Below are positions 1 to 64,000 of a DNA stretch of 64,000 bases, piece after piece. The position numbers and the translations under genes were made by a program. Below the pieces are notes generated by a model. It searched no databases, had not been told where the DNA came from, and saw only the letters and a list, made by a program, of their open reading frames with translations. Origin of the DNA: an uncultured Pseudomonadota bacterium (GTDB lineage Bacteria > Pseudomonadota > Gammaproteobacteria > Steroidobacterales > Steroidobacteraceae); contig CAIRLC010000022.1 of assembly GCA_903879335.1 (NCBI GenBank), forward strand, positions 1 through 64,000, written 5' to 3'. The first letter of the stretch is position 1, and each line of letters starts with the position of its first letter.

Positions 1-183
1 ACGTCCCGTCTGCGCGCCTACCGAGTAACTCACTCGATCCTTCTCGTTCCACTTCGCCGCCGGATTCTCTCCAGCCGCGACTCCCTCCACCGCCTGCGCA
101 GCTCCCGCTACAACCAGCAGCGACACGCCGAGACAGAGGACACAGAAGGCTCTCAACGAAGTCAGTGATTTCTTAACGATCAT
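1..183 (-). CDS. FKBP-type peptidyl-prolyl isomerase, N-terminal part (runs off left edge)
   Basis: The reverse strand reads an ATG at 183 followed by 61 open codons to the window edge. The product begins with a lysine and a hydrophobic stretch ending in GAAQA, a typical Sec signal peptide of about 30 residues. A short charged linker follows, then RVSYSVGAQTGR, which matches the start of the N-terminal dimerisation domain of Mip/FkpA/FklB-type isomerases. These proteins catalyse proline cis-trans isomerisation during folding in the periplasm. The FKBP catalytic domain itself lies outside the window, so the assignment rests on the signal peptide and this one motif. It is transcribed away from the rest of the window. 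Confidence 0.7.
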   Translation of the reverse strand, partial: MIVKKSLTSLRAFCVLCLGVSLLVVAGAAQAVEGVAAGENPAAKWNEKDRVSYSVGAQTGR

Positions 184-578
184 GGGTTCACTCTTTGGTT
201 AATCCAGTGGCCTACGGGCAGTACGGTCGGCGCCGAAGTCCGTTCGAGGCGACATATTGCATCGATTCGCACCCCCAAAATGTAGAGCGGAGTCGCAGTT
301 TCAGCCCACAGTCGATCTGGCCATCGATCAAAACCGAAGGCGAGCGCGATCCGAAAGGCAATCGGCCGCGAGGGCTTGCGGTTGGCGCCACCGGCCCACG
401 GGCGGTGAGTGAGGGCGGCCGTTGGTCAAGCGCACCATCGCGTCAGGACGCCAGGTCATCAGACTTTCGGGCCCTTGAGCTCAGGGACGTTAAAAATATC
501 CGGAATAGCTCATCCAAGGCGTGACGTATCGCGCGCAAAGTCTTAATCTATCTGGATTGATTGACCTTCGGGGGTTAC
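184..578. other. Intergenic region between divergent genes, no gene seen
   Basis: About 395 bases separate the FKBP gene and the endopeptidase gene, which diverge, so both promoters should lie here. A 109-codon open frame (195-524, + strand) starts with TTG, has no recognisable domain and an Arg/Ser/Pro-rich composition typical of chance frames in GC-rich DNA, so it is not annotated. AT-rich patches sit near 490-505 and 540-558, just upstream of the endopeptidase start. Confidence 0.6.
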
Positions 579-1577
579 ATGTCCCACCGCCGCTGCACCG
601 CGATTCTCGTCCCCGTAACCGCCTTGGCGGTCTTGGTCAGCTTACCGGCGGCCGCAACGGTTGAGCATCACCGCGCGAAGGCGGGTCAAGCGGTCGGAAC
701 GTCGGTTCATGGCCATAAGGCCCGCGCCCACGCGATTGCCGCCGGCAGTGCGGAGCCGCTCGCCCATGAGCGCGCCGCAGCTACCCGCCATGCGGGCGGC
801 CCGGACCTGAAGTCCAATTCGTTCTACGTATTAGATGAGGCCTCGCAGTCGGTCGTGCTGTCCCGCCAAGCCGACGTCGCCATGCCCATCGCCTCAATCA
901 CGAAGCTGATGACGGCACTGGTGGTCGTGGAAGCGCATCAGCCGATGGACGAGGTCATTACCGTCGTCCCTGACGATCGCGGCGATACCGCGAAGACGTC
1001 GACCTCGCGTTTAGAATTTGGGACCGCGCTCAGCCGTGGTGACCTGCTGCACCTCGCGCTGATGTCCTCGGAAAATCGCGCCGCGCATGCCCTAGGCCGG
1101 ACCTACCCGGGTGGATTAGCGGCCTGCGTCGCCGCCATGAATGCCAAAGCCAAGGCGCTCGGCATGACCTCAGCGCACTTTGTTGAGCCCACCGGACTCG
1201 ACAACGAAAATGTCGCGAGCCCTGAAGATCTGGCCAAACTGGTGCGCGCCGCGAGCACCCACCAGATCATTCAGGAGTACTCCACCGATCCGAGCTACTC
1301 CGTCTCCGTCAAACACCGCGGTGCGACCGAGTTCCACAACACCGATGCCTTGGTGAAAAATCCGGCTTGGAACATCATTGTTCAGAAAACCGGCTATATC
1401 GCTGAAGCAGGCCGCTGTTTGGTCATGCGAGCGGTGGTTGAAGGTCGTTCGGTCATCATTGTGCTCCTCGATTCCGCCGGTAAATACACCCGTGTAGCCG
1501 ACGCCCAGCGGGTTCGACAGTGGTTGGAGCGCCAACTCGGCGACTCCGGACGAAGCAACGGCCGACACGGCAACTAA
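579..1577 (+). CDS. pbpG: D-alanyl-D-alanine endopeptidase, PBP7/PbpG type (peptidase S11)
   Basis: This is a periplasmic penicillin-binding protein of the S11 family that cuts D-Ala-meso-DAP cross-links in peptidoglycan. The three active-site motifs are present in order: SITK (SxxK, nucleophile Ser and Lys), SEN (SxN) in MSSENRAAHALGRTYPGG, and KTG in QKTGYIAEAGRC. The stretch around the SxN motif is characteristic of PbpG. A signal peptide (SHRRC then a hydrophobic run to PAAA) precedes a linker rich in His and Ala. I chose ATG 579 because a GGGG stretch lies 4 bases upstream; the frame stays open back to a TTG at 561, which would add six residues before the signal peptide. It appears monocistronic. 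Confidence 0.88.
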   Translation: MSHRRCTAILVPVTALAVLVSLPAAATVEHHRAKAGQAVGTSVHGHKARAHAIAAGSAEPLAHERAAATRHAGGPDLKSNSFYVLDEASQSVVLSRQADVAMPIASITKLMTALVVVEAHQPMDEVITVVPDDRGDTAKTSTSRLEFGTALSRGDLLHLALMSSENRAAHALGRTYPGGLAACVAAMNAKAKALGMTSAHFVEPTGLDNENVASPEDLAKLVRAASTHQIIQEYSTDPSYSVSVKHRGATEFHNTDALVKNPAWNIIVQKTGYIAEAGRCLVMRAVVEGRSVIIVLLDSAGKYTRVADAQRVRQWLERQLGDSGRSNGRHGN

Positions 1578-2153
1578 ATCCGTCAGATTATCGGTCCTAG
1601 GGCGGGGTCAGGGTCACTGCGGGCGTACACACAGCGAAAATCGGTCTGAAGGTCGGTGCTCTTGACGGCGCCATCAGGCGGTCGCGGGAGACCCACGGCG
1701 CGATTCCGCGAACACCTTAGCCAATCCCAGGCAGGGGCTGCAGAAGCTGCAGCTCACCATTCGCCCAAGCGAGCGTTGGAATTACCCTAGCTGACTACCC
1801 GCCAGTCCTTTTTCGCGCGAGCACGGCAACACACCGATGAGTTCCCCTGAAAAACTCGGGCCTATCGCCTGTATCAACGAAGCACCGCCCATGCTGGCTC
1901 CGGCGATCCGGACCGCGCGTACACGTAGGTCTCCAAAGATTCTCCAACGATATGACGCGTGTTGCGCCACTTCGACATGACCCGGCGGATACTTTACGCT
2001 TGGGTCGATGGTCCCCGGCGCTGTGACGGTGAGCCGATTTACCCGTCTGCCTACCCGAGATCGGTGAGTAAAGAGTTCCACCCGGCCCGACGACTTGGCA
2101 GGGCGCCAAGCGACCCGTAGCATCCGCAAATCCTTGCTGATGCGAGCCCCCTC
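1578..2153. other. 576-bp intergenic region, no convincing gene
   Basis: Two minus-strand frames (about 1782-2129 and 1795-2109) overlap each other in different phases and show no domain, signal peptide or codon pattern like the neighbours. The stretch includes a small perfect palindrome, CTGCAGAAGCTGCAG, around 1739-1753. The promoter of the downstream M28 peptidase should lie in the last 150 bases. I see no recognisable riboswitch or tRNA. Confidence 0.5.
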
Positions 2154-3776
2154 ATGACCATGCGTTCACTGCTGATGAGTACTCTGACGGCCGCCGTCGT
2201 GGCCACCGCGCCCAATGCGATCGCCGCGCCGCCCGTTGATGCCATGACCATGGAGCGGATCGCCGACGCGGGCTTCAATCACGGCGAAGTGGTCAGCACG
2301 GTCGTCCATCTGAGCGATGCCATCGGCGGACGCCTGACCAACTCGCCCGCGATGCGCGAGGCCGAGCGTTGGACGCAGGGCGAACTACGCCGCTGGGGCC
2401 TCAAGAACGTCCATACCGAAGGCTTTGAGTTCGGTCGGGGTTGGTGGATTGAATCGTCCAGCGTCCGCATGCTGTCGCCGAGACCGCTCGCACTGCGCTC
2501 CATTCCTGTCGCGTGGACGCCGGCCACGCCGGGCGCCATCAGCGCCCGGATCAGGATTGCGCCGATGCGCACAGAAAAAGATTTCGCGGGCTATCAGGGA
2601 CAACTGAAAGGTCGCATCGTGCTCATCAGTTGGCCTGATGACCCCAAAGACGATCTCGACGCCCCATTCCAGCGTTTCACGGACAGTGACATTTATAAGC
2701 AAGACCGCTACTCGATCCCACATACCGAGGCCGATTCCTTGGCAAAAACGCTGGAGCGGCACCGATTCGCCACAGCGCTGGATCATTTCCTCGCGCAAGA
2801 AGGCGCGTTGGCCTGGGTGCGCATGTCGCGGCTGCCAGGCAGTCTCGTCCATGGCGAAGGCTATGAATTCCGGGTGGGCCATACGCCTGAACTGCCGGGG
2901 TTTGAAATCTCCGCGGAGGACTATCGACGGCTCGCCCGTCTGGCGAAGAGTGGGGACGTGACCCTCGAATTAGACAGCCGCGTACATTTTGAAGATCAGG
3001 ACACGAAAGCCTACAACGTACTCGCGGAGATTCCGGGCAAAGACGCCAAGAGTGGCTACGTCATGGCGGGCGCCCATCTGGACAGTTGGGTCGCGGCAGA
3101 CGGTGCGGCAGACAACGGTGCCGGAAGCGCGGTCGTGATGGAAGCGGCACGCATCTTATCAAGTCTTGGAGTCACCCCTAAACGCACAATCCGGTTTGCG
3201 TTGTGGTCCGGTGAGGAACAAGGACTCCACGGCTCGGCCGCTTACGTGAACTCGCATCTGGCAAAGTGGCCAACACCTTCGGATCCAGAAATCGCTGCAC
3301 TCGGTCCTTATTTTGCTGACGACCTGACGCCGAATGAATATTTACCGGGCTATTTAGAGCTCGGCGCTTATTTCAATATCGACAATGGCTCGGGCAAGAT
3401 TCGCGGCATCCACGCCGAGGGCAATTTTGGCGCGGCGTCCATGTTGCGAGAATGGCTGGCGCCGTTTGCGAGCCTCGGCGCCAGCAGCGTCGTCGCTTCG
3501 CCCACGGGCGGGACCGACCACGTCATCATGAGCCGCATCGGCTTACCCGCCTTCCAGTTCGTGCAAGACCCTTTGGACTACGGCTCGCGTGTGCATCACA
3601 CGAATATCGACACCTTCGATCACTTGCGTCCGGATGATCTACGCCAGGCTGCCGTGGTACTCGCGACGTTGCTGCTCGATGCGGCAAATTCTGACCTTCC
3701 GCTCCCGCACAAAGCGATCCCAACGAAACCGTCGGTGACCAATCCGTTCCACTACCCAGAGCCATCAAAACCCTGA
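2154..3776 (+). CDS. Secreted M28-family zinc aminopeptidase with PA-type insert
   Basis: This is a 540-residue exported peptidase. A signal peptide ends near AIAAPP (residues 20-26). Residues roughly 130-250 look like a protease-associated insert. The catalytic M28 domain follows with a complete metal-ligand set: H308 in AGAHLDSW, D320 in AADNGAGS, E353/E354 in WSGEEQG, D410 in NIDNGSG and H482 in HHTNIDTFDH. The family uses two zinc ions to release N-terminal amino acids or dipeptides, and export predicts action in the periplasm or outside the cell. The closest family resemblance is to carboxypeptidase Q/glutamate carboxypeptidase-like M28 proteins. A second in-frame ATG lies at 2160. A strong hairpin follows the stop. 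Confidence 0.88.
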   Translation: MTMRSLLMSTLTAAVVATAPNAIAAPPVDAMTMERIADAGFNHGEVVSTVVHLSDAIGGRLTNSPAMREAERWTQGELRRWGLKNVHTEGFEFGRGWWIESSSVRMLSPRPLALRSIPVAWTPATPGAISARIRIAPMRTEKDFAGYQGQLKGRIVLISWPDDPKDDLDAPFQRFTDSDIYKQDRYSIPHTEADSLAKTLERHRFATALDHFLAQEGALAWVRMSRLPGSLVHGEGYEFRVGHTPELPGFEISAEDYRRLARLAKSGDVTLELDSRVHFEDQDTKAYNVLAEIPGKDAKSGYVMAGAHLDSWVAADGAADNGAGSAVVMEAARILSSLGVTPKRTIRFALWSGEEQGLHGSAAYVNSHLAKWPTPSDPEIAALGPYFADDLTPNEYLPGYLELGAYFNIDNGSGKIRGIHAEGNFGAASMLREWLAPFASLGASSVVASPTGGTDHVIMSRIGLPAFQFVQDPLDYGSRVHHTNIDTFDHLRPDDLRQAAVVLATLLLDAANSDLPLPHKAIPTKPSVTNPFHYPEPSKP

Positions 3777-3800
3777 TTGGAAGGGACCAGGATTGGCTTT

Positions 3801-3830
3801 AAGCGTTCAACGCCTCCGCGTTGAGCGCTT
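3801..3830. terminator. Hairpin between convergent genes, probable bidirectional terminator
   Basis: Thirteen-base arms (3801-3813 and 3818-3830) pair with one mismatch around a CTCC loop, in the 75-bp gap between the converging M28 peptidase and APC permease genes. The U-run is short on both sides (CTT one way, CTTAAA the other), so efficiency as an intrinsic terminator is uncertain. Confidence 0.6.
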
Positions 3831-3851
3831 CAGGGACGGATGACGAGCGAT

Positions 3852-5381
3852 TTAGTCCGGTGTCGACTCCGTCGGCATCGCGTGGGCGGCGAGTGTGCCG
3901 ATGTGGTGTCGCCCTTTGAGCGCAAACCATAAGAGCCCGGTGCCCAGAATCACAGCGATATACACAAAGGCACCCCAAGTGTTGTACCAGGGTAGGCCGT
4001 AGACGGATTCGCGTGGCCACGCCAGATTCAGCGCCATTCCGATCCCCCATACGACCGCAAGGATATTGACGGCAAGGCCCCAACGCCCCATCGAAAAGTA
4101 ACCACCGGCCGCCAGATCTGGAGGTGGCCATTGACCCTGAAGACGCTTCTTCAGCATCGGCGCGGTCACCATCAAATACGCCAAATAAATCATGATGACG
4201 GCGATGGAGGTCAGCACCGTAAAGATCTTCGGTTGTCCGATGTTGATCACAAGAATGAGAGCGGCAATGGCGCCGATCACGACCGCCGGAACGATCGGTG
4301 TTTGCGTCTTGGCATTCACCCTGGCCAGACGCTCACCGAAGGGCAACGCGTTGTCGCGTGCCATGGCGAAGGCGAGCCGAATAGCCGCCGTGTGCACCGC
4401 CAGAGCGCAGACCGAAACGGCCACGACGATACAGACCAAGAACACCTTGGCCAGAGGCCCCCACATGACTTGTTCGACGATGTACTGCAAGCCGCCGTCG
4501 CTGCTCGAAATCTTCGGGTCATCGAGATGCGGCACCGAGAGCACGGCAAAGACCAGAATGGCGCCACCGATGACAAAGGACGCCAAGATGGCTCGCAAAA
4601 TCGCCCGGGGCGCCGTCCGCCGCGGTTCCAGCGTTTCCTCGCCGAGCGAGCTTGCAGTATCAAAGCCGTACATCACGTAGCCCGACGCCAAGGACGCGAT
4701 CAAGAAGGCGCCGAGATAGCCACCGTCCTTACCCAGACCAATGCCCTGAGTCGAGAAGAACACCTCAGGCCCGCGCGTCGTGTGCGCCGCAAGGATTACG
4801 GCGATCAGACAAGCTGCAATCAGCTCAATGAAGACGCCGGCGCTATTAATAATGGCCATCAAGCGAACGCCGAGCGCATTGATTAAGGTTGTTAGCGCGA
4901 TCAGGCAGGTGCCTAACACCACGGCATTGGCCGCGAAGTCATGCGCGCCTGAGCCGTCTCCAACGATCTGGAATCCGCTCCAGAGTCGCGGCAAATTCAA
5001 TTGCAAAGCCAGTACGACGGCGGCAAGACTCACGATCGACGCGGTCAGCATTAACCACCCCGATGACCAGCCGACCGCAGCACTGCCGAGTAATTTCGAC
5101 CAGTTGTAGACGGAGCCGGCAATCGGATACTTGGCCGCCAATTCCATGAAACACAGCGCCACTGCCAACTGCCCAACCAAGACCATGGGCCAAGACCACA
5201 GATAGGCCGGTCCGGCAGTCCCAAAGCCGAAATAGAACAACTGGAAGGTGCCGGTGAGGATCGAGATATAGCTGACACCTGCCGCAAAACTACCGAATGC
5301 ACCAATACTGCGATCGAGTGATTCGCGATAGCCAAAGTGCTCCATGCCACTGTCGGACTTGTTGGTCGCTGATGTACTCAT
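3852..5381 (-). CDS. APC-superfamily amino acid permease
   Basis: This is a 509-residue inner-membrane protein with about 12 hydrophobic segments, typical of amino acid-polyamine-organocation secondary transporters. The first segment begins at SIGAFGSFAAGVSYISIL, corresponding to the unwound TM1 region where APC proteins contact the substrate amino group. GYVMYGFDTASSLGEETLEPRR in the middle is the conserved TM6-loop segment with its acidic EET. The N-terminal 25 residues are hydrophilic. Similar proteins are annotated as amino acid or GABA/choline permeases; substrate cannot be read from sequence. It converges on the secreted M28 peptidase, which would fit uptake of released amino acids, but they are separate transcription units. 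Confidence 0.87.
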   Translation of the reverse strand: MSTSATNKSDSGMEHFGYRESLDRSIGAFGSFAAGVSYISILTGTFQLFYFGFGTAGPAYLWSWPMVLVGQLAVALCFMELAAKYPIAGSVYNWSKLLGSAAVGWSSGWLMLTASIVSLAAVVLALQLNLPRLWSGFQIVGDGSGAHDFAANAVVLGTCLIALTTLINALGVRLMAIINSAGVFIELIAACLIAVILAAHTTRGPEVFFSTQGIGLGKDGGYLGAFLIASLASGYVMYGFDTASSLGEETLEPRRTAPRAILRAILASFVIGGAILVFAVLSVPHLDDPKISSSDGGLQYIVEQVMWGPLAKVFLVCIVVAVSVCALAVHTAAIRLAFAMARDNALPFGERLARVNAKTQTPIVPAVVIGAIAALILVINIGQPKIFTVLTSIAVIMIYLAYLMVTAPMLKKRLQGQWPPPDLAAGGYFSMGRWGLAVNILAVVWGIGMALNLAWPRESVYGLPWYNTWGAFVYIAVILGTGLLWFALKGRHHIGTLAAHAMPTESTPD

Positions 5382-5718
5382 AATGACTAGTGCCCTACCT
5401 AAACGAGTAATCCGAGGGCGATGCTACCGCGTCTATGCCGGCGATGCGCCATCGACTTTTCCGCCAATCCGTGAGGCCGCAACAGGCAGCGGCAAACAGA
5501 TCTGCCGTTGGTCAACAGCGCGGCGGCAGTCTATTTCATGAGTCCCTCGACGGCGATCTGGGCGCAAGCTCAGATGAGGAAAGGACCCGAGCAGGCTGCA
5601 GAGCCGGCATATCGATCTGAGGAAGGGTGTCTGTCGCGTGTGCGCCGACGATCCCCGGCCCATTACCTCAGCGCTGTAACGACACGCGCTAAACCGCATT
5701 CGATCTAGCGGTCAGGAA
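5382..5718. other. Intergenic region upstream of permease, no gene seen
   Basis: This stretch lies between the permease start and the 3' end of tRNA-Arg(UCG). Short overlapping frames on both strands have no domain. It should contain the permease promoter on the minus strand. I found no hairpin with a T-run and no repeat. Confidence 0.5.
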
Positions 5719-5795
5719 TGGCGCGCCCGGAAGGATTCGAACCTCCGACCACTTGGTTCGAAGCCAAGTACTCTATCCAGCTGAGCTACGGGCGC
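5719..5795 (-). tRNA. tRNA-Arg (anticodon UCG)
   Basis: The reverse strand folds as a full cloverleaf: acceptor GCGCCCG/CGGGCGC, D-arm AGCTCAGCTGGATAGAG, anticodon stem CTTGG/CCAAG with loop CTTCGAA (anticodon TCG, reading CGA), T-arm GGTTCGAATCC and an encoded CCA. It is 77 nt long including CCA. It differs from the tRNA-Arg(ACG) gene 1 kb away at only three positions: one compensatory pair in the anticodon stem and the wobble base. Confidence 0.95.
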
Positions 5796-5986
5796 TTAAC
5801 AGGCATGTCACATTAACGAATTAATCGCCGCATGGGAACGATCACTCGCCCTAGCAGGGACTTAAAAATAGGGAACAAGGGACCAGACCGACCGCTGCTC
5901 GGCGGTTTAACTGGGGTTAGGCGGCATCGATAGTTCGTCAAAAGCCATTCGACAGCCCGTCGACCATCGGGTTCATCGCAAGATCG

Positions 5987-6400
5987 TCATGACAGCAGCC
6001 TGACCGGTTGGCCTTGGCTCGCAATCAACGTGACGGCCTGTTTGTCACAAGAGACGAATGTCTCGCCCCCAAGCCACCGCCCTTCAAACGCGATCAATCC
6101 GTCGGCAAAATCTCCGCCGTGCTGCAGCACATCAAGTCCGGCTTCGACAGCCACGCGGTTCACCGTGACATTTTTCGAACCAATCAAAGTTTCTATGGCG
6201 GCTGAAATCTCCGCCACGGAGAGCGAATATACGCGCCGGAGCACCCAAGCGAATTCACACAAAACGGGCAAGGGCACCGCGATCAACTCAGCCTCCCGCA
6301 ACATCTGAATCGCAGCCCGGCTCTGCTTTGCATCATCGCGGATGACCGCTCTGACAAGTATGTTGGTGTCGGCGATGATCTTCACGGACGACCGACCCAT
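5987..6400 (-). CDS. vapC: VapC-type PIN-domain toxin (predicted ribonuclease)
   Basis: This 137-residue PIN-domain protein is the toxin half of a type II toxin-antitoxin pair; family members are Mg-dependent RNases that cut tRNA or rRNA. The acidic active-site residues are in place: D11 in IIADTNILV, E49 in VLCEFAWVL, D97/D100 in GGDFADGLI and D119 in SCDKQAV, so it looks intact. Its start overlaps the 3' end of the antitoxin gene by 19 bases, implying translational coupling. GTG at codon 6 (VKIIADTN) is an alternative start. Both genes lie between two tRNA-Arg genes. Confidence 0.9.
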   Translation of the reverse strand: MGRSSVKIIADTNILVRAVIRDDAKQSRAAIQMLREAELIAVPLPVLCEFAWVLRRVYSLSVAEISAAIETLIGSKNVTVNRVAVEAGLDVLQHGGDFADGLIAFEGRWLGGETFVSCDKQAVTLIASQGQPVRLLS

Positions 6401-6633
6401 CCGGCGGCAGCTGCATCATTGATTTCATCAAGCGTCGCCACTTTCTCGGTCTTTCCAGAGTACATCCTGATGAAGTCGTCGATCTTTCCCTGAGGTGCAG
6501 CAGCGCTCAGCACGATACGACCGTTAGGAAGCTTGACCAATTCGATCTGCTGCCCCGGGTGAATCCGTAGGTGTTGCAACACGTCCCGTCGAAAGGTCAC
6601 CTGCCCTTTCGCAGTCACCTTAAAGGTTGCCAT
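6382..6633 (-). CDS. vapB: VapB-type AbrB/SpoVT-fold antitoxin
   Basis: This 83-residue protein starts MATFKVTAKGQVTFRRDVL, the swapped-hairpin AbrB/SpoVT DNA-binding motif; the KGQVT signature is clear. The C-terminal half (about residues 50-83) is charged and would wrap the toxin. The pair is transcribed antitoxin first. A GAGG Shine-Dalgarno sequence sits 7 bases upstream of the ATG, and a 22-base near-palindrome sits 27 bases upstream, the likely autoregulatory operator. Confidence 0.9.
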   Translation of the reverse strand: MATFKVTAKGQVTFRRDVLQHLRIHPGQQIELVKLPNGRIVLSAAAPQGKIDDFIRMYSGKTEKVATLDEINDAAAAGWVGRP

Positions 6634-6659
6634 GACTACCTCAATACCGATCCCAAAGA

Positions 6660-6681
6660 AGTAATGTTAATTTACATTACT
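6660..6681 (-). promoter_or_regulatory. Palindromic operator/promoter of vapBC
   Basis: AGTAATGT and ACATTACT form inverted 8-base arms that extend to a 20-base palindrome with one mismatched pair, in AT-rich DNA just upstream of vapB. AbrB-type antitoxins bind such palindromes and repress their own operon. A TTGCGA on the minus strand just upstream of the palindrome could serve as a -35, placing the -10 inside or beside it. The role is inferred from position and symmetry. Confidence 0.6.
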
Positions 6682-6787
6682 CGCAATACTCGGTAAGCGC
6701 TGCACAGGCTGAGGTGTGCAGCCGGTGTACGAACGCGTTCGTCGACCGGATTGGCCGTGCCGGTTGCTAAAAAAGAACATTGGGAAA

Positions 6788-6864
6788 TGGCGCGCCCGGA
6801 AGGATTCGAACCTCCGACCACCTGGTTCGTAGCCAGGTACTCTATCCAGCTGAGCTACGGGCGC
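6788..6864 (-). tRNA. tRNA-Arg (anticodon ACG)
   Basis: Full cloverleaf on the reverse strand: acceptor GCGCCCG/CGGGCGC, anticodon stem CCTGG/CCAGG, loop CTACGAA (anticodon ACG, normally edited to ICG by TadA and reading CGU/CGC/CGA), T-arm GGTTCGAATCC and encoded CCA. It is 77 nt long. A TAGAAT element followed by a GC-rich discriminator (GCGCGCCCC) lies upstream on the minus strand near 6920-6940, a layout common to stringently controlled tRNA promoters. Confidence 0.96.
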
Positions 6865-7124
6865 GTGCTTGAGTAGCCGATGCGTTGTCGCATCCCGCCG
6901 ATCGGATTGCCGAACGACGCTTGGGGCGCGCATTCTACACATAACTGTCAAGAAATAGGCAAATGATTCAGCGCCCGAAAAAAGGTCGGGTCCCGCCGCC
7001 CTCGCACCAAGATGGTGCGGGTTGGGCGAATGTGCGACGCTAAGCCATTGAAAGTGCTGACCCCCGCCTCGCTTGGCACGGAACGCGCATCAGTGGCTCC
7101 AGTCTGAGACAGGAAAATCCCACC

Positions 7125-8534
7125 GTGGCTGCATATGACGAGATGTTGACGGCGGACAAGACTCGCCGAAAACACTACCAACGCTATGGCGAATGGCTGG
7201 ATACGCAAAGCGCGGATGTCATCAGCCGCCGCAGAGCGGAGGCCGATTCTCTGTTCCATCGGGTCGGCATCACGTTTGCGGTCTACGGTGAGGATGAAGG
7301 CACGGAACGGCTGATCCCCTTCGACGTCGTGCCGCGCGTCATGGCGGCCGATGAATGGCGGTTATTGGAGACCGGCCTGAAGCAACGCGTACGTGCACTG
7401 AACGCGTTCCTGCACGATGTCTACCACGAGCAGGAGATCCTCAAAGCCGGGGTCATTCCCGCCGAGGTCATCCTCTGCAATACACAGTATCGTCCGGAAA
7501 TGCAGGACATTGACGTCCCAGGCGGCATTTACGCCCACATCGCGGGCGTCGACGTCGTCCGCGACGGTGCAGGTACCTTCCGCGTATTGGAAGACAATCT
7601 GCGAGTGCCCTCCGGCGTGTCCTACATGCTTGAGAATCGCAAAGTGATGATGCGACTCTTCCCGGAATTGTTCGCGGCGCACCCCGTCGCCCCGGTCGAA
7701 CACTACCCGGATGTGCTCCTGGAAAACCTGCGCAGCGTCGCCCCGGTTGGCGTCAAAGAACCGGTCGTTGCTTTATTGACTCCGGGCGCCCACAACAGCG
7801 CTTACTTCGAGCATGCCTTTTTGGCCCAGCAGATGGGCATCGAGTTGGTGGAAGGTCAGGATCTGTTCGTGCGTGACGACTCCGTCTACATGCGAACCAC
7901 GATGGGACCGCGCCGCGTCGACGTCATTTATCGGCGCATCGACGATGACTTTTTAGATCCGTTGGCGTTCCGGCCCGACTCGCTGCTGGGAGTTCCAGGT
8001 CTACTCTCGGCTTACCGGGCCGGGCGCGTCACGATTGCAAATGCGATTGGGACTGGGATTGCCGACGATAAATCAATCTATCCCTATGTGCCGGACATGG
8101 TTCGGTTCTATCTCGGCGAAGAAGCCTCGTTGAAAAACGTAGAGACTTATATATTGCGTCGCCCAGAGGATCTCGCCTACACGCTCGCTCATCTGCCGGA
8201 ATTGGTGGTTAAAGAAGTCCATGGCGCCGGCGGCTACGGGATGCTCATCGGGCCCACATCCACAGCGGCAGAAATTGAGGAATTCCGCCACCGGATTCTC
8301 GCCAACCCATCGAACTACATCGCTCAGCCGACGCTGGCGCTCTCCACCTGCCCCACATTCGTTGAGCAAGGTCTTGCCCCTCGGCATATCGACTTGCGTC
8401 CTTACGTGCTCTCTGGCCGGGACATCACCATCGTCCCCGGGGGGCTTACCCGGGTGGCACTGCGCCAAGGGTCACTCGTGGTGAACTCCAGTCAAGGCGG
8501 CGGCACCAAAGACACCTGGGTGTTGGAACAATGA
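7125..8534 (+). CDS. Circularly permuted type 2 ATP-grasp protein (Anbu cluster)
   Basis: This 469-residue cytoplasmic protein belongs to the DUF404/DUF407 family of circularly permuted ATP-grasp enzymes. It has the family features: VLEDNLRVPSGVSYMLENR in the first half and VVKEVHGAGGYGML, a glycine-rich ATP-binding loop, in the second. ATP-grasp enzymes form peptide-like bonds through acyl-phosphates, and relatives of this family are suspected to make a small peptide. The start is a GTG with AGGAAAA about 8 bases upstream. The stop overlaps the next gene's ATG by 4 bases (ATGA), so the two are coupled. It opens the known four-gene Anbu cluster; its product remains unknown. Confidence 0.9.
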   Translation: MAAYDEMLTADKTRRKHYQRYGEWLDTQSADVISRRRAEADSLFHRVGITFAVYGEDEGTERLIPFDVVPRVMAADEWRLLETGLKQRVRALNAFLHDVYHEQEILKAGVIPAEVILCNTQYRPEMQDIDVPGGIYAHIAGVDVVRDGAGTFRVLEDNLRVPSGVSYMLENRKVMMRLFPELFAAHPVAPVEHYPDVLLENLRSVAPVGVKEPVVALLTPGAHNSAYFEHAFLAQQMGIELVEGQDLFVRDDSVYMRTTMGPRRVDVIYRRIDDDFLDPLAFRPDSLLGVPGLLSAYRAGRVTIANAIGTGIADDKSIYPYVPDMVRFYLGEEASLKNVETYILRRPEDLAYTLAHLPELVVKEVHGAGGYGMLIGPTSTAAEIEEFRHRILANPSNYIAQPTLALSTCPTFVEQGLAPRHIDLRPYVLSGRDITIVPGGLTRVALRQGSLVVNSSQGGGTKDTWVLEQ

Positions 8535-9475
8535 TGCTATCCCGCACCGCCGACCATCTGTACTGGATGTCGCGCCAAACGGAGCGAGCGGAGAACCTCG
8601 CTCGCATGTTGGACGTGCACTATCGTCACTCCTTACTGCCACACACGCCGGAAGATTTTGAACGGCAATGGACGGCAACCCTGTCATCCCTTGGCCAACT
8701 TGAGTCGTTTCAAAGTGCGTATGGAACGCTCACTACAGCCAACGCGTTCAATTATTTGGCTTTTGATCGGGAAAACCCGGGCAGCATCGTGTCATGCCTC
8801 GGCGCCGCTCGCGAAAACGCCCGCGCTGTGCGTGGTTCGATCACGTCGGAAATGTGGGAAACCCTGAATACAACGTGGCTGGATATGCGCAAGTCCACCA
8901 GTCGCAGCGCACCCGCGATTGGCCCATTCCTCGAATGGGTCCGATACCGTGCTCACCTCTCTCGCGGCGTAACCCTCGGCACCATGTTGCGAGACGATGC
9001 GTTTCAGTTCACGCGCCTCGGCACATTCCTGGAGGGCGCCGACGGAACAGCGCGCATGCTACTGGCACGCGCCCAACCCGGGATGGAACTGATCGACAAT
9101 GCGACCGTGCCTGATAGCTACGCTTGGACGCTGCTGTTGCGCTCGCTGTCTGCATTCGAGGTCTACCGAAAGGTCTATCGCGGTGCAGTGACCCCGCGTC
9201 GGGTCGCAGAATTGTTGATCTTGCGCGACGATCTACCGCGCTCGTTACACCGCTGTATGCAGGAATTGCATGCCAATCTAAAGCTGGTCGGCAATGAAGG
9301 CTCTGATGAGACTGCGCGACGCTGCGGCGCCCTGTATTCAAGTCTGCGCTACGGCCGCATTGACGATTTATCGGCTCAGGGCTTGAACGTCTACCTCAAT
9401 CAGTTCCTCGTGACGCTCGCCGATTTATCGTGGCGAATTGCACGAGACTTCCTCCTCCCTGCCACTGTCTACTGA
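8531..9475 (+). CDS. Alpha-E domain protein (DUF403; Anbu cluster)
   Basis: This 314-residue, mostly helical protein starts MMLSRTADHLYWMSRQTERAEN, the hallmark N-terminus of the alpha-E (DUF403) family. No catalytic motif is known. Members almost always accompany the ATP-grasp protein encoded just upstream, and the 4-base overlap supports co-translation and perhaps complex formation. It is full length for the family and no defect was seen. Confidence 0.9.
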   Translation: MMLSRTADHLYWMSRQTERAENLARMLDVHYRHSLLPHTPEDFERQWTATLSSLGQLESFQSAYGTLTTANAFNYLAFDRENPGSIVSCLGAARENARAVRGSITSEMWETLNTTWLDMRKSTSRSAPAIGPFLEWVRYRAHLSRGVTLGTMLRDDAFQFTRLGTFLEGADGTARMLLARAQPGMELIDNATVPDSYAWTLLLRSLSAFEVYRKVYRGAVTPRRVAELLILRDDLPRSLHRCMQELHANLKLVGNEGSDETARRCGALYSSLRYGRIDDLSAQGLNVYLNQFLVTLADLSWRIARDFLLPATVY

Positions 9476-9482
9476 GCGCCGT

Positions 9483-10304
9483 ATGCAACTCCATATTCGG
9501 CACGAGACGATCTACCAGTATGAAGAGCCGGTCAAATACTCGATCCAGACGCTCCGACTCACGCCCCGGCGTGACGCAGGACAGCACGCAATGTCTTGGC
9601 GAGTCAGCACGCCAGGTCGACGGATGGAACAGACCGACGCGTACGGCAATATCACGCACTTATTGACCTACGAGGAGCCGCATCGCGAAATTTCGGTCAT
9701 TGTTCAAGGGGTTGTAGAAACCGGCACATCCGAAACCTTCGCCGATGAAGGGCCACTGGCGCCGCTCGCGTACCTTGCACCGACGCCACTCACGCGACCT
9801 GATCCTGAATTGCGCACTTTCGCCAGCCGCTACCTGGTCGGCGATGCATCGCTGAGAACGCGGGTAGAGCGACTCGCTGATGCCCTGCACAAGGCCATCC
9901 AATACCGACGCGGTGTCACGGTCGTCACAGACGCGGCTGCCACCGTGCTCGCGCGCGGCGAAGGCGTCTGCCAGGATCATGCCCATGCATTCGTGGCGTG
10001 CTGCCGCAGCGCGGGGATTCCCTCGCGCTATGTCAGTGGCTACGTGTATTCACCAGACGCCCCTGAAGTCGCCAGTCATGCGTGGGCAGATGTGTGGCTC
10101 GGGCCAAACAATGGCTGGATGTCGTTAGATATCACGCATCGGCAGACGGTTGGCGAAAGACACTGCCGACTGGCTGTGGGGCGAGACTACCTAGACGCTG
10201 CGCCTGTCCGCGGAGTACGCCAGGGGGGCGGTGGCGAATCCATGCAAGTCGCTGTCTTCGTGGCGACATCACCGCAACAGCAGCAACAGCAGCAACAGCA
10301 GTAA
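9483..10304 (+). CDS. Transglutaminase-like cysteine protease family protein with poly-Gln tail (Anbu cluster)
   Basis: The 273-residue product starts MQLHIRHETIYQYEEPVKY, the N-terminal beta domain typical of bacterial transglutaminase-like proteins. The catalytic triad follows: Cys in GEGVCQDHAHAF, His in VASHAWADVW and Asp in GWMSLDITH. Such proteins act as proteases or amide-bond transferases. I chose ATG 9483, 7 bases after the previous stop; the frame is open back to 9438 but that would overlap the alpha-E gene. The last nine residues are all glutamine, encoded by a threefold CAACAGCAG repeat directly before the stop, which is not part of the family fold. Confidence 0.9.
   Translation: MQLHIRHETIYQYEEPVKYSIQTLRLTPRRDAGQHAMSWRVSTPGRRMEQTDAYGNITHLLTYEEPHREISVIVQGVVETGTSETFADEGPLAPLAYLAPTPLTRPDPELRTFASRYLVGDASLRTRVERLADALHKAIQYRRGVTVVTDAAATVLARGEGVCQDHAHAFVACCRSAGIPSRYVSGYVYSPDAPEVASHAWADVWLGPNNGWMSLDITHRQTVGERHCRLAVGRDYLDAAPVRGVRQGGGGESMQVAVFVATSPQQQQQQQQQ
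10275..10301 (+). repeat. (CAACAGCAG)x3 microsatellite encoding poly-Gln
   Basis: Three perfect copies of a 9-base unit lie in frame at the very end of the transglutaminase gene, giving nine glutamines before the TAA. The tract could change length by slipped-strand replication without shifting the frame, because both the 3-base and 9-base units preserve it. Confidence 0.95.
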
Positions 10305-10365
10305 AACTTGGCGGCGACCGCGAGGCCGCCTAACATCCCGCATCCCATAACCCGAGGGGTTTTCT

Positions 10366-11100
10366 GTGACCTATTGTGTGGCGACGCTGCTCGAAGAGGG
10401 CATCGTCTTTCTGTCGGATTCACGCACCAACGCGGGAATCGACAACATCAGCACCTTCCGCAAAATGACCGTCTTTGAACGCAAAGGCGATCGCGTGCTC
10501 GTCCTCATGTCCGCCGGCAATCTAGCGATTTCCCAATCGGTCGTTAGCCTCCTCTGGGCAGACAGAGCCACGGGCGACGACGATGGCCCCTTCATTATGG
10601 ACGCTGCAAACTTGTACGAAGCCGCTCAATGCGTTGGCCGGGCGATACGGACTGTCCACACGCGTGATGCGGCGGCCTTGAAGGAACACGGCATCGATTT
10701 CTCGGTGAGCTTCATTTTAGGCGGACAGATCCGTGGCGACCGACCGCGGCTATTCCAACTCTACAGCGCAGGCAACTTCATCGAGGCCTCGGCGGAAACC
10801 TGCTACTTCCAGATTGGAGAATCTAAGTACGGGAAGCCCATCATCGATCGCATGGTCAGACCTGAGACGACCCTACGCGATGCAGCCAAATGCGCGCTGA
10901 TCTCGATGGATTCGACGATTCGGTCGAATCTGTCCGTCGGACTGCCCTTGGATCTCGCGATCTATCCACGGGATACCCTAGCGCTGACTCAACGGCGTAC
11001 CATCGGCGCTGACGATGAATACTTCCAAATGGTCCGTTCGCGCTGGGGATCAGCGCTGCGGTCCGCATTCCAAGATCTGCCGGAGTCTCCTTGGGGATAA
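10366..11100 (+). CDS. Anbu, proteasome-like peptidase (HslV-related)
   Basis: This 244-residue protein is the bacterial ancestral beta-subunit relative of HslV and proteasome beta subunits (Ntn-hydrolase fold). The start reads M-T-Y-C-V-A, so Met removal would expose the catalytic N-terminal Thr. FLSDSRTNAG supplies the conserved Asp/Arg segment, and KMTVFERKGDRVLVLMSAGNLA gives the lysine and the Ser-Ala-Gly strand expected of the fold. The start is GTG with GAGGGG 6 bases upstream. Anbu assembles into open helical or ring-like structures in other bacteria and lacks a dedicated unfoldase; its substrate is unknown, but it travels with the three preceding genes. Confidence 0.92.
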   Translation: MTYCVATLLEEGIVFLSDSRTNAGIDNISTFRKMTVFERKGDRVLVLMSAGNLAISQSVVSLLWADRATGDDDGPFIMDAANLYEAAQCVGRAIRTVHTRDAAALKEHGIDFSVSFILGGQIRGDRPRLFQLYSAGNFIEASAETCYFQIGESKYGKPIIDRMVRPETTLRDAAKCALISMDSTIRSNLSVGLPLDLAIYPRDTLALTQRRTIGADDEYFQMVRSRWGSALRSAFQDLPESPWG

Positions 11101-11127
11101 CCGGCACCATTCAGGGGATCGGTCTTC

Positions 11128-12486
11128 ATGCTCCATGCAGTTTGTCGTAATGGCATTGCCCTCGTGGTCCTCGCATTTTCAGCGAGCGCTTTAGCCGCGG
11201 GCCCGCGGGAGGTCACGCCAGCCTCGCTGGCTGACCGACAATTGCCCAGTCTCGTGGCCTACTACGAGGCTTTACATGCAGATCCGGAGCTGTCGCATTT
11301 GGAAGCGCACACCTCAGCAGATCTGGCGCGGGAGCTGCGCACCGCAGGTTTTGAGGTCACTGAGCGTTTCGGCCAGTACGACGTTGCGGGCCTACAGGCC
11401 TATGGGGTCGTCGGGGTATTGCGCAATGGTGCCGGACCGACGGTATTGATCCGAGCCGACATGGACGCGCTTCCCGTTGAAGAGCAAACCGGGCTGCCCT
11501 ACGCCAGCCATAAACACATGTCCGGCAGCGCAGGCGGTAGTTACCCGGTCATGCATGCCTGCGGTCATGATATCCACGTCACCTCCATGGTTGGAGTTGC
11601 GCGCGTCCTCGCCGCGCTGCGCGATCGTTGGCATGGCACCTTGATGCTGGTGGGACAACCCGCGGAGGAGACCATTGACGGGGCTGGCGCGATGGTGCGT
11701 GGTGGCCTCTACGAGCGTTTTCCACGGCCAGATTACGCGCTTGCGCTGCACAGCACCGGAACCATCCCGGCGGGAACCGTTGGCGTCGTGAGTGGCTTTG
11801 CACTCGCCACATCAACATCAATGGATGTCATCGTACGCGGCGTCGGTGGACACGGCTCCCGACCGGAAGATGCACGGGATCCGGTTGTGCTGGCCGCCAA
11901 TATCGTGATGCAACTCCAGACCGTCGTGAGTCGCGAGCTTTCGCCATTCGACCCGTCGGTACTGACGGTCGGTTCGATCCATGGCGGTACCAAGCGCAAC
12001 ATTATCCCCGACGAAGTGAAACTCGAGCTGACGATGCGTACCTACACGGAAGCCACGCGACAGCATATGATCCAGGCCGTCGCCCGAATCGCTCGAGCAG
12101 CCGCACTCGGCGCCGACTTGCCTGAAGATCGGCTACCGCTCGTCCGACTCATTGAGACCGAACAGGCACCAGCCCTCTACAACAACCCTGCCCTAGTGGC
12201 CCGGCTCCGACCGGCGCTTGAAAGCGCGCTCGGGCAAGCCAACGTCCGGGATTATCCACGCATCATGGGGAGTGAGGATTTCGGCCTATTAGGGCTCGAT
12301 CGCCAAATCCCCGTGACCTTGTTCTGGCTTGGCGTGAGCGACCCAGTGAAGGTCGCAGCGGCTGAACAAGCACATGAATCGCTCCCCAATATCCACTCAC
12401 CGCTGTATGCCCCGGTGCCCGGGCCGACACTACGCACCGGCGTTATCGCGATGAGTGCAGCGGCACTTGAATTGTTTGGACATTAA
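11128..12486 (+). CDS. Secreted M20-family amidohydrolase/peptidase
   Basis: This 452-residue metallopeptidase has a signal peptide ending at about ALAAG (residue 24). The M20D (hippurate hydrolase/IAA-amino-acid amidohydrolase-like) motifs are intact: RADMDALPVEEQTGLPYAS, MHACGHDIHVTSMVG with metal-binding Cys/His, QPAEETIDGAGAM with the catalytic and metal-binding Glu pair, and a late metal His region. The dimerisation lid lies around residues 220-340. It would cleave N-acyl or peptide bonds in the periplasm. It starts 27 bases after the Anbu gene on the same strand and may extend that operon. Confidence 0.9.
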   Translation: MLHAVCRNGIALVVLAFSASALAAGPREVTPASLADRQLPSLVAYYEALHADPELSHLEAHTSADLARELRTAGFEVTERFGQYDVAGLQAYGVVGVLRNGAGPTVLIRADMDALPVEEQTGLPYASHKHMSGSAGGSYPVMHACGHDIHVTSMVGVARVLAALRDRWHGTLMLVGQPAEETIDGAGAMVRGGLYERFPRPDYALALHSTGTIPAGTVGVVSGFALATSTSMDVIVRGVGGHGSRPEDARDPVVLAANIVMQLQTVVSRELSPFDPSVLTVGSIHGGTKRNIIPDEVKLELTMRTYTEATRQHMIQAVARIARAAALGADLPEDRLPLVRLIETEQAPALYNNPALVARLRPALESALGQANVRDYPRIMGSEDFGLLGLDRQIPVTLFWLGVSDPVKVAAAEQAHESLPNIHSPLYAPVPGPTLRTGVIAMSAAALELFGH

Positions 12487-12488
12487 CG

Positions 12489-14201
12489 ATGAACCGTTTC
12501 GGTCCATGGCTGATCGCCGTCATGACGCTGCTCGGCGGCTGCACTCAAGCGCCGCCTAACGGTCACTGGCATGACCTTGTGACTGACTATGTCGAGTCCT
12601 ATCTACGACACCACCCAGCATTTGCGGCAGCGCAGGGCCGGCATGAATTTGATGGCCAACTTCCTGATTGGTCGGAAGTCGGACTACGAGCTGAGGAAAC
12701 TCGTATCGAGCGTTTTCGACACCGCGTCGAAGAGTTCCCCATCAATCAGTTGTCGCTGGCTGAGCGATTCGAGCGTGAACACCTGCTCACACGCATGGAT
12801 CGAGAAATTTTCTGGACGCGAATTGCCGCGGCGCCCTTTCACAATCCGGCGTTTTATTTAGGCATGAGCGACGGCGGCGATTCTCTCGACCCCGCGACTT
12901 ACGTGGTGAAACCTTACGCGCCGGTTGAGCAAAGAGCCCGCGCCATGATCGCGTATGCCCGCAACGTGGTTCGCGTGGCTCCAGACATTCGTCGCAATTT
13001 AGCCGGCCCAATGCCGCCGACCTATATCAAACTCGGTGTATCCGGGTTCAGGGGTCTCGCGTCGTTCTATCGCCATGATGCGCCACTCGCGTTTGCGGCA
13101 GTCAGGGATGAAGCCTTGCGTGCTGAATTAAGCGCAGCCCTGGAGCCCGCCGCAAAAGCCTTAGAAGCCATCGCCGCTGATCTTGAACGCCGCCCGTCGA
13201 CAACGGCGTTCAGCGAGGCGCTTGGACCTGAAAAGTTTGCAGCGATGCTGAGGATGACTGAACGGGTCGACCTGCCGCTGTCTGCCTTGGAAGCGGCCCT
13301 TCAGGCGGATCTCGATCGAAACTTAGCGGCACTCGACGACGCCTGTCGACACTATGCGCCTCACGCGACGACGGCCGATTGCGTCGAGCAGATGAACGCT
13401 CATAAGCCGACTCACGGTCCGGTAAGCGCCGCGCGCCAGCAATTGCCGGCACTGAAGCGTTTTATCGTCGATCGTGACCTTGTCACGATCCCAGGCGATG
13501 AGGAAGCGCTCGTGGAGGCCTCGCCACCCTATAACCAGCAAAACGGCGCGTATATCGATCCGCCGGGCTACTTCGATCGCGGAGTCCCCGCCGTTTACTA
13601 CCTATCGCCACCGGACCCGTCGTGGACGGCAGAGGAGCAAGCGGCCTACATTGAGTCGGACGCCAATTTACTTTTTGTCTCAACCCATGAAGTTTGGCCA
13701 GGTCACTTCCTACAATTCCAATGGTCGAACCGCACACCGTCAGTCATCGGTGGGCTCTGGGTCGGTTATGCCTTTGCCGAAGGATGGGGCCATTACGCAG
13801 AAGAAATGATGTGGGAAGCTGGGCTCGGCGACGGCGACCCTGAGACCCATATCGGTCAGATATTTAATGCGTTGGAGCGCAATGTGCGTGCGTTGTGTGC
13901 AATCGGCTTGCACGTGCACCACATGACCTTGGCTGAGGCCGAGCAACTGTTTCGGGAGAAAGCCTTCGCCAATCCCGGTGAGGCTCGACAGCAGGCCGCG
14001 CGCGGCACCTACGATCCGGGCTACATCAATTACACGCTCGGAAAACTGATGATCCGTAAGATGCGCGACGATTACTGCAGCAGTCGCGGCGGCCGCGCCT
14101 GCTGGAAAGGCTTCCACGACCGTCTGCTCGCAAAGGGCGGGCCACCGCTACCCCTCTTGCGGCACGAGTTGCTCCCCGACGACCCGGGCCCTGTCCTTTA
14201 G
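12489..14201 (+). CDS. DUF885-family predicted zinc metallopeptidase, lipoprotein
   Basis: This 570-residue protein starts with a lipoprotein signal peptide, lipobox LLGGC at about residue 18. It carries the DUF885 signature HEVWPGHFLQ (HExxxGH-like, around residue 400), which supplies the metal ligands and the general base; a downstream Glu in the YAFAEGWGHYAEE segment completes the site. The fold is related to M3/M32-like peptidases. It begins two bases after the M20 gene, so the two exported peptidases are very probably co-expressed. Substrate unknown. No truncation seen. Confidence 0.88.
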   Translation: MNRFGPWLIAVMTLLGGCTQAPPNGHWHDLVTDYVESYLRHHPAFAAAQGRHEFDGQLPDWSEVGLRAEETRIERFRHRVEEFPINQLSLAERFEREHLLTRMDREIFWTRIAAAPFHNPAFYLGMSDGGDSLDPATYVVKPYAPVEQRARAMIAYARNVVRVAPDIRRNLAGPMPPTYIKLGVSGFRGLASFYRHDAPLAFAAVRDEALRAELSAALEPAAKALEAIAADLERRPSTTAFSEALGPEKFAAMLRMTERVDLPLSALEAALQADLDRNLAALDDACRHYAPHATTADCVEQMNAHKPTHGPVSAARQQLPALKRFIVDRDLVTIPGDEEALVEASPPYNQQNGAYIDPPGYFDRGVPAVYYLSPPDPSWTAEEQAAYIESDANLLFVSTHEVWPGHFLQFQWSNRTPSVIGGLWVGYAFAEGWGHYAEEMMWEAGLGDGDPETHIGQIFNALERNVRALCAIGLHVHHMTLAEAEQLFREKAFANPGEARQQAARGTYDPGYINYTLGKLMIRKMRDDYCSSRGGRACWKGFHDRLLAKGGPPLPLLRHELLPDDPGPVL

Positions 14202-14545
14202 CGCCTCGATGGACCCACTCGCGCTCAAGCTGCGCGTGCATAATCTCATTTATATCAATAACTTAATTAACTAAGTCGGGTCCGTCACTCGTTTCATTTT
14301 GAGAAGCGCACACGCTTCGGCAGCCTCCACCAGGAGGTGGTCGCCACCCGCCTCATGATCCAAGAGGAGTGAGGTTCTAGGTGAAAAAGCCTGCTCCAGT
14401 CAGCACTTTGTCATGCGTTTCTGGCAGAATTCGCGCCCATTGAACCGTGGACGGACGCCCGGTTCGGCCGAAAAACGACCGAACCCGAGGCTCCCGGCCG
14501 TGGTTTTCTATTGACCGAATCAACCCAAACCGCACGGAACCAGCC
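14202..14545. other. Leader region of the EF-G gene, with inverted repeat
   Basis: This region holds no gene. An AT-rich patch lies at about 14242-14275. Two short hairpins are visible: CCACC-AGGAGGTGG around 14326-14340, and GGTTCGG (14461-14467) with CCGAACC (14479-14485) enclosing 11 bases. The second would fold in the EF-G mRNA leader if transcription starts near the GAATTCGCGCCC element at about 14428-14440, whose GC-rich discriminator resembles promoters of growth-regulated genes. The frame of EF-G is open back to 14447 but lacks homology there. Confidence 0.45.
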
Positions 14546-16693
14546 ATGCCCCGTACTACTCCGCTTTCCGATATCCGTAATATCGGAATTATCGCCCACG
14601 TCGACGCCGGCAAAACGACGACGACAGAGCGCATCCTGTATTACACGGGGCGCAAGCACACCATCGTCGACATTCATGACACCAAGGATCTGAAGTCTTC
14701 GACCACGACTGACTACCTCGAGCAGGAGCAGAAGCGCGGCATCACGATTCAGTCGGCTGCCGTGTCGGCGTTCTGGCGCAAGAAGAAGATCAACGTCATT
14801 GACACCCCGGGGCACGTGGACTTCACCATCGAAGTCAACCGTTCGCTGCGCGTGCTCGACGGCGCTGTCGTCGTGTTCGACGGCGTGGCCGGTGTTGAGC
14901 CGCAGTCGGAAACGAACTGGCGCTTGGCCGACAACTACGACGTGCCACGTATGTGCTACGTCAACAAGATGGACCGCAGCGGCGCGAACTACTTGCGCTG
15001 CGTGGACATGATCAAGAAGCGTCTGGGCGCCCGTCCGTTGCCCATCCATCTGCCGATCGGCTCGGAAGATAATTTCAAGGGCATGATCGACTTGGTCGAC
15101 ATGAAGGCCCTCGTCTGGGAATCCGATGACAAGGACGCCGAGTGGAAGGTCCTCGACATTTCGCCGACGATCGCCGATGACCTCGACATCACCGTGCCGA
15201 GCGACCGCGCCATCCTGGCTGACATTGCCAAGTACCGCACCGAACTCGTCGACACCTGCCTTGAGATGGACGACGCGGCGATGGAAGCCTACTTGGAAGG
15301 CAACGAGCCTTCGGTCGAGACCCTTCGCGCTTGCCTGCGCAAGGGCACGATCACCTCGTCGTTCACCCCAGTGTTGTGCGGTTCGTCGTACAAGAACAAG
15401 GGCGTTCAGCAGGTTCTCGACGCCGTGGTCGACTATCTGCCAGCGCCAACCGACGTCGCAGCGATCAAGACGGTGGACGCTGACGGCAACCCAATCGGCG
15501 AGCGCATTTGCTCGGACGACGAGCCGTTCTCGGCGCTCGCTTTTAAGGTCATCAACGATGCCTACGGCGCGCTGACCTTCATTCGCGTGTACTCGGGCGT
15601 TCTGACCAAGGGCATGTCGATCACGAACACGACCCGCGGCAAGCGTGAAAAGATCGGCCGCATGGTCGAAATGTTCGCCAAGGAAGCGAATGCGATTGAA
15701 GAAGCGCGCGCAGGCGACATCGTCGCACTCGTGTCGCTGGCCGAAACCGACACAGGAGACTCGCTGTGCGACAGCACGGCTCCAGTCGTGTTGGAGCGTA
15801 TGCGCTTCCCTGAGCCGGTGATCAGCGTCTCGGTCAAGCCGAAGAACAAGGCTGAACTCGAGAAGTTTGGCGCAGCGCTCGGCAAGATGGTTCGCGCCGA
15901 TCCATCACTCCGCCTCGAAACCGATCGTGAGACCAGCGAAACGATTCTGCGCGGCATGGGCGAGTTGCACCTTGAAGTGACGCTCGATCGTATGCGCACG
16001 GAGTTCAACGTCGAAGGCATCATGGGTCAGCCGCAGGTGGCGTACCGTGAAGCGTTCACGAAGTCGATCGAAGAGCACTACGTTCATAAGAAGCAGACGG
16101 GTGGCTCCGGTCAGTTCGCTGACGTGTGGATCAAGTTCGAGCCACTCGAGCGCGGTTCAGGCTTCGTGTTCGTCGACGAGACGGTCGGCGGCTCGGTGCC
16201 GCGTGAGTACGTACCATCGGTCGAAAAGGGTCTGCGTATGCAGCTCGAAGACGGCGTGTTGGCTCGCTTCCCGACGGTCGACTTCAAGGCGACGCTGTTC
16301 GACGGCAGCTACCACGACGTCGACTCGAACGCGCTGACCTTCGAAATCGCGGCCAAGGCGTGCTTCCGTGAAGGTATCCGCAAAGCGGGTCCAGTGCTCC
16401 TCGAGCCGGTGATGAAGGTTGAGACCGTGACCCCAGGTGATTACCTCGGCGACGTCATCGGTGACATCAACCGTCGTCGCGGCTCGATCCAGGATCAGCT
16501 GGAGCGTGGCACGAACATCGCGGTGGTGGCACACGTGCCACTCTCGGAAATGTTCGGCTACATCGGCCATCTGCGCGGCATGACCTCCGGTCGCGCCTCG
16601 TACACGATGGAGTTCTCGCACTACGATCAGGTCCCGCGCAACGTCGCGGATGCCGTGATCGAGGCCGTGAACAAGCCGGCGAAAGAAGGCTGA
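14546..16693 (+). CDS. fusA: Translation elongation factor G (solitary copy, longer switch I)
   Basis: This 715-residue translational GTPase has all G motifs: AHVDAGKT (G1), RGITI (G2), DTPGHVD (G3) and NKMD (G4), followed by the EF-G domains II-V. It drives ribosome translocation. I chose ATG 14546 ([16 protein letters not shown]), which aligns with known EF-G starts. The switch I segment between HD and EQEQ is 13 residues, about five more than in E. coli EF-G as I recall it. Lysine codons are almost all AAG, unlike neighbouring genes, suggesting high expression. It sits alone, not beside rpsL/rpsG/tuf, and is flanked by its own leader and terminator; whether it is the main EF-G or a second paralogue cannot be told from this window. 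Confidence 0.93.
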
Positions 16694-16730
16694 TGAACGC
16701 AAGGTTTGGCTCACCCCAAACCGAGAGTTG

Positions 16731-16760
16731 AAAAAGGGCGCCTTCGGGCGCCCTTTTTTT
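16731..16760 (+). terminator. Rho-independent terminator of the EF-G gene
   Basis: AAAAA, then the stem GGGCGCC, a TTCG tetraloop, GGCGCCC and seven T residues, starting 37 bases after the EF-G stop. The A-run on one side and T-run on the other make it potentially bidirectional, which suits the converging amidase gene. Confidence 0.95.
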
Positions 16761-16881
16761 ACCTTCACGCATTGACCACATAAATCATGGCCACTGACCG
16801 TTGCCTCATGAAACTGAGTGACGGTCGATCAGGCGATCTTGCGTGGGCCGCACAGGGTCGCATCGCAACCATTGCGGCAGG

Positions 16882-18327
16882 TTAACACCAGCGCTGACGC
16901 AGCTTGGCCAGCCGATAATCCCAAGGCATCGCGCGCTCCAGCCAAGCAGCCATCGATAACAGTCGCGCGTCCATGCCCAGCGGAGCTGCCAATTGGATGC
17001 CGATCGGCAAGCCCGACCCGCTCTCTGCCAGCGGTAATGAGATCGCGGGCATACCCGTGATGTTGAATAACTCGGTATAGGGTGCGTAGGCATAGGCGGC
17101 TGCGCCCCAGGTCTCTAAGGACATCGCCCCTGTGCGACCATCAATCTCACCTGTCTTCGGCGGCAGAGTCGCGGTGGTCGGCAGGAGTAACAGATCAAGC
17201 CCAGTCATCGCGTCGACCAAAGCGCCGGTTGCGGCACTGCAAACCCGACGGGCGGCAACATAGTCCGAGGCGCGCCAGCGCAGACCCCGCTGCCACGATT
17301 CATAGGTGACAAAATCGAGGTCTTCGCGCTGAGGCGGCCGGCCAACCAGCGGAATGTGGTGCTCAATGTCCTCGCTGATTGCCGTCATCCAAATCAGGGC
17401 TGCAGCATCACCCACCGCGGTGCTCGCCGGGAACTCGAACGGCATCACGACATGCCCGGCGCGTGCAAGCTCACGCCCGACTGCCTCGACTGCAGCGCCA
17501 ATGTCTGCATCGGGCAGACCACCACCGGGCTCACGCAGGGCCAGTCCGATTCTGAGCGGACGAGGAATCTGTTGCGTCGCGCGCCAGTAAGACCCTGGCT
17601 CCACGTGTAAAGGCATCCGTGAGAGCGCATCTGGGCCCGCAGTCAAATCCAACATCCGAGCGCTATCGCGCACCGAGCGGGTCAACACATGCTCGCAGTC
17701 AAAGCCCCCCGCCAGCTCGTCGTGCTGGGGCCCTACGGGAGCTAGGCCTCGGCTCGGTTTGAGACCGACCAATCCGCAGGCAGCCGCCGGAACCCGGATG
17801 GAGCCACCGGAATCCGTGCCATGCGCCATGGGCACGAGGCCTGCGGCGACGGCCGCCGCAGCTCCGCCGCTCGACCCGCCAGGCGAGCGCGTAACGTCCC
17901 AAGGATTATGCGTCGCACCGCGGAAAGTCGGCTCACAGACGAAATCGGCAGCGAACTCCGACAAGTTCGTTCGACCCAAAATGGACAAGCCAGCCGCCCG
18001 CCAACGGCGCGCTAAGGGCGCATCAGCGATCGCCGGCGGCAGATCAGCGAGCCAGCGAGAAGATTGCGTCAGTGGCAGGCCGCGCACCGCAATATTCATA
18101 TCCTTAGCCAAGAAGGGCACCCCGAAAAAAGGAGCCTCACCGTCCAAAGACACTTGGTCGACTCGGGCCCCCTCTACGTTCAAGATCGTTACGGCGTTGA
18201 GCCGGGGATTGATGGCCTCAATTCGCTCCACAGCCACCTCCAACACTTCGGCAGCCGTGAACTCGCCACGGCCGATTCCCTCAGCCAGTGCCGTTGCATC
18301 TAATTCGGTGTAGTCGTGCACGTTCAT
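16882..18327 (-). CDS. Amidase signature-family hydrolase
   Basis: This 481-residue amidase has the Ser-cisSer-Lys catalytic set: Lys75 in PFLAKDMN, Ser152/153 in SPGGSSGGAAAA and nucleophile Ser176 in TDSGGSIRVPA. The family hydrolyses amides, including drug-like, nitrile-derived and nylon-oligomer substrates. The sequence around the motifs (GLPLTQSSRWLADLPP, RRWRAAGLSILGRTN) resembles 6-aminohexanoate-cyclic-dimer hydrolase and similar stand-alone amidases more than GatA; there is no gatB/gatC here. No signal peptide, so cytoplasmic. It converges with EF-G and diverges from the RND operon. Confidence 0.88.
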   Translation of the reverse strand: MNVHDYTELDATALAEGIGRGEFTAAEVLEVAVERIEAINPRLNAVTILNVEGARVDQVSLDGEAPFFGVPFLAKDMNIAVRGLPLTQSSRWLADLPPAIADAPLARRWRAAGLSILGRTNLSEFAADFVCEPTFRGATHNPWDVTRSPGGSSGGAAAAVAAGLVPMAHGTDSGGSIRVPAAACGLVGLKPSRGLAPVGPQHDELAGGFDCEHVLTRSVRDSARMLDLTAGPDALSRMPLHVEPGSYWRATQQIPRPLRIGLALREPGGGLPDADIGAAVEAVGRELARAGHVVMPFEFPASTAVGDAAALIWMTAISEDIEHHIPLVGRPPQREDLDFVTYESWQRGLRWRASDYVAARRVCSAATGALVDAMTGLDLLLLPTTATLPPKTGEIDGRTGAMSLETWGAAAYAYAPYTELFNITGMPAISLPLAESGSGLPIGIQLAAPLGMDARLLSMAAWLERAMPWDYRLAKLRQRWC

Positions 18328-18505
18328 TGATTTAGATCCGTCGAGAAGGCGATCACGCCGCCGAGCGGCTGACCCTACCCCACCGCATGCGCGCCGTATA
18401 CGGCCAGCGTGTTGCCATCGGGGCCGTTCCGGTCAGCCCAAAGTGTTGAATCCGGACAAATCTTTACGGAGCAAGGACATCCGAACGGCGCTCGAGACTC
18501 ACGGC

Positions 18506-18511
18506 TATAAT
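18506..18511 (+). promoter_or_regulatory. Candidate -10 box for the RND operon
   Basis: A perfect TATAAT lies 51 bases upstream of the RND permease ATG, in the 235-bp gap between divergent genes. No good -35 is seen at 16-18 bases, so an activator may be needed. Confidence 0.45.
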
Positions 18512-18562
18512 TGAGGGCCTGTCTTTCTGCCGCATTCGCTTACCGGGATAACATTCCTAACC

Positions 18563-21500
18563 ATGTGGATCGTCCACCTCGCACTACGCCGCCCGTACAC
18601 GTTTATCGTTCTGGCACTGACGATCTTGCTGCTCGGCGTATTTGCGATTCTGCGAACGCCGACCGACATCTTTCCGAATATTCGTATTCCCGTTGTTGCC
18701 ACCATCTGGAATTACTCCGGCTTGCCGCCGCAAGATATGGCGAACCGGATTGCTCTGACGCCGGAGCGTACCGCCCAGACAACCGTCAATGACGTGGAGC
18801 ACACCGAGTCTCAGTCCTTGAACGGCATTTCGGTCGTGAAGTATTTCTTCCAACCGAATGCCAATGCGGATCTCGCCTATGCGCAGATTGGCGCCGTATC
18901 ACAGACCCAATTACGACTCTTGCCCCTTGGCACAACGGCGCCATTCGTATTGGCGTTTAACGCTTCAACAGTGCCAATTCTGCAGTTGGCGGTCTCCAGT
19001 GACTCGCTCTCCGAGGCGCAGATCTTTGACGTTTCAAACACGATTTTGCGCACCGGACTCGCCACCGTGCAGGGCGCATCCACGCCCTATCCCTTCGGCG
19101 GTCAACAGCGCCAAATTCAGGTGGACCTCGACCCAGACGCTTTACGTGCCCGGGGACTCTCCGCAGCTGACGTCTCAACGGCGATTGGGGCGCAAAACCT
19201 GATTTTGCCCACAGGGACGCAGAAGATTGGCGACCTGGAGTACTACGTCGGTTTAAATGCCAATGCGCGCACGATGGAGGAACTGAACGCACTGCCGATT
19301 ACGGTCCGTGACGGCAAAGTCATTTACATCCGTGACGTCGCTCATGTTCGTGACGGCTTTCCGCCGCAATCAAACATAGTCCGTAGAGATGGCAAACGCG
19401 CGGTCCTCATGAGCGTTCTGAAAACCGGCAATGCTTCAACGCTCGACATCATCAAAGGCATCAAGGATCGTCTGCCAGGTATCCTTGACACCTTGCCCAA
19501 GGAATTGACGATCAATCTCGTTGGCGACCAATCCGTTTTCGTTCGCGCGGCGATCAGCGGCGTCGTCCGCGAAGCCATCATTGCGGCAGCCCTCACGGCC
19601 TTGATGATCCTGCTCTTCCTCGGCAACTGGCGCAGCACGCTCATCATTGCCGTTTCGATTCCGCTATCGATCCTCGCGTCGATCATCTGTTTGTCCGCCC
19701 TCGGCGAGACCATCAACATCATGACGCTCGGCGGACTTGCCTTAGCCGTGGGCATTCTCGTCGACGATGCCACGGTGACGATCGAAAATATCGACACACA
19801 CCTTGAGGCCGGCGCGCCCGTTGAAGCGGCCATCTTGAAGGGCGCGGAACAAATCGCCGTACCGGCTCTGGTCTCGACCTTGGCGATCTGTATCGTGTTT
19901 GTCCCGATGTTCCTCTTACCTGGCATCGCGAAGTTCCTCTTTGTGCCCTTGGCAGAGGCGGTCGTTTTCGCAATGCTGGCCTCCTATGTCCTGTCACGCA
20001 CTCTCGTCCCAACACTGGCCAAATATTGGCTAACCGCCCATCACGTTGGACGCGAGAACGTAGCCCGTGGAATTTGGGGACGTTTCGAGCAACGGTTTCA
20101 AGACCGATTTGAAAAGATTCGTGAGGGTTACCGTGGCCTACTCGAATTAGCGCTACAAGCAGGCTGGAAGTTCGTCGGCCCATTCCTGCTCGCGACGGTT
20201 GCCACGGCATTACTCGCCTTTCCCATTGGGCCGCTGCCCGGCCTCGGTCAGGATTTTTTTCCGTCGGTGGATGGCGGGCAAATCAAGTTGCACGTGCGCG
20301 CGCGAACCGGAGCCCGTATCGACACCACAACTCGGCTGTGCGACGCCGTCGAGACCACGATTCGGCAGGTCATTCCGGCCGAGGAGATTGAGTCACTGGT
20401 CGACAACATCGGCTTGCCCAATAGCGGTATCAATCTCGCCTATTCAACATCAGCCCCCATTGGTCCCGGGGACGCTGACATTTACGTGATGCTAAAGCCA
20501 AGTCACGCGCCGACTGAGCGCTATGTCCATGAACTACGGGAGCGTCTGCGCACCGAGTTTCCGTCAGCGCAATTTGCATTTTTGTCAGCCGACATTGTCG
20601 GCCAGATCCTTAACTTCGGTCTCCCGACGCCGATTGATGTCCAAGTATCCGGATTTAATGTGCAGGGCAATCGCTCGTACACCAATGCCATCTATGATCG
20701 GTTGAAAACCATACCCGGAATCGTCGACTTAAGGATTCAGCAATCCTTTGATTATCCGACCCTCAATATCGATGTAGACCGGACGAAGGCGGCGACGCTG
20801 GGCTTGACCGAAAAAGATGTCGCCTCGAGCTTGCTGATCTCGCTTTCAGGCAGCGCGCAAACGGCGCCGTCGTTTTGGATGGATCCGAAGACCGGATCGA
20901 CCTACTCCGTGACCACTCAGACGCCGCAATATCGGATGGGCTCATTGGCCGATCTGCGCGCCACTCCGGTCACCAGTGCAGCGACGACCGCGGCAGGTCA
21001 ACAGTTGGGCAACCTCGCCGAATTTCACCGCAGCGCCTCGGCCGCGGTCGTGACGCACTACAACGCCAAGCCGGCTATCGATATTTTCGGGTCGGTCGAG
21101 GGGGTAGATCTTGGATTTGTCGCGGCCGAGATTAAGCGCGTTTTAGCTGAAGTGAAGGGTGACGCTCCGCGCGGCACCACGACCACGGTCAAAGGTCAGG
21201 TCGAGACGATGCGCTCATCTTTTAACGGCCTGCTGGTCGGCCTAGTCGGCGCGATCATCCTGATCTATCTGTTGATGGTGGTGAATTTCCAGTCTTGGCT
21301 CGACCCTTTCATTATTATCACCGGACTCCCCGCTGCCTTGGCTGGCATCGTGTGGATGCTATTCCTCACACACACCACCGTGAGCGTCCCCGCGTTAATC
21401 GGCGCGATTATGTGCATGGGCGTCGCCACGGCGAACAGCGTGCTCGTGGTCAGCTTTGCGCGCGATCGTATGCGCGCGGGTGATCGGCCTCTCGAAGCCG

Positions 21501-21745
21501 CTTGGTCCGCGGGCTTTATTCGATTCCGTCCTGTGATCATGACCGCATTGGCCATGGTGATTGGTATGGTGCCGATGGCGCTCGGTCTAGGCGAAGGCGG
21601 CGAGCAAAATGCGCCGCTTGGACGCGCCGTGATCGGCGGCTTGCTTTGTGCGACCGGCGCCACCCTGTTCTTCGTCCCCACAGTGTTTGCCATGATCCAC
21701 GGTCATCGCAAGCCCCAGCCGTCGCACGGAGACGCGCATGTCTGA
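18563..21745 (+). CDS. RND efflux transporter permease (HAE1-like)
   Basis: This 1060-residue inner-membrane proton-driven pump has the RND layout: TM1 near the N-terminus (TFIVLALTILLLGVFAIL), a large periplasmic loop, a block of TMs 2-6, a second loop, and a second TM block (about 880-1040). The proton-relay Asp pair sits in LAVGILVDDATVTIEN, corresponding to AcrB D407/D408. The protein is full length. It is the first gene of a three-gene operon, overlapping the adaptor gene by 8 bases. Substrate cannot be predicted; the motif GTQKIGDLEYYVGLNA is seen in RND permeases encoded with NodT-type outer-membrane factors. Confidence 0.93.
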   Translation: MWIVHLALRRPYTFIVLALTILLLGVFAILRTPTDIFPNIRIPVVATIWNYSGLPPQDMANRIALTPERTAQTTVNDVEHTESQSLNGISVVKYFFQPNANADLAYAQIGAVSQTQLRLLPLGTTAPFVLAFNASTVPILQLAVSSDSLSEAQIFDVSNTILRTGLATVQGASTPYPFGGQQRQIQVDLDPDALRARGLSAADVSTAIGAQNLILPTGTQKIGDLEYYVGLNANARTMEELNALPITVRDGKVIYIRDVAHVRDGFPPQSNIVRRDGKRAVLMSVLKTGNASTLDIIKGIKDRLPGILDTLPKELTINLVGDQSVFVRAAISGVVREAIIAAALTALMILLFLGNWRSTLIIAVSIPLSILASIICLSALGETINIMTLGGLALAVGILVDDATVTIENIDTHLEAGAPVEAAILKGAEQIAVPALVSTLAICIVFVPMFLLPGIAKFLFVPLAEAVVFAMLASYVLSRTLVPTLAKYWLTAHHVGRENVARGIWGRFEQRFQDRFEKIREGYRGLLELALQAGWKFVGPFLLATVATALLAFPIGPLPGLGQDFFPSVDGGQIKLHVRARTGARIDTTTRLCDAVETTIRQVIPAEEIESLVDNIGLPNSGINLAYSTSAPIGPGDADIYVMLKPSHAPTERYVHELRERLRTEFPSAQFAFLSADIVGQILNFGLPTPIDVQVSGFNVQGNRSYTNAIYDRLKTIPGIVDLRIQQSFDYPTLNIDVDRTKAATLGLTEKDVASSLLISLSGSAQTAPSFWMDPKTGSTYSVTTQTPQYRMGSLADLRATPVTSAATTAAGQQLGNLAEFHRSASAAVVTHYNAKPAIDIFGSVEGVDLGFVAAEIKRVLAEVKGDAPRGTTTTVKGQVETMRSSFNGLLVGLVGAIILIYLLMVVNFQSWLDPFIIITGLPAALAGIVWMLFLTHTTVSVPALIGAIMCMGVATANSVLVVSFARDRMRAGDRPLEAAWSAGFIRFRPVIMTALAMVIGMVPMALGLGEGGEQNAPLGRAVIGGLLCATGATLFFVPTVFAMIHGHRKPQPSHGDAHV

Positions 21746-22907
21746 TTCATTGCTCCCTGACGACTCCGCAGCGCAGTCGGCGATGCGCGCTCGGCGCATC
21801 CGATACGTTCTGCTGGCCAGTGCGGTGCTGATTGCCGCCTGGGGCATTGGTGGCCGGCTCAGCAGTCGACAGCAACTCGCCGCAGAGACTCTCCGCGCAG
21901 CGATCCCAATAGTGACCACCGTCACCGCAGCCCCAGCACCGGATGGGGAGTCGTTGGTGCTTGCTGGGAGCACGCAGGCCTTTTCTGAGGCGGCGATTTA
22001 CGCCCGTACGAGCGGCTATGTGAAGTCTTGGTCAACAGATATCGGCGCTCATGTGCGTAAAGGCGCTGTGCTTGCGCAAATCGATACTCCCGATATCGAT
22101 CAGCAATTTCGCCAAGCGCAAGCCGATCTGGAAAATGCACGAGCCGCTTATTTAATTACTAAGACAACGAATGATCGGTGGCAGGGCTTACTGGCTACGG
22201 ACTCGGTATCAAAACAAGACGCTGAACAGAAGTCGGCTGAAGCCGCAATTAAAAAAGCCGCGCTCGAGTCGGCGGAAGCCAACCTCGCGCGATTACGGGA
22301 ACTGCAAGGTTTTAAGCGCATTACAGCGCCATTCGACGGCGTCGTGACTCAACGGGCCGTCGACATTGGCGCCCTCGTGGCGGCTGGCCAGAATGCCGGC
22401 ACTCCGCTGTTTCGGGTGGCCGATATCCATCGATTACGCATCTTTACCCAGGTGCCCGAATCCTATGCCACACAAGTAGGCGTCGGTCTCGCCGCCGAAG
22501 TCACCTTCGATGGGCGACCCGGACATTACAAAGCGGCGATCAGCTCGACGGCGCAGGCTATCGATCCACTCACGCGCACGCTGCAGATCGAGCTGCAGCT
22601 CGACAACGCGCATGGAATCCTCCTTTCCGGGGCTTACGCCCGCATTCATTTCAACCTCGGCGCGCAATCCACTCTGCCACGCATACCCGTCACCGCAGTC
22701 TTGTTTCGTCCCGATGGACTCTGGGTGGCTCTCGTGACTGACGGACATCATGCTCATTTAGAGAAGATCGTGCCCGGCCGCGACTTTGGTTCTGAGATGG
22801 AAGCGACAGAAGGCCTCAAATCCGGTGATGTGGTAATCGCGAACCCACCTGACTCATTGGCCGAAGGCGCCGAAGTCCGCATCGTGCCGGCAAAGGCGCA
22901 CGGATGA
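21738..22907 (+). CDS. RND periplasmic adaptor (membrane fusion protein)
   Basis: This 389-residue HlyD/AcrA-type adaptor has one N-terminal TM (about residues 27-45), a lipoyl-like half (ARTSGYVKSWSTDIGAHVRKG), an alpha-helical hairpin (about 100-190), the second lipoyl half (RITAPFDGVVTQRAVDIGALV), then the beta-barrel and membrane-proximal domains. It links the permease to the outer-membrane factor. It lacks a lipobox, so it is anchored by the TM. It overlaps the genes on both sides (8 and 4 bases). Confidence 0.93.
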   Translation: MSDSLLPDDSAAQSAMRARRIRYVLLASAVLIAAWGIGGRLSSRQQLAAETLRAAIPIVTTVTAAPAPDGESLVLAGSTQAFSEAAIYARTSGYVKSWSTDIGAHVRKGAVLAQIDTPDIDQQFRQAQADLENARAAYLITKTTNDRWQGLLATDSVSKQDAEQKSAEAAIKKAALESAEANLARLRELQGFKRITAPFDGVVTQRAVDIGALVAAGQNAGTPLFRVADIHRLRIFTQVPESYATQVGVGLAAEVTFDGRPGHYKAAISSTAQAIDPLTRTLQIELQLDNAHGILLSGAYARIHFNLGAQSTLPRIPVTAVLFRPDGLWVALVTDGHHAHLEKIVPGRDFGSEMEATEGLKSGDVVIANPPDSLAEGAEVRIVPAKAHG

Positions 22908-24307
22908 AGCGCGTAGGGTGGATGGCGCTCTGGACGCTCTCGATTGGCGCTTGTACCTTGGCACCTGCCGGACAGCCGCCGACGATTGCAGTCGCTGAGT
23001 CCTATGCTGAAGCTGGGCAATGGGTTCAGGCGGAACCCGCTGATGCGGCACCAAAAGGCCGCTGGTGGCTGCGTTTTTCCGATCCAACCCTGGACCAGCT
23101 GCAGAGCGAACTGACTGCGGGCAACCCCACCATTAAAATTGCATTAGCCAGACTCGAGCAAGCCCGAGCGACTGCGCAATCGGCATCCGCGTCGTTGTGG
23201 CCTAGGTTGAGCGGGAGCGTCGCCAGTTCTCGGACGAAGAACTCAACTGTAGGACCGAATTATTCGCCATCCCGGGCAAATCCGTACACTGATTTTGTCG
23301 CCGCAGGCACCGTCACGTATGAGCTCGACATTTTCGGACGCGTCCGGGCAGCCGCGGACAGTGCTCACGCACTCGCCGACGCGGCAGCGGGTGACGCTGC
23401 CGCCGTTGAGCTTGCGATCCGGGCGGAACTCACGACGACCTATTTTCAGCTGCGCGCCATCGACGCGCAGCTTGAGACGCTGAGACACACGGTCGCTGAC
23501 GACGAAAAAGCCCTGTCGATCACTGAACGTTTGTATGCCGCCGGCGCCGTCGCCATCAGTGACGTATCTCAGTCTCGCTCGCAGCTTGAGAATGCCCGTA
23601 CGGCGCTTGAGGACTCGCAGTTACGTCGGGCACAGACCGAGCATGCGGTCGCGACACTGCTGGGTCAGGCGCCCTCGCAGTGGCATCTGCGCCCATCGCC
23701 GTTGCCGGGCACCGTACCGTTGCCGTCGATATCGACAGGCCTACCCTCATCGCTACTCCAGCGGCGACCGGACATCGCGGCGGCACAGCGCCGCGTACAA
23801 AGTGCGGGAGATGCGGTCGGCATCGCACGCAGCACTTATTTTCCAAGCTTCACGCTGGGCGCATCCTTAGGCCGCGAAAGCTTGCGTTCTTCACAATGGT
23901 TTGAAGCCCCGGCACGCTTTTGGAGTGTGGCGCCGAGCGCGGTAGTCACCCTGCTCGATGCCGGTCAGCGCCGAGCCCAGGTTCGCCTCGCGTCCGCCAC
24001 TCTCGATGAGGCGACGCAAAACTATCGCCGCGTGGTTTTGACCGCTTACCAGGAAGTGGAAGATGGCCTCGCAGCAAGGCGCGCACTGGACGCCGAGCAA
24101 CTGAGCGCCGACGCCAATGTGAGCGCTGCGCAAGTTTCATTGTCACAGGCGTTGAATCGCTATCAAGCGGGCGCCTCGAGCTATTTAGAGGTCGCGTCGG
24201 CCCAAAACAACTTCCTCGTCCTACGCCTATCAGCGATTACGATTGAGCAGCGGCGCATTGCTGCAACCACACAACTCATCCGTGCACTCGGTGGTGATTG
24301 GCAGTAG
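22904..24307 (+). CDS. RND outer-membrane factor, NodT-family lipoprotein
   Basis: This 467-residue TolC-like outer-membrane channel starts with a lipoprotein signal (lipobox SIGAC, Cys at about residue 17) and has two OEP repeats rich in Ala/Gln/Leu helices. GRWWLRFSDPTLDQL and VTYELDIFGRVR are typical NodT/OprM-family segments. It completes the tripartite pump and begins with an ATGA overlap on the adaptor gene. Its stop lies 25 bases from the stop of the converging TonB receptor gene. Confidence 0.93.
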   Translation: MKRVGWMALWTLSIGACTLAPAGQPPTIAVAESYAEAGQWVQAEPADAAPKGRWWLRFSDPTLDQLQSELTAGNPTIKIALARLEQARATAQSASASLWPRLSGSVASSRTKNSTVGPNYSPSRANPYTDFVAAGTVTYELDIFGRVRAAADSAHALADAAAGDAAAVELAIRAELTTTYFQLRAIDAQLETLRHTVADDEKALSITERLYAAGAVAISDVSQSRSQLENARTALEDSQLRRAQTEHAVATLLGQAPSQWHLRPSPLPGTVPLPSISTGLPSSLLQRRPDIAAAQRRVQSAGDAVGIARSTYFPSFTLGASLGRESLRSSQWFEAPARFWSVAPSAVVTLLDAGQRRAQVRLASATLDEATQNYRRVVLTAYQEVEDGLAARRALDAEQLSADANVSAAQVSLSQALNRYQAGASSYLEVASAQNNFLVLRLSAITIEQRRIAATTQLIRALGGDWQ

Positions 24308-24332
24308 CAGCACCATTCAGATTCGCGACCAG

Positions 24333-26855
24333 CTAGCGGTGCCAGACTACCGAAAGCCCGATCGTTCGCGGCCGCAACGTATAGGCGTAGATGATAGGGG
24401 TTCCCGGCGCGTCGCCTGAGATCTGCAGCGTCGGATGCTGATTAAGCACGTTGTCGACGTATAAATTGACGTCGAGTTGCTGCTTCAGCAGCGCCGCGCT
24501 GATGTTCCATTGTTGGGTCGCAGGATCGGCGGCTTGCCTTGGATCATAGGTCGGAAAACGGGGGTTCAGCTCCGGGAATGGTCCGGGATGATGGCTCGTC
24601 AACAACCAACGTGAGCGAAACACGGCCTTGGTCTCAGCACTCAAGGGCCAAACGTATTCGGCCGTCAGCGTACCCGACCACGGCGCCGGCACATTGGGCA
24701 GTCCGGCGACGGTCGCGCCGCGCTCAGCCACGAGCAAACCGCCCAGACCATACACCGTACTGCGCGCACGAGCATCCACGAGACCCACGTGGCCGGTGAG
24801 CCGCCAGCGATCAGAGAGCGTGGCCCCCACCGAGAGCTCAAAGCCACGGCTCACGACGTTGCCGGCATTGGTCATATAAGCTTGCGCACAGGGGTCATAC
24901 GTTTTCAGCTGCACGTCATGCCATTCGATGTCGTACACACTGGCCTGATAACTGATGTTTTGGTGCCACAGGGAACCTTTCGCACCGAGCTCGTAATTCC
25001 ATAATGAATCCGTGCCGTAATACGCCTGCGTCCTCTCCCCATCGCACGTGTAGATCTGACCCTCACCACGACCGACACGCGCGCCGCGCGATGCGGCGCC
25101 GTAAAGCATCAGTTGGGGATTGGCTTCATAGGTGAGGTCAAGCCGTGGCGTGCGCGGTAGCCCGTCATGATTGCGCAGGGTGCTCAGACTGTCCCCGCCC
25201 GACTGCAAGAAGCCGCCACTGAGTGCGGTCCCTTTCATGCGATAAGCGCCCACCCGGACACCGGCACCCAGTTTCCAGTGCGAGGTGAGGGCATATCGCA
25301 CCTGCCCGAATGCGCTGAGTTCAGTGGTGTGATCCCAATCATGCTCCGCAATCGCGGCCACCCTGGGCGCAGGGACGACATAATATTCATCAGACTGAGT
25401 GCGGACATAGTCCGCAAAATACAGGCCCGCTGACCATACCGCGCGCCGCGAGGGATCGTTTGATGCGAGACGCGCTTCTTGCGCAAACATGCGGACATGC
25501 GCTTGAGCCTGATCGGTGACGGCATCCATATACGATACCGGCACCTCAGGCCCGGCCGGGCTACCATAGCCATCCAGGTAGAAGACGCCCGCCTCATTCG
25601 TCACATCAATGACGGCATGGTCAGTGCGTTTGAGGTAAGACGTTACGCTGGTCAGCGTGATTGCCGGCCATCGACGCTCAACTTTCAGCGAACCCATGAG
25701 AAGTTCATCCTCATACGGTTGGGTCATCAATTTCCCGTTTTGAAATACGCCCTTGGCTGGGTTCGAAAAAGCCTGATAGTAGGTAGCCGTGTCATGAAGC
25801 CGGGATACTTGATACGTGAACGACGGCAAGATGACGAACGAATCGCTAGGCTCATACGCCAAGCTCAAGCGAGCAACCCGCCGAGTGCTCCGATTTGAAT
25901 TGGGATCTACAATCGTGCCCGTGAACGGGTTGATGCGATCGATGAACCCGCCCTCTTCGCTGGTTTCGAAACCGACCCTGACTCCCAGAACATTGGGAAT
26001 AATCGGCTGGCCGACGACAGCACTCAGCTCGGATACCCTTCCTCCGTGCTCGATCGTCCCCAACTCGGCCGTGTACGTCTCGAAGCTTTCAGAAACACTG
26101 GCTCGCTTCGGTATAAAACGAACCGCGCCACCTTCAGCACCGGCGCCAAATTCCACGCCTTGAGGTCCACGCAAAACTTCGATTCGATCCAAGTCGAAGA
26201 TCACGGGGTACGGGATCGTAAACGCAGAGTGAGGCGTCAGCGCAGCGTACAACGACGTGTCGTCGAAATACACCACGGTGGTTGAACTTGCGCCATCCGC
26301 GACCACGCCACGCATTGCTAAGCGGTTGTATAGCCCTGCACCCCACTGGGGACTCGCGCTGTACTGAACGCCTGGCACTGCGGTCAGAACTTGATCAACG
26401 CTTCGCAAACCAAAGGGCGCGAGTTCTGCAGAATCGATTACACGTGCGCTGATCGGAACTGCTTGCAGGCGCTGCTCGCGGCTATTGGCGACCACAACGA
26501 CCTCATCGAGTGCGGGTTCCGTGTTGTGAGGCGCTCGGGGCGCAGGCAGCACACGGAGCCGAACGGCTCGTTCATTCAGCCGTTCAAAGGTTAGACCAGA
26601 ACCTTCGAGCAGACGCCGCAAAGCCTGCGTGGCGTCCAACCCCTTCGGCACTGCCTGACTGGTTTTACCTTGCGCAAGGTCGCTCACGTAGAGAATTTGC
26701 AGTCCGGTCTGTTCGGCCAAAGCCGTCAACGCCTGCGGCAAGGGTTCCGCCGCAATATTCTCTGCGAGAGATCCAAACGCCAGCGCGGCATCCGTGATCA
26801 GTAATCCGACGCACAATCCCAACAATATCCCGAACGACCGCCGGTGACTCATCAC
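24333..26855 (-). CDS. TonB-dependent outer-membrane receptor with STN signalling domain
   Basis: This 840-residue protein has a signal peptide (to ALAFGS), then an STN domain (about 30-105, LPQALTALAEQTGLQILYV) that in transducers contacts a FecR-type regulator, a plug domain (about 115-235) and a 22-strand beta-barrel ending in a C-terminal aromatic-rich strand. The class imports siderophores, haem, vitamins or plant and algal glycosides using TonB energy. Plug residues SSTTVVYFDDTSLY, and aromatic rather than Cys-rich loops, resemble the broad Caulobacter/sphingomonad-type receptors more than a defined siderophore receptor. The ATG overlaps the fecR stop by 4 bases. Confidence 0.92.
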   Translation of the reverse strand: MMSHRRSFGILLGLCVGLLITDAALAFGSLAENIAAEPLPQALTALAEQTGLQILYVSDLAQGKTSQAVPKGLDATQALRRLLEGSGLTFERLNERAVRLRVLPAPRAPHNTEPALDEVVVVANSREQRLQAVPISARVIDSAELAPFGLRSVDQVLTAVPGVQYSASPQWGAGLYNRLAMRGVVADGASSTTVVYFDDTSLYAALTPHSAFTIPYPVIFDLDRIEVLRGPQGVEFGAGAEGGAVRFIPKRASVSESFETYTAELGTIEHGGRVSELSAVVGQPIIPNVLGVRVGFETSEEGGFIDRINPFTGTIVDPNSNRSTRRVARLSLAYEPSDSFVILPSFTYQVSRLHDTATYYQAFSNPAKGVFQNGKLMTQPYEDELLMGSLKVERRWPAITLTSVTSYLKRTDHAVIDVTNEAGVFYLDGYGSPAGPEVPVSYMDAVTDQAQAHVRMFAQEARLASNDPSRRAVWSAGLYFADYVRTQSDEYYVVPAPRVAAIAEHDWDHTTELSAFGQVRYALTSHWKLGAGVRVGAYRMKGTALSGGFLQSGGDSLSTLRNHDGLPRTPRLDLTYEANPQLMLYGAASRGARVGRGEGQIYTCDGERTQAYYGTDSLWNYELGAKGSLWHQNISYQASVYDIEWHDVQLKTYDPCAQAYMTNAGNVVSRGFELSVGATLSDRWRLTGHVGLVDARARSTVYGLGGLLVAERGATVAGLPNVPAPWSGTLTAEYVWPLSAETKAVFRSRWLLTSHHPGPFPELNPRFPTYDPRQAADPATQQWNISAALLKQQLDVNLYVDNVLNQHPTLQISGDAPGTPIIYAYTLRPRTIGLSVVWHR

Positions 26856-27946
26856 GGCAACTCGTCGGTTCTATGGCCACGTGTCTCGACTGATCGCTGT
26901 AGGGTCAGGCCATCCGTGGCACGGAGAACCTGCACCTGCTCTGTGGCGCGCAGAAAACTGATGAGCGTATTTGGGTCACGAGCATTGAAGACGCCACTGA
27001 TCTGCATGTCCGCGAGGCGTCGATCAGCGATCCGCAGAGGCTGCACGCCGTATCGATTGAATTCGCGCACCACATCACCAAGCGGCATCCGGTCGGCAAT
27101 CACCTCACCGGTCCGCCAGGCTTCCAGAACGCGCAAGTCGACGTCGGCAGGCGGCGAGACCCACCCCTGACGGATCTCGACCTGCTGACCGGCTCGCAAA
27201 GATCTCGCCGCGGCCATATCGCTGTTCGCAGGCTCGACCGAGGCGGTGGCATCGGCGTAGACGACGACATGCCCTTCAACCAACGTGACAACGCCACGAT
27301 GGTCTTCAAGGTTGACATCGAATTCCGTACCGGTCGCCACCACACTGGCGCCGTCTGCAACCACGCGGAAGCGTCGGTGGTCACCCTTGGCGACCTTAAA
27401 AAAAGCGCGGCCGGACTCTAGTTTGATCAGCCGCTCCGCGGCGGTGTAGCTCACCTGCAGCGACGTCTCAGTCTGCAACTGAACGATGGATCCATCCGCT
27501 AAGGTCGAACGGCGTGATTCGCCATGACGAGTCATGAGGTGCTGACCCAACGGTTCAAGCGGCGCCTGCACTGGGCGCAGCCACAGCGCGGCGGCTGTCG
27601 CACCGAGCACCGCAACCGCACCGGCAGACCACCGTCGCCATCGCCCTGCGCCCCATACCCGCGATGGGGACTCGCCGTTGAAGGGGGTCAGTGTCGTGAG
27701 GGCGCTCGCTGATTCGGCGACGGGTAACGCACGGGCCTGCGATAAGGACCACTGCGCAGCGGGCGATTCCGGCGTAGCCATCGCCACCACGAGGTAGGCC
27801 TCCACATGGAGTGGGGAGGCCTGCAACCAGGTCATAAACTGCTGTTCGATCTCGGCGCCAGCGCCATTCTCGTGCAGCCGTGCCAACCACTCAGCCGCCT
27901 GATCAGCCGCAATCGCTTGAGGACTTTGGTTGGTCGCGTTCGTCAA
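26852..27946 (-). CDS. FecR-family transmembrane regulator
   Basis: This 364-residue protein has the N-terminal DUF4880 sigma-binding region (AADQAAEWLARLHENGAG), a TM at about 107-123, a periplasmic FecR domain (RHGESRRSTLADGSIVQLQTETSL) and a C-terminal DUF4974 domain (VVREFNRYGVQPLRIADRRLAD). It normally relays receptor signals to an ECF sigma factor. The best start is TTG 27946, with no clear Shine-Dalgarno sequence. Unusually, no ECF sigma gene adjoins it upstream or downstream. Coupled to the receptor gene by ATGA. Confidence 0.9.
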   Translation of the reverse strand: MTNATNQSPQAIAADQAAEWLARLHENGAGAEIEQQFMTWLQASPLHVEAYLVVAMATPESPAAQWSLSQARALPVAESASALTTLTPFNGESPSRVWGAGRWRRWSAGAVAVLGATAAALWLRPVQAPLEPLGQHLMTRHGESRRSTLADGSIVQLQTETSLQVSYTAAERLIKLESGRAFFKVAKGDHRRFRVVADGASVVATGTEFDVNLEDHRGVVTLVEGHVVVYADATASVEPANSDMAAARSLRAGQQVEIRQGWVSPPADVDLRVLEAWRTGEVIADRMPLGDVVREFNRYGVQPLRIADRRLADMQISGVFNARDPNTLISFLRATEQVQVLRATDGLTLQRSVETRGHRTDELP

Positions 27947-28146
27947 TTGATGAAACTTTTTCGAAGACGGAGGTGAGTGGCGCCGAAGTCCCGGATCTTA
28001 GGGTCCTCCGGCTACGCACGAAACTGCCAGGCTCAAAACCATAGCGGATTTCCCAGTAGATACCGCCCTTGAGCGCGACACCGCGATGCCTGAAACGGCA
28101 CCCCCGCCCCGATCCGTGGCAATCTCGGCTCTAAAGGTGTACAGCA

Positions 28147-28152
28147 ATTATA
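28147..28152 (-). promoter_or_regulatory. Candidate -10 box upstream of fecR-receptor operon
   Basis: On the minus strand a TATAAT lies in an AT-rich stretch about 200 bases upstream of the fecR start. No -35 close to consensus is seen at normal spacing. If used, it would give a leader of roughly 190 bases. Confidence 0.3.
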
Positions 28153-28613
28153 CAATTAACAAATCGGCAAAGCGATGTCGTGATTTCGACCGCTCGTTTC
28201 GTTATCAAAATATATCAATATGCGCCTACTTATCCAACCTTAACGCTTTTATAGCCGCAGAGCGGGTTTTTAGGTATTGGACGTGTCGCCAAAACGCTGT
28301 CACGCTTTTGTACATATTGGTCGCCGGCGACGGCGCCCGAGATCATTTATGGTTGCTTGTTTTGAAAATGCCGAAACTTATCTGAATCGGCTTCGAGCAG
28401 TTCCGTCTGCGGCGGTCGTCGCCTTCGGATGGACGGCAATCGCCACGGCGGCCGGAACCGGCATTTTCGCGCAGGGTGCGACTGACCTGCTGGCTTTCTT
28501 CGGACCAATCATGACTGGGGAAGGGCTCACTAGACCCGCGGGCGGTCAATGAGCAGTTGTCGTTGGGTTGGTGAAGCCCCCCGACTCAATTCGATCTGGA
28601 CAACGAAATTTCA

Positions 28614-28678
28614 TTCGGCTTGGTTCAAAGCCCGTTTTGCAGAAGTCTGCAATTCCACGGCTCGGAACCAAGTCCGAA
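28614..28678. repeat. Long imperfect hairpin of unknown function
   Basis: The outer stem TTCGG/CCGAA (5 bp) continues after one bulged base into CTTGGTTC/GAACCAAG (8 bp), then AGCC/GGCT (4 bp), and ends in TTGCAG/CTGCAA (6 bp) around an AAGT tetraloop. This amounts to about 23 paired positions over 65 bases. No T-run follows on either side. It could be a small structured RNA, part of a decayed mobile element, or a protein-binding site. It does not match tRNA, attC or any riboswitch I know. Confidence 0.6.
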
Positions 28679-28793
28679 AACGTCATGAGGTTTTGAGACC
28701 CAAGGGGATTGAGACGGCTTTCCGTGGTTAATGCCAATATCGACAGTCAGGAGCCCAAAGCAAAAATCACCGCGTACTGCAGGGCCTTCGGCT

Positions 28794-28823
28794 GCCTCAA
28801 GGCCTGCTGAGCAGGTTTGAGGC
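28794..28823 (-). terminator. Hairpin just downstream of tRNA-Ser
   Basis: GCCTCAA/TTGAGGC (7 bp) closes over CCTGC/GCAGG (5 bp) with a TGA loop, seven bases beyond the tRNA 3' end. There is no U-run on the tRNA strand, so it may be a processing or 3'-end stabilising structure rather than a classical terminator. Confidence 0.45.
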
Positions 28824-28830
28824 TTTGTAC

Positions 28831-28921
28831 TGGCGGAGAGTGAGGGATTCGAACCCTCGAGGGACTTTTGGTCCCTACGCCCTTAGCAGGGGCGCGCCTT
28901 CGACCACTCGGCCAACTCTCC
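28831..28921 (-). tRNA. tRNA-Ser (anticodon GCU)
   Basis: A 91-nt class II tRNA on the reverse strand: acceptor GGAGAGT/ACTCTCC, anticodon loop CTGCTAA (anticodon GCT, reading AGC/AGU), a long variable arm TAGGGACCAAAAGTCCCTC, T-arm GGGTTCGAATCCC and encoded CCA. Its place right after csrA matches the csrA-serV order of E. coli and many gammaproteobacteria. Confidence 0.97.
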
Positions 28922-29007
28922 GGACTGTCCCGGCGGCGGGGATGATACTGGCGAGGGAAACCCGGGTCAAAGGAAACCCCGATCTAAAGCTCAAATTTGC
29001 TGAAATC

Positions 29008-29205
29008 TCAGTCAGCCGAGTCCGACTCGATCGACTCATCACCCTCGCGGCGAATGCGATCGAAGATCTCTTCACGGTGCACGGCGACGTCGCGCGGCGC
29101 TTCAACACCGATACGCACCTGATTGCCCTTCACACCCAACACGGTCACCGTCACTTGGTCACCAATCATCAAGGTTTCCCCAACGCGGCGGGTCAGGATC
29201 AGCAT
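29008..29205 (-). CDS. csrA: Carbon storage regulator CsrA (RsmA)
   Basis: This 65-residue RNA-binding regulator starts [16 protein letters not shown] and contains [19 protein letters not shown] and VHREEIF, the canonical CsrA strands. The N-terminal L4/R6-R7 region and R44-equivalent form the GGA-RNA binding surface. It controls translation of many mRNAs, typically favouring motility and planktonic growth. The frame stays open upstream to 29274, but ATG 29205 is the conserved start, with a GAG-rich site about 8 bases upstream. It lies between alaS and tRNA-Ser in the conserved order. The C-terminal tail (ESIESDSAD) is acidic. Confidence 0.97.
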
Positions 29206-29289
29206 GTCATTCTCGTGGTCTATACAACTCGCTAGAAGACCGGAACTGTACGACTCACCGCCCCACGACAACATGACATTTTGTTTAGG

Positions 29290-29321
29290 TTAAGCGCTTG
29301 GCTGAACACCCAAGCGATTAA
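29290..29321 (-). terminator. Inverted repeat between alaS and csrA
   Basis: TTAA-G-CGCTTGG and CCAAGCG-A-TTAA form 12-base arms with one mismatch around an 8-base loop, 25 bases after the alaS stop. No U-run follows on the alaS strand, so it may act as a weak terminator or mRNA 3'-stabiliser, or as a protein-binding site in the csrA promoter region. Confidence 0.45.
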
Positions 29322-29345
29322 TAATTCTTAACTTTTTGACTCGGT

Positions 29346-31970
29346 TCAGAACTTTGCCTGCACCCATGCGGCGACACCGGCCAAAGCACCGGCCAAAGCG
29401 CCGATGTCCGTACCACCTGCCTGCGCAAAATCCGGACGGCCGCCACCCTTGCCACCCACTTGAGTCGCAACACTACCCACCAATTCGCCGGCTTTCACCC
29501 GACCCAAAAGATCCGCCGTGACGCCGGCAACCAAGGTGATTTTGCCGTCCTCACCGACACCGGCTAACACGATGACGGCCGAACCGAGCTTTTCCTTCAG
29601 CCCATCCACCGCCGCCCGCAGGGCTTTGGAGTCCAAGCCATCCAATCGCGCCGAGACGACCTTGGTGTCGCCCACGGTCACGGCTTGCGACGCAAGATCC
29701 GCGCCCTCGCCGCTGGCAAGACGCGCCTTCAGCGTATCGATCTCGCGCTCGAGCTTGCGAGCACGGTCGACCAGCGCCTGTACCTTCTCGGCGACATCGT
29801 CGCGAGTGGCGCGAACCAGCCCGCCAATCTCGCGCAGCGACGCCTCCCCGGCATTGAAGTAGGCCAATGCCCCGGCACCGGTCACGGCCTCGATACGGCG
29901 TACGCCCGCCGCCACGCCACCTTCGCTCGTGATCTTGAAAAGACCAATGTCGCCGGTGCGCTCCACGTGAGTACCGCCACACAGCTCGGTTGAAAAATCA
30001 CCAAAACTGAGTACCCGAACCACGTCGCCATACTTTTCACCGAAGAGGGCCATCGCTCCGGCTGCGACAGCTTCGTCGTAGCTCATGAGGCGGGTGAGCG
30101 CTGCCCGGTTGGCTCGAATCTCGGCATTCACAATCATTTCGATGCGGGCAATCTCATCGGCCGTCACAGCCTGAAAATGCGAGAAGTCGAACCGCAACCG
30201 ATCGGGCTCCACCAGAGAACCTTTCTGCTGCACGTGATCACCCAGCACGTGGCGCAGGGCCTCATGCATGAGATGGGTCGCCGAGTGATTACGGGCCGTG
30301 GCCGTTCGGCGATCTGCCAGCACCGTCGTCGCAACCAAATCGCCGACGCGCAGAGCGCCTGCGCTAACCCGGCCAACATGCGCAAACGCATCCCGGAGCT
30401 TTTGCGTATCAGTCACATCAAATGCACCGCCATCGGCCACTAGGGCGCCGGTGTCACCCACCTGGCCACCGCTCTCGGCGTAGAACGAGGTCTGATCCAG
30501 CACCACCCGACCCGTCGCCCCGGCCGCCAGCGTGTCAACCGCGGCACCGCTGTCATCAATCAGCGCTAGGATGCGTCCCTGCGCCTCGGTCTGACCGTAG
30601 CCGAGGAACTCAGTCCGCGCATCCAACTGCACGGTTTCGCGTAGATCGACACCAAAGCGGCTCGCCGCCCGGGCGCGCTCGCGCTGGGCCTGCATGGCGC
30701 TCTCAAAGCCTGCTTCATCAATCGCAAGCCCGCGCTCGCGCGCGATATCGGCCGTGAGATCGACCGGAAATCCATAGGTGTCATACAGCTTGAACACCGT
30801 CTCGCCCGGGATCGTCGCATCACCCGCCAAAGCTGTGATCGCCGTGTCGAGCATGGCCATACCGGCACTGATGGTCTCGGCAAAACGCGACTCTTCTTGG
30901 GCCAGCACACGGCGTGCGTGTTCCGCGCCCTTGACCAGTTCCGGGTAGGCCGCGCCCATTTGGTCGACCAACGCCTCAACCAACGTCGAGAAGAAGGGCC
31001 CGGTCTGACCGAGTTGATAACCGTGACGAATCGCACGCCGGATGATGCGTCGCAAGACGTAGCCGCGGCCCTCATTGGAGGGCAGTACGCCATCCACCAC
31101 CAAGAAGGTACAGGCCCGGATGTGATCGGCGATGACGCGCAAGCTCGGCGAGGACAAATCAGTCGCCCCGGTGGCTTTCGCCGCCACGGCGATCAGATGA
31201 CGGAAGAGATCGATGTCGTAGTTCGAGTGCACGCCCTGCATCACTGCAGCGATACGCTCAAGTCCCATGCCGGTATCAACTGAAGGCTTGGGCAACGGCG
31301 TGAGCGTGCCATCCTCGGACCGCTCGTACTGCATGAATACGAGGTTCCAAATTTCGACGAACCGATCGCCGTCTTCATCGGGAGAGCCCGGTGGTCCACC
31401 CGGAATGTCAGCGCCGTGATCGTAGAAGATTTCGGTGCACGGCCCACAGGGACCGGTATCGCCCATCGCCCAGAAATTGGACTTAGCACCCATGCGCGTG
31501 ATTCGGTCCGCCGCTACGCCGGCCTCGCTGCGCCACAGGTCGAACGCCTCATCGTCGGTCTCAAACACGGTGACCCAGAGTCGGTCCTTCGGTACGCGCA
31601 GTTCCTCAGTGATGAACTGCCAAGCGAAGCGGATGGCATCACGCTTGAAGTAATCGCCGAAACTGAAATTGCCGAGCATCTCGAAGAATGTGTGATGGCG
31701 GGCGGTGTAGCCCACATTCTCGAGGTCATTGTGTTTTCCGCCAGCGCGCACACAGCGCTGCGAGGTCACCGCTCGCGAGTAACTGCGCTGTTCCTTACCT
31801 AAAAATAAGTCCTTGAACTGGACCATGCCGGCGTTGGTGAACAGCAGTGTCGGATCGTTACCCGGCACGAGCGTACTGGAGGCGACGACGGCATGTCCCT
31901 GGCGTCGGAAGTAATCCAGAAAAAGTTCACGGAGTTCGGTGCTGCCAAGATGGCGCGAGGGTGCGGTCAT
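29346..31970 (-). CDS. alaS: Alanyl-tRNA synthetase
   Basis: This 874-residue class II synthetase charges tRNA-Ala. It has the N-terminal catalytic core ([16 protein letters not shown] onwards), the editing domain with the zinc-type motif [11 protein letters not shown] and later CGGTH, and the C-terminal DHHA1/C-Ala domain ([14 protein letters not shown]). I chose ATG 31970 because an AAGG lies about 8 bases upstream and the length then matches E. coli AlaRS (about 875); an upstream ATG at 31997 would add nine residues without a Shine-Dalgarno site. Confidence 0.97.
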
Positions 31971-32042
31971 GGGCAAGGCCTTAAGCGGGTAAGTCATTGA
32001 AGGAGGCCGTGATTCTAGCCGACCCGATCCCGCCGTGCGCGG

Positions 32043-32615
32043 TCAATCCGCGGCATCATCCGCGTCAAAATCGACACTGTCGTCACCGAGGTCCAGATCC
32101 TCACTATCCCCGGCCGCCGCGAGCGCGGCACGGACTTGAGCGCTGGTAAAGCCGCGCTGCAGCAGGAATCGGACTTGCCGTGCTCGTTCTTTCGTTGGTC
32201 CCGGTGCGCCTCGACCAAATCGACGTTCCCGTAGCGCGGTCGCACTGTCCGACCAATGGGGGTCATCGCGGACGACGTACGCCTCAACCAGCTCTTTGGG
32301 ACAACCCTGACGGATCAACTCTAGGGCGATACGAATCGGTCCCTGCCCACGGGCGGCGCGGCCGGCCACCGCCGACTCCACATAGCGCTCGTCATTGACG
32401 TAGCGCTGATCTTCCAAATCGGTCACTGCTTCTTCGACGGCGCCCGCTTCAAAGCCCGCTTCGCCGAGACGACTGCGCAGTAATTTTGACGGATAGTCTC
32501 GGCGGGCGAGGAGCCGCATCGCTTTGCCCCGTGCCGCCTCACCACTGGCTGGATCCTCCGGCGGCTTTGGGGCCCGCCGGCGAAAGCCGCCGCGCCACCC
32601 ACCGCCGGAGTTCAT
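32043..32615 (-). CDS. recX: RecX regulatory protein
   Basis: This 190-residue helical-repeat protein binds RecA filaments and limits their growth. RecX hallmarks are visible: LLARRDYPSKLLRSRLGEAGF, DQRYVNDERYVES, and RQVRFLLQRGFTSAQVRAAL near the end. The first 25 residues are Gly/Arg/Pro-rich and the last 20 acidic. It begins six bases after the recA stop, consistent with read-through transcription from recA. Confidence 0.94.
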   Translation of the reverse strand: MNSGGGWRGGFRRRAPKPPEDPASGEAARGKAMRLLARRDYPSKLLRSRLGEAGFEAGAVEEAVTDLEDQRYVNDERYVESAVAGRAARGQGPIRIALELIRQGCPKELVEAYVVRDDPHWSDSATALRERRFGRGAPGPTKERARQVRFLLQRGFTSAQVRAALAAAGDSEDLDLGDDSVDFDADDAAD

Positions 32616-32621
32616 CGGGCC

Positions 32622-33653
32622 TTAGTCCTCAGACGCCAACGGAGCGCCGGTCTGGCCGCGGCGCGGCGCTAGCAAACGCTTACGGATCTCCGCCTCAAGC
32701 TCTGCCGAGGCAGCCGGGTGATCCTTCAGGTAATTGCGTGCATTGTCCTTACCCTGACCGATACGCTCCCCGTTATAGGCGTACCAAGAGCCGGACTTCT
32801 CGACCAAGTTCTGCGAAACGGCAAGATCAATGATCTCGCCCTCGTGCGAGATACCCTCGCCGTAGATGATCTCAAACTCCGCCTCGCGGAACGGCGGTGC
32901 AACCTTGTTCTTCACAACCTTCACGCGAGTGGCGTTACCGATCACTTCCTCTCCGTTCTTGAGCGCGCCGGTGCGACGGATATCAAGACGGACCGAGGAG
33001 TAGAATTTCAGCGCGTTACCACCTGTGGTGGTTTCTGGGTTGCCGAACATCACGCCAATCTTCATACGAATCTGGTTAATGAAGATGACGATCGTATTCG
33101 AGCGCTTAATGTTGCCGGTGAGTTTACGCAGCGCCTGACTCATCAGACGCGCATGCAAGCCAACCTGCAACTCACCCATCTCACCTTCGATTTCTGCCTT
33201 CGGCGTCAGAGCGGCGACGGAGTCGACGACGACGATGTCTACAGCGCCTGAACGCACCAACATATCGGTGATCTCAAGCGCCTGTTCACCGGTATCCGGC
33301 TGCGAAACCAGGAGATCGTCAACCTTAACGCCCAATTTCTCGGCGTAGGTGGGGTCCAGCGCATGTTCAGCGTCGACGAATGCTGCCGTTCCGCCCAACT
33401 TCTGGCACTGCGCAATCACTTCGAGGGTGAGTGTCGTCTTACCCGAGGATTCAGGACCATAGATTTCAACCACACGACCGCGCGGTAAACCGCCAACGCC
33501 GAGTGCAATGTCAAGGCACAGCGAACCTGTCGGAATGACATCGAAATCCATCGCCGCGGAGGCGTCGCCCAACCGCATCACAGAACCCTTACCAAACTGC
33601 TTCTCGATCTGGCCCAGGGCGGCAGCGAGTGCCTTCTTGCGGTTGTCATCCAT
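32622..33653 (-). CDS. recA: Recombinase RecA
   Basis: This 343-residue RecA is intact: Walker [10 protein letters not shown], the DAEHALDP segment with the catalytic Glu, Walker [13 protein letters not shown], loop L1 with [12 protein letters not shown], and the L2 region [15 protein letters not shown]. It forms ATP-dependent filaments on single-stranded DNA for homologous recombination and LexA cleavage. The 96-bp upstream gap has no E. coli-type CTG-N10-CAG LexA box that I can see, so SOS control may use a different LexA motif. Confidence 0.98.
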
Positions 33654-33749
33654 CGTGGCTAATCCTCATGTCAGTGAAAACGGATTATCGCACCCGCGAC
33701 CGCTAGGTGTTAGCCGCATTTGTGACCAATCCACATCGAAATGGCGCGG

Positions 33750-34280
33750 TCAGGTCAGTTCATGAGCCCACAACTGGGCATAGCGCGCCGAGCCGACCAC
33801 CGGAAGCGATTCAACCAGCCGCACATGTCGGACCGGCCAAGCGACGATCGGCGCGGGTATAGCCGAGCAGTCGACATCCACCGCACGGGCCATGGTCACG
33901 TGCGGTTGCCACGGTCGGGCATCCACCCGCAGCCCCGACGCCCGTAGGCGGTCACGCAAGCGCGCCTGAGCGGCGCTGAGCGCAGGCGGAACGCGAGTGG
34001 CCGAGAGAACCCAAGCCCGTGACTCCGGCCACCACTGCAGCCTGTCCAGTACCAACGGCTCATGGACCGCCGTAAAGTCCCGGGCAAGCGACTCAATGGT
34101 CGCGCGGGCCACTTCTGGAACGACGCCGAGGAAGTCCAGCGTGACGTGCCAGTCCGTAGACGCTGTACGCCGTGATGCCGACGGAATTGGCGCGGCCTCA
34201 AATGCTGACGCCAATTGCGAGCGCACGACATCATCCGGCCACAAGGCCAGAAAAAGGCGCCGCGTCTTCACGCAACTCAA
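33750..34280 (-). CDS. thpR: RNA 2',3'-cyclic phosphodiesterase (ThpR/LigT)
   Basis: This 176-residue 2H-phosphoesterase has both catalytic HxT/V motifs: HVTLDFLG (about residues 45-52) and HVTMARA (about 126-132). The family opens 2',3'-cyclic phosphates on RNA ends and can ligate tRNA halves in vitro. It is the last gene of a five-gene operon, overlapping pncC by four bases, and ends 96 bases before recA. Confidence 0.92.
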   Translation of the reverse strand: MSCVKTRRLFLALWPDDVVRSQLASAFEAAPIPSASRRTASTDWHVTLDFLGVVPEVARATIESLARDFTAVHEPLVLDRLQWWPESRAWVLSATRVPPALSAAQARLRDRLRASGLRVDARPWQPHVTMARAVDVDCSAIPAPIVAWPVRHVRLVESLPVVGSARYAQLWAHELT

Positions 34281-34780
34281 GGAACCTGTACCGCACGCAG
34301 CGCCCGCGCCACAGTCTGACGTCGGACCGCTTCACGGTCACCTTTGAAATGACAACAGAAAGTGTCAACCGATACCCGCCGGCCTGCGCGGCGCGCGATG
34401 CCGAACCAGACCGTGCCGACCGGCTTTTCAGCCGTGCCGCCACCCGGACCCGCCACACCCGAGACCGCGATGGCCACATCCGCTTTGGCGGCGCGCAGCG
34501 CCCCCCGCGCCATGCGCTCAACCACGGGTGCACTCACCGCACCGTGACGCTGCAAGAGCGCAACCGGAACACCCAATAAGTCGGTCTTGGCGCGATTCGC
34601 ATACGACACATACCCCGTCTGAAACCAGGCAGAGCTGCCCGGCACATCAGTCAGAACCTTCGCGATCCACCCGCCGGTACAGGATTCTGCGGTCGTGATT
34701 GTCGCCGCACGCGCGACCAGAGCGCGGCCCACACGGCGGGAATCGCGCAGCAACGATGCATCGCTCAGCTTCGTCATCAT
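34277..34780 (-). CDS. pncC: Nicotinamide-nucleotide amidohydrolase (CinA C-terminal family)
   Basis: This 167-residue stand-alone CinA C-terminal domain hydrolyses NMN to NaMN in pyridine-nucleotide recycling. Signature segments are ITTAESCTGGWIAKVLTD, FQTGYVSYANRAK and AVSGVAGPGGGTAEKPVGTV. I chose the ATG at 34780, with AAGGGGG just upstream and an ATGA overlap with the previous gene; the frame is open to 34816. Adjacent pncC and recA is a widely conserved gammaproteobacterial arrangement. Confidence 0.95.
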   Translation of the reverse strand: MMTKLSDASLLRDSRRVGRALVARAATITTAESCTGGWIAKVLTDVPGSSAWFQTGYVSYANRAKTDLLGVPVALLQRHGAVSAPVVERMARGALRAAKADVAIAVSGVAGPGGGTAEKPVGTVWFGIARRAGRRVSVDTFCCHFKGDREAVRRQTVARALRAVQVP

Positions 34781-35136
34781 GCCCCCTTGAGCAAGGCCCG
34801 CAGACGCGCAAACCAACCGCGAGGCGGCTCAGGCAGCACGCCATTCGGCGTCATTTCATCAATGATTTGCGGCAGCACGTCCACCAACATATGCGCTAAC
34901 TGCGCGTCATCGCGTCGTGTTGCCCGCGCCATCACCGCCAGCGAGTCGCCGAGCGCCGTGGAGACAGTCTCAGCATCAATCGGCAGATTAGGGCCGATGG
35001 CCACCCACGAATCAAAAACTGGACCCACTCCGGCGCGCACGAACCGAGCGCGCAACTCCAAAAGTCCACCACCGCCCAATTGAGTCGCGATGAACACCGC
35101 ACGGCGCACGAGACGGTCATCGGGCATGGCGCTCAT
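34777..35136 (-). CDS. YidB-like (DUF937-type) small protein
   Basis: This 119-residue protein has GGGGLLELRARFVRAGVGPVF, DSWVAIGPNLPIDAETV and STALGDS, matching the repeated G-L-x-E-W and GPN-x-P-I pattern of YidB/DUF937 proteins, whose function is unknown. A short second half (MLVDVLPQIIDEMTPNGVLPEP) also matches the C-terminal part of such proteins. No signal peptide. Both boundaries are four-base overlaps with neighbours, placing it firmly in the operon. Confidence 0.75.
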   Translation of the reverse strand: MSAMPDDRLVRRAVFIATQLGGGGLLELRARFVRAGVGPVFDSWVAIGPNLPIDAETVSTALGDSLAVMARATRRDDAQLAHMLVDVLPQIIDEMTPNGVLPEPPRGWFARLRALLKGA

Positions 35137-36701
35137 GGCGTCAGATTTTTATCCGCGCTGACCGGGCACACCACAACACGCGGCGACGGCTCACGCACCA
35201 ACTGGCAGAGCGGCGCAGGCACCCCGGTGACGCCCTCGCCGCCACAAGCGCTGTAGCCAGACGTGTACTGATCGCAGACCAATAAAAATTGCGCAGATCG
35301 TCCCGCGGCATGTTGCCGGAGCTCACTCAGCGCCCGCCAAAGGTCACGATCGTCACCGCCAATCTCGACGTTGCGCACGGGTTGCCCGGCGCCAATTCGG
35401 AAGAGTACGGCTTGGTTAGAGGCCTGAAAGCCAATGTTAGGAGCGCGTGCGGCGTTGATCACCTGCGTATCAGCGGCCAGCTCTTGCCACCACTCCGTCG
35501 GCGCAGTTCCCACCACCCAAGCGTCGTACACTGACATGCCGAACATCAAGAGCATAAAAGCAAGCGCAGCCCGTCCAAAACGAGCCACCCACTGGGCACC
35601 AAAAACGATCGGGACGGACAGCGTTAAAGCAAAGGCCAGCGCCCACGTGTACTGCAGGGTATTGCGTTCATCAATCGTATTGCCCCATTCGTAACGGCTA
35701 CGGGACGCAATCAGCAGCAACGCACCGCCCGCCGCATATCCGCCGAGCAGCAGCAGCAATGCGCGACGACGCGGATCCCCATGCAATTTCCAAAATCCAG
35801 TCGCAATCACCAGCAAAGCCACCGCGAGCACACACGGCGCGATCCAATGCGGCAGTGGCTCAGCCACCTGCCAGGGCACTCCCGCATCAGTAAAGCTCGC
35901 TCGCGCCCAATCGACCACATTTAAAAACCAGGCGCGCTGCGAGGGCGGCATCGCATAGGGCTGAAGCTGCCCAAAGGTGCGCAGGTTATAGAGCAGCAAC
36001 GCGCCAAGCGGCGGAACGATACCCGCACTCACCGCCAATGCTTCGCGCCATGCCCATCGCCGCCAGAGGCTTTCCATGAGCATGACCGCCGTGATCGCGA
36101 GCACGGCAATCCCCGCGTTACGAATCCCATAGGCACAGCCAGCCGCGAGGCCGGCCAAGCAGCACCAGAGCAACGGCCGACGCGTGCTTGCAAGCAGCCC
36201 AAGCCCACGCGCCAACGCACCCAGCGCGAGCACTGAGACCAGCAAAGCTGATACATCGGAATACGCCAGATACTGCCAGCCTCGCACGCCCGGCGTCAGC
36301 AGCACATACATCGATAGCAAGGCCAACACGCGGGCATTGAGGGCGCCGGCGAACAAGGCCAACAGCACCACGGGCATGAGTATCGCTGCCAACCGACCGG
36401 GGAGCAGGGCGGCCGTGCGCGCAGATCCAGTGACCGGTATGAATGCGGCCACGAGCAGCGGATAACCCGGCGGAAAAAGCCGCTGTGGTATTTGGTCTGC
36501 CGATCCCTCGGCATAGTCCCAGGGCGTCACCCGTGGATGCCCCTGCTGATACAGCGAATCGGCCATCTCAATATAAGACGCGCTGTCGGCCGCGTAGGCG
36601 TAGCGCTTACCGCTCCACATGCCATCGAAACTCGACACGAATAAAATGGCGAACAGGAACACCGCAAGGTGTAAGGCCCGCGAGGCCGGAGCGTGAGTCA
36701 C
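35133..36701 (-). CDS. GT-C-fold membrane glycosyltransferase-like protein
   Basis: This is a polytopic membrane protein of 522 residues with about 11 hydrophobic segments. After the first TM comes an acidic loop with YAADSASYIEMAD, in the place of the catalytic Asp motif of GT-C enzymes (GT39/ArnT/PMT-like), which use polyprenyl-phosphate sugars on the periplasmic face. The soluble C-terminus (about residues 420-522) has four cysteines. I chose GTG 36701, which overlaps the upstream UbiA stop as GTGA; a longer frame to 36845 would overlap UbiA by about 150 bases. The pairing with a UbiA-type gene suggests the donor is made by its neighbour. Confidence 0.72.
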   Translation of the reverse strand: MTHAPASRALHLAVFLFAILFVSSFDGMWSGKRYAYAADSASYIEMADSLYQQGHPRVTPWDYAEGSADQIPQRLFPPGYPLLVAAFIPVTGSARTAALLPGRLAAILMPVVLLALFAGALNARVLALLSMYVLLTPGVRGWQYLAYSDVSALLVSVLALGALARGLGLLASTRRPLLWCCLAGLAAGCAYGIRNAGIAVLAITAVMLMESLWRRWAWREALAVSAGIVPPLGALLLYNLRTFGQLQPYAMPPSQRAWFLNVVDWARASFTDAGVPWQVAEPLPHWIAPCVLAVALLVIATGFWKLHGDPRRRALLLLLGGYAAGGALLLIASRSRYEWGNTIDERNTLQYTWALAFALTLSVPIVFGAQWVARFGRAALAFMLLMFGMSVYDAWVVGTAPTEWWQELAADTQVINAARAPNIGFQASNQAVLFRIGAGQPVRNVEIGGDDRDLWRALSELRQHAAGRSAQFLLVCDQYTSGYSACGGEGVTGVPAPLCQLVREPSPRVVVCPVSADKNLTP

Positions 36702-37597
36702 CACGGCAGCAACGCCGACATCCAAACCATCACCAGCAGCACGAGTGACGCCCAACTGGCGCGATCCTTCATGCTGTAGACAATCGGGTCGTGATGCATC
36801 TCGCCGCGAGCGGTGATGAGCCACAGGCGAGACAGCCAAAACCACATCGGCAGACAGAGCAACCAGAGGCGCTCCGGATGGCTATATGCGTGCTGGGCGG
36901 CCGTCGAATCGACGAATAGAGCCAAGACGAGCACCGACACCGTGGCCGTCGCGATCCCAAAACCCAACACGGCCGGTCGATCGCGACGACTGTACCCGCG
37001 TCCAGGCAATACATCCTCGAGTCCACCTGAGAATGCCTCGAGTTCCGCCAAGCGTTTGGCTAAAGACAAACTCAAAAAAAGGAAGGCGCCAAAACTCAGC
37101 AGCCACATCGACAGCGCTACACCAATGGCAGCGGCGCCGGCCACCAGGCGCAATACCCACAACGCGGCGAGCACCATCACATCCAATATCGCGACTCGTT
37201 TTGCTTGGCGGGTGTATATCGTGGTCAGCACGCCGTAAATGGCGACGATCGTCGTGAAATGAACGCTGACCGTCCACGCAATTCCAGCGCCCATCAGCGT
37301 CAAGATCGCCGCGACCGCAAGCGCCATCGGCACCGCGATCGCCCGGGAGGCCAGGGGACGATGTTGTTTAACGCGATGCGCGCGGTCGTGGCTGAGATCA
37401 GCCAAATCATTCAGGACATAGGTCGCTGAGGCAATCAGACACATCGACCACCACGCACGAGCGAGGGGGTCAAGTACATCGGACCGGTTCCATGCATGCG
37501 CGGTTAAATACGGCACTACCAGCAACAGGTTTTTGACCCAATGGTGTACGCGTAGCAAACGCAGCCAATGGCCGAACGTACTGCGCATGGCGGTCAC
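36698..37597 (-). CDS. UbiA-family prenyltransferase, DPPR-synthase-like
   Basis: This 299-residue membrane protein has about 8 TMs. The first Asp-rich motif is NDLADLSHDRAH (N63, D64, D67, D71) followed by KQHRPLASR. This form, with the later ILDVMVLAALWVLRLVAGAA and AKRLAELEAF segments, resembles decaprenyl-phosphate phosphoribosyltransferases (Rv3806c type), which make the precursor of polyprenyl-phosphate arabinose, rather than UbiA/COQ2 of ubiquinone synthesis. The start is GTG 37597 with ATG 37588 as alternative. It is the first gene of the five-gene operon and diverges from mutS. Confidence 0.8.
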   Translation of the reverse strand: MTAMRSTFGHWLRLLRVHHWVKNLLLVVPYLTAHAWNRSDVLDPLARAWWSMCLIASATYVLNDLADLSHDRAHRVKQHRPLASRAIAVPMALAVAAILTLMGAGIAWTVSVHFTTIVAIYGVLTTIYTRQAKRVAILDVMVLAALWVLRLVAGAAAIGVALSMWLLSFGAFLFLSLSLAKRLAELEAFSGGLEDVLPGRGYSRRDRPAVLGFGIATATVSVLVLALFVDSTAAQHAYSHPERLWLLCLPMWFWLSRLWLITARGEMHHDPIVYSMKDRASWASLVLLVMVWMSALLPW

Positions 37598-37853
37598 GAA
37601 AGCACCCAGCCCGAAACAGGCTCTTCCTCGGCTCGGCTCGGAGCGGTGCGCGCGCGCATGATTCAGACCTACAGCTAGTCGGTGAGTACTCAGGGTCCAG
37701 CGGCCAGCGCCGCCGAACCCACCGCCAATTTACCGCAATCCGTGCCGAACCATTAAGCCAAAGGACGGCGGCTCGAGCCCCTAATGACGGTTCAGCGGAG
37801 CCGATACATAGATGAGCCATCAAGAGCACGCGGCCGTTTGCTACGATTTCCGG

Positions 37854-40448
37854 ATGACGACCGCACCCCCACCCCAGCACACCCCAATGATGCAGCAGTA
37901 CTTTGCCCTCAAAGCTGAGTGCCCGAACATTCTGCTGCTATACCGGATGGGCGATTTCTACGAGCTGTTCTACGACGATGCGCGAAAAGTCGCTCGGCTT
38001 TTGGACATTACGCTGACCGTGCGCGGCCAATCCGCCGGTGCGCCCATTCCAATGGCCGGGGTACCCGTCAGCACGCTGGAAAACTATCTGGCACGGTTGG
38101 TGCGCCTAGGCGAATCGGTAGCCATCTGCGAGCAGGTGGGAGAACCGGGCAAGTCCAAAGGGCCGGTCGAGCGACGAATCATCCGCATCGTGACCCCGGG
38201 GACAGTCACCGATGACGGGCTTTTGGAAGAACGTCGTGCCACATTTCTGGCCGCCTTGGCGCCGGTCGGTGATACCTACGGACTGGCCTGGCTCGAGTTA
38301 TCTTCCGGCCGTTTTACCGTCATGCAGGTCGATAGTCGGGCAGCTGCCGATGCGGAATTAGCGCGCCTGCGCCCCGCGGAGCTGCTGATCCCGGAGGGCA
38401 GCCCCGTAGAGGATGCGCCCGGCGCCACCCGACGGGCTCCTTGGCATTTCGAGCGGTCGGTAGCCGAACGACTGCTGACCCAACAGTTCAATGTCAAAGA
38501 CTTAGCCGGATTCGGCTGCGCCGAACTCGGAGCGGCGGTTACTGCGGCGGGGGCCCTGCTGCAGTACGTCCAAGAGACCCAACGAGCCGCTCTGCCCCAT
38601 CTCACTGGGTTGGTGACGGAGCTACGGGACGACGCCGTCTTGCTGGACGCCGCCACCCGGCGCAATTTGGAGCTTGAACACAGCTTGGTTGGCCGCGAGC
38701 AAGCCACGCTCGCAGGCGTTTTAGACCGAACCTCGACCGCAATGGGTGGGCGTGAGCTGCGTCGCTGGCTCGGCCGCCCTTTGCGTGATCGAGTGCCGCT
38801 TGAGCGTCGCTTGCACGCCATCGGCCAACTCATAGGCTCCGGGCGCGCAGATGAATTGGCTGAACAGTTGGCCGGCATCGGCGACCTCGAGCGCATTCTT
38901 GCCAGAGTGGCCTTAAAAACAGCGCGCCCGCGGGATCTGGCGCAACTGCGCGAATCATTAGCGGCGTTACCGGCGGTCGGCGCCCTCGTTCAGGCGCATG
39001 ACTCTCCGCTGCTCGGCGACGCGGCTCCCGCCTTGAGTGGACAGCCGGCACTCGCCGATCTCCTAGCACGCGCTATTGTGGAATCACCGCCACATTGGTT
39101 GCGCGAAGGCGGCGTGATCGCAGAGGGCTACGACGCCACCCTCGATGAACTGCGTCGCATCGCTACGGATACCGATAGCTATCTACTTGAACTGGAAGCG
39201 CGCGAGCGTGAACGGACGGGCTTACACAGCCTGAAATTAGCTTATAACCGCGTCTCCGGCTTCTACATCGAATTGAACCGCCGGGACGCAGACAACGTGC
39301 CGGCTGACTACGTGCGCCGCCAGACCGTTAAGAATGCCGAACGGTTTTTAACCCCGGAACTCAAGCAATTTGAGGACAAAGTCCTCGGCGCCCGTGAGCG
39401 CTCCCTCGCCCGCGAACGTGAACTCTACGACGGGTTGCTCGACACCTTGCTTCAAGCGCTGCCGGCGCTTCAACAGACGGCGCGAGCACTCGCTTTAGTC
39501 GATGTCTTAGGGAACCTCGCGCGCCGCGCTCGCGACCTCCGCTGGAGCGCACCGGAATATGCCGATCAGTCCTGCCTGAGAATCCAAGGCGGTCGACACC
39601 CGGTGGTCGAGTCACTGATCGACGCGCCCTTCGTGCCCAATGATCTTGAGTTAGATGATCGCCGTCGGATGCTCGTCATTACCGGCCCCAACATGGGTGG
39701 TAAATCGACGTATATGCGGCAGACGGCACTGATCGTCCTCATGGCGCGGATGGGCAGCTACGTACCGGCTGAGCGCGCCCTCATCGGCCCGATCGATCGA
39801 ATCTACACACGCATCGGCGCAGCGGACGATTTGGCCGGCGGCCGCTCTACCTTTATGGTTGAGATGACTGAGACCGCCAATATCTTGAACAACGCAAGCG
39901 CTGACAGCCTCGTCCTGATGGATGAGATTGGTCGCGGCACCAGCACGTTCGACGGCTTATCGCTCGCCTATGCCGCTGCCGACCACATGGCGCGGAGCAC
40001 CCGTGCATTTACGCTCTTTGCCACCCATTACTTCGAACTGACGGCGCTCGCTGAGCGCTGTCCGGGGGTGAGTAACGCGCATCTGGATGCGACCGAACAC
40101 GCCGATGGACTCGTCTTTCTCCATGCCGTGCGGGAAGGCCCGGCCAATAAGAGCTATGGCTTGCAAGTGGCGCGGCTAGCCGGCGTACCGCGTGAAGTCA
40201 TTGCGGCAGCTCGCCGTTACTTATCTGAACTGGAGAGCAAAAGCGCCGCCGTGGAGCGCAGTTCGCCGCAGGTGGAACTCGCCTTCACGGCCCCGTCAGC
40301 GCCGCAGGTCAGCGCCACTGCCTTAACTGCTGAAGCCGTGCTGGATGAGGTGCTCAGCCTTGATCCCGATAGCCTGACCCCGCGTGAGGCCTTAGATGCG
40401 CTGTATCGGTTGCGTGCGCTCAGTCGGAAAACTGACCTGAGCGAATAA
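37854..40448 (+). CDS. mutS: DNA mismatch repair protein MutS
   Basis: This 864-residue MutS is complete: mismatch-recognition motif [11 protein letters not shown] near the N-terminus (Phe-x-Glu), core and lever domains, Walker [10 protein letters not shown], Walker B region [16 protein letters not shown] and the [10 protein letters not shown] switch. I chose ATG 37854 ([16 protein letters not shown]), which aligns with known MutS; the frame is open to 37812. It diverges from the UbiA operon, and its 3' end overlaps a converging hydrolase gene by 29 bases. Confidence 0.97.
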
Positions 40449-41041
40449 ATCCAGCGACGGCGCGGGCAACCGCCGCCGAGGCCAACAGCCCCATGTGATT
40501 CACGGGAAAGACGCGCTGCGCGCTCGCACCGTGCAATTGCGTCTCGGCAACGGTGACAGCGCCGTCATGAGGAAGCGGCAGATCAGCAATGACGGCGCCA
40601 AGACCAAACGGGACACTACCGGCGATCACCCCAAGCGGGGACTCCCGGGTCCAGACGCGCGGCCCGCCGGCCAGTAATTCGCGGGTAGCAGCCTCTCCCA
40701 TCAGCCAACTGGCGCCCGGCAAGCGCGCGAGGCTTTGCGCGGATCGGCTGCCGTTGACCGGGGATCCCAACAGCACGACAGGACCGACCGCCAAATCCGG
40801 GTTGGCCGCTAAGCAGCGCAAAATCAGTAGGCCACCCAGACTATGCCCGAGCAGTGGAACTTCTGGCCCGAGCTCACGGATCACCGTCGCCAACCGAGAG
40901 ACGACATCGGCGGCCGTCTCGGCGGTGGTGTCATACCGAAATGTGGTCAGCAACAATCCATAGCTGCTCAGCCGCTGCCGCAGCAGCATGCCCTCGACCC
41001 CCGTCATCCACAGGCCGTGGACGAAGAGGGTCGGGGTAGGA

Positions 41042-41049
<8 letters not shown>
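40420..41049 (-). CDS. Lipase-like alpha/beta hydrolase
   Basis: This 209-residue alpha/beta hydrolase starts with an oxyanion-hole segment [11 protein letters not shown] and has nucleophile elbow GHSLGGLL; the catalytic Asp and His are likely in the [11 protein letters not shown] and [10 protein letters not shown] regions. PGAP1/LipA-like lipases share this pattern. No signal peptide. Its start overlaps the aspS stop by 8 bases, so it is co-transcribed with aspS, and its last 29 bases overlap the mutS 3' end on the other strand. Confidence 0.85.
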
Positions 41050-42814
<1,765 letters not shown>

Positions 42815-42911
42815 GGAAAGCCTCGACCCCGTCTGGGGAACCCATAATTTTACGGCCCCAAGTCCATACGTAGCAAGGCGGACCGCCCCGAATGGGGCGG
42901 TTCCGGCCTGA

Positions 42912-43454
42912 TCAGGGCTTCCTCGGGCTCCGGGCAGCCGACTTAGGCTTCGTCGCTTTTTTCTTGGCCGGCACCTTGACCTGGGCTTTGGCCTTGAGTG
43001 CCACTTTTGCCTTGGACGGGGCCGCCGCCTTGGTCTTGGCCTTGGCCTTGGTCTTGGTCTTGATCTTGATCTTTGCCTCAGCCGTAGCCGTAGCCTTAGC
43101 GTTGGTCTTGCCAGCCGATTTCGTGGCACCACCCTTCTTCTCGGGCTTAGGAGCGGCCTTCGGCTTCACTGCAGCAGCATCAGCCTTTTTCGCGGCCTTG
43201 CGTCGGGTTGATGAGTCCGTGTCCCCCGCGGGCTTGTCTTCACCACCGGCCAAGTTGCGCTTTTTTTCCTTGTCAGACTTAAAGTCCGTTTCGTACCAGC
43301 CACCACCCTTCAGACGAAAGACGGGAGCGGAGATCAGGCGAACCAACTGCGGTTTGCCACACTCCGGACACTGCTTGAGCGGCGCTTCGCTCATTTTCTG
43401 CATGGCCTCATGGTGTACGCCACAGGCCTGACATTCATACTCGTAAAACGGCAT
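42912..43454 (-). CDS. FmdB-type zinc-ribbon protein with long Lys/Ala-rich tail
   Basis: The 180-residue product starts [12 protein letters not shown], the hallmark of FmdB-type putative regulators, with a second CPEC pair completing a four-Cys zinc ribbon (about residues 8-32). Residues 1-65 match the whole known domain. Residues 85-180 form an unusual tail of about 40 per cent lysine with Ala, Thr and Pro, resembling histone H1 or Pseudomonas AlgP, and likely binding nucleic acid. ATG 43454 aligns with the family start. It lies between clpB and aspS, as fmdB-type genes often adjoin aspS in proteobacteria. Confidence 0.88.
42915..43202 (-). repeat. Low-complexity DNA encoding the Lys/Ala-rich tail of the FmdB-type protein
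   Basis: On the plus strand the stretch is dominated by TTGG/CTTGGCC/TCTTGG units (for example around 43033-43070), read on the minus strand as AAG, GCC and ACC codons giving KTKTKAKAK-type repeats. Imperfect units vary in third positions, so the array is old or under selection rather than a recent tandem duplication. Confidence 0.9.
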
Positions 43455-43491
43455 CGGAACCTCCGCAAACTGGGGCGCCCCCTGCATGGGT

Positions 43492-43524
43492 CCGCCGCCC
43501 GCCCGCTTCAAGAGCGGGCGGCGG
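43492..43524 (-). terminator. GC-rich hairpin between clpB and the FmdB-type gene
   Basis: CCGCCG and CGGCGG close over CCCGCT/AGCGGG with a TCAAG loop (11-base alternative arms also pair). It starts about 15 bases after the clpB stop. No U-run follows on the clpB strand. Likely reduces read-through from heat-induced clpB. Confidence 0.5.
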
Positions 43525-43538
43525 ATAATAGCAGGGCC

Positions 43539-46127
43539 TCAGTGCACCGACCCGCGTCGCTTCTGGAAGTCGAGGCCTGCACGGGCCGCGCTGACCACAA
43601 TCGTATCGCCAGGCAGGTATTCCCCCGCCAACAGCCGCTGCGCCAAGGGATTCTCGAGTTCTGCTTGGATGGCTCGCTTGAGAGGCCGTGCACCGTACAC
43701 CGGATCAAAGCCAGCATCTCCGAGCCGGTCGAGGGCCGAGTCATCCAAGGCGAGGATGAGTTCGCGCTCAGCCAAGCGACGCCGCAAGCCATCGATCTGG
43801 ATATCGACGATACGTCGAATCTCCCCACGACCGAGCGGATGGAACACGACAATTTCGTCGATCCGATTGATGAACTCTGGGCGGAAGTGGTCCGAGACGC
43901 TCTCTAACACCGCAGCTTTCATGCGCCCATACTCTTTGCCAGCCATCTCCTGAATGATCTGCGAGCCAAGGTTAGAGGTCATGATCACCACTGTGTTGCG
44001 GAAATCGACCGTCCGACCCTGACCGTCGGTCAACCGGCCGTCGTCCAACACCTGCAACAAGACGTTGAACACGTCCGGATGGGCTTTCTCAATTTCATCC
44101 AACAGGATGACCGAATAGGGCCGGCGACGAACCGCTTCCGTCAGGTATCCGCCCTCCTCGTAGCCGACGTAGCCCGGCGGCGCGCCGATCATGCGGGCGA
44201 CTGAGTGCTTCTCCATAAACTCGCTCATGTCGATACGTACGAGGGCGTCTTCGGTATCAAACAGGAATTCCGCCAGCGCTTTCGACAACTCGGTCTTACC
44301 CACACCGGTGGGACCGAGGAATAGGAACGATCCGTTCGGTCGTTTCGGGTCGGACAAGCCGGCACGCGAGCGACGGATCGCATCCGCTACCGCTTTAACT
44401 GCCTCCGATTGACCGACGACTCGAGTGGCCAGCGCCGACTCCATTTTCAGCAATTTGTCTTTTTCGCCCTCCAACATCTTGGACACGGGGATGCCGGTCC
44501 ACTTGGAGACAACTTCCGCGATTTCCTCTTCAGTGACCTTGTTACGCACCAGCGTCTGCGCCGACTGATCGACGATTTCAGCCTCATGCAGGCGTTTCTC
44601 AAGCGTTGGAATTCGGCCGTACTGAATCTCAGACATCTTCGCTAAATCGCCCTGGCGACGCGCTTCCTCAAAAGCCTGTCTGGCCTCTTCCAAGGCCTGC
44701 TTGATGTCCGCTTCACCCTGGGAGGCCGCCTTTTCGCGCTTCCAAATCTCGTCCAGATCTGCGTACTCCCGCTCCAACTGCTTGAGCGACAATTCAGCCT
44801 GCTCAAGCCGTTTGCGCGACGCCTCGTCCTTCTCCTTACGCAGCGCTTCGCGCTCCATTTTGAGTTGGATGATGCGCCGATCAAGCCGGTCCATTTCTTC
44901 TGGCTTGGAGTCGATCTCCATGCGGATGCGCGAAGCGGCCTCATCGATCAAATCGATGGCTTTGTCCGGTAATTGGCGGTCACTGATGTAGCGGTGCGAG
45001 AGCGTCGCCGCCGCTACAATCGCCGGATCAGTGATCTGTACCTTATGGTGCACGGCGTAGCGTTCTTTGAGACCGCGCAAAATCGCAATCGTGTCTTCAA
45101 CCGAAGGCTCGTCGACGAGCACTTTCTGGAAACGACGCTCGAGTGCCGCGTCCTTTTCCAAGTACTTGCGATATTCGTCGAGCGTAGTCGCCCCCACGCA
45201 ATGCAATTCGCCGCGTGCAAGCGCCGGCTTAAGCATGTTACCGGCGTCCATCGCGCCTTCTGCTTTGCCTGCACCCACCATTGTGTGCAATTCGTCAATG
45301 AATAGAATGACCTGGCCTTCCTGCTTGGCCAAATCATTCAGGACGCCCTTCAAGCGCTCCTCAAACTCGCCGCGGAACTTGGCGCCGGCGATCAGCGAGC
45401 CCATATCCAGAGCGAGAATTCGCTTACGCTTCAAGCCTTCGGGTACTTCGCCATTGATGATGCGTTGCGCGAGTCCTTCCACAATCGCCGTCTTACCGAC
45501 ACCCGGCTCACCGATCAAAACGGGGTTGTTCTTGGTGCGTCGCTGTAGAACCTGGATGGTGCGCCGGATCTCATCGTCACGCCCAATGACTGGATCAAGC
45601 TTGCCGCTGCGCGCGCGCTCAGTGAGATCGATGGTGTATTTATCCAGCGCTCCGCGGGACTGCTCCGCATTCGGGTCATCCACTGTGGCTCCGCCGCGCA
45701 TCTCATCAATGGCCTTTTCTAGCGCGGCCTTCTGGCCGCCTGCGTCTTTGAGCAGACGCCCCAACTCACCACGGTCCTCCAGTGCCGCGAGGGCAAACAA
45801 CTCTGACGAGATGAATTGATCTCCCCGTTTCTGAGCTGCCTTGTCACAGGCGTTGAGGAGTCGGGTGAGATCGTTGGAGACGTGCACGTCAGCACCATGC
45901 CCCTCCACTTTGGGCAGTCGATCTAAGGCCTCGGTCACCTTCGCCTTGAATTGCGAAACATTGACACCGGCCCGGTCCAGCAATGGACGAATCGTTCCGC
46001 CTTGCTGGTCGATCAGTGCAAGTCCGAGGTGCAAAGGCTCGATAAAGGCGTGATCACGGCCCAAAGCCAGTGACTGGGCATCGGCCAGCGCCAACTGAAA
46101 ACTCGAGGTAAGTTTGTCCTGCCGCAT
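43539..46127 (-). CDS. clpB: ATP-dependent disaggregase ClpB
   Basis: This 862-residue Hsp100 chaperone pulls polypeptides out of aggregates with DnaK. It has an N-terminal Clp_N domain (about 1-145), NBD1 with Walker A GEPGVGKT (about 206), the long coiled-coil middle domain (about 410-525, rich in Glu/Arg/Lys), NBD2 with GPTGVGKT (about 605) and the C-terminal D2-small domain. The pore-loop tyrosine lies in [10 protein letters not shown] context. A sigma-32-like promoter precedes it. Confidence 0.98.
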
Positions 46128-46162
46128 ACATCGGCTCCCGAAAGTAATGACTCTTGGGAGCG

Positions 46163-46190
46163 TAGTGGGGCTCGCTGGCTAGAATTCAAC
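46163..46190 (-). promoter_or_regulatory. Sigma-32-type heat-shock promoter of clpB
   Basis: On the minus strand GTTGAAT, then 13 bases, then CCCCACTA, very close to the RpoH consensus CTTGAAA-N12-14-CCCCATNT. Transcription would start near 46156, about 29 bases before the clpB ATG. ClpB genes of gammaproteobacteria are typical RpoH targets. Confidence 0.8.
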
Positions 46191-46196
46191 GGTGTA

Positions 46197-47030
46197 TTAA
46201 CCGAAGCCCGGCCCTTCGGTGTGCTGCGTGAACCAAATCACAGCAAGACCCGCCAGAATTAACAGGATCTGTTCAACCGATCGACGCGGGTTAACCTGAC
46301 GGTGGAGGCCCGGGATCAGATCCGCGACCGCAACATATAAGAGCGATGCGCCGGCAACCGCCAATGCATACGGCAAAATCGTCAAAGCACGCCCCGCCAG
46401 CACGCACGCCAACAGGCCACCCAGCACGGCGCCCAGACTGCTGAGAAGATTCAACGCCAGCGCCCGCCAGCGGTGCACTCCCGCGTGGATGAGGATCGCG
46501 ATGTTGCCGACTTCCTGCGGCAATTCGTGCGCAAAGACAGCCAGCGCAGTCGCCACGCCCAGTTCAGGCCGAGTCAGGTAAGCGGCTGCCACAATCACGC
46601 CGTCTAAGACGTTGTGGAAAGCCTCACCCACCAACAGCATGGGTCCCAATGCCACAGTACCGGCCTCGTGACCATGCCCACGATGGTGACCGTGGCTGCG
46701 ACCATCGGTCGGGTGCCCCTCACACGGCTGCTCGTCATGGCAATGACGCCAGAGGACCAATTTCTCAAGCAGGAAAAACAGCAAAAGACCACCCACAATC
46801 GCCAAGCCAATGCGGCGAACGCCGCTCGGGCCGGCGCCGTCGATGGCGGCTGGAATGAGTCCTAACAGTGCGGCGCCGAGTAAAGCCCCCGTCGCGAAGC
46901 TCACCAAATGAGGCACCAGCGCCCGACGGGCTCGCTCGGGCAAGGCCACGAACACGGAGGCTACGGCCGCCGATGCCACGCCCACAGAGGCCGTCAGCAA
47001 GGCAACAGTGAAAAACGGCGTCTCGGTCAT
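46197..47030 (-). CDS. ZIP-family metal transporter
   Basis: This 277-residue inner-membrane protein has about 8 TMs. A His-rich cytoplasmic loop (around residues 105-130, HGHHRGHGHE) separates the halves, and TM4-5 carry the metal-path signatures EAFHNVLDGVIVAAAY (HN-x-x-DG) and AHELPQEVGN (HE-x-P-x-E). ZIP proteins import zinc or related divalent metals. I chose ATG 47030, which overlaps the pgeF stop as ATGA. Only 69 bases separate its stop from clpB, and that gap contains the clpB promoter. Confidence 0.92.
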   Translation of the reverse strand: MTETPFFTVALLTASVGVASAAVASVFVALPERARRALVPHLVSFATGALLGAALLGLIPAAIDGAGPSGVRRIGLAIVGGLLLFFLLEKLVLWRHCHDEQPCEGHPTDGRSHGHHRGHGHEAGTVALGPMLLVGEAFHNVLDGVIVAAAYLTRPELGVATALAVFAHELPQEVGNIAILIHAGVHRWRALALNLLSSLGAVLGGLLACVLAGRALTILPYALAVAGASLLYVAVADLIPGLHRQVNPRRSVEQILLILAGLAVIWFTQHTEGPGFG

Positions 47031-47791
47031 ACGCAGAGTGTAGCGGGTCGTGGGGCGCGCCAAACCAAAGTTGCCATGCGACCGCTGCCCGGATCACGCC
47101 GATGCGAATAAAACCGATCGGAGTCCGTGTAGGTGCACGCCTGAATGGCACTGATGGCACTGACGCCTGCACGTTGCAGCCGACGCTGCGCCAATAATTG
47201 GAGGTCCGCCTGCCAACGCCCGCGCGCATTCGGCAGAAATCCGATGGCATCCCCGTCATGCACGGCCATGAACGCGTCACGCACCTCAGGGCCCACCTCA
47301 AAGGCCGCCGACCCGATGGCTGGGCCGAGCCAGGCCACCAGATCAGAGCCTAGATCACCCATCGCCGCCACAGTGGCCTCCAGGACCCCCGAGACCAGCC
47401 CTCGCCAACCGGCGTGGGCTACCCCCAATCGCTGCCCGTCGCGGCTGGCCAAAACAACCGGCAGACAGTCGGCCGTCAGCACCGCCAGCACGCGCCCAGG
47501 TCTGTCAGTGACTGCCGCATCACACGGCACAGCCGCCCCACCCTCGCCGATATCGCGATACACCGCCGTGCCGTGGACTTGTTGTAACCAGATCGGCTCA
47601 GCAGGCAAATCAAGCGAAGCGCGTAATCTCGCCCGGTTTTCGGTCACATGGTCAGCCTGATCGCCGACATGGGAGGCTAAGTTTAATGCCCCCAAGCTGC
47701 CGAGACTGACGCCGCCATGCCGGGTGGTCACGCCCGCGCACACCCCCGGTGGCGCGTCAAAGTCAGCCGGCATCCAGCCCACCCCACTCAT
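47027..47791 (-). CDS. pgeF: Peptidoglycan editing factor/polyphenol oxidase family (YfiH)
   Basis: This 254-residue YfiH/PgeF family protein carries the metal-binding residues in LQQVHGTAVY, TADCLPVVLAS and GVAHAGWRGLVSGVLEA (His, Cys, His) and the late RRDPGSGRMATLVW segment. E. coli PgeF prevents misincorporation of serine into murein precursors; related proteins act as purine nucleoside phosphorylases. It overlaps rluD and the ZIP gene by 4 bases each. The rluD-pgeF-clpB proximity is widely conserved. Confidence 0.93.
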   Translation of the reverse strand: MSGVGWMPADFDAPPGVCAGVTTRHGGVSLGSLGALNLASHVGDQADHVTENRARLRASLDLPAEPIWLQQVHGTAVYRDIGEGGAAVPCDAAVTDRPGRVLAVLTADCLPVVLASRDGQRLGVAHAGWRGLVSGVLEATVAAMGDLGSDLVAWLGPAIGSAAFEVGPEVRDAFMAVHDGDAIGFLPNARGRWQADLQLLAQRRLQRAGVSAISAIQACTYTDSDRFYSHRRDPGSGRMATLVWRAPRPATLCV

Positions 47792-48762
47792 CGACGGCGA
47801 GGGTCGACCGGATCCGCAGACTTGAGGTCGCGACGGAGGACCTCCAGCAGGTGAACGAAATCCGCATGCAAGGGCGCTTCGAACGAGACCTTCTTACCGG
47901 TGGCCGGATGTTTGAAGGTCAACCGGTGGGCATGCAGTGCCTGACGACGGAACGTATTGAGGGTGTCGGTCAGTTCTGGGGTCGCCCCGCGCGGGAAAGC
48001 TGGGCGGCGCCCGTATAAGGGGTCGCCGACCAATGGAAACCCGATATGGGCCATATGCACCCGAATTTGGTGCGTGCGGCCGGTCTCGAGCGTGACTTTG
48101 ATGTGGGTCTGGGCGCGGAATCGCTCCACCACCCGGTAATGGCTAGTGGCCTCGCGGCCATTCTGTCGCACGGCCATGCGCAATCGATCGGTGGGGTGCC
48201 GGTCGATTGGCGCTTCGACGGTACCGCCGGCGGTCATCACACCTTGCGCGACAGCCTCGTACTCTCGCGCCACCTCATGCCCGGCTAGGGCGCGAGTCAG
48301 TTTGAGATGGGCCGCTGGGGTACGCGCCACCACCAACAGACCGCTGGTGTCTTTATCAAGGCGGTGCACAATCCCGGCTCGAGGGAGCTGCGCGAGCGCC
48401 TCATCGCGGCCCAAAAGCGCATTTTGCAGGGTTGAGCGCGGGTTGCCGGCACCTGGGTGGACGACGAGACCGGGCGGCTTAGCAATCACGATGATCGCTG
48501 AGTCCTCGTACACCACGTCCAGCGCGATGGCTTCGGGCGCGACCTCCACCACCGCTTCGGCCAGTGGCGTGACGCGAACCAATTCGCCGCCCCGAACCAC
48601 ATCGCGCGGTTTGGGGACAGCACCGTCCACAAGGACACGCCCCGCCTCGATCCACGCCTTCAGGCGGGTCCGAGAGTAGTCGGGGAACAGTTGGGCGAGC
48701 GTCAGGTCTAAGCGCTGACCCCGCTGCGCGTCAGGTACGCGCTCTTCGAGGAATCCAGTCAT
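47788..48762 (-). CDS. rluD: 23S rRNA pseudouridine synthase RluD
   Basis: This 324-residue enzyme has an N-terminal S4 RNA-binding domain (DLTLAQLFPDYSRTRLKAWI) and the RluA-type catalytic domain with HRLDKDTSGLLVVA containing the catalytic Asp. RluD makes pseudouridines 1911, 1915 and 1917 in helix 69. I chose ATG 48762 (MTGFLEERVPDAQRGQRL); the open frame continues to 49398 but that portion is antisense to bamD. It diverges from bamD with 51 bases between, the conserved gammaproteobacterial layout. Confidence 0.93.
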   Translation of the reverse strand: MTGFLEERVPDAQRGQRLDLTLAQLFPDYSRTRLKAWIEAGRVLVDGAVPKPRDVVRGGELVRVTPLAEAVVEVAPEAIALDVVYEDSAIIVIAKPPGLVVHPGAGNPRSTLQNALLGRDEALAQLPRAGIVHRLDKDTSGLLVVARTPAAHLKLTRALAGHEVAREYEAVAQGVMTAGGTVEAPIDRHPTDRLRMAVRQNGREATSHYRVVERFRAQTHIKVTLETGRTHQIRVHMAHIGFPLVGDPLYGRRPAFPRGATPELTDTLNTFRRQALHAHRLTFKHPATGKKVSFEAPLHADFVHLLEVLRRDLKSADPVDPRRR

Positions 48763-48813
48763 GACGAGAACATACGCTATACTCCGCCACCTTGCATTCG
48801 TTGGTACCAGTCC

Positions 48814-49641
48814 GTGACCCAGAAGACCGTAATTTCGTCTCTCTCCCACCGGTCCGGGCTGCGACTTCTCGCCGCTTGCGCCCTCATTGCGCTTAGCCTG
48901 ACCGCTGGCGGCTGCAGATCTTTCCGCCACCGGGATGAGTCCGGCGCAAGCCCGGAATCCCTGGCTAAGCAGGCGCAGAAGTTTCTGGATGAGGGCAGTT
49001 ACGGCGCAGCCGTTAAGACCTACGAGTCTTTGACCGCCCGTTACCCGTTCAGTGATCCGGCCAAACAGGCCCGACTCAACCTGATCTACGCCTACTACAA
49101 GCAGCACGAAAAAGAATCTGCGATCGACGCGGCAGATAGCTTTATCCGCGAAAACCCGACGCACCCTCGCCTCGACTACGCCTATTACATGAAGGGTCTG
49201 GTCTATTTTGAGCGTGACCTGAACTTCCTCGAGCGGTGGATGAAGGTTGACATCTCCGAACGCCCGCCACAGGACCTCGCCAAGTCCTTGGAAGCCTTCC
49301 AACACGTCATCCAGCAGTACCCGCAGAGCGAATACGCCGCGGATTCGCGTCAGCGCATGACGTACATCCGCAATCGTCTTGCCGACTACAACATCCACGT
49401 CGCCCGCTATTACGTGAAGCGCGGCGCATGGGTCGCGGCGCTCGCGCGCTCACGCGAAGTGATTGAGACCTACGAAGGGTCGCCGCGCACTCGCGACGCG
49501 CTGGAAATCGCAGCCGAGTGCTATGACCAACTCGGCATGAAGGATTTGGCTGCCGATTCCCGCAAGGTGCTCGCGGCAAATTTCGGCGCATCAAGCACCG
49601 AGACCGTCACCCGCAAAAAACACTGGTGGAAGCCGTTCTAA
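48814..49641 (+). CDS. bamD: Outer membrane protein assembly factor BamD
   Basis: This 275-residue lipoprotein of the BAM complex has a signal peptide with lipobox LTAGGC (Cys about residue 34) and tetratricopeptide-like repeats (about 55-250), including SLTARYPFSDPAKQARLNL and YAYYMKGLVYFERDLNFLERW. It helps BamA insert beta-barrel proteins. The start is GTG 48814. A TATACT element at 48778-48783 may serve as -10, with no clear -35. Confidence 0.95.
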   Translation: MTQKTVISSLSHRSGLRLLAACALIALSLTAGGCRSFRHRDESGASPESLAKQAQKFLDEGSYGAAVKTYESLTARYPFSDPAKQARLNLIYAYYKQHEKESAIDAADSFIRENPTHPRLDYAYYMKGLVYFERDLNFLERWMKVDISERPPQDLAKSLEAFQHVIQQYPQSEYAADSRQRMTYIRNRLADYNIHVARYYVKRGAWVAALARSREVIETYEGSPRTRDALEIAAECYDQLGMKDLAADSRKVLAANFGASSTETVTRKKHWWKPF

Positions 49642-49656
49642 CCGCCAACTCCGGCC

Positions 49657-49676
49657 CCGCAGCCTACCGGCTGCGG
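49657..49676. terminator. Perfect hairpin at the convergent bamD/nadE ends
   Basis: CCGCAGCC and GGCTGCGG pair perfectly (8 bp) around a TACC loop. It overlaps the last codons and stop of nadE and lies 16 bases after the bamD stop. No T-run, so termination strength is uncertain. Confidence 0.5.
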
Positions 49677-51292
49677 TAACCGGATGTAATCGGATAGCGC
49701 CAGTCGCGGCCAAAGGCGCGGCCACTGATACGGATCCCCGGCGGCGCTTGGCGCCGCTTGTACTCGTTGCGCTTGACCATTTCCAGCACTCGACCCACGG
49801 TAGCCCGGTCAAAGCCCCGAGCGGCGATTTCGTCGACGGATAAATCTTCCTCAATAAACGCCTCGAGAATTGGATCGAGGACGTCATATGGGGGCAGCGA
49901 GTCCGTATCCTTTTGATCTTCCCGCAATTCGGCGCTCGGTGGGCGCTCAATCACCCGCGCAGGGATCGCGGCGGATACGGCATTGCGGTAATTCGCCAAG
50001 CGGTACACCAGCAGCTTCGACAAATCTTTGATCGGCGCAAAGCCACCGGCCATGTCGCCATATAGGGTGGCGTAACCGACGGCCATTTCGCTTTTATTGC
50101 CCGTGGTGAGCAGCATGGCGCCGGTCTTGTTGGATATACCCATCAGCAACACGCCGCGACAGCGCGACTGGATATTCTCTTCACTGGCATCCCAAGGACG
50201 ACCCGCGAATTGTTCCTTCAAGGCCTCTTGGGTGGTGGCAAACATATCTTCGATCGAAATGACGCTATATCGGACACCGAGGCCCTCAGCCTGCGCCTTC
50301 GCATCATCCAGACTCATCTGCGAGGTGTAGCGCGACGGCATCATGACGGCATGCACATGATCGGCACCCAGCGCATCGACCGCGATGGCCAGCGTCAGGG
50401 CGGAATCGATACCGCCAGATAGGCCCATGACCACGCCCGGGAATCGGTGCTTACCGACATAGTCGCGCACCCCCATCACCAGTGCCCCATAGACGCTGGC
50501 TTCTTCCGATAACTCCGGCGCGATCGGTCCCGGAACCGGGATCAATCGCCCCTCACGACGCACGACTTCAACGATTGCGCTCGCTTCAGTCCAAGCCGGC
50601 AGCCGTTGTGTCACCAGACCCTCGGCTGACATCACAAAACTGTTGCCGTCAAACACCAACTCGTCCTGACCGCCGACCAAATTGACATAAATCAGTGGCA
50701 AGCCGACTTCAGTGACCCGCTGACGAGCCACCGACTCACGCTCTTGTTGTTTGCGCATCTGGAACGGGGAGGCATTCACCACCAACAACGCCTCTGCGCC
50801 AGCGGCATGCGCTGCGCGGGCAGGTTCAGCTTCCCACAGGTCCTCGCAGACCAGCAGCGCGACCCGGGCACCTTGCACGTCTAAAAGTGTAGGCGCCGTA
50901 CCAGCCTTGAAATAGCGTTTCTCGTCAAACACCCGGTAGTTGGGCAGGGCCTGTTTACGGTGGTTCGCGTAGACACGGCCGCCGCGGATCACCGCAGCCG
51001 AGTTATAGATCTCTTTATCCCGGTATTCCGGATAGCCCACCACGAGATCGACCGTTGGCGGCGCATCGGCACACAAGCGTTGCATGGCGGCCTGCACCTG
51101 CCGGCGGAAGCCCGAGTGGAACAGCAGGTCCTCAGGCGGATAGCCCGCAAGGGCCAACTCCGGCAACAGCACCACGTGTGCTCCGGCTGCGGCGGCCTCA
51201 GTGGCCGCCGCTAGAACTCGACGGCTGTTGCCATCAATGTCGCCGACGCAGAGGTCATATTGGGCAAGAAAGATCCGTAGGCTTTGTTCCAC
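49664..51292 (-). CDS. nadE: Glutamine-dependent NAD+ synthetase
   Basis: This 542-residue fusion has an N-terminal carbon-nitrogen hydrolase glutaminase domain with the catalytic Glu (LPELALAGYPPEDLLF), Lys region (NYRVFDEKRYF) and Cys (LLVCEDLWE), and a C-terminal ATP-dependent NAD synthetase with the PP-loop GLSGGIDSALTLAIA. It makes NAD+ from nicotinic acid adenine dinucleotide using Gln. Full length for the class. Converges with bamD. Confidence 0.96.
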   Translation of the reverse strand: MEQSLRIFLAQYDLCVGDIDGNSRRVLAAATEAAAAGAHVVLLPELALAGYPPEDLLFHSGFRRQVQAAMQRLCADAPPTVDLVVGYPEYRDKEIYNSAAVIRGGRVYANHRKQALPNYRVFDEKRYFKAGTAPTLLDVQGARVALLVCEDLWEAEPARAAHAAGAEALLVVNASPFQMRKQQERESVARQRVTEVGLPLIYVNLVGGQDELVFDGNSFVMSAEGLVTQRLPAWTEASAIVEVVRREGRLIPVPGPIAPELSEEASVYGALVMGVRDYVGKHRFPGVVMGLSGGIDSALTLAIAVDALGADHVHAVMMPSRYTSQMSLDDAKAQAEGLGVRYSVISIEDMFATTQEALKEQFAGRPWDASEENIQSRCRGVLLMGISNKTGAMLLTTGNKSEMAVGYATLYGDMAGGFAPIKDLSKLLVYRLANYRNAVSAAIPARVIERPPSAELREDQKDTDSLPPYDVLDPILEAFIEEDLSVDEIAARGFDRATVGRVLEMVKRNEYKRRQAPPGIRISGRAFGRDWRYPITSGYRSR

Positions 51293-51317
51293 GTGCTACC
51301 TATTGCGACCGCGCGGC

Positions 51318-52448
51318 TTAGCGGCCGCGACGAGCCGCCTTTTGAGCCGGACGCTTTTGCGCTTTCACAACCGGCTTCACCTTGGCCTTCGCCTTGGCTG
51401 TGGCCTTGGTCTTGGTCTTGGTCTTGGTCTTGGCTGAAACCTTTGTCGCGGCCTTGGCCTTGGCCGACGATACCTTGGCCTTTGCTTTCGACTTGCTCTG
51501 AACCGCTATGGAAGCCTTAGGCTTAGCTTTGGGTTTCGCTTTCGCCTTGGCTCGCTTCGCCTTGGCCTTAGCCTTGCGCGCGGCAAGCAATTTAACCATC
51601 GCAGAGCCCAACTCAGCCGGTGAATGCACCGTCGTGACGCCGGCTGCTTCAAGCGCCGCGAACTTGTCCGCCGCAGTACCTTTACCACCGGCAATCACGG
51701 CGCCGGCATGACCCATGCGCTTACCCGGAGGGGCGGTAACACCGGCGATATAGGCCACGACCGGCTTAGTGACGTGCTTGCGGATGTACTCAGCACCCGC
51801 CTCCTCGTCGCTACCGCCGATCTCGCCGACCATGATGATGCCCTCAGTCTTCGGATCAGCCTCAAATAAGGCTAAAACATCGACGAAGTTGAGACCGCGC
51901 ACGGGATCGCCACCGATGCCGACGCAGGTCGTCTGACCGAGCCCAAGTCGAGTGGTCTGGAATACCGCTTCGTAGGTGAGCGTGCCGGACCGGGACACAA
52001 TCCCAATCTTGCCTGGCTTGTGAATAAAGCCAGGCATGATGCCGACCTTGGCCTCTCCCGGCGTAATCACACCCGGGCAATTGGGGCCGACGAGTCGGGC
52101 GTCGTAACCTTTGAGCGCTTCCTTGACGCGAATCATGTCGTTCACCGGAATACCTTCGGTGATGCACACGATGAGTTTGATGCCCGCATCGGCCGCTTCG
52201 AGGATCGCGTCGGCCGCGCCTGCGGCCGGCACATAGATCATGCTGACATCAGCGCCGGTAGCCTTGACCGCATCATGCGCGGTATTAAAGACCGGCAGGC
52301 CCAAATGGGTCTGACCCCCACGGCCCGGAGTCACGCCGCCAACAAGCTGGCTGCCATAGGCAATGCACTGCTCGGAATGGAAGGTGCCCTGCTTACCCGT
52401 GAAGCCCTGGACAATGATTCGGCTTTTCTTCGAAAGGAGAATACTCAT
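51318..52448 (-). CDS. sucD: Succinyl-CoA synthetase alpha subunit with 86-residue Lys/Ala-rich tail
   Basis: Residues 1-290 are a normal SucD: CoA-binding fold ([18 protein letters not shown]), [10 protein letters not shown] and the phosphohistidine loop [11 protein letters not shown] (His247). With SucC it catalyses the substrate-level phosphorylation step of the TCA cycle. E. coli SucD ends near residue 289, whereas here the frame continues with [20 protein letters not shown] and similar to residue 376, a basic, disordered, histone-H1-like extension without homology to the family. No stop codon intervenes. It follows sucC by 11 bases. Confidence 0.95.
51321..51578 (-). repeat. Low-complexity DNA encoding the SucD tail
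   Basis: The plus strand is rich in TTGGCC/CTTGGTC/TTGGCTT units, giving AAG-GCC and AAG-ACC codon pairs on the coding strand (KAKAK and KTKTKTK runs). Its composition and unit sequence strongly resemble the tail of the FmdB-type gene at 42915-43202, but order and spacing differ, so a direct copy is not evident by eye. Confidence 0.9.
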
Positions 52449-52459
52449 GTCGGGAATTC

Positions 52460-53626
52460 CTAGTGGCCGGCGGCCAGACTAACGGCCTTGGTCGCAGCAT
52501 CGGTGAGATCGCTCGCCGGAGTAATGGCGAGGCCGCTCGCGGCCAACTGGGCGCGCGCGAGTTCGGCGTTCGTGCCCTCGAGCCGGACAATGACCGGCAC
52601 CTCAACGCCAACGGTCTTCACGGCCGCAATGATGCCCTCAGCGATGATGTCGCAGCGCACGATTCCGCCGAAGATGTTGACGAGAATCGCCTTCACATTG
52701 GGGTTCGAGAGGATCAGTTGGAACGCCGCCGTGACACGCTCTTTAGTCGCGCCACCACCCACATCCAAGAAGTTCGCCGGGCTGCCGCCGTGCAACTTGA
52801 TCAGGTCCATCGTGGCCATCGCCAACCCTGCGCCATTGACCATGCAGGCAATGTCGCCGTCTAAGGAGACGTAGTTGAGGTCGTGCTTGGAGGCTTCAAC
52901 CTCGCGCGCGTCCTCTTGGGTCGTATCCCTGTACTGAGCGACATCCGGCTGGCGATAGACCGCATTTGGATCGATATTGATCTTCGCGTCCAATGCCAGT
53001 ACGTCCCCGGCTTCAGTCACGATCAGCGGATTGACCTCGACGAGGCTGGCGTCATGGGCGAGATAAAACGCCAAAATGCCACGCATGACCTTCTCAAAGG
53101 CCGCAATCTGGGGGCCTTCAAGTCCTAAGCCAAAGGCCAACTCGCGCGCCTGATAGCCCGACAATCCAACGGCTGGATGCAGCTCGACCCGCAAAATACG
53201 CTCAGGCGTATGTTCGGCCACTTCTTCAATGTCCATGCCGCCATCGGCCGACGCGATGAACGCGAGGCGACTCCGGTCCCGGTTCAGCAACAGGCTCAAA
53301 TAGAGTTCGCGCTTAATCTTAGATCCGACTTCGACGTAGACTTGGTGGACCGGCAAGCCTTCTGGACCCGTCTGCTTGGTCACCAAGACGGTGCCCAGCA
53401 TGGCCTCAGTCGCGGCTTTGACGTCCTCTAAGGTCTTGCAGACCTTAACGCCGCCCGCTTTGCCCCGTCCGCCGGCATGCACTTGGGCTTTCACCACCCA
53501 GATCGAGCCACCCAGCGCCTTTGCTGCGGCTACCGCCTCAGCAGGGGTCGAGGCCACATGACCCGCCGGAACGGCGACGCCAAAGCGCCGGAACAGTTCT
53601 TTTGCCTGATATTCGTGCAGATTCAT
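52460..53626 (-). CDS. sucC: Succinyl-CoA synthetase beta subunit
   Basis: This 388-residue protein has an N-terminal ATP-grasp domain ([17 protein letters not shown] start, [18 protein letters not shown]) and a C-terminal CoA-ligase domain with [16 protein letters not shown]. It binds ADP/GDP and forms an alpha2-beta2 complex with SucD. ATG 53626 has GAGAGG upstream; the open frame extends to 53671. An AATAAT box at 53670-53675 (minus strand) could be its -10, placing the start about 37 bases upstream of the ATG. Confidence 0.96.
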
Positions 53627-53841
53627 CGTGCCTCTCGCGCGATCGCGCACTAGCGTTTTGTTGCAACGCATTATTGTGCGTCATGCGGCAGGGGGTGGCA
53701 AAAGGAAATTCGCATGGCCTCCGGGGAGGCGGTGGGGCCGGCCGGAGCGGCGCGATCTAGGCGCTCGGCTCACATTATGTTAAATAGTCGGCTCATTTCA
53801 TTTGAAACTCTTGCGGCACTTCACAGTTTGCGTCGGCGCAT

Positions 53842-53857
53842 TGGTCTAAGGTTCGCC
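53842..53857 (+). promoter_or_regulatory. Weak sigma-54-like element upstream of pilA
   Basis: TTGG and TCGC have the exact GG-N10-GC spacing of -24/-12 promoters and lie 60-75 bases upstream of the pilin ATG, where a sigma-54 promoter is expected because pilA is RpoN/PilR-dependent in many gammaproteobacteria. Flanking bases match the consensus poorly. Confidence 0.3.
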
Positions 53858-53915
53858 CATCGCCACAACGGCATATCCATCGTTCAATTCAGACTCAGTC
53901 TCTAGGAGTAGTCAC

Positions 53916-54389
53916 ATGCGCAGTCATATTCAGAAAGGCTTTACGATGATCGAATTGATGATCGTGATTGCCATCATCGGCATCCTCGCAACCATCGCGA
54001 TCCCCATGTACATGGACAGCACCGTCCGCGCTCAGGTCTCAGAAGCGGTCAACGTGGTCGGCCCGGCCGAGCAGCAATTGGCTGAGTACTATCAGACCAA
54101 CGGCACCTTCGTCGGCGCAGACACTGCAAATGTAGTGACCACTTTCGCGGGTAAATACGTCGCCTCGGTCGCCCTCGGCACCGGCGTGACTCTGTCCGCA
54201 ACCGCGGCTGACTTGGTTGTGACATTCGACAGCACGAACTCCAACACCAACATCCGCACCAAGAAGCTGGCCTTTACGGCTGATTCCTCGGGCGGTTCGG
54301 TTGCTTGGTACTGCGGTCTCAACGGCAAGGGCTCCACAAACGCCGACACCGACGTTCCAAGCAAGTATCTGCCATCGACCTGCAAGTAA
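53916..54389 (+). CDS. pilA: Type IV major pilin-like prepilin
   Basis: This 157-residue prepilin has a short basic leader cut at KGF|TMIELM, then the hydrophobic alpha1-N helix MIVIAIIGILATIAIPMY with the Glu5 that positions subunits. The C-terminal domain has two Cys (WYCGLN and PSTCK) that can form the D-region disulphide. AGGAG lies 8 bases upstream of the ATG. It is followed by a strong terminator, so it is expressed separately from pilB, as expected for an abundant pilin. Thin, Ser/Thr-rich C-terminal domain; whether it is the main pilin is inferred from its location. Confidence 0.93.
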   Translation: MRSHIQKGFTMIELMIVIAIIGILATIAIPMYMDSTVRAQVSEAVNVVGPAEQQLAEYYQTNGTFVGADTANVVTTFAGKYVASVALGTGVTLSATAADLVVTFDSTNSNTNIRTKKLAFTADSSGGSVAWYCGLNGKGSTNADTDVPSKYLPSTCK

Positions 54390-54414
54390 GACATTTCGTC
54401 GATTGGCGACTGGC

Positions 54415-54446
54415 AAGGCCCCTCCTCGTGAGGGGCCTTTCTTTTT
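54415..54446 (+). terminator. Rho-independent terminator of pilA
   Basis: AAGGCCCCTC and GAGGGGCCTT (10 bp) around a CTCGT loop, followed by TTTCTTTTT, starting 26 bases after the pilA stop. Confidence 0.95.
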
Positions 54447-54451
54447 CCGGA

Positions 54452-54516
54452 TGTGATTCTCATCACGGGTAGTACGGACACCGGCATGCCAGACTCACGC
54501 TATATTCTGTTATATA
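54452..54516 (+). promoter_or_regulatory. CRP/Clp/Vfr-like site and extended -10 promoter of pilB
   Basis: TGTGA-TTCTCA-TCACG (54452-54467) matches the CRP half-site pattern TGTGA-N6-TCACA at all but the last base. An extended -10, TG-T-TATATA (54508-54516), lies downstream; the predicted start near 54523 places the CRP-like centre at about -63, close to the class I position of -61.5. No -35 is needed for an extended -10. CRP-family proteins control twitching genes in Xanthomonas (Clp) and Pseudomonas (Vfr). Confidence 0.5.
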
Positions 54517-54568
54517 GACCTTCAACGACACGGCGGACCTACACCCCGCCCTGAGGCCTTCGGATTCC

Positions 54569-56317
54569 ATGGCAGACACGGCACTATCGGTCACTTCGGC
54601 AATGTCCCGCGGCACGGGCGGCGGACTGCCTGAGCACCTGGTGCAAGCTGGCTTGCTCGACGAAAAATCGCTCGCCGAGGCCGTCAAAGGCGCGCGTGAA
54701 GCCCACCAGAACTTGGTGACCTACTTAGTGGGTCGAAATTTGGTCGATTCGCGTGAATTGGCCACGGCAGCGGCTGCCCTCTTTGGCACCCCAGTCATGG
54801 ATTTGGACGCCCTGGTCGTTGATCTGGACGTCGTGCGCCTCGTCCCTGAAAAAGTCTTGGCGCAAAGCCGTACCTTGCCGTTGGCGCGACGCGGTCGGCG
54901 CCTGTTCGTCGCCATCTCCGATCCCACTAATCTGCATGGCTTGGACGAGATTCGATTCTCGACCGCGATGCAGGTTGAACCGATCGTCGTTGAGGACGAC
55001 AAACTGCAGCGCGCCCTTGCCCGAGTGCTCGAACAGTTTGACACGTCGATGCGCTCGCTTGGCGAGGGTGATCTTGATCTTGATCTTGAGAAGCTCGATA
55101 CGTCCGGTGGTGACGAGATTGATGCGGAATCCTCACCCCGCGACGAGGTTGAGGACGCGCCCATTGTCCGCTTCGTCAACAAGGTGATGCTGGATGCGAT
55201 CCGCCGCGGCGCTTCGGACATCCACTTTGAGCCCTATGAGAAGACTTACCGAGTCCGTTTGCGTATCGACGGCGTGCTCAAGGAATTGGCCCAACCACCG
55301 GTCCAACTGGCGACCAAATTGTCCGCCCGTATCAAGGTGATGGCGCGGCTCGATATCGCCGAGCGCCGTGTCCCTCAGGATGGTCGCATCAAAATGCGAC
55401 TGTCGAAAACACGCTCCATCGATTTTCGCGTGAGCTCGTGCCCAACGATCTTCGGCGAAAAGGTGGTGATGCGTATTCTGGATCCCTCGAGCGCTCAACT
55501 GGGCATCGATGCGCTTGGCTACGAGCCGTTCCAGAAAGAGCTGTACTTAGCCAACCTGAAAAAGCCTCAAGGCATGATTCTGGTGACGGGGCCTACCGGC
55601 TCGGGTAAGACGGTCTCGCTCTACACAGGGTTGAATATCCTCAATGTTGAGGACACCAATATTTCAACGGCCGAAGACCCGGCTGAAATCATTTTGCCCG
55701 GCGTGAATCAGGTCAACGTGAACCCCAAGGTGGGACTCACCTTCGCGGCGGCATTGCGCGCTTTCTTGCGGCAAGATCCCGACGTCGTCATGGTCGGCGA
55801 GATTCGTGACCTCGAAACAGCAGAAATCGCACTGAAAGCGGCTCAAACCGGCCATCTTGTTTTGTCGACATTGCACACGAACGATGCGCCGCAGACACTC
55901 ACCCGTTTGGTGGATATGGGCGTAAAGCCCTATGCAATCGCCACCTCCGTCAGCTTAATCATTGCGCAGCGCTTAGCGAGGCGTCTGTGCCCGCACTGTA
56001 AGCAAACGCTCGACATCCCGGCAGATGCCTTATTGCGTGAGGGCTTCACGCAAGCCGATATCGACGCGGGCATGACCATCTTCGGGCCCACAGGCTGCAG
56101 CCACTGTACGGATGGTTATAAAGGCCGGGTCGGCATTTATCAGGTGATGCCGGTCACCGAAACCATCGGCAGACTCATCATGGAAGGCGGCAACGCTATC
56201 ACCATCTCAGATCAAGCCCGGCGCGAGGGAGTGTGGGACCTGCGGACCTCAGGATTGAATAAAGTTCGAAACGGTCTCACCAGTCTCGCTGAAGTCAACA
56301 GCGTTACGATCGAATGA
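54569..56317 (+). CDS. pilB: Type IV pilus extension ATPase PilB
   Basis: This 582-residue GspE-type motor has an N-terminal MshEN/T2SSE domain (about 20-160), a linker rich in Asp/Leu, and the ATPase core with Walker A GPTGSGKTVSLY, an Asp box, Walker B DPDVVMVGEIRDLETAEIAL and the His box TGHLVLSTLHTNDAP. A tetracysteine zinc motif (CPHC, then CSHC) follows. It powers pilus assembly. It starts the pilB-pilC-pilD unit, with pilC 17 bases downstream. Confidence 0.96.
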   Translation: MADTALSVTSAMSRGTGGGLPEHLVQAGLLDEKSLAEAVKGAREAHQNLVTYLVGRNLVDSRELATAAAALFGTPVMDLDALVVDLDVVRLVPEKVLAQSRTLPLARRGRRLFVAISDPTNLHGLDEIRFSTAMQVEPIVVEDDKLQRALARVLEQFDTSMRSLGEGDLDLDLEKLDTSGGDEIDAESSPRDEVEDAPIVRFVNKVMLDAIRRGASDIHFEPYEKTYRVRLRIDGVLKELAQPPVQLATKLSARIKVMARLDIAERRVPQDGRIKMRLSKTRSIDFRVSSCPTIFGEKVVMRILDPSSAQLGIDALGYEPFQKELYLANLKKPQGMILVTGPTGSGKTVSLYTGLNILNVEDTNISTAEDPAEIILPGVNQVNVNPKVGLTFAAALRAFLRQDPDVVMVGEIRDLETAEIALKAAQTGHLVLSTLHTNDAPQTLTRLVDMGVKPYAIATSVSLIIAQRLARRLCPHCKQTLDIPADALLREGFTQADIDAGMTIFGPTGCSHCTDGYKGRVGIYQVMPVTETIGRLIMEGGNAITISDQARREGVWDLRTSGLNKVRNGLTSLAEVNSVTIE

Positions 56318-56334
56318 GTTGAGTCGATTCACGC

Positions 56335-57558
56335 ATGGCCCGCATCAGCAAGAGCACCAAGAAAGACGTGTCCTTCCAATGGGAAGGTCGCGACCGCCGC
56401 GGCAATAAAATCCGTGGCAGAACGCTGGCGTCAAATAAGCACGCGGTCTGGCTAGACCTGCAAAAGCAGGGCATTGTACCGATCAAAGTGAAGCGCCAAA
56501 CCATTGGCTTCGGTGGACAGAAAAAAGCAACGCAGGCCGATATCGCAATTTTCTTTCGTCAGCTATCGACCATGTTGGCCGCAGGCATCCCGCTCGTGCA
56601 GTCATTTGAAATCATCGGTAGCGGCCATGAAAAGCCAGCTATGCAATCGCTCATCCTCGACATTAAATCGCAGATTGAGAGCGGTCTGACGCTCGCTGAA
56701 GCATTGGGCAAACACCCACTGTACTTTGACAAATTATCCGTCAATCTCGTTCATGCCGGTGAGCACGCCGGTGCACTAGAAACGCTGCTAGACAAGATTG
56801 CCACCTATAAAGAAAAAACCGAAGCCATCAAGAAGAAGATCAAGAAGGCGCTGTTCTACCCGATCACCGTGCTTGCCATCGCAGTGATCGTGACGATCAT
56901 CCTCCTCATCTTTGTGATCCCTCAATTCGAAGATCTCTTCAAAGGCTTTGGTGCCGCGCTTCCACCCTTCACACAGATGGTGGTGAATCTATCTCAGTTT
57001 GTTCAGCACAACGGGATCGCGATGGCGGCCGTCATCGGCGCTGCAGGCTGGTTCTTTGCGTACACATTAAAACGATCCCGCGCCTTGCAGGAGCGTATGG
57101 ATCGACTGCTGCTGCATGTGCCGATCGTTGGATCGATCCTCGTAAAGGCGGCTATTGCGCGCTACGCGCGCACCTTGGCGACTACCTTTGCTGCGGGTGT
57201 CCCTTTGGTCGAGGCGCTCACGTCAGTGGCCGGCGCCACTGGCAATATCGTTTACGAGACCGCCGTACTCAAAATGAAGGACGAGGTCTCGACCGGCCAA
57301 CGATTGCAACGCGCCATGGACAATACCCATCTCTTCCCGAACATGGTCGTGCAAATGATCGCTGTGGGCGAAGAATCCGGTTCCTTGGATCAGATGGCCA
57401 GCAAAGTGGCGGATTTCTATGAACTCGAAGTCGACTCGGCGGTTGACGCCATGTCGAGTTTGCTTGAACCCCTCATCATGGCCATTCTGGGCGTTCTGAT
57501 CGGCGGACTCGTGATCGCCATGTATTTGCCCATCTTCAAGCTCGGTTCGGTGGTCTGA
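56335..57558 (+). CDS. pilC: Type IV pilus inner-membrane platform protein PilC
   Basis: This 407-residue GspF-family protein has two homologous cytoplasmic helical domains (about 65-190 and 270-390), each followed by hydrophobic segments (TVLAIAVIVTIILLIFVIP and the C-terminal IMAILGVLIGGLVIAMYLP). The motifs FFRQLSTMLAAGIPLVQSFE and FAAGVPLVEALTSVAGATGN are typical. It couples PilB rotation to pilin insertion. Confidence 0.96.
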   Translation: MARISKSTKKDVSFQWEGRDRRGNKIRGRTLASNKHAVWLDLQKQGIVPIKVKRQTIGFGGQKKATQADIAIFFRQLSTMLAAGIPLVQSFEIIGSGHEKPAMQSLILDIKSQIESGLTLAEALGKHPLYFDKLSVNLVHAGEHAGALETLLDKIATYKEKTEAIKKKIKKALFYPITVLAIAVIVTIILLIFVIPQFEDLFKGFGAALPPFTQMVVNLSQFVQHNGIAMAAVIGAAGWFFAYTLKRSRALQERMDRLLLHVPIVGSILVKAAIARYARTLATTFAAGVPLVEALTSVAGATGNIVYETAVLKMKDEVSTGQRLQRAMDNTHLFPNMVVQMIAVGEESGSLDQMASKVADFYELEVDSAVDAMSSLLEPLIMAILGVLIGGLVIAMYLPIFKLGSVV

Positions 57559-58452
57559 GTGTTGGATTTGATCGACGTATTGCGTGCATCAACACCCATT
57601 TTCGCGGCGACCTGCGCGGTGCTGGGCCTCGTGGTCGGCAGTTTTTTAAATGTCGTTATCTTCCGCCTACCCCTGATGCTGAAGGCTCGTTGGCGCACGG
57701 ATTGTCAGTTACTCGACGCCCCAGAGGGCACTGAAGCGCCCAGTGCGCCGCGCTACGACTTAGCTTACCCGCCCTCAACTTGTCCCGGGTGTGGAAGCCG
57801 TATCCGAGCCATCGATAACATTCCCGTGCTCAGTTATGTATGGCTGCGCGGTCGCTGCCGACAGTGCCGCAGCCCGATCTCGCTGCGCTACCCCAGCGTA
57901 GAGCTGCTGTGCGGGCTCGCCTGCGGCGTGATCGGTTGGCAATTTGGCTTCGGTGTTGAGGCTGTGGTCGGCCTCATCTTGACCTGGTTCTTGATCGCCC
58001 TCGCCGGCATCGATCTGGATACCCAATATCTGCCGGACGAATTGACGCTACCGCTTTTATGGTGCGGACTTCTATTTTCGGTCTCATCGGGCCAGGGCAT
58101 CGGGGCCTTCCCCGTATCCCCGACCGAGGCCATTATCGGTTCGGCGGCCGGCTACCTCTCGCTGTGGAGCGTGTACCACGCATTCCGCCTGCTGACCGGC
58201 CGCGAGGGCTTCGGCTACGGTGACTTCAAATTGCTGGCAGCGCTCGGTGCTTTCGGGGGCTGGACTATCCTGTTGCCTGTGATTCTGCTGTCAGCCATGG
58301 CAGGGGCCATCGTCGGGATCACATTGATCGCGCTCGGGCGACACGGTCGGCACCAACCGATCCCCTACGGCCCATTTCTCGCGATCGCCGGTTGGTTGGT
58401 ACTCGTATTTCCCCACGCGCTGGTGAGCCCGTGGTGGCCGTTCGGGCACTGA
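57559..58452 (+). CDS. pilD: Prepilin peptidase/methyltransferase PilD
   Basis: This 297-residue membrane aspartic protease cuts prepilin leaders and N-methylates the new N-terminus. It has an N-terminal four-Cys zinc-binding cytoplasmic loop (CPGCGSR, then CRQC) and both catalytic Asp motifs: AGIDLDTQYLPD and GYGDFKLLAALGAF. About seven TMs. The GTG start immediately follows the pilC stop, indicating coupling. It would process PilA encoded upstream. Confidence 0.95.
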   Translation: MLDLIDVLRASTPIFAATCAVLGLVVGSFLNVVIFRLPLMLKARWRTDCQLLDAPEGTEAPSAPRYDLAYPPSTCPGCGSRIRAIDNIPVLSYVWLRGRCRQCRSPISLRYPSVELLCGLACGVIGWQFGFGVEAVVGLILTWFLIALAGIDLDTQYLPDELTLPLLWCGLLFSVSSGQGIGAFPVSPTEAIIGSAAGYLSLWSVYHAFRLLTGREGFGYGDFKLLAALGAFGGWTILLPVILLSAMAGAIVGITLIALGRHGRHQPIPYGPFLAIAGWLVLVFPHALVSPWWPFGH

Positions 58453-58455
58453 TCC

Positions 58456-59073
58456 GTGGTCTACCGGGTCGGCCTGACCGGCGGCATCGCCAGCGGTAAG
58501 TCCGCAGTCGGCGCCGCTTTCGAGCGACTTGGAATCCCTGTCATCGATACAGATCAACTGGCCCGAGAGGTGGTCCTGCCGGGCACGGACGGCTTGGCCG
58601 CCATAGTCACTCGCTTTGGGCCCTCGGTCTTACAGGCCAATGGCTCGCTCGACCGCCGCGCGTTACGCGGCCTGGTTTTTGCGGACGCTGGGGTCCGGAA
58701 AGACTTGGAAGCGCTGCTGCATCCACGGATACACGCTCTCTTGGCTGAACGGGTAGACCAGGTAGAAACCCCTTACTGCGTGCTCGCCATCCCCCTATTG
58801 GTTGAGGGCGGCCGAATTGCAGTCGACCGAGTTTTAGTCGTTGATTGCCCCCGCGAAACGCAACTCGCTCGCCTCCTCGCCCGCGACGGCGAAACGCTGA
58901 AAGGCGCCGTGGCCATCTTGGCTGCACAGGCGACCCGGGAGGCCCGCTTGGCTCGTGCGGACGACGTTATCGACAACACCGGCCCGTTGGACTTGCTCGA
59001 TACCGCGGTAGCCGGACTGCACCGACGCTATCTAGAACTGGCGACATCGCACCCAAATGGTGCAAAAATATGA
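58456..59073 (+). CDS. coaE: Dephospho-CoA kinase
   Basis: This 205-residue P-loop kinase catalyses the last step of coenzyme A synthesis. It starts VYRVGLTGGIASGKSAVG (Walker A GGIASGKS), has the DTDQLAREVV segment and HPRIHALLAER, all typical. GTG start, four bases after pilD; pilD-coaE is a conserved pair. Confidence 0.95.
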   Translation: MVYRVGLTGGIASGKSAVGAAFERLGIPVIDTDQLAREVVLPGTDGLAAIVTRFGPSVLQANGSLDRRALRGLVFADAGVRKDLEALLHPRIHALLAERVDQVETPYCVLAIPLLVEGGRIAVDRVLVVDCPRETQLARLLARDGETLKGAVAILAAQATREARLARADDVIDNTGPLDLLDTAVAGLHRRYLELATSHPNGAKI

Positions 59074-59117
59074 TGAAAATGGTTTACCGGTGATTAAGAC
59101 TCGGCGCAAAATAAGTG

Positions 59118-59924
59118 ATGCAGTTGCCCCTGACTGAGGATCAGGCGCCCCCTCCACCCCCGAGGACGGTGACCTTTGAACAACCGCTCAATGAACGTTT
59201 GAGGATGTTCTTGCGCCTTGAGTTTCTCTATCAGCAAGTCATCCATTACCGCGACGTCCCGACAACTTGGGGCATGCGCGCAGCCATTCAAAGCTTACTT
59301 GAGATCTTCGCGATTACATCGCGCGGCGACCCGAAAGCGGACGTCATCAAAGAGTTAGAACGTCGTCTCGCGGTACTGCGTGAGTTCCAAAATCGCCCCG
59401 GTGTCGATGCCACCCGCTTACGCGCAGTGACGCATCAATTACTGCAACGGCGCGACGAATTGCAGGCGACCTCCACGACAGCCTTCGCCAAATTGCGCGA
59501 CAATGAATTTCTCGCGGCGATCAAACATCGGAGCACGATCCCGGGTGGCACTTGCGAGTTTGACTTGCCGAGCTATACCCATTGGTTACGTCTCTCCGCA
59601 GAGACGCGACGCGCAGACTTCGACGCTTGGCTCGATGTGCTGCGCCCGTTGTGCGATGCGGTTCAGGACGTCTTGTGGCTCACGCGCGAAAACGTCCGCG
59701 TGCGTAACGAAGTGGCGCTCGCAGGCAATTTCCATCTCGTCTTTGAGCGTGATGTCCCTATTCAGATGCTTCGCATCACACTGCCAGCTGAAAGCGGACT
59801 GCATCCCGAAATCAGTGGCGGCGCACATCGCTGCAGCATCCGGTTTTTGCGCTGGATTGACGCTCAAACTCGGGCAGCCCAGTCGAGCGAAGATATTTCG
59901 TTCGTACTCGGTTGCTGTAACTGA
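59118..59924 (+). CDS. zapD: Cell division protein ZapD
   Basis: This 268-residue ZapD (DUF1342/YacF) bundles FtsZ filaments at midcell. The family start TFEQPLNERLRMFLRLEFLY and later CEFDLPSYTHWL and LRLFF-like C-terminal region are clear, including ISGGAHRCSIRFL. ATG 59118 is preferred; a GTG lies one codon upstream. Together with coaE and yacG this matches the E. coli order. Confidence 0.93.
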   Translation: MQLPLTEDQAPPPPPRTVTFEQPLNERLRMFLRLEFLYQQVIHYRDVPTTWGMRAAIQSLLEIFAITSRGDPKADVIKELERRLAVLREFQNRPGVDATRLRAVTHQLLQRRDELQATSTTAFAKLRDNEFLAAIKHRSTIPGGTCEFDLPSYTHWLRLSAETRRADFDAWLDVLRPLCDAVQDVLWLTRENVRVRNEVALAGNFHLVFERDVPIQMLRITLPAESGLHPEISGGAHRCSIRFLRWIDAQTRAAQSSEDISFVLGCCN

Positions 59925-59928
59925 TCCG

Positions 59929-60117
59929 GTGAGTTCGACAGAGCGCCGTTGCCCGGGTTGTGGTCGCCGTTACACGGCGACTGCAGGCTGGCCATATAGA
60001 CCATTTTGTAGTGAGCGCTGCCAGTTGATCGACCTTGGCGATTGGTTTTCGGAGAATCATCGCATCAAAGGCGAGGATCTGCCCAACACCGCGGCCGACG
60101 AGGATGAACTCGCGTGA
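59929..60117 (+). CDS. yacG: DNA gyrase inhibitor YacG
   Basis: This 62-residue zinc protein has the YacG Cys4 motif CPGC...CSERC followed by QLIDLGDWFSENHRI. In E. coli YacG binds GyrB and blocks DNA binding. The GTG start is four bases after the zapD stop. The same frame is open back to 59503 across zapD, but only this C-terminal part is the gene. It ends in a GTGA overlap with the GST gene. Confidence 0.92.
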   Translation: MSSTERRCPGCGRRYTATAGWPYRPFCSERCQLIDLGDWFSENHRIKGEDLPNTAADEDELA

Positions 60118-60722
60118 AACTCTACACAAGTCCGCGCGCACCCAGTCCTCGACGCGTGCGCATGTATGCGGCCGAAAAGGGCATTGAACTCGAGTACATC
60201 GACGTCGATATCGCAACCAACGAAACTCGCTCCGCGGATTTTCTGGCGATCAATGATATCGGCGAGACTCCGGTCCTTGAATTATCCGATGGTCGCCGAC
60301 TGACGGAATCGCTGGCCATATGCCGGTACTTGGACGAAACCCATGTTGGGCCTGATTTGTTTGGGTCCACGATCGATGAACGAGCGGAGATCAACCGCTG
60401 GATCGATCGCCTGATGTTCCGCCTGTATGTACCAACCACGCACGTATTTCGTCACACCCATGCGTTCTGGAAAGGGCGCATCCCGCAAGTACCGGCCTAT
60501 GGCGAAGTCGCCCGAGCCCAAGTTCTTGAGGAAATCAGCGCTCTGGACCGCGCACTGGCGGGGCGTGAATGGGTTGCACGTTCAACGTTCAGCATGGCCG
60601 ACATCGTCGGCTTCGTGGCTCTAGACTTCGGTAAGGTGGTCGGACTGCGGGTTGGCCCAGAATGGCCAGAGGTTTCCCGCTGGTACGATTCAGTTCGTAG
60701 CCGCCCCAGCGCCAAAGCCTGA
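60114..60722 (+). CDS. Glutathione S-transferase family protein
   Basis: This 202-residue protein has an N-terminal thioredoxin-like domain (MKLYTSPRAPSPRRVRMYAAEKG; ETPVLELSDGRRLTESLAICRYL) containing the glutathione gamma-Glu-binding Glu-Ser, and an all-helical C-terminal domain (about 85-202) with FSMADIVGFVALDF. The catalytic residue is unclear: a Ser follows the first strand, suggesting a beta/zeta or theta-like class. GTG start coupled to yacG. Confidence 0.9.
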   Translation: MKLYTSPRAPSPRRVRMYAAEKGIELEYIDVDIATNETRSADFLAINDIGETPVLELSDGRRLTESLAICRYLDETHVGPDLFGSTIDERAEINRWIDRLMFRLYVPTTHVFRHTHAFWKGRIPQVPAYGEVARAQVLEEISALDRALAGREWVARSTFSMADIVGFVALDFGKVVGLRVGPEWPEVSRWYDSVRSRPSAKA

Positions 60723-60782
60723 CGCCGGCGGTATATCCGGGCGACCTGCTACGATGCGGGCCCCAGACTGAGGCATCAATCT

Positions 60783-62963
60783 ATGCGCCCGACAGCTCGG
60801 CAGGTACTCGCTTTAGTATCGCTCGCATGCATGGTTGCGGGCTGCGGTACGCCGCCCGCCCGCACGGGCGCCGTCCTCAGTGCAGTGCCGACAACGCCGA
60901 CGGTTGATCACATTGATGTGTACCACGGCTTAGCGGTCAGCGACCCATACCGCTGGCTGGAACAACTCGATGCTCCTCAGGTGCATCAGTGGGTGGAGTC
61001 CGAAAACGCCTACACGAAACCGTTGCTTAACCAATTACCCAGCCGGGAAAGCTTCCGTAAACGCATGCTGGCGCTGTGGAACTATGAACGCTTCGGTGCA
61101 TCCCTGTCAGGTGGGCACTCGTACGTCGTACCTGAGGAGCATGGCGGTCGCCTCTTTTACCTGCACAACGACGGCCCGCAGGATCAAAGCGTACTGACGG
61201 TCATTGATCGGACGGGCGCCTCACCTCGAGTACTCCTTGATCAGAACACGCTATCCTCGGATCACGCCACGGCACTGGCAAGCTACTCCGTCTCACCCGA
61301 CGGCCGTCATTTGGCGTACTTGACCTCAGATGGCGGTACAGACTGGAAGAGCATCCGTATCCGCGATGTCCTCACCGGTGTCGACCTACCGGAGAGCATT
61401 GAGTTCATCAAGTTCACGGGCACCGCTTGGAGTCACGACGGGCGCGGTTTTTACTATTCGCGTTATCCGACTCGCGAAGACGGTCATGGCGGCGATGACA
61501 CTCGCCAGGTCAGCATTTGGTATCACGTTCTCAGTACGCCGCAAGATTCGGATCAATTTATCTATGCCGTCAACAATCATGCGACGCGCAATCCTTATGC
61601 AACCGTCAGCGATGACGGGCATCGGTTAGTCATCCACGTCGCGGATGGCTACGCACAGAGCGGCGTTCTGCTCTTGGATCTTGATGACCCGGATGCTGAT
61701 GCAATCCCTTTGCTTGGCGATTTTGATGCACGTTACGAGTATCTCGGTAACGACGGCAGCACCTATTTTTTCTTAACGACAGCAGATGCTCCCAACGGCC
61801 GCATCGTCGCAGTCGATCAGCGGCAGCCCGAGAGACGATCGTGGCGCACTGTCGTGGCAGAAGCGCCTGAAGCAATTGATGGCGTTCAATACTCATCGAG
61901 CCGCTTCGTGATCCGCTATCTAAAAGATGCGCATACGATAGTTCGAGTTGCCGACACCGACGGACATACACAAGATTTACCGTTACCAGGATTGGGTGAA
62001 GTTGTTGGATTTGATGGCGATCGCACCGCACCGGCCTTGTACTACGCCTACACAGATTATTTGACGCCACAATCGATTTATCGGGTTGACCTCAAGACAC
62101 TCGCAACCGAAGCCTTTCGAACGCCAAGCATCGCTTTTGACTCGAAAGCGTACGTCACAGAACAGGTTTTCTATACATCTAAAGATGGCACGCGAGTACC
62201 GATGTATCTCACGCACCGCCGAGATCTACCGCGTGATGGCAAAAGACCCACCATGCTGTATGGGTATGGTGGGTTTAACTCGCCACAACTACCCGCCTTC
62301 AGCGTACCCGTAGCCGTTTGGTTAGAGAAGGGAGGCGTGTATGCAGTCGCCAATCTGCGTGGCGGCTCAGAATACGGCGAGGCTTGGCATACAGCCGGCA
62401 CGAAACTGAATAAGCAAAACGTATTTGATGATTTCATTGCCGCTGCGGAATGGCTCCAAAAGAATGGGTGGACCAGTCGCGACCATCTCGTCATTCGTGG
62501 CCGGAGTAATGGCGGGTTACTCGTGGGCGCAACACTGACCCAGCGGCCGGACCTGTTTGCGGCGGCCCTGCCTGCAGTCGGCGTTATGGATATGTTGCGA
62601 TATCACACGGCCAGCGCCAATGCCCGCAGCTGGTCATCCGATTTTGGTCTCTCTGAGAGTCCTGAGGAATTTCGTGCGTTAAGAGCTTACTCGCCCGTTC
62701 ACAATGTGCGGTCTGGCGTCTGTTATCCAGCCACTCTGGTGACAACGGCAGAGCACGACGATCGAGTGGTACCTTGGCACAGCTATAAGTTTGCAGCTGC
62801 GCTGCAGAATGCTCAGGGCTCTCAATGTCATCGGCCGATTCTGTTACGAGTAGAAACACGAGCCGGACATGGAAACGATCGGCCGGTTTGGATGCAAGTC
62901 GAAGACTACGCCGAGCAATGGGCCTTTGCGGCCGCATATATCGGCTTTGAGGTTCAACCATGA
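60783..62963 (+). CDS. Prolyl oligopeptidase family (S9A) lipoprotein
   Basis: This 726-residue serine peptidase starts with a lipoprotein signal peptide (lipobox MVAGC, Cys about residue 22). A seven-bladed beta-propeller (about 75-430) gates the C-terminal alpha/beta-hydrolase domain. Catalytic Ser lies in RGRSNGGLLVGA, the Asp in the EHDDRVVP region and the His in TRAGHGNDRP. It would cleave short proline-containing peptides at the membrane facing the periplasm. Its stop overlaps the next gene's start (ATGA), tying it to a transmembrane regulator. Confidence 0.93.
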   Translation: MRPTARQVLALVSLACMVAGCGTPPARTGAVLSAVPTTPTVDHIDVYHGLAVSDPYRWLEQLDAPQVHQWVESENAYTKPLLNQLPSRESFRKRMLALWNYERFGASLSGGHSYVVPEEHGGRLFYLHNDGPQDQSVLTVIDRTGASPRVLLDQNTLSSDHATALASYSVSPDGRHLAYLTSDGGTDWKSIRIRDVLTGVDLPESIEFIKFTGTAWSHDGRGFYYSRYPTREDGHGGDDTRQVSIWYHVLSTPQDSDQFIYAVNNHATRNPYATVSDDGHRLVIHVADGYAQSGVLLLDLDDPDADAIPLLGDFDARYEYLGNDGSTYFFLTTADAPNGRIVAVDQRQPERRSWRTVVAEAPEAIDGVQYSSSRFVIRYLKDAHTIVRVADTDGHTQDLPLPGLGEVVGFDGDRTAPALYYAYTDYLTPQSIYRVDLKTLATEAFRTPSIAFDSKAYVTEQVFYTSKDGTRVPMYLTHRRDLPRDGKRPTMLYGYGGFNSPQLPAFSVPVAVWLEKGGVYAVANLRGGSEYGEAWHTAGTKLNKQNVFDDFIAAAEWLQKNGWTSRDHLVIRGRSNGGLLVGATLTQRPDLFAAALPAVGVMDMLRYHTASANARSWSSDFGLSESPEEFRALRAYSPVHNVRSGVCYPATLVTTAEHDDRVVPWHSYKFAAALQNAQGSQCHRPILLRVETRAGHGNDRPVWMQVEDYAEQWAFAAAYIGFEVQP

Positions 62964-64000
62964 AGAAGCCCACTGGCTTCCTCGAGATCGTGCGCGAAAA
63001 ACGCGCTGCGCAAAACGTGCATTGGTCGCGGGGCCCTCTGCCCGAGCCTATTGATCTGAAGTCTTACTCGGACTTTAACCTCGGTACTTGGCATATCGAC
63101 GTCAAAGGCTCGCGCATCATACGCGGCGAGCGCATTTTTGAAATCGATGCGCAAACGCTGCTTGCGATTGTGCTGATCCACGGAGCTGCCGCAGATGGTA
63201 TTCGTCGCGACATCTTGTGTCTGCATCTCTATGGGCCTGTTCGGCCTGAAACACACCCCGGAAAACTTCGGCGTGTGACGAGCTTTTTGCGGCGAGTGCT
63301 AGGCGATGATGGCTCGGTCAAATTACTGAATACGGAGAATGACGGCTACGCCTTTGCGATCGGGGATCCGATTGAGGGACGTACTACGCTGGAAGATTAT
63401 GACCATGACGCGCCGATGCGCGTACAGAGCGTTCAGCGCACCATCAACCCCGGACGAACGCGGCGACGCGGCGTAGCACTCGGCACCGCAGTCGGTGTGG
63501 TGATCGCTCTGGCTCTGGTTTTGGTTCTTTTGGTCGAGCGACGTGAGGGCATCCTCTATGGACGGGTGGTCAAAACCGTTTTGTTCGCACAGGAACCCGG
63601 TCGCCAACTGGCGCCGAGTTTCTCTCCAGATGGCGCGCAGATGGTGTTTAGCTGGATCAAGCCTGACGGCACGCAAAAACTCTACATCCGCAACATCGCC
63701 TCGGGGTCTCTCCGTCAGTTAACCGATGGTTCGGGCTTGGACGGAAATCCATTATGGGCACCCAAAGGCGGACAGATTGCCTTCACGCGCCGCGGCCCAG
63801 AGGGCTGCGCCGTCATGACCATTGCTGCCGGCGGTGGACCAGTACGCCAATTGGGTGATTGCGAGTTTCGTAGCGCAGGACAGATGGCTTGGTCTCGTGA
63901 CGGCAGTGCGCTCACGTTTGCGCACCGCACCAGTTGGGAGGCCGCGGCACAGGTCGTACTCGTAAACCTCGCGGACGGAAAGCAATTCGCCGTCACGAAT
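62960..64000 (+). CDS. CadC-like winged-helix/TM/PD40-propeller regulator (runs off right edge)
   Basis: 347 codons are open from the ATG to the window end; the frame has no stop. Residues about 30-135 form a winged-helix DNA-binding domain of the OmpR/CadC type (LKSYSDFNLGTWHID, GIRRDILCLHLYG and LLNTENDGYAFAI). One TM follows at about 171-192 ([20 protein letters not shown]). The periplasmic part starts WD40-like PD40/TolB blades (APSFSPDGAQMVF, GNPLWAPKGGQIAF). Proteins of this layout sense signals in the periplasm and act on DNA at the membrane. The ATGA overlap couples it to the S9 peptidase. Confidence 0.85.
   Translation, partial: MKKPTGFLEIVREKRAAQNVHWSRGPLPEPIDLKSYSDFNLGTWHIDVKGSRIIRGERIFEIDAQTLLAIVLIHGAAADGIRRDILCLHLYGPVRPETHPGKLRRVTSFLRRVLGDDGSVKLLNTENDGYAFAIGDPIEGRTTLEDYDHDAPMRVQSVQRTINPGRTRRRGVALGTAVGVVIALALVLVLLVERREGILYGRVVKTVLFAQEPGRQLAPSFSPDGAQMVFSWIKPDGTQKLYIRNIASGSLRQLTDGSGLDGNPLWAPKGGQIAFTRRGPEGCAVMTIAAGGGPVRQLGDCEFRSAGQMAWSRDGSALTFAHRTSWEAAAQVVLVNLADGKQFAVTN

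Follow-up and report, generated by a model that had tools for sequence, protein, structure and literature searches.

In the window analysed here, a stretch of 64,000 nucleotides from an uncultured gammaproteobacterium of the family Steroidobacteraceae, an FmdB-type zinc ribbon protein and SucD end in lysine-rich tails that are probably disordered polycationic extensions with an ancestry in this family, kept for their charge and flexibility and serving as putative tethers to a polyanion, a reading that draws in part on analogy with known systems. A first-pass annotation of the same DNA had noticed a Lys/Ala-rich tail on the FmdB protein and a similar one on a second, unrelated protein 8 kb away. 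Both are real: the segment it marked (42912-43202) comprises the last 96 codons of fmdB and the stop codon, and the second protein is SucD, the alpha subunit of succinate--CoA ligase (Table 1).

The fmdB gene lies on the minus strand between clpB and aspS, upstream of the latter. Its product matches TIGR02605 over residues 1-52 with 72.9 bits, above the family cut-off of 31.3, and shares with other members a core that starts at the initiator methionine and a low-complexity C-terminus. The C-termini of FmdB-family proteins are known to vary, and what distinguishes the protein described here is the distal block, which is strongly basic in the host family whereas it is neutral or Cys/His/Ser-rich elsewhere. 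The 119 residues beyond the 61-residue core consist of a proximal part, of a type also present in other families (the proximal halves of host-family FmdB tails have fractions of 0.218 for K+R and 0.205 for D+E), and of a basic K/A/T-rich stretch formed by the last 95 residues, which would have been appended terminally to an older linker, neutral and of low complexity.

The sucD gene is located 8 kb upstream of fmdB, behind sucC, and encodes a complete core (450 bits against a TIGR01019 cut-off of 353, profile positions 1-286). This core is conserved throughout, whereas the basic disordered tail, mostly 40-138 residues long, is typical of the host family and was unseen in the outgroups read. 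In the source genome the tail begins directly after the last core helix, and residues 309-376 are predicted to be disordered, the AlphaFold2 model (from a shallow alignment of five rows) having a pLDDT of about 29-38 across residues 311-376. A literature search for lysine-rich tails on SucD returned no description of them, and when the SucD tail was used as a protein query against three genomes it matched only itself, a result that is given no weight as evidence.

Table 1. Features in the window and related genes elsewhere in the source genome.
Feature	Position	Strand	Basis
fmdB-family zinc ribbon gene, 180 aa	42912..43454	minus	TIGR02605 E=1.6e-20; Zn_ribbon_8 (PF09723) E=7.4e-16
FmdB core, residues 1-61, two CxxC motifs	43272..43454	minus	profile matches, aligned core
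FmdB proximal tail, residues 62-85, mixed charge	43200..43271	minus	comparison with family and outgroup tails
FmdB distal basic block, residues 86-180, K/A/T-rich	42915..43199	minus	block type seen only in host family
AAGACC-type hexamer tract, FmdB tail	43029..43073	minus	TRF period 6, 7.5 copies, 92% match
sucD, succinate--CoA ligase subunit alpha, 376 aa	51318..52448	minus	TIGR01019 E=3.2e-135, residues 3-288
SucD basic tail, residues 290-376, 87 aa	51321..51581	minus	40% K+R, D/E absent
AAGACC-type hexamer tract, SucD tail	51381..51433	minus	TRF period 6, 8.8 copies, 85% match
SET-domain protein gene	contig C17; L009:5629-6321	minus	(K[A/T])5 pattern; basic C-terminal tail
Histone-H1-like protein, almost wholly PAKK/AAKK repeats	L034:3009-3359	plus	sequence reading

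A DNA pattern encoding (K[A/T])5 was searched over the 3.14-Mb source genome and found in three places, each of them an in-frame C-terminal tail (on FmdB, SucD and a SET-domain protein), while the reversed pattern used as a control had 0 matches in the same genome; the FmdB and SucD tails are hence not a product of chance. A looser KxKxKxKxK pattern added two weaker places, a basic stretch midway along a small protein and the short, basic end of a large enzyme. In a census of basic C-termini of at least 40 residues, for which about 770 kb (24%) of the genome was read, only FmdB, SucD, the SET protein, topoisomerase I (TopA) and one H1-like PAKK protein were encountered. Taken together, the pattern searches and this reading show that the tails are few and specific in the source genome; the genome-wide enrichment the first-pass annotation had proposed to look for is modest, at five proteins in the part read. 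The H1-like PAKK protein and the C-terminus of topoisomerase I resemble the tails in being Lys/Ala-rich, basic and of low complexity; proteins of these two kinds, however, are known to associate with nucleic acids, and SucD is an enzyme of metabolism.

The distribution of the tails follows the boundary of the family, taken here as the GTDB-type family of the source genome and compared with outgroups from other families of the same order, many of the compared genomes being metagenome-assembled. Of 71 same-family relatives, 23 have the (K[A/T])5 pattern, as opposed to 2 of 46 genomes from the order's other families (Fisher p = 1.8e-4). Basic SucD tails of at least 30 residues were found on 45 of the 57 family genes read, in 19 genera, and the last 25 residues of FmdB are basic in 56 of 60 family genes, a few genes of these sets coming from named records, which may be the same as some of the numbered genomes. 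Among 20 outgroup SucDs of the same order, chosen for long open frames, none has a basic tail of at least 30 residues, and they end 0-4 residues past the core with the exception of one with a neutral 22-residue end. For FmdB, the basic end is found in 0 of 32 same-order outgroups and 0 of 55 other gamma- and betaproteobacterial proteins; apart from a few His-rich paralogues, the 32 proteins from the order's other families have neutral tails in which K is mixed with D/E and S. The SET gene respects the boundary drawn by the SucD and FmdB tails: it is present in 64 of 70 family genomes versus 2 of 32 from other families of the order. The family SET proteins have basic tails of their own, variable in length. 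Other basic-tailed hosts in the family are sporadic (Obg, L17, PrmB, phasin, aconitase and a CoA synthetase, with N-terminal basic versions on RsfS and one transporter-like protein), and in 27 family loci spanning the sucD-fmdB region no other gene was seen to carry a credible basic tail. The "lineage habit" of adding basic tails to different proteins, as it had initially been put, is therefore borne out at the family level for FmdB, SucD and SET, the remaining hosts being more scattered. That two tails share one 64-kb window was correctly seen; as an indicator of tail density it says little, because sucD and fmdB are long-standing neighbours, separated by 8-15 kb in many genomes of the family and also in outgroup genomes without tails.

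Within the family the SucD tail is dispensable, since it is missing or reduced to 3-13 residues in genera g9, g12 and g13 and in genome G042, and since the congeners G002 and G014 (L235, L234) have a diverged, tail-less SucD (E of about 1e-110 to the source-genome SucD), which suggests replacement of the tailed protein. A weakly resolved tree of SucD cores in which one outgroup row was kept fits a single gain with several losses. The tails would have arisen in the ancestry of this one gammaproteobacterial family.

Within that family the charge of the tails is held while their sequence turns over. Pooled SucD tails have fractions of 0.27 K, 0.13 R, 0.26 A and 0.010 D+E (D+E in the core is 0.093), so K+R amounts to about 40% in the tails compared with 9% in the core. 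Within genera the median identity is 0.94 for the core versus 0.61 for the tail, in which 25% of the columns contain gaps, and the K+R fraction of the tail differs by only 0.03. In every tail K+R lies above a base-shuffle null (z 2.5 to 5.4), and lysine and arginine exchange with GC3, lysine falling as GC3 rises (rho = -0.73 for SucD tails), despite which the K+R total stays within 0.29-0.48. The lysine shares of SucD and FmdB tails correlate across genomes (rho 0.79, or 0.64 after accounting for GC3, both uncorrected for phylogeny), and no conserved motif survives within the tails. The conservation of charge under fast sequence change points to selection for sticking to a polyanion such as DNA, RNA or polyphosphate, and from these sequence comparisons we conclude that charge and flexibility, rather than sequence, are probably what selection acts upon. 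The fixed charge fits selection rather than drift, and with it the part of the initial proposal that had invoked selection, although a neutral ratchet biased against acidic residues may also have produced the tails.

The other part of that proposal was repeat spread, according to which an AAGACC-like hexamer expanded by slippage or was copied between genes and left functionless K-T and K-A tails behind. Such a history is improbable as an explanation of the tails. In its favour, the FmdB, SucD and SET tails of the source genome share DNA similarity beyond a synonymous-codon-shuffle null (p = 0.004, 0.02 and 0.002, the first of these for FmdB against SucD), and two contig ends in the congener G014 carry (AAGACY)n as a microsatellite that is apparently non-coding. 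However, among the 38 genomes with both tails the similarity between FmdB and SucD tails exceeds this null (p<0.05) in one only, the source genome itself, where it is due to the AAGACC tract, and never does so in the 37 others; furthermore, the family tails are mostly aperiodic, their charge stays at about 40% K+R with lysine and arginine exchanging, and in 19 genera they keep to one small set of proteins, the other genes in the region having none. Spread of a DNA repeat was therefore rejected as the family-wide cause. The earlier observation of related-looking DNA units is right locally, in the source genome only, as the AAGACC tract recurs there in three tails (FmdB, SucD and SET), and we conclude that hexamer slippage added locally to the tails of the source species. 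The similarity of the two tails in the window is mostly convergent composition. In G014 the hexanucleotide forms a long (AAGACC)n/(AAGACT)n array with stops and indels (L300:1-450 and L301:1-190), and this array is probably an assembly break point.

Like chlamydial SET enzymes, for which methylation of H1-like proteins has been proposed, the family-specific, basic-tailed SET protein could methylate the Lys-rich tails and regulate their binding. This is unlikely, even though the boundary of the SET gene matches that of the SucD and FmdB tails and the SET proteins are themselves basic-tailed. The match amounts to one shared family boundary and not to many independent co-occurrences; in G020 and G066 SET accompanies SucD tails whose K/(K+R) goes down to 0.31, G033 has kept the tail while the SET gene went undetected, and G109, from another family, has SET together with a His-rich FmdB tail. 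The interchange of lysine and arginine moreover argues for electrostatics over lysine chemistry. Literature searches on FmdB zinc ribbons and on bacterial SET and H1-like proteins yielded nothing relevant. It is equally doubtful that the tails bind acidic patches on partner proteins, for instance citric-acid-cycle enzymes, or anchor at acidic membrane lipids. K[A/T] tails do occur on the citric-acid-cycle enzyme aconitase (G026) and on a propionyl/acetyl-CoA synthetase-like protein (G040), but the hosts as a whole have varied functions (zinc ribbon, SET, Obg, L17, RsfS, PrmB) and a partner-specific interface would predict a conserved motif.

In the favoured reading, each tail would act as an electrostatic tether that holds its folded domain beside a polyanion, be it nucleoid DNA, RNA and ribosomes or polyphosphate, a role of the kind proposed for the tails of AlgP and PhaF. 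Binding to the nucleoid is plausible; RNA or polyphosphate is mildly favoured as the partner in that Obg, L17, PrmB and RsfS, four sporadic hosts, are ribosome-related. The KPAA tail of AlgP is required for the spacing of polyphosphate granules, peptides from it bind DNA, and PhaF has the same tail (PMC9239181), while in E. coli the lysine-rich disordered regions of YihI and RNase R are bound by polyphosphate (PMC12345225). The FmdB and SucD tails resemble those of AlgP and PhaF from Pseudomonas in being disordered, basic and K/A-rich with variable repeats, and in both cases related tails sit on two proteins of differing function. In contrast to AlgP and PhaF, the family's tails mostly lack KPAA arrays and a common DNA unit, and their hosts are unrelated housekeeping proteins. 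The description "AlgP-like" in the first-pass annotation consequently stands for composition, both proteins ending in a K/A-rich low-complexity basic C-terminus, and falls for homology, since neither FmdB nor SucD has an AlgP-type N-terminal domain or tandem KPAA in its tail, where KT and KA are the dominant dipeptides.

What is conserved family-wide is charge alone, and this on a core metabolic enzyme whose chain normally stops directly behind its fold. The family thereby offers a natural comparative system for bacterial polybasic tails, with about 19 genera that have the SucD tail, several that lack it and sister families without it. As a caution, similar tails in one window need not imply DNA copying. 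The boundary common to the tails and the SET methyltransferase is a testable lead. A far-reaching extension, to which we give very little credence, would be a cell-wide system of polycation tails that tethers housekeeping proteins to the nucleoid or polyphosphate, with the basic-tailed SET methyltransferase modulating the binding; if it existed, the tethered hosts would include a citric-acid-cycle enzyme and translation factors.

Two further observations concern fmdB. In the outgroup genomes G144 and G098 (L355, L372) a second FmdB-type protein adjoins the first and has a His-rich tail ending in HTHSHGPGCGHKH, which is perhaps metal-binding. In the window, the plus strand contains a 179-residue open frame antisense to the fmdB tail (42892-43431), rich in A, L and V, which looks like an artefact of Lys/Ala codons on the opposite strand.
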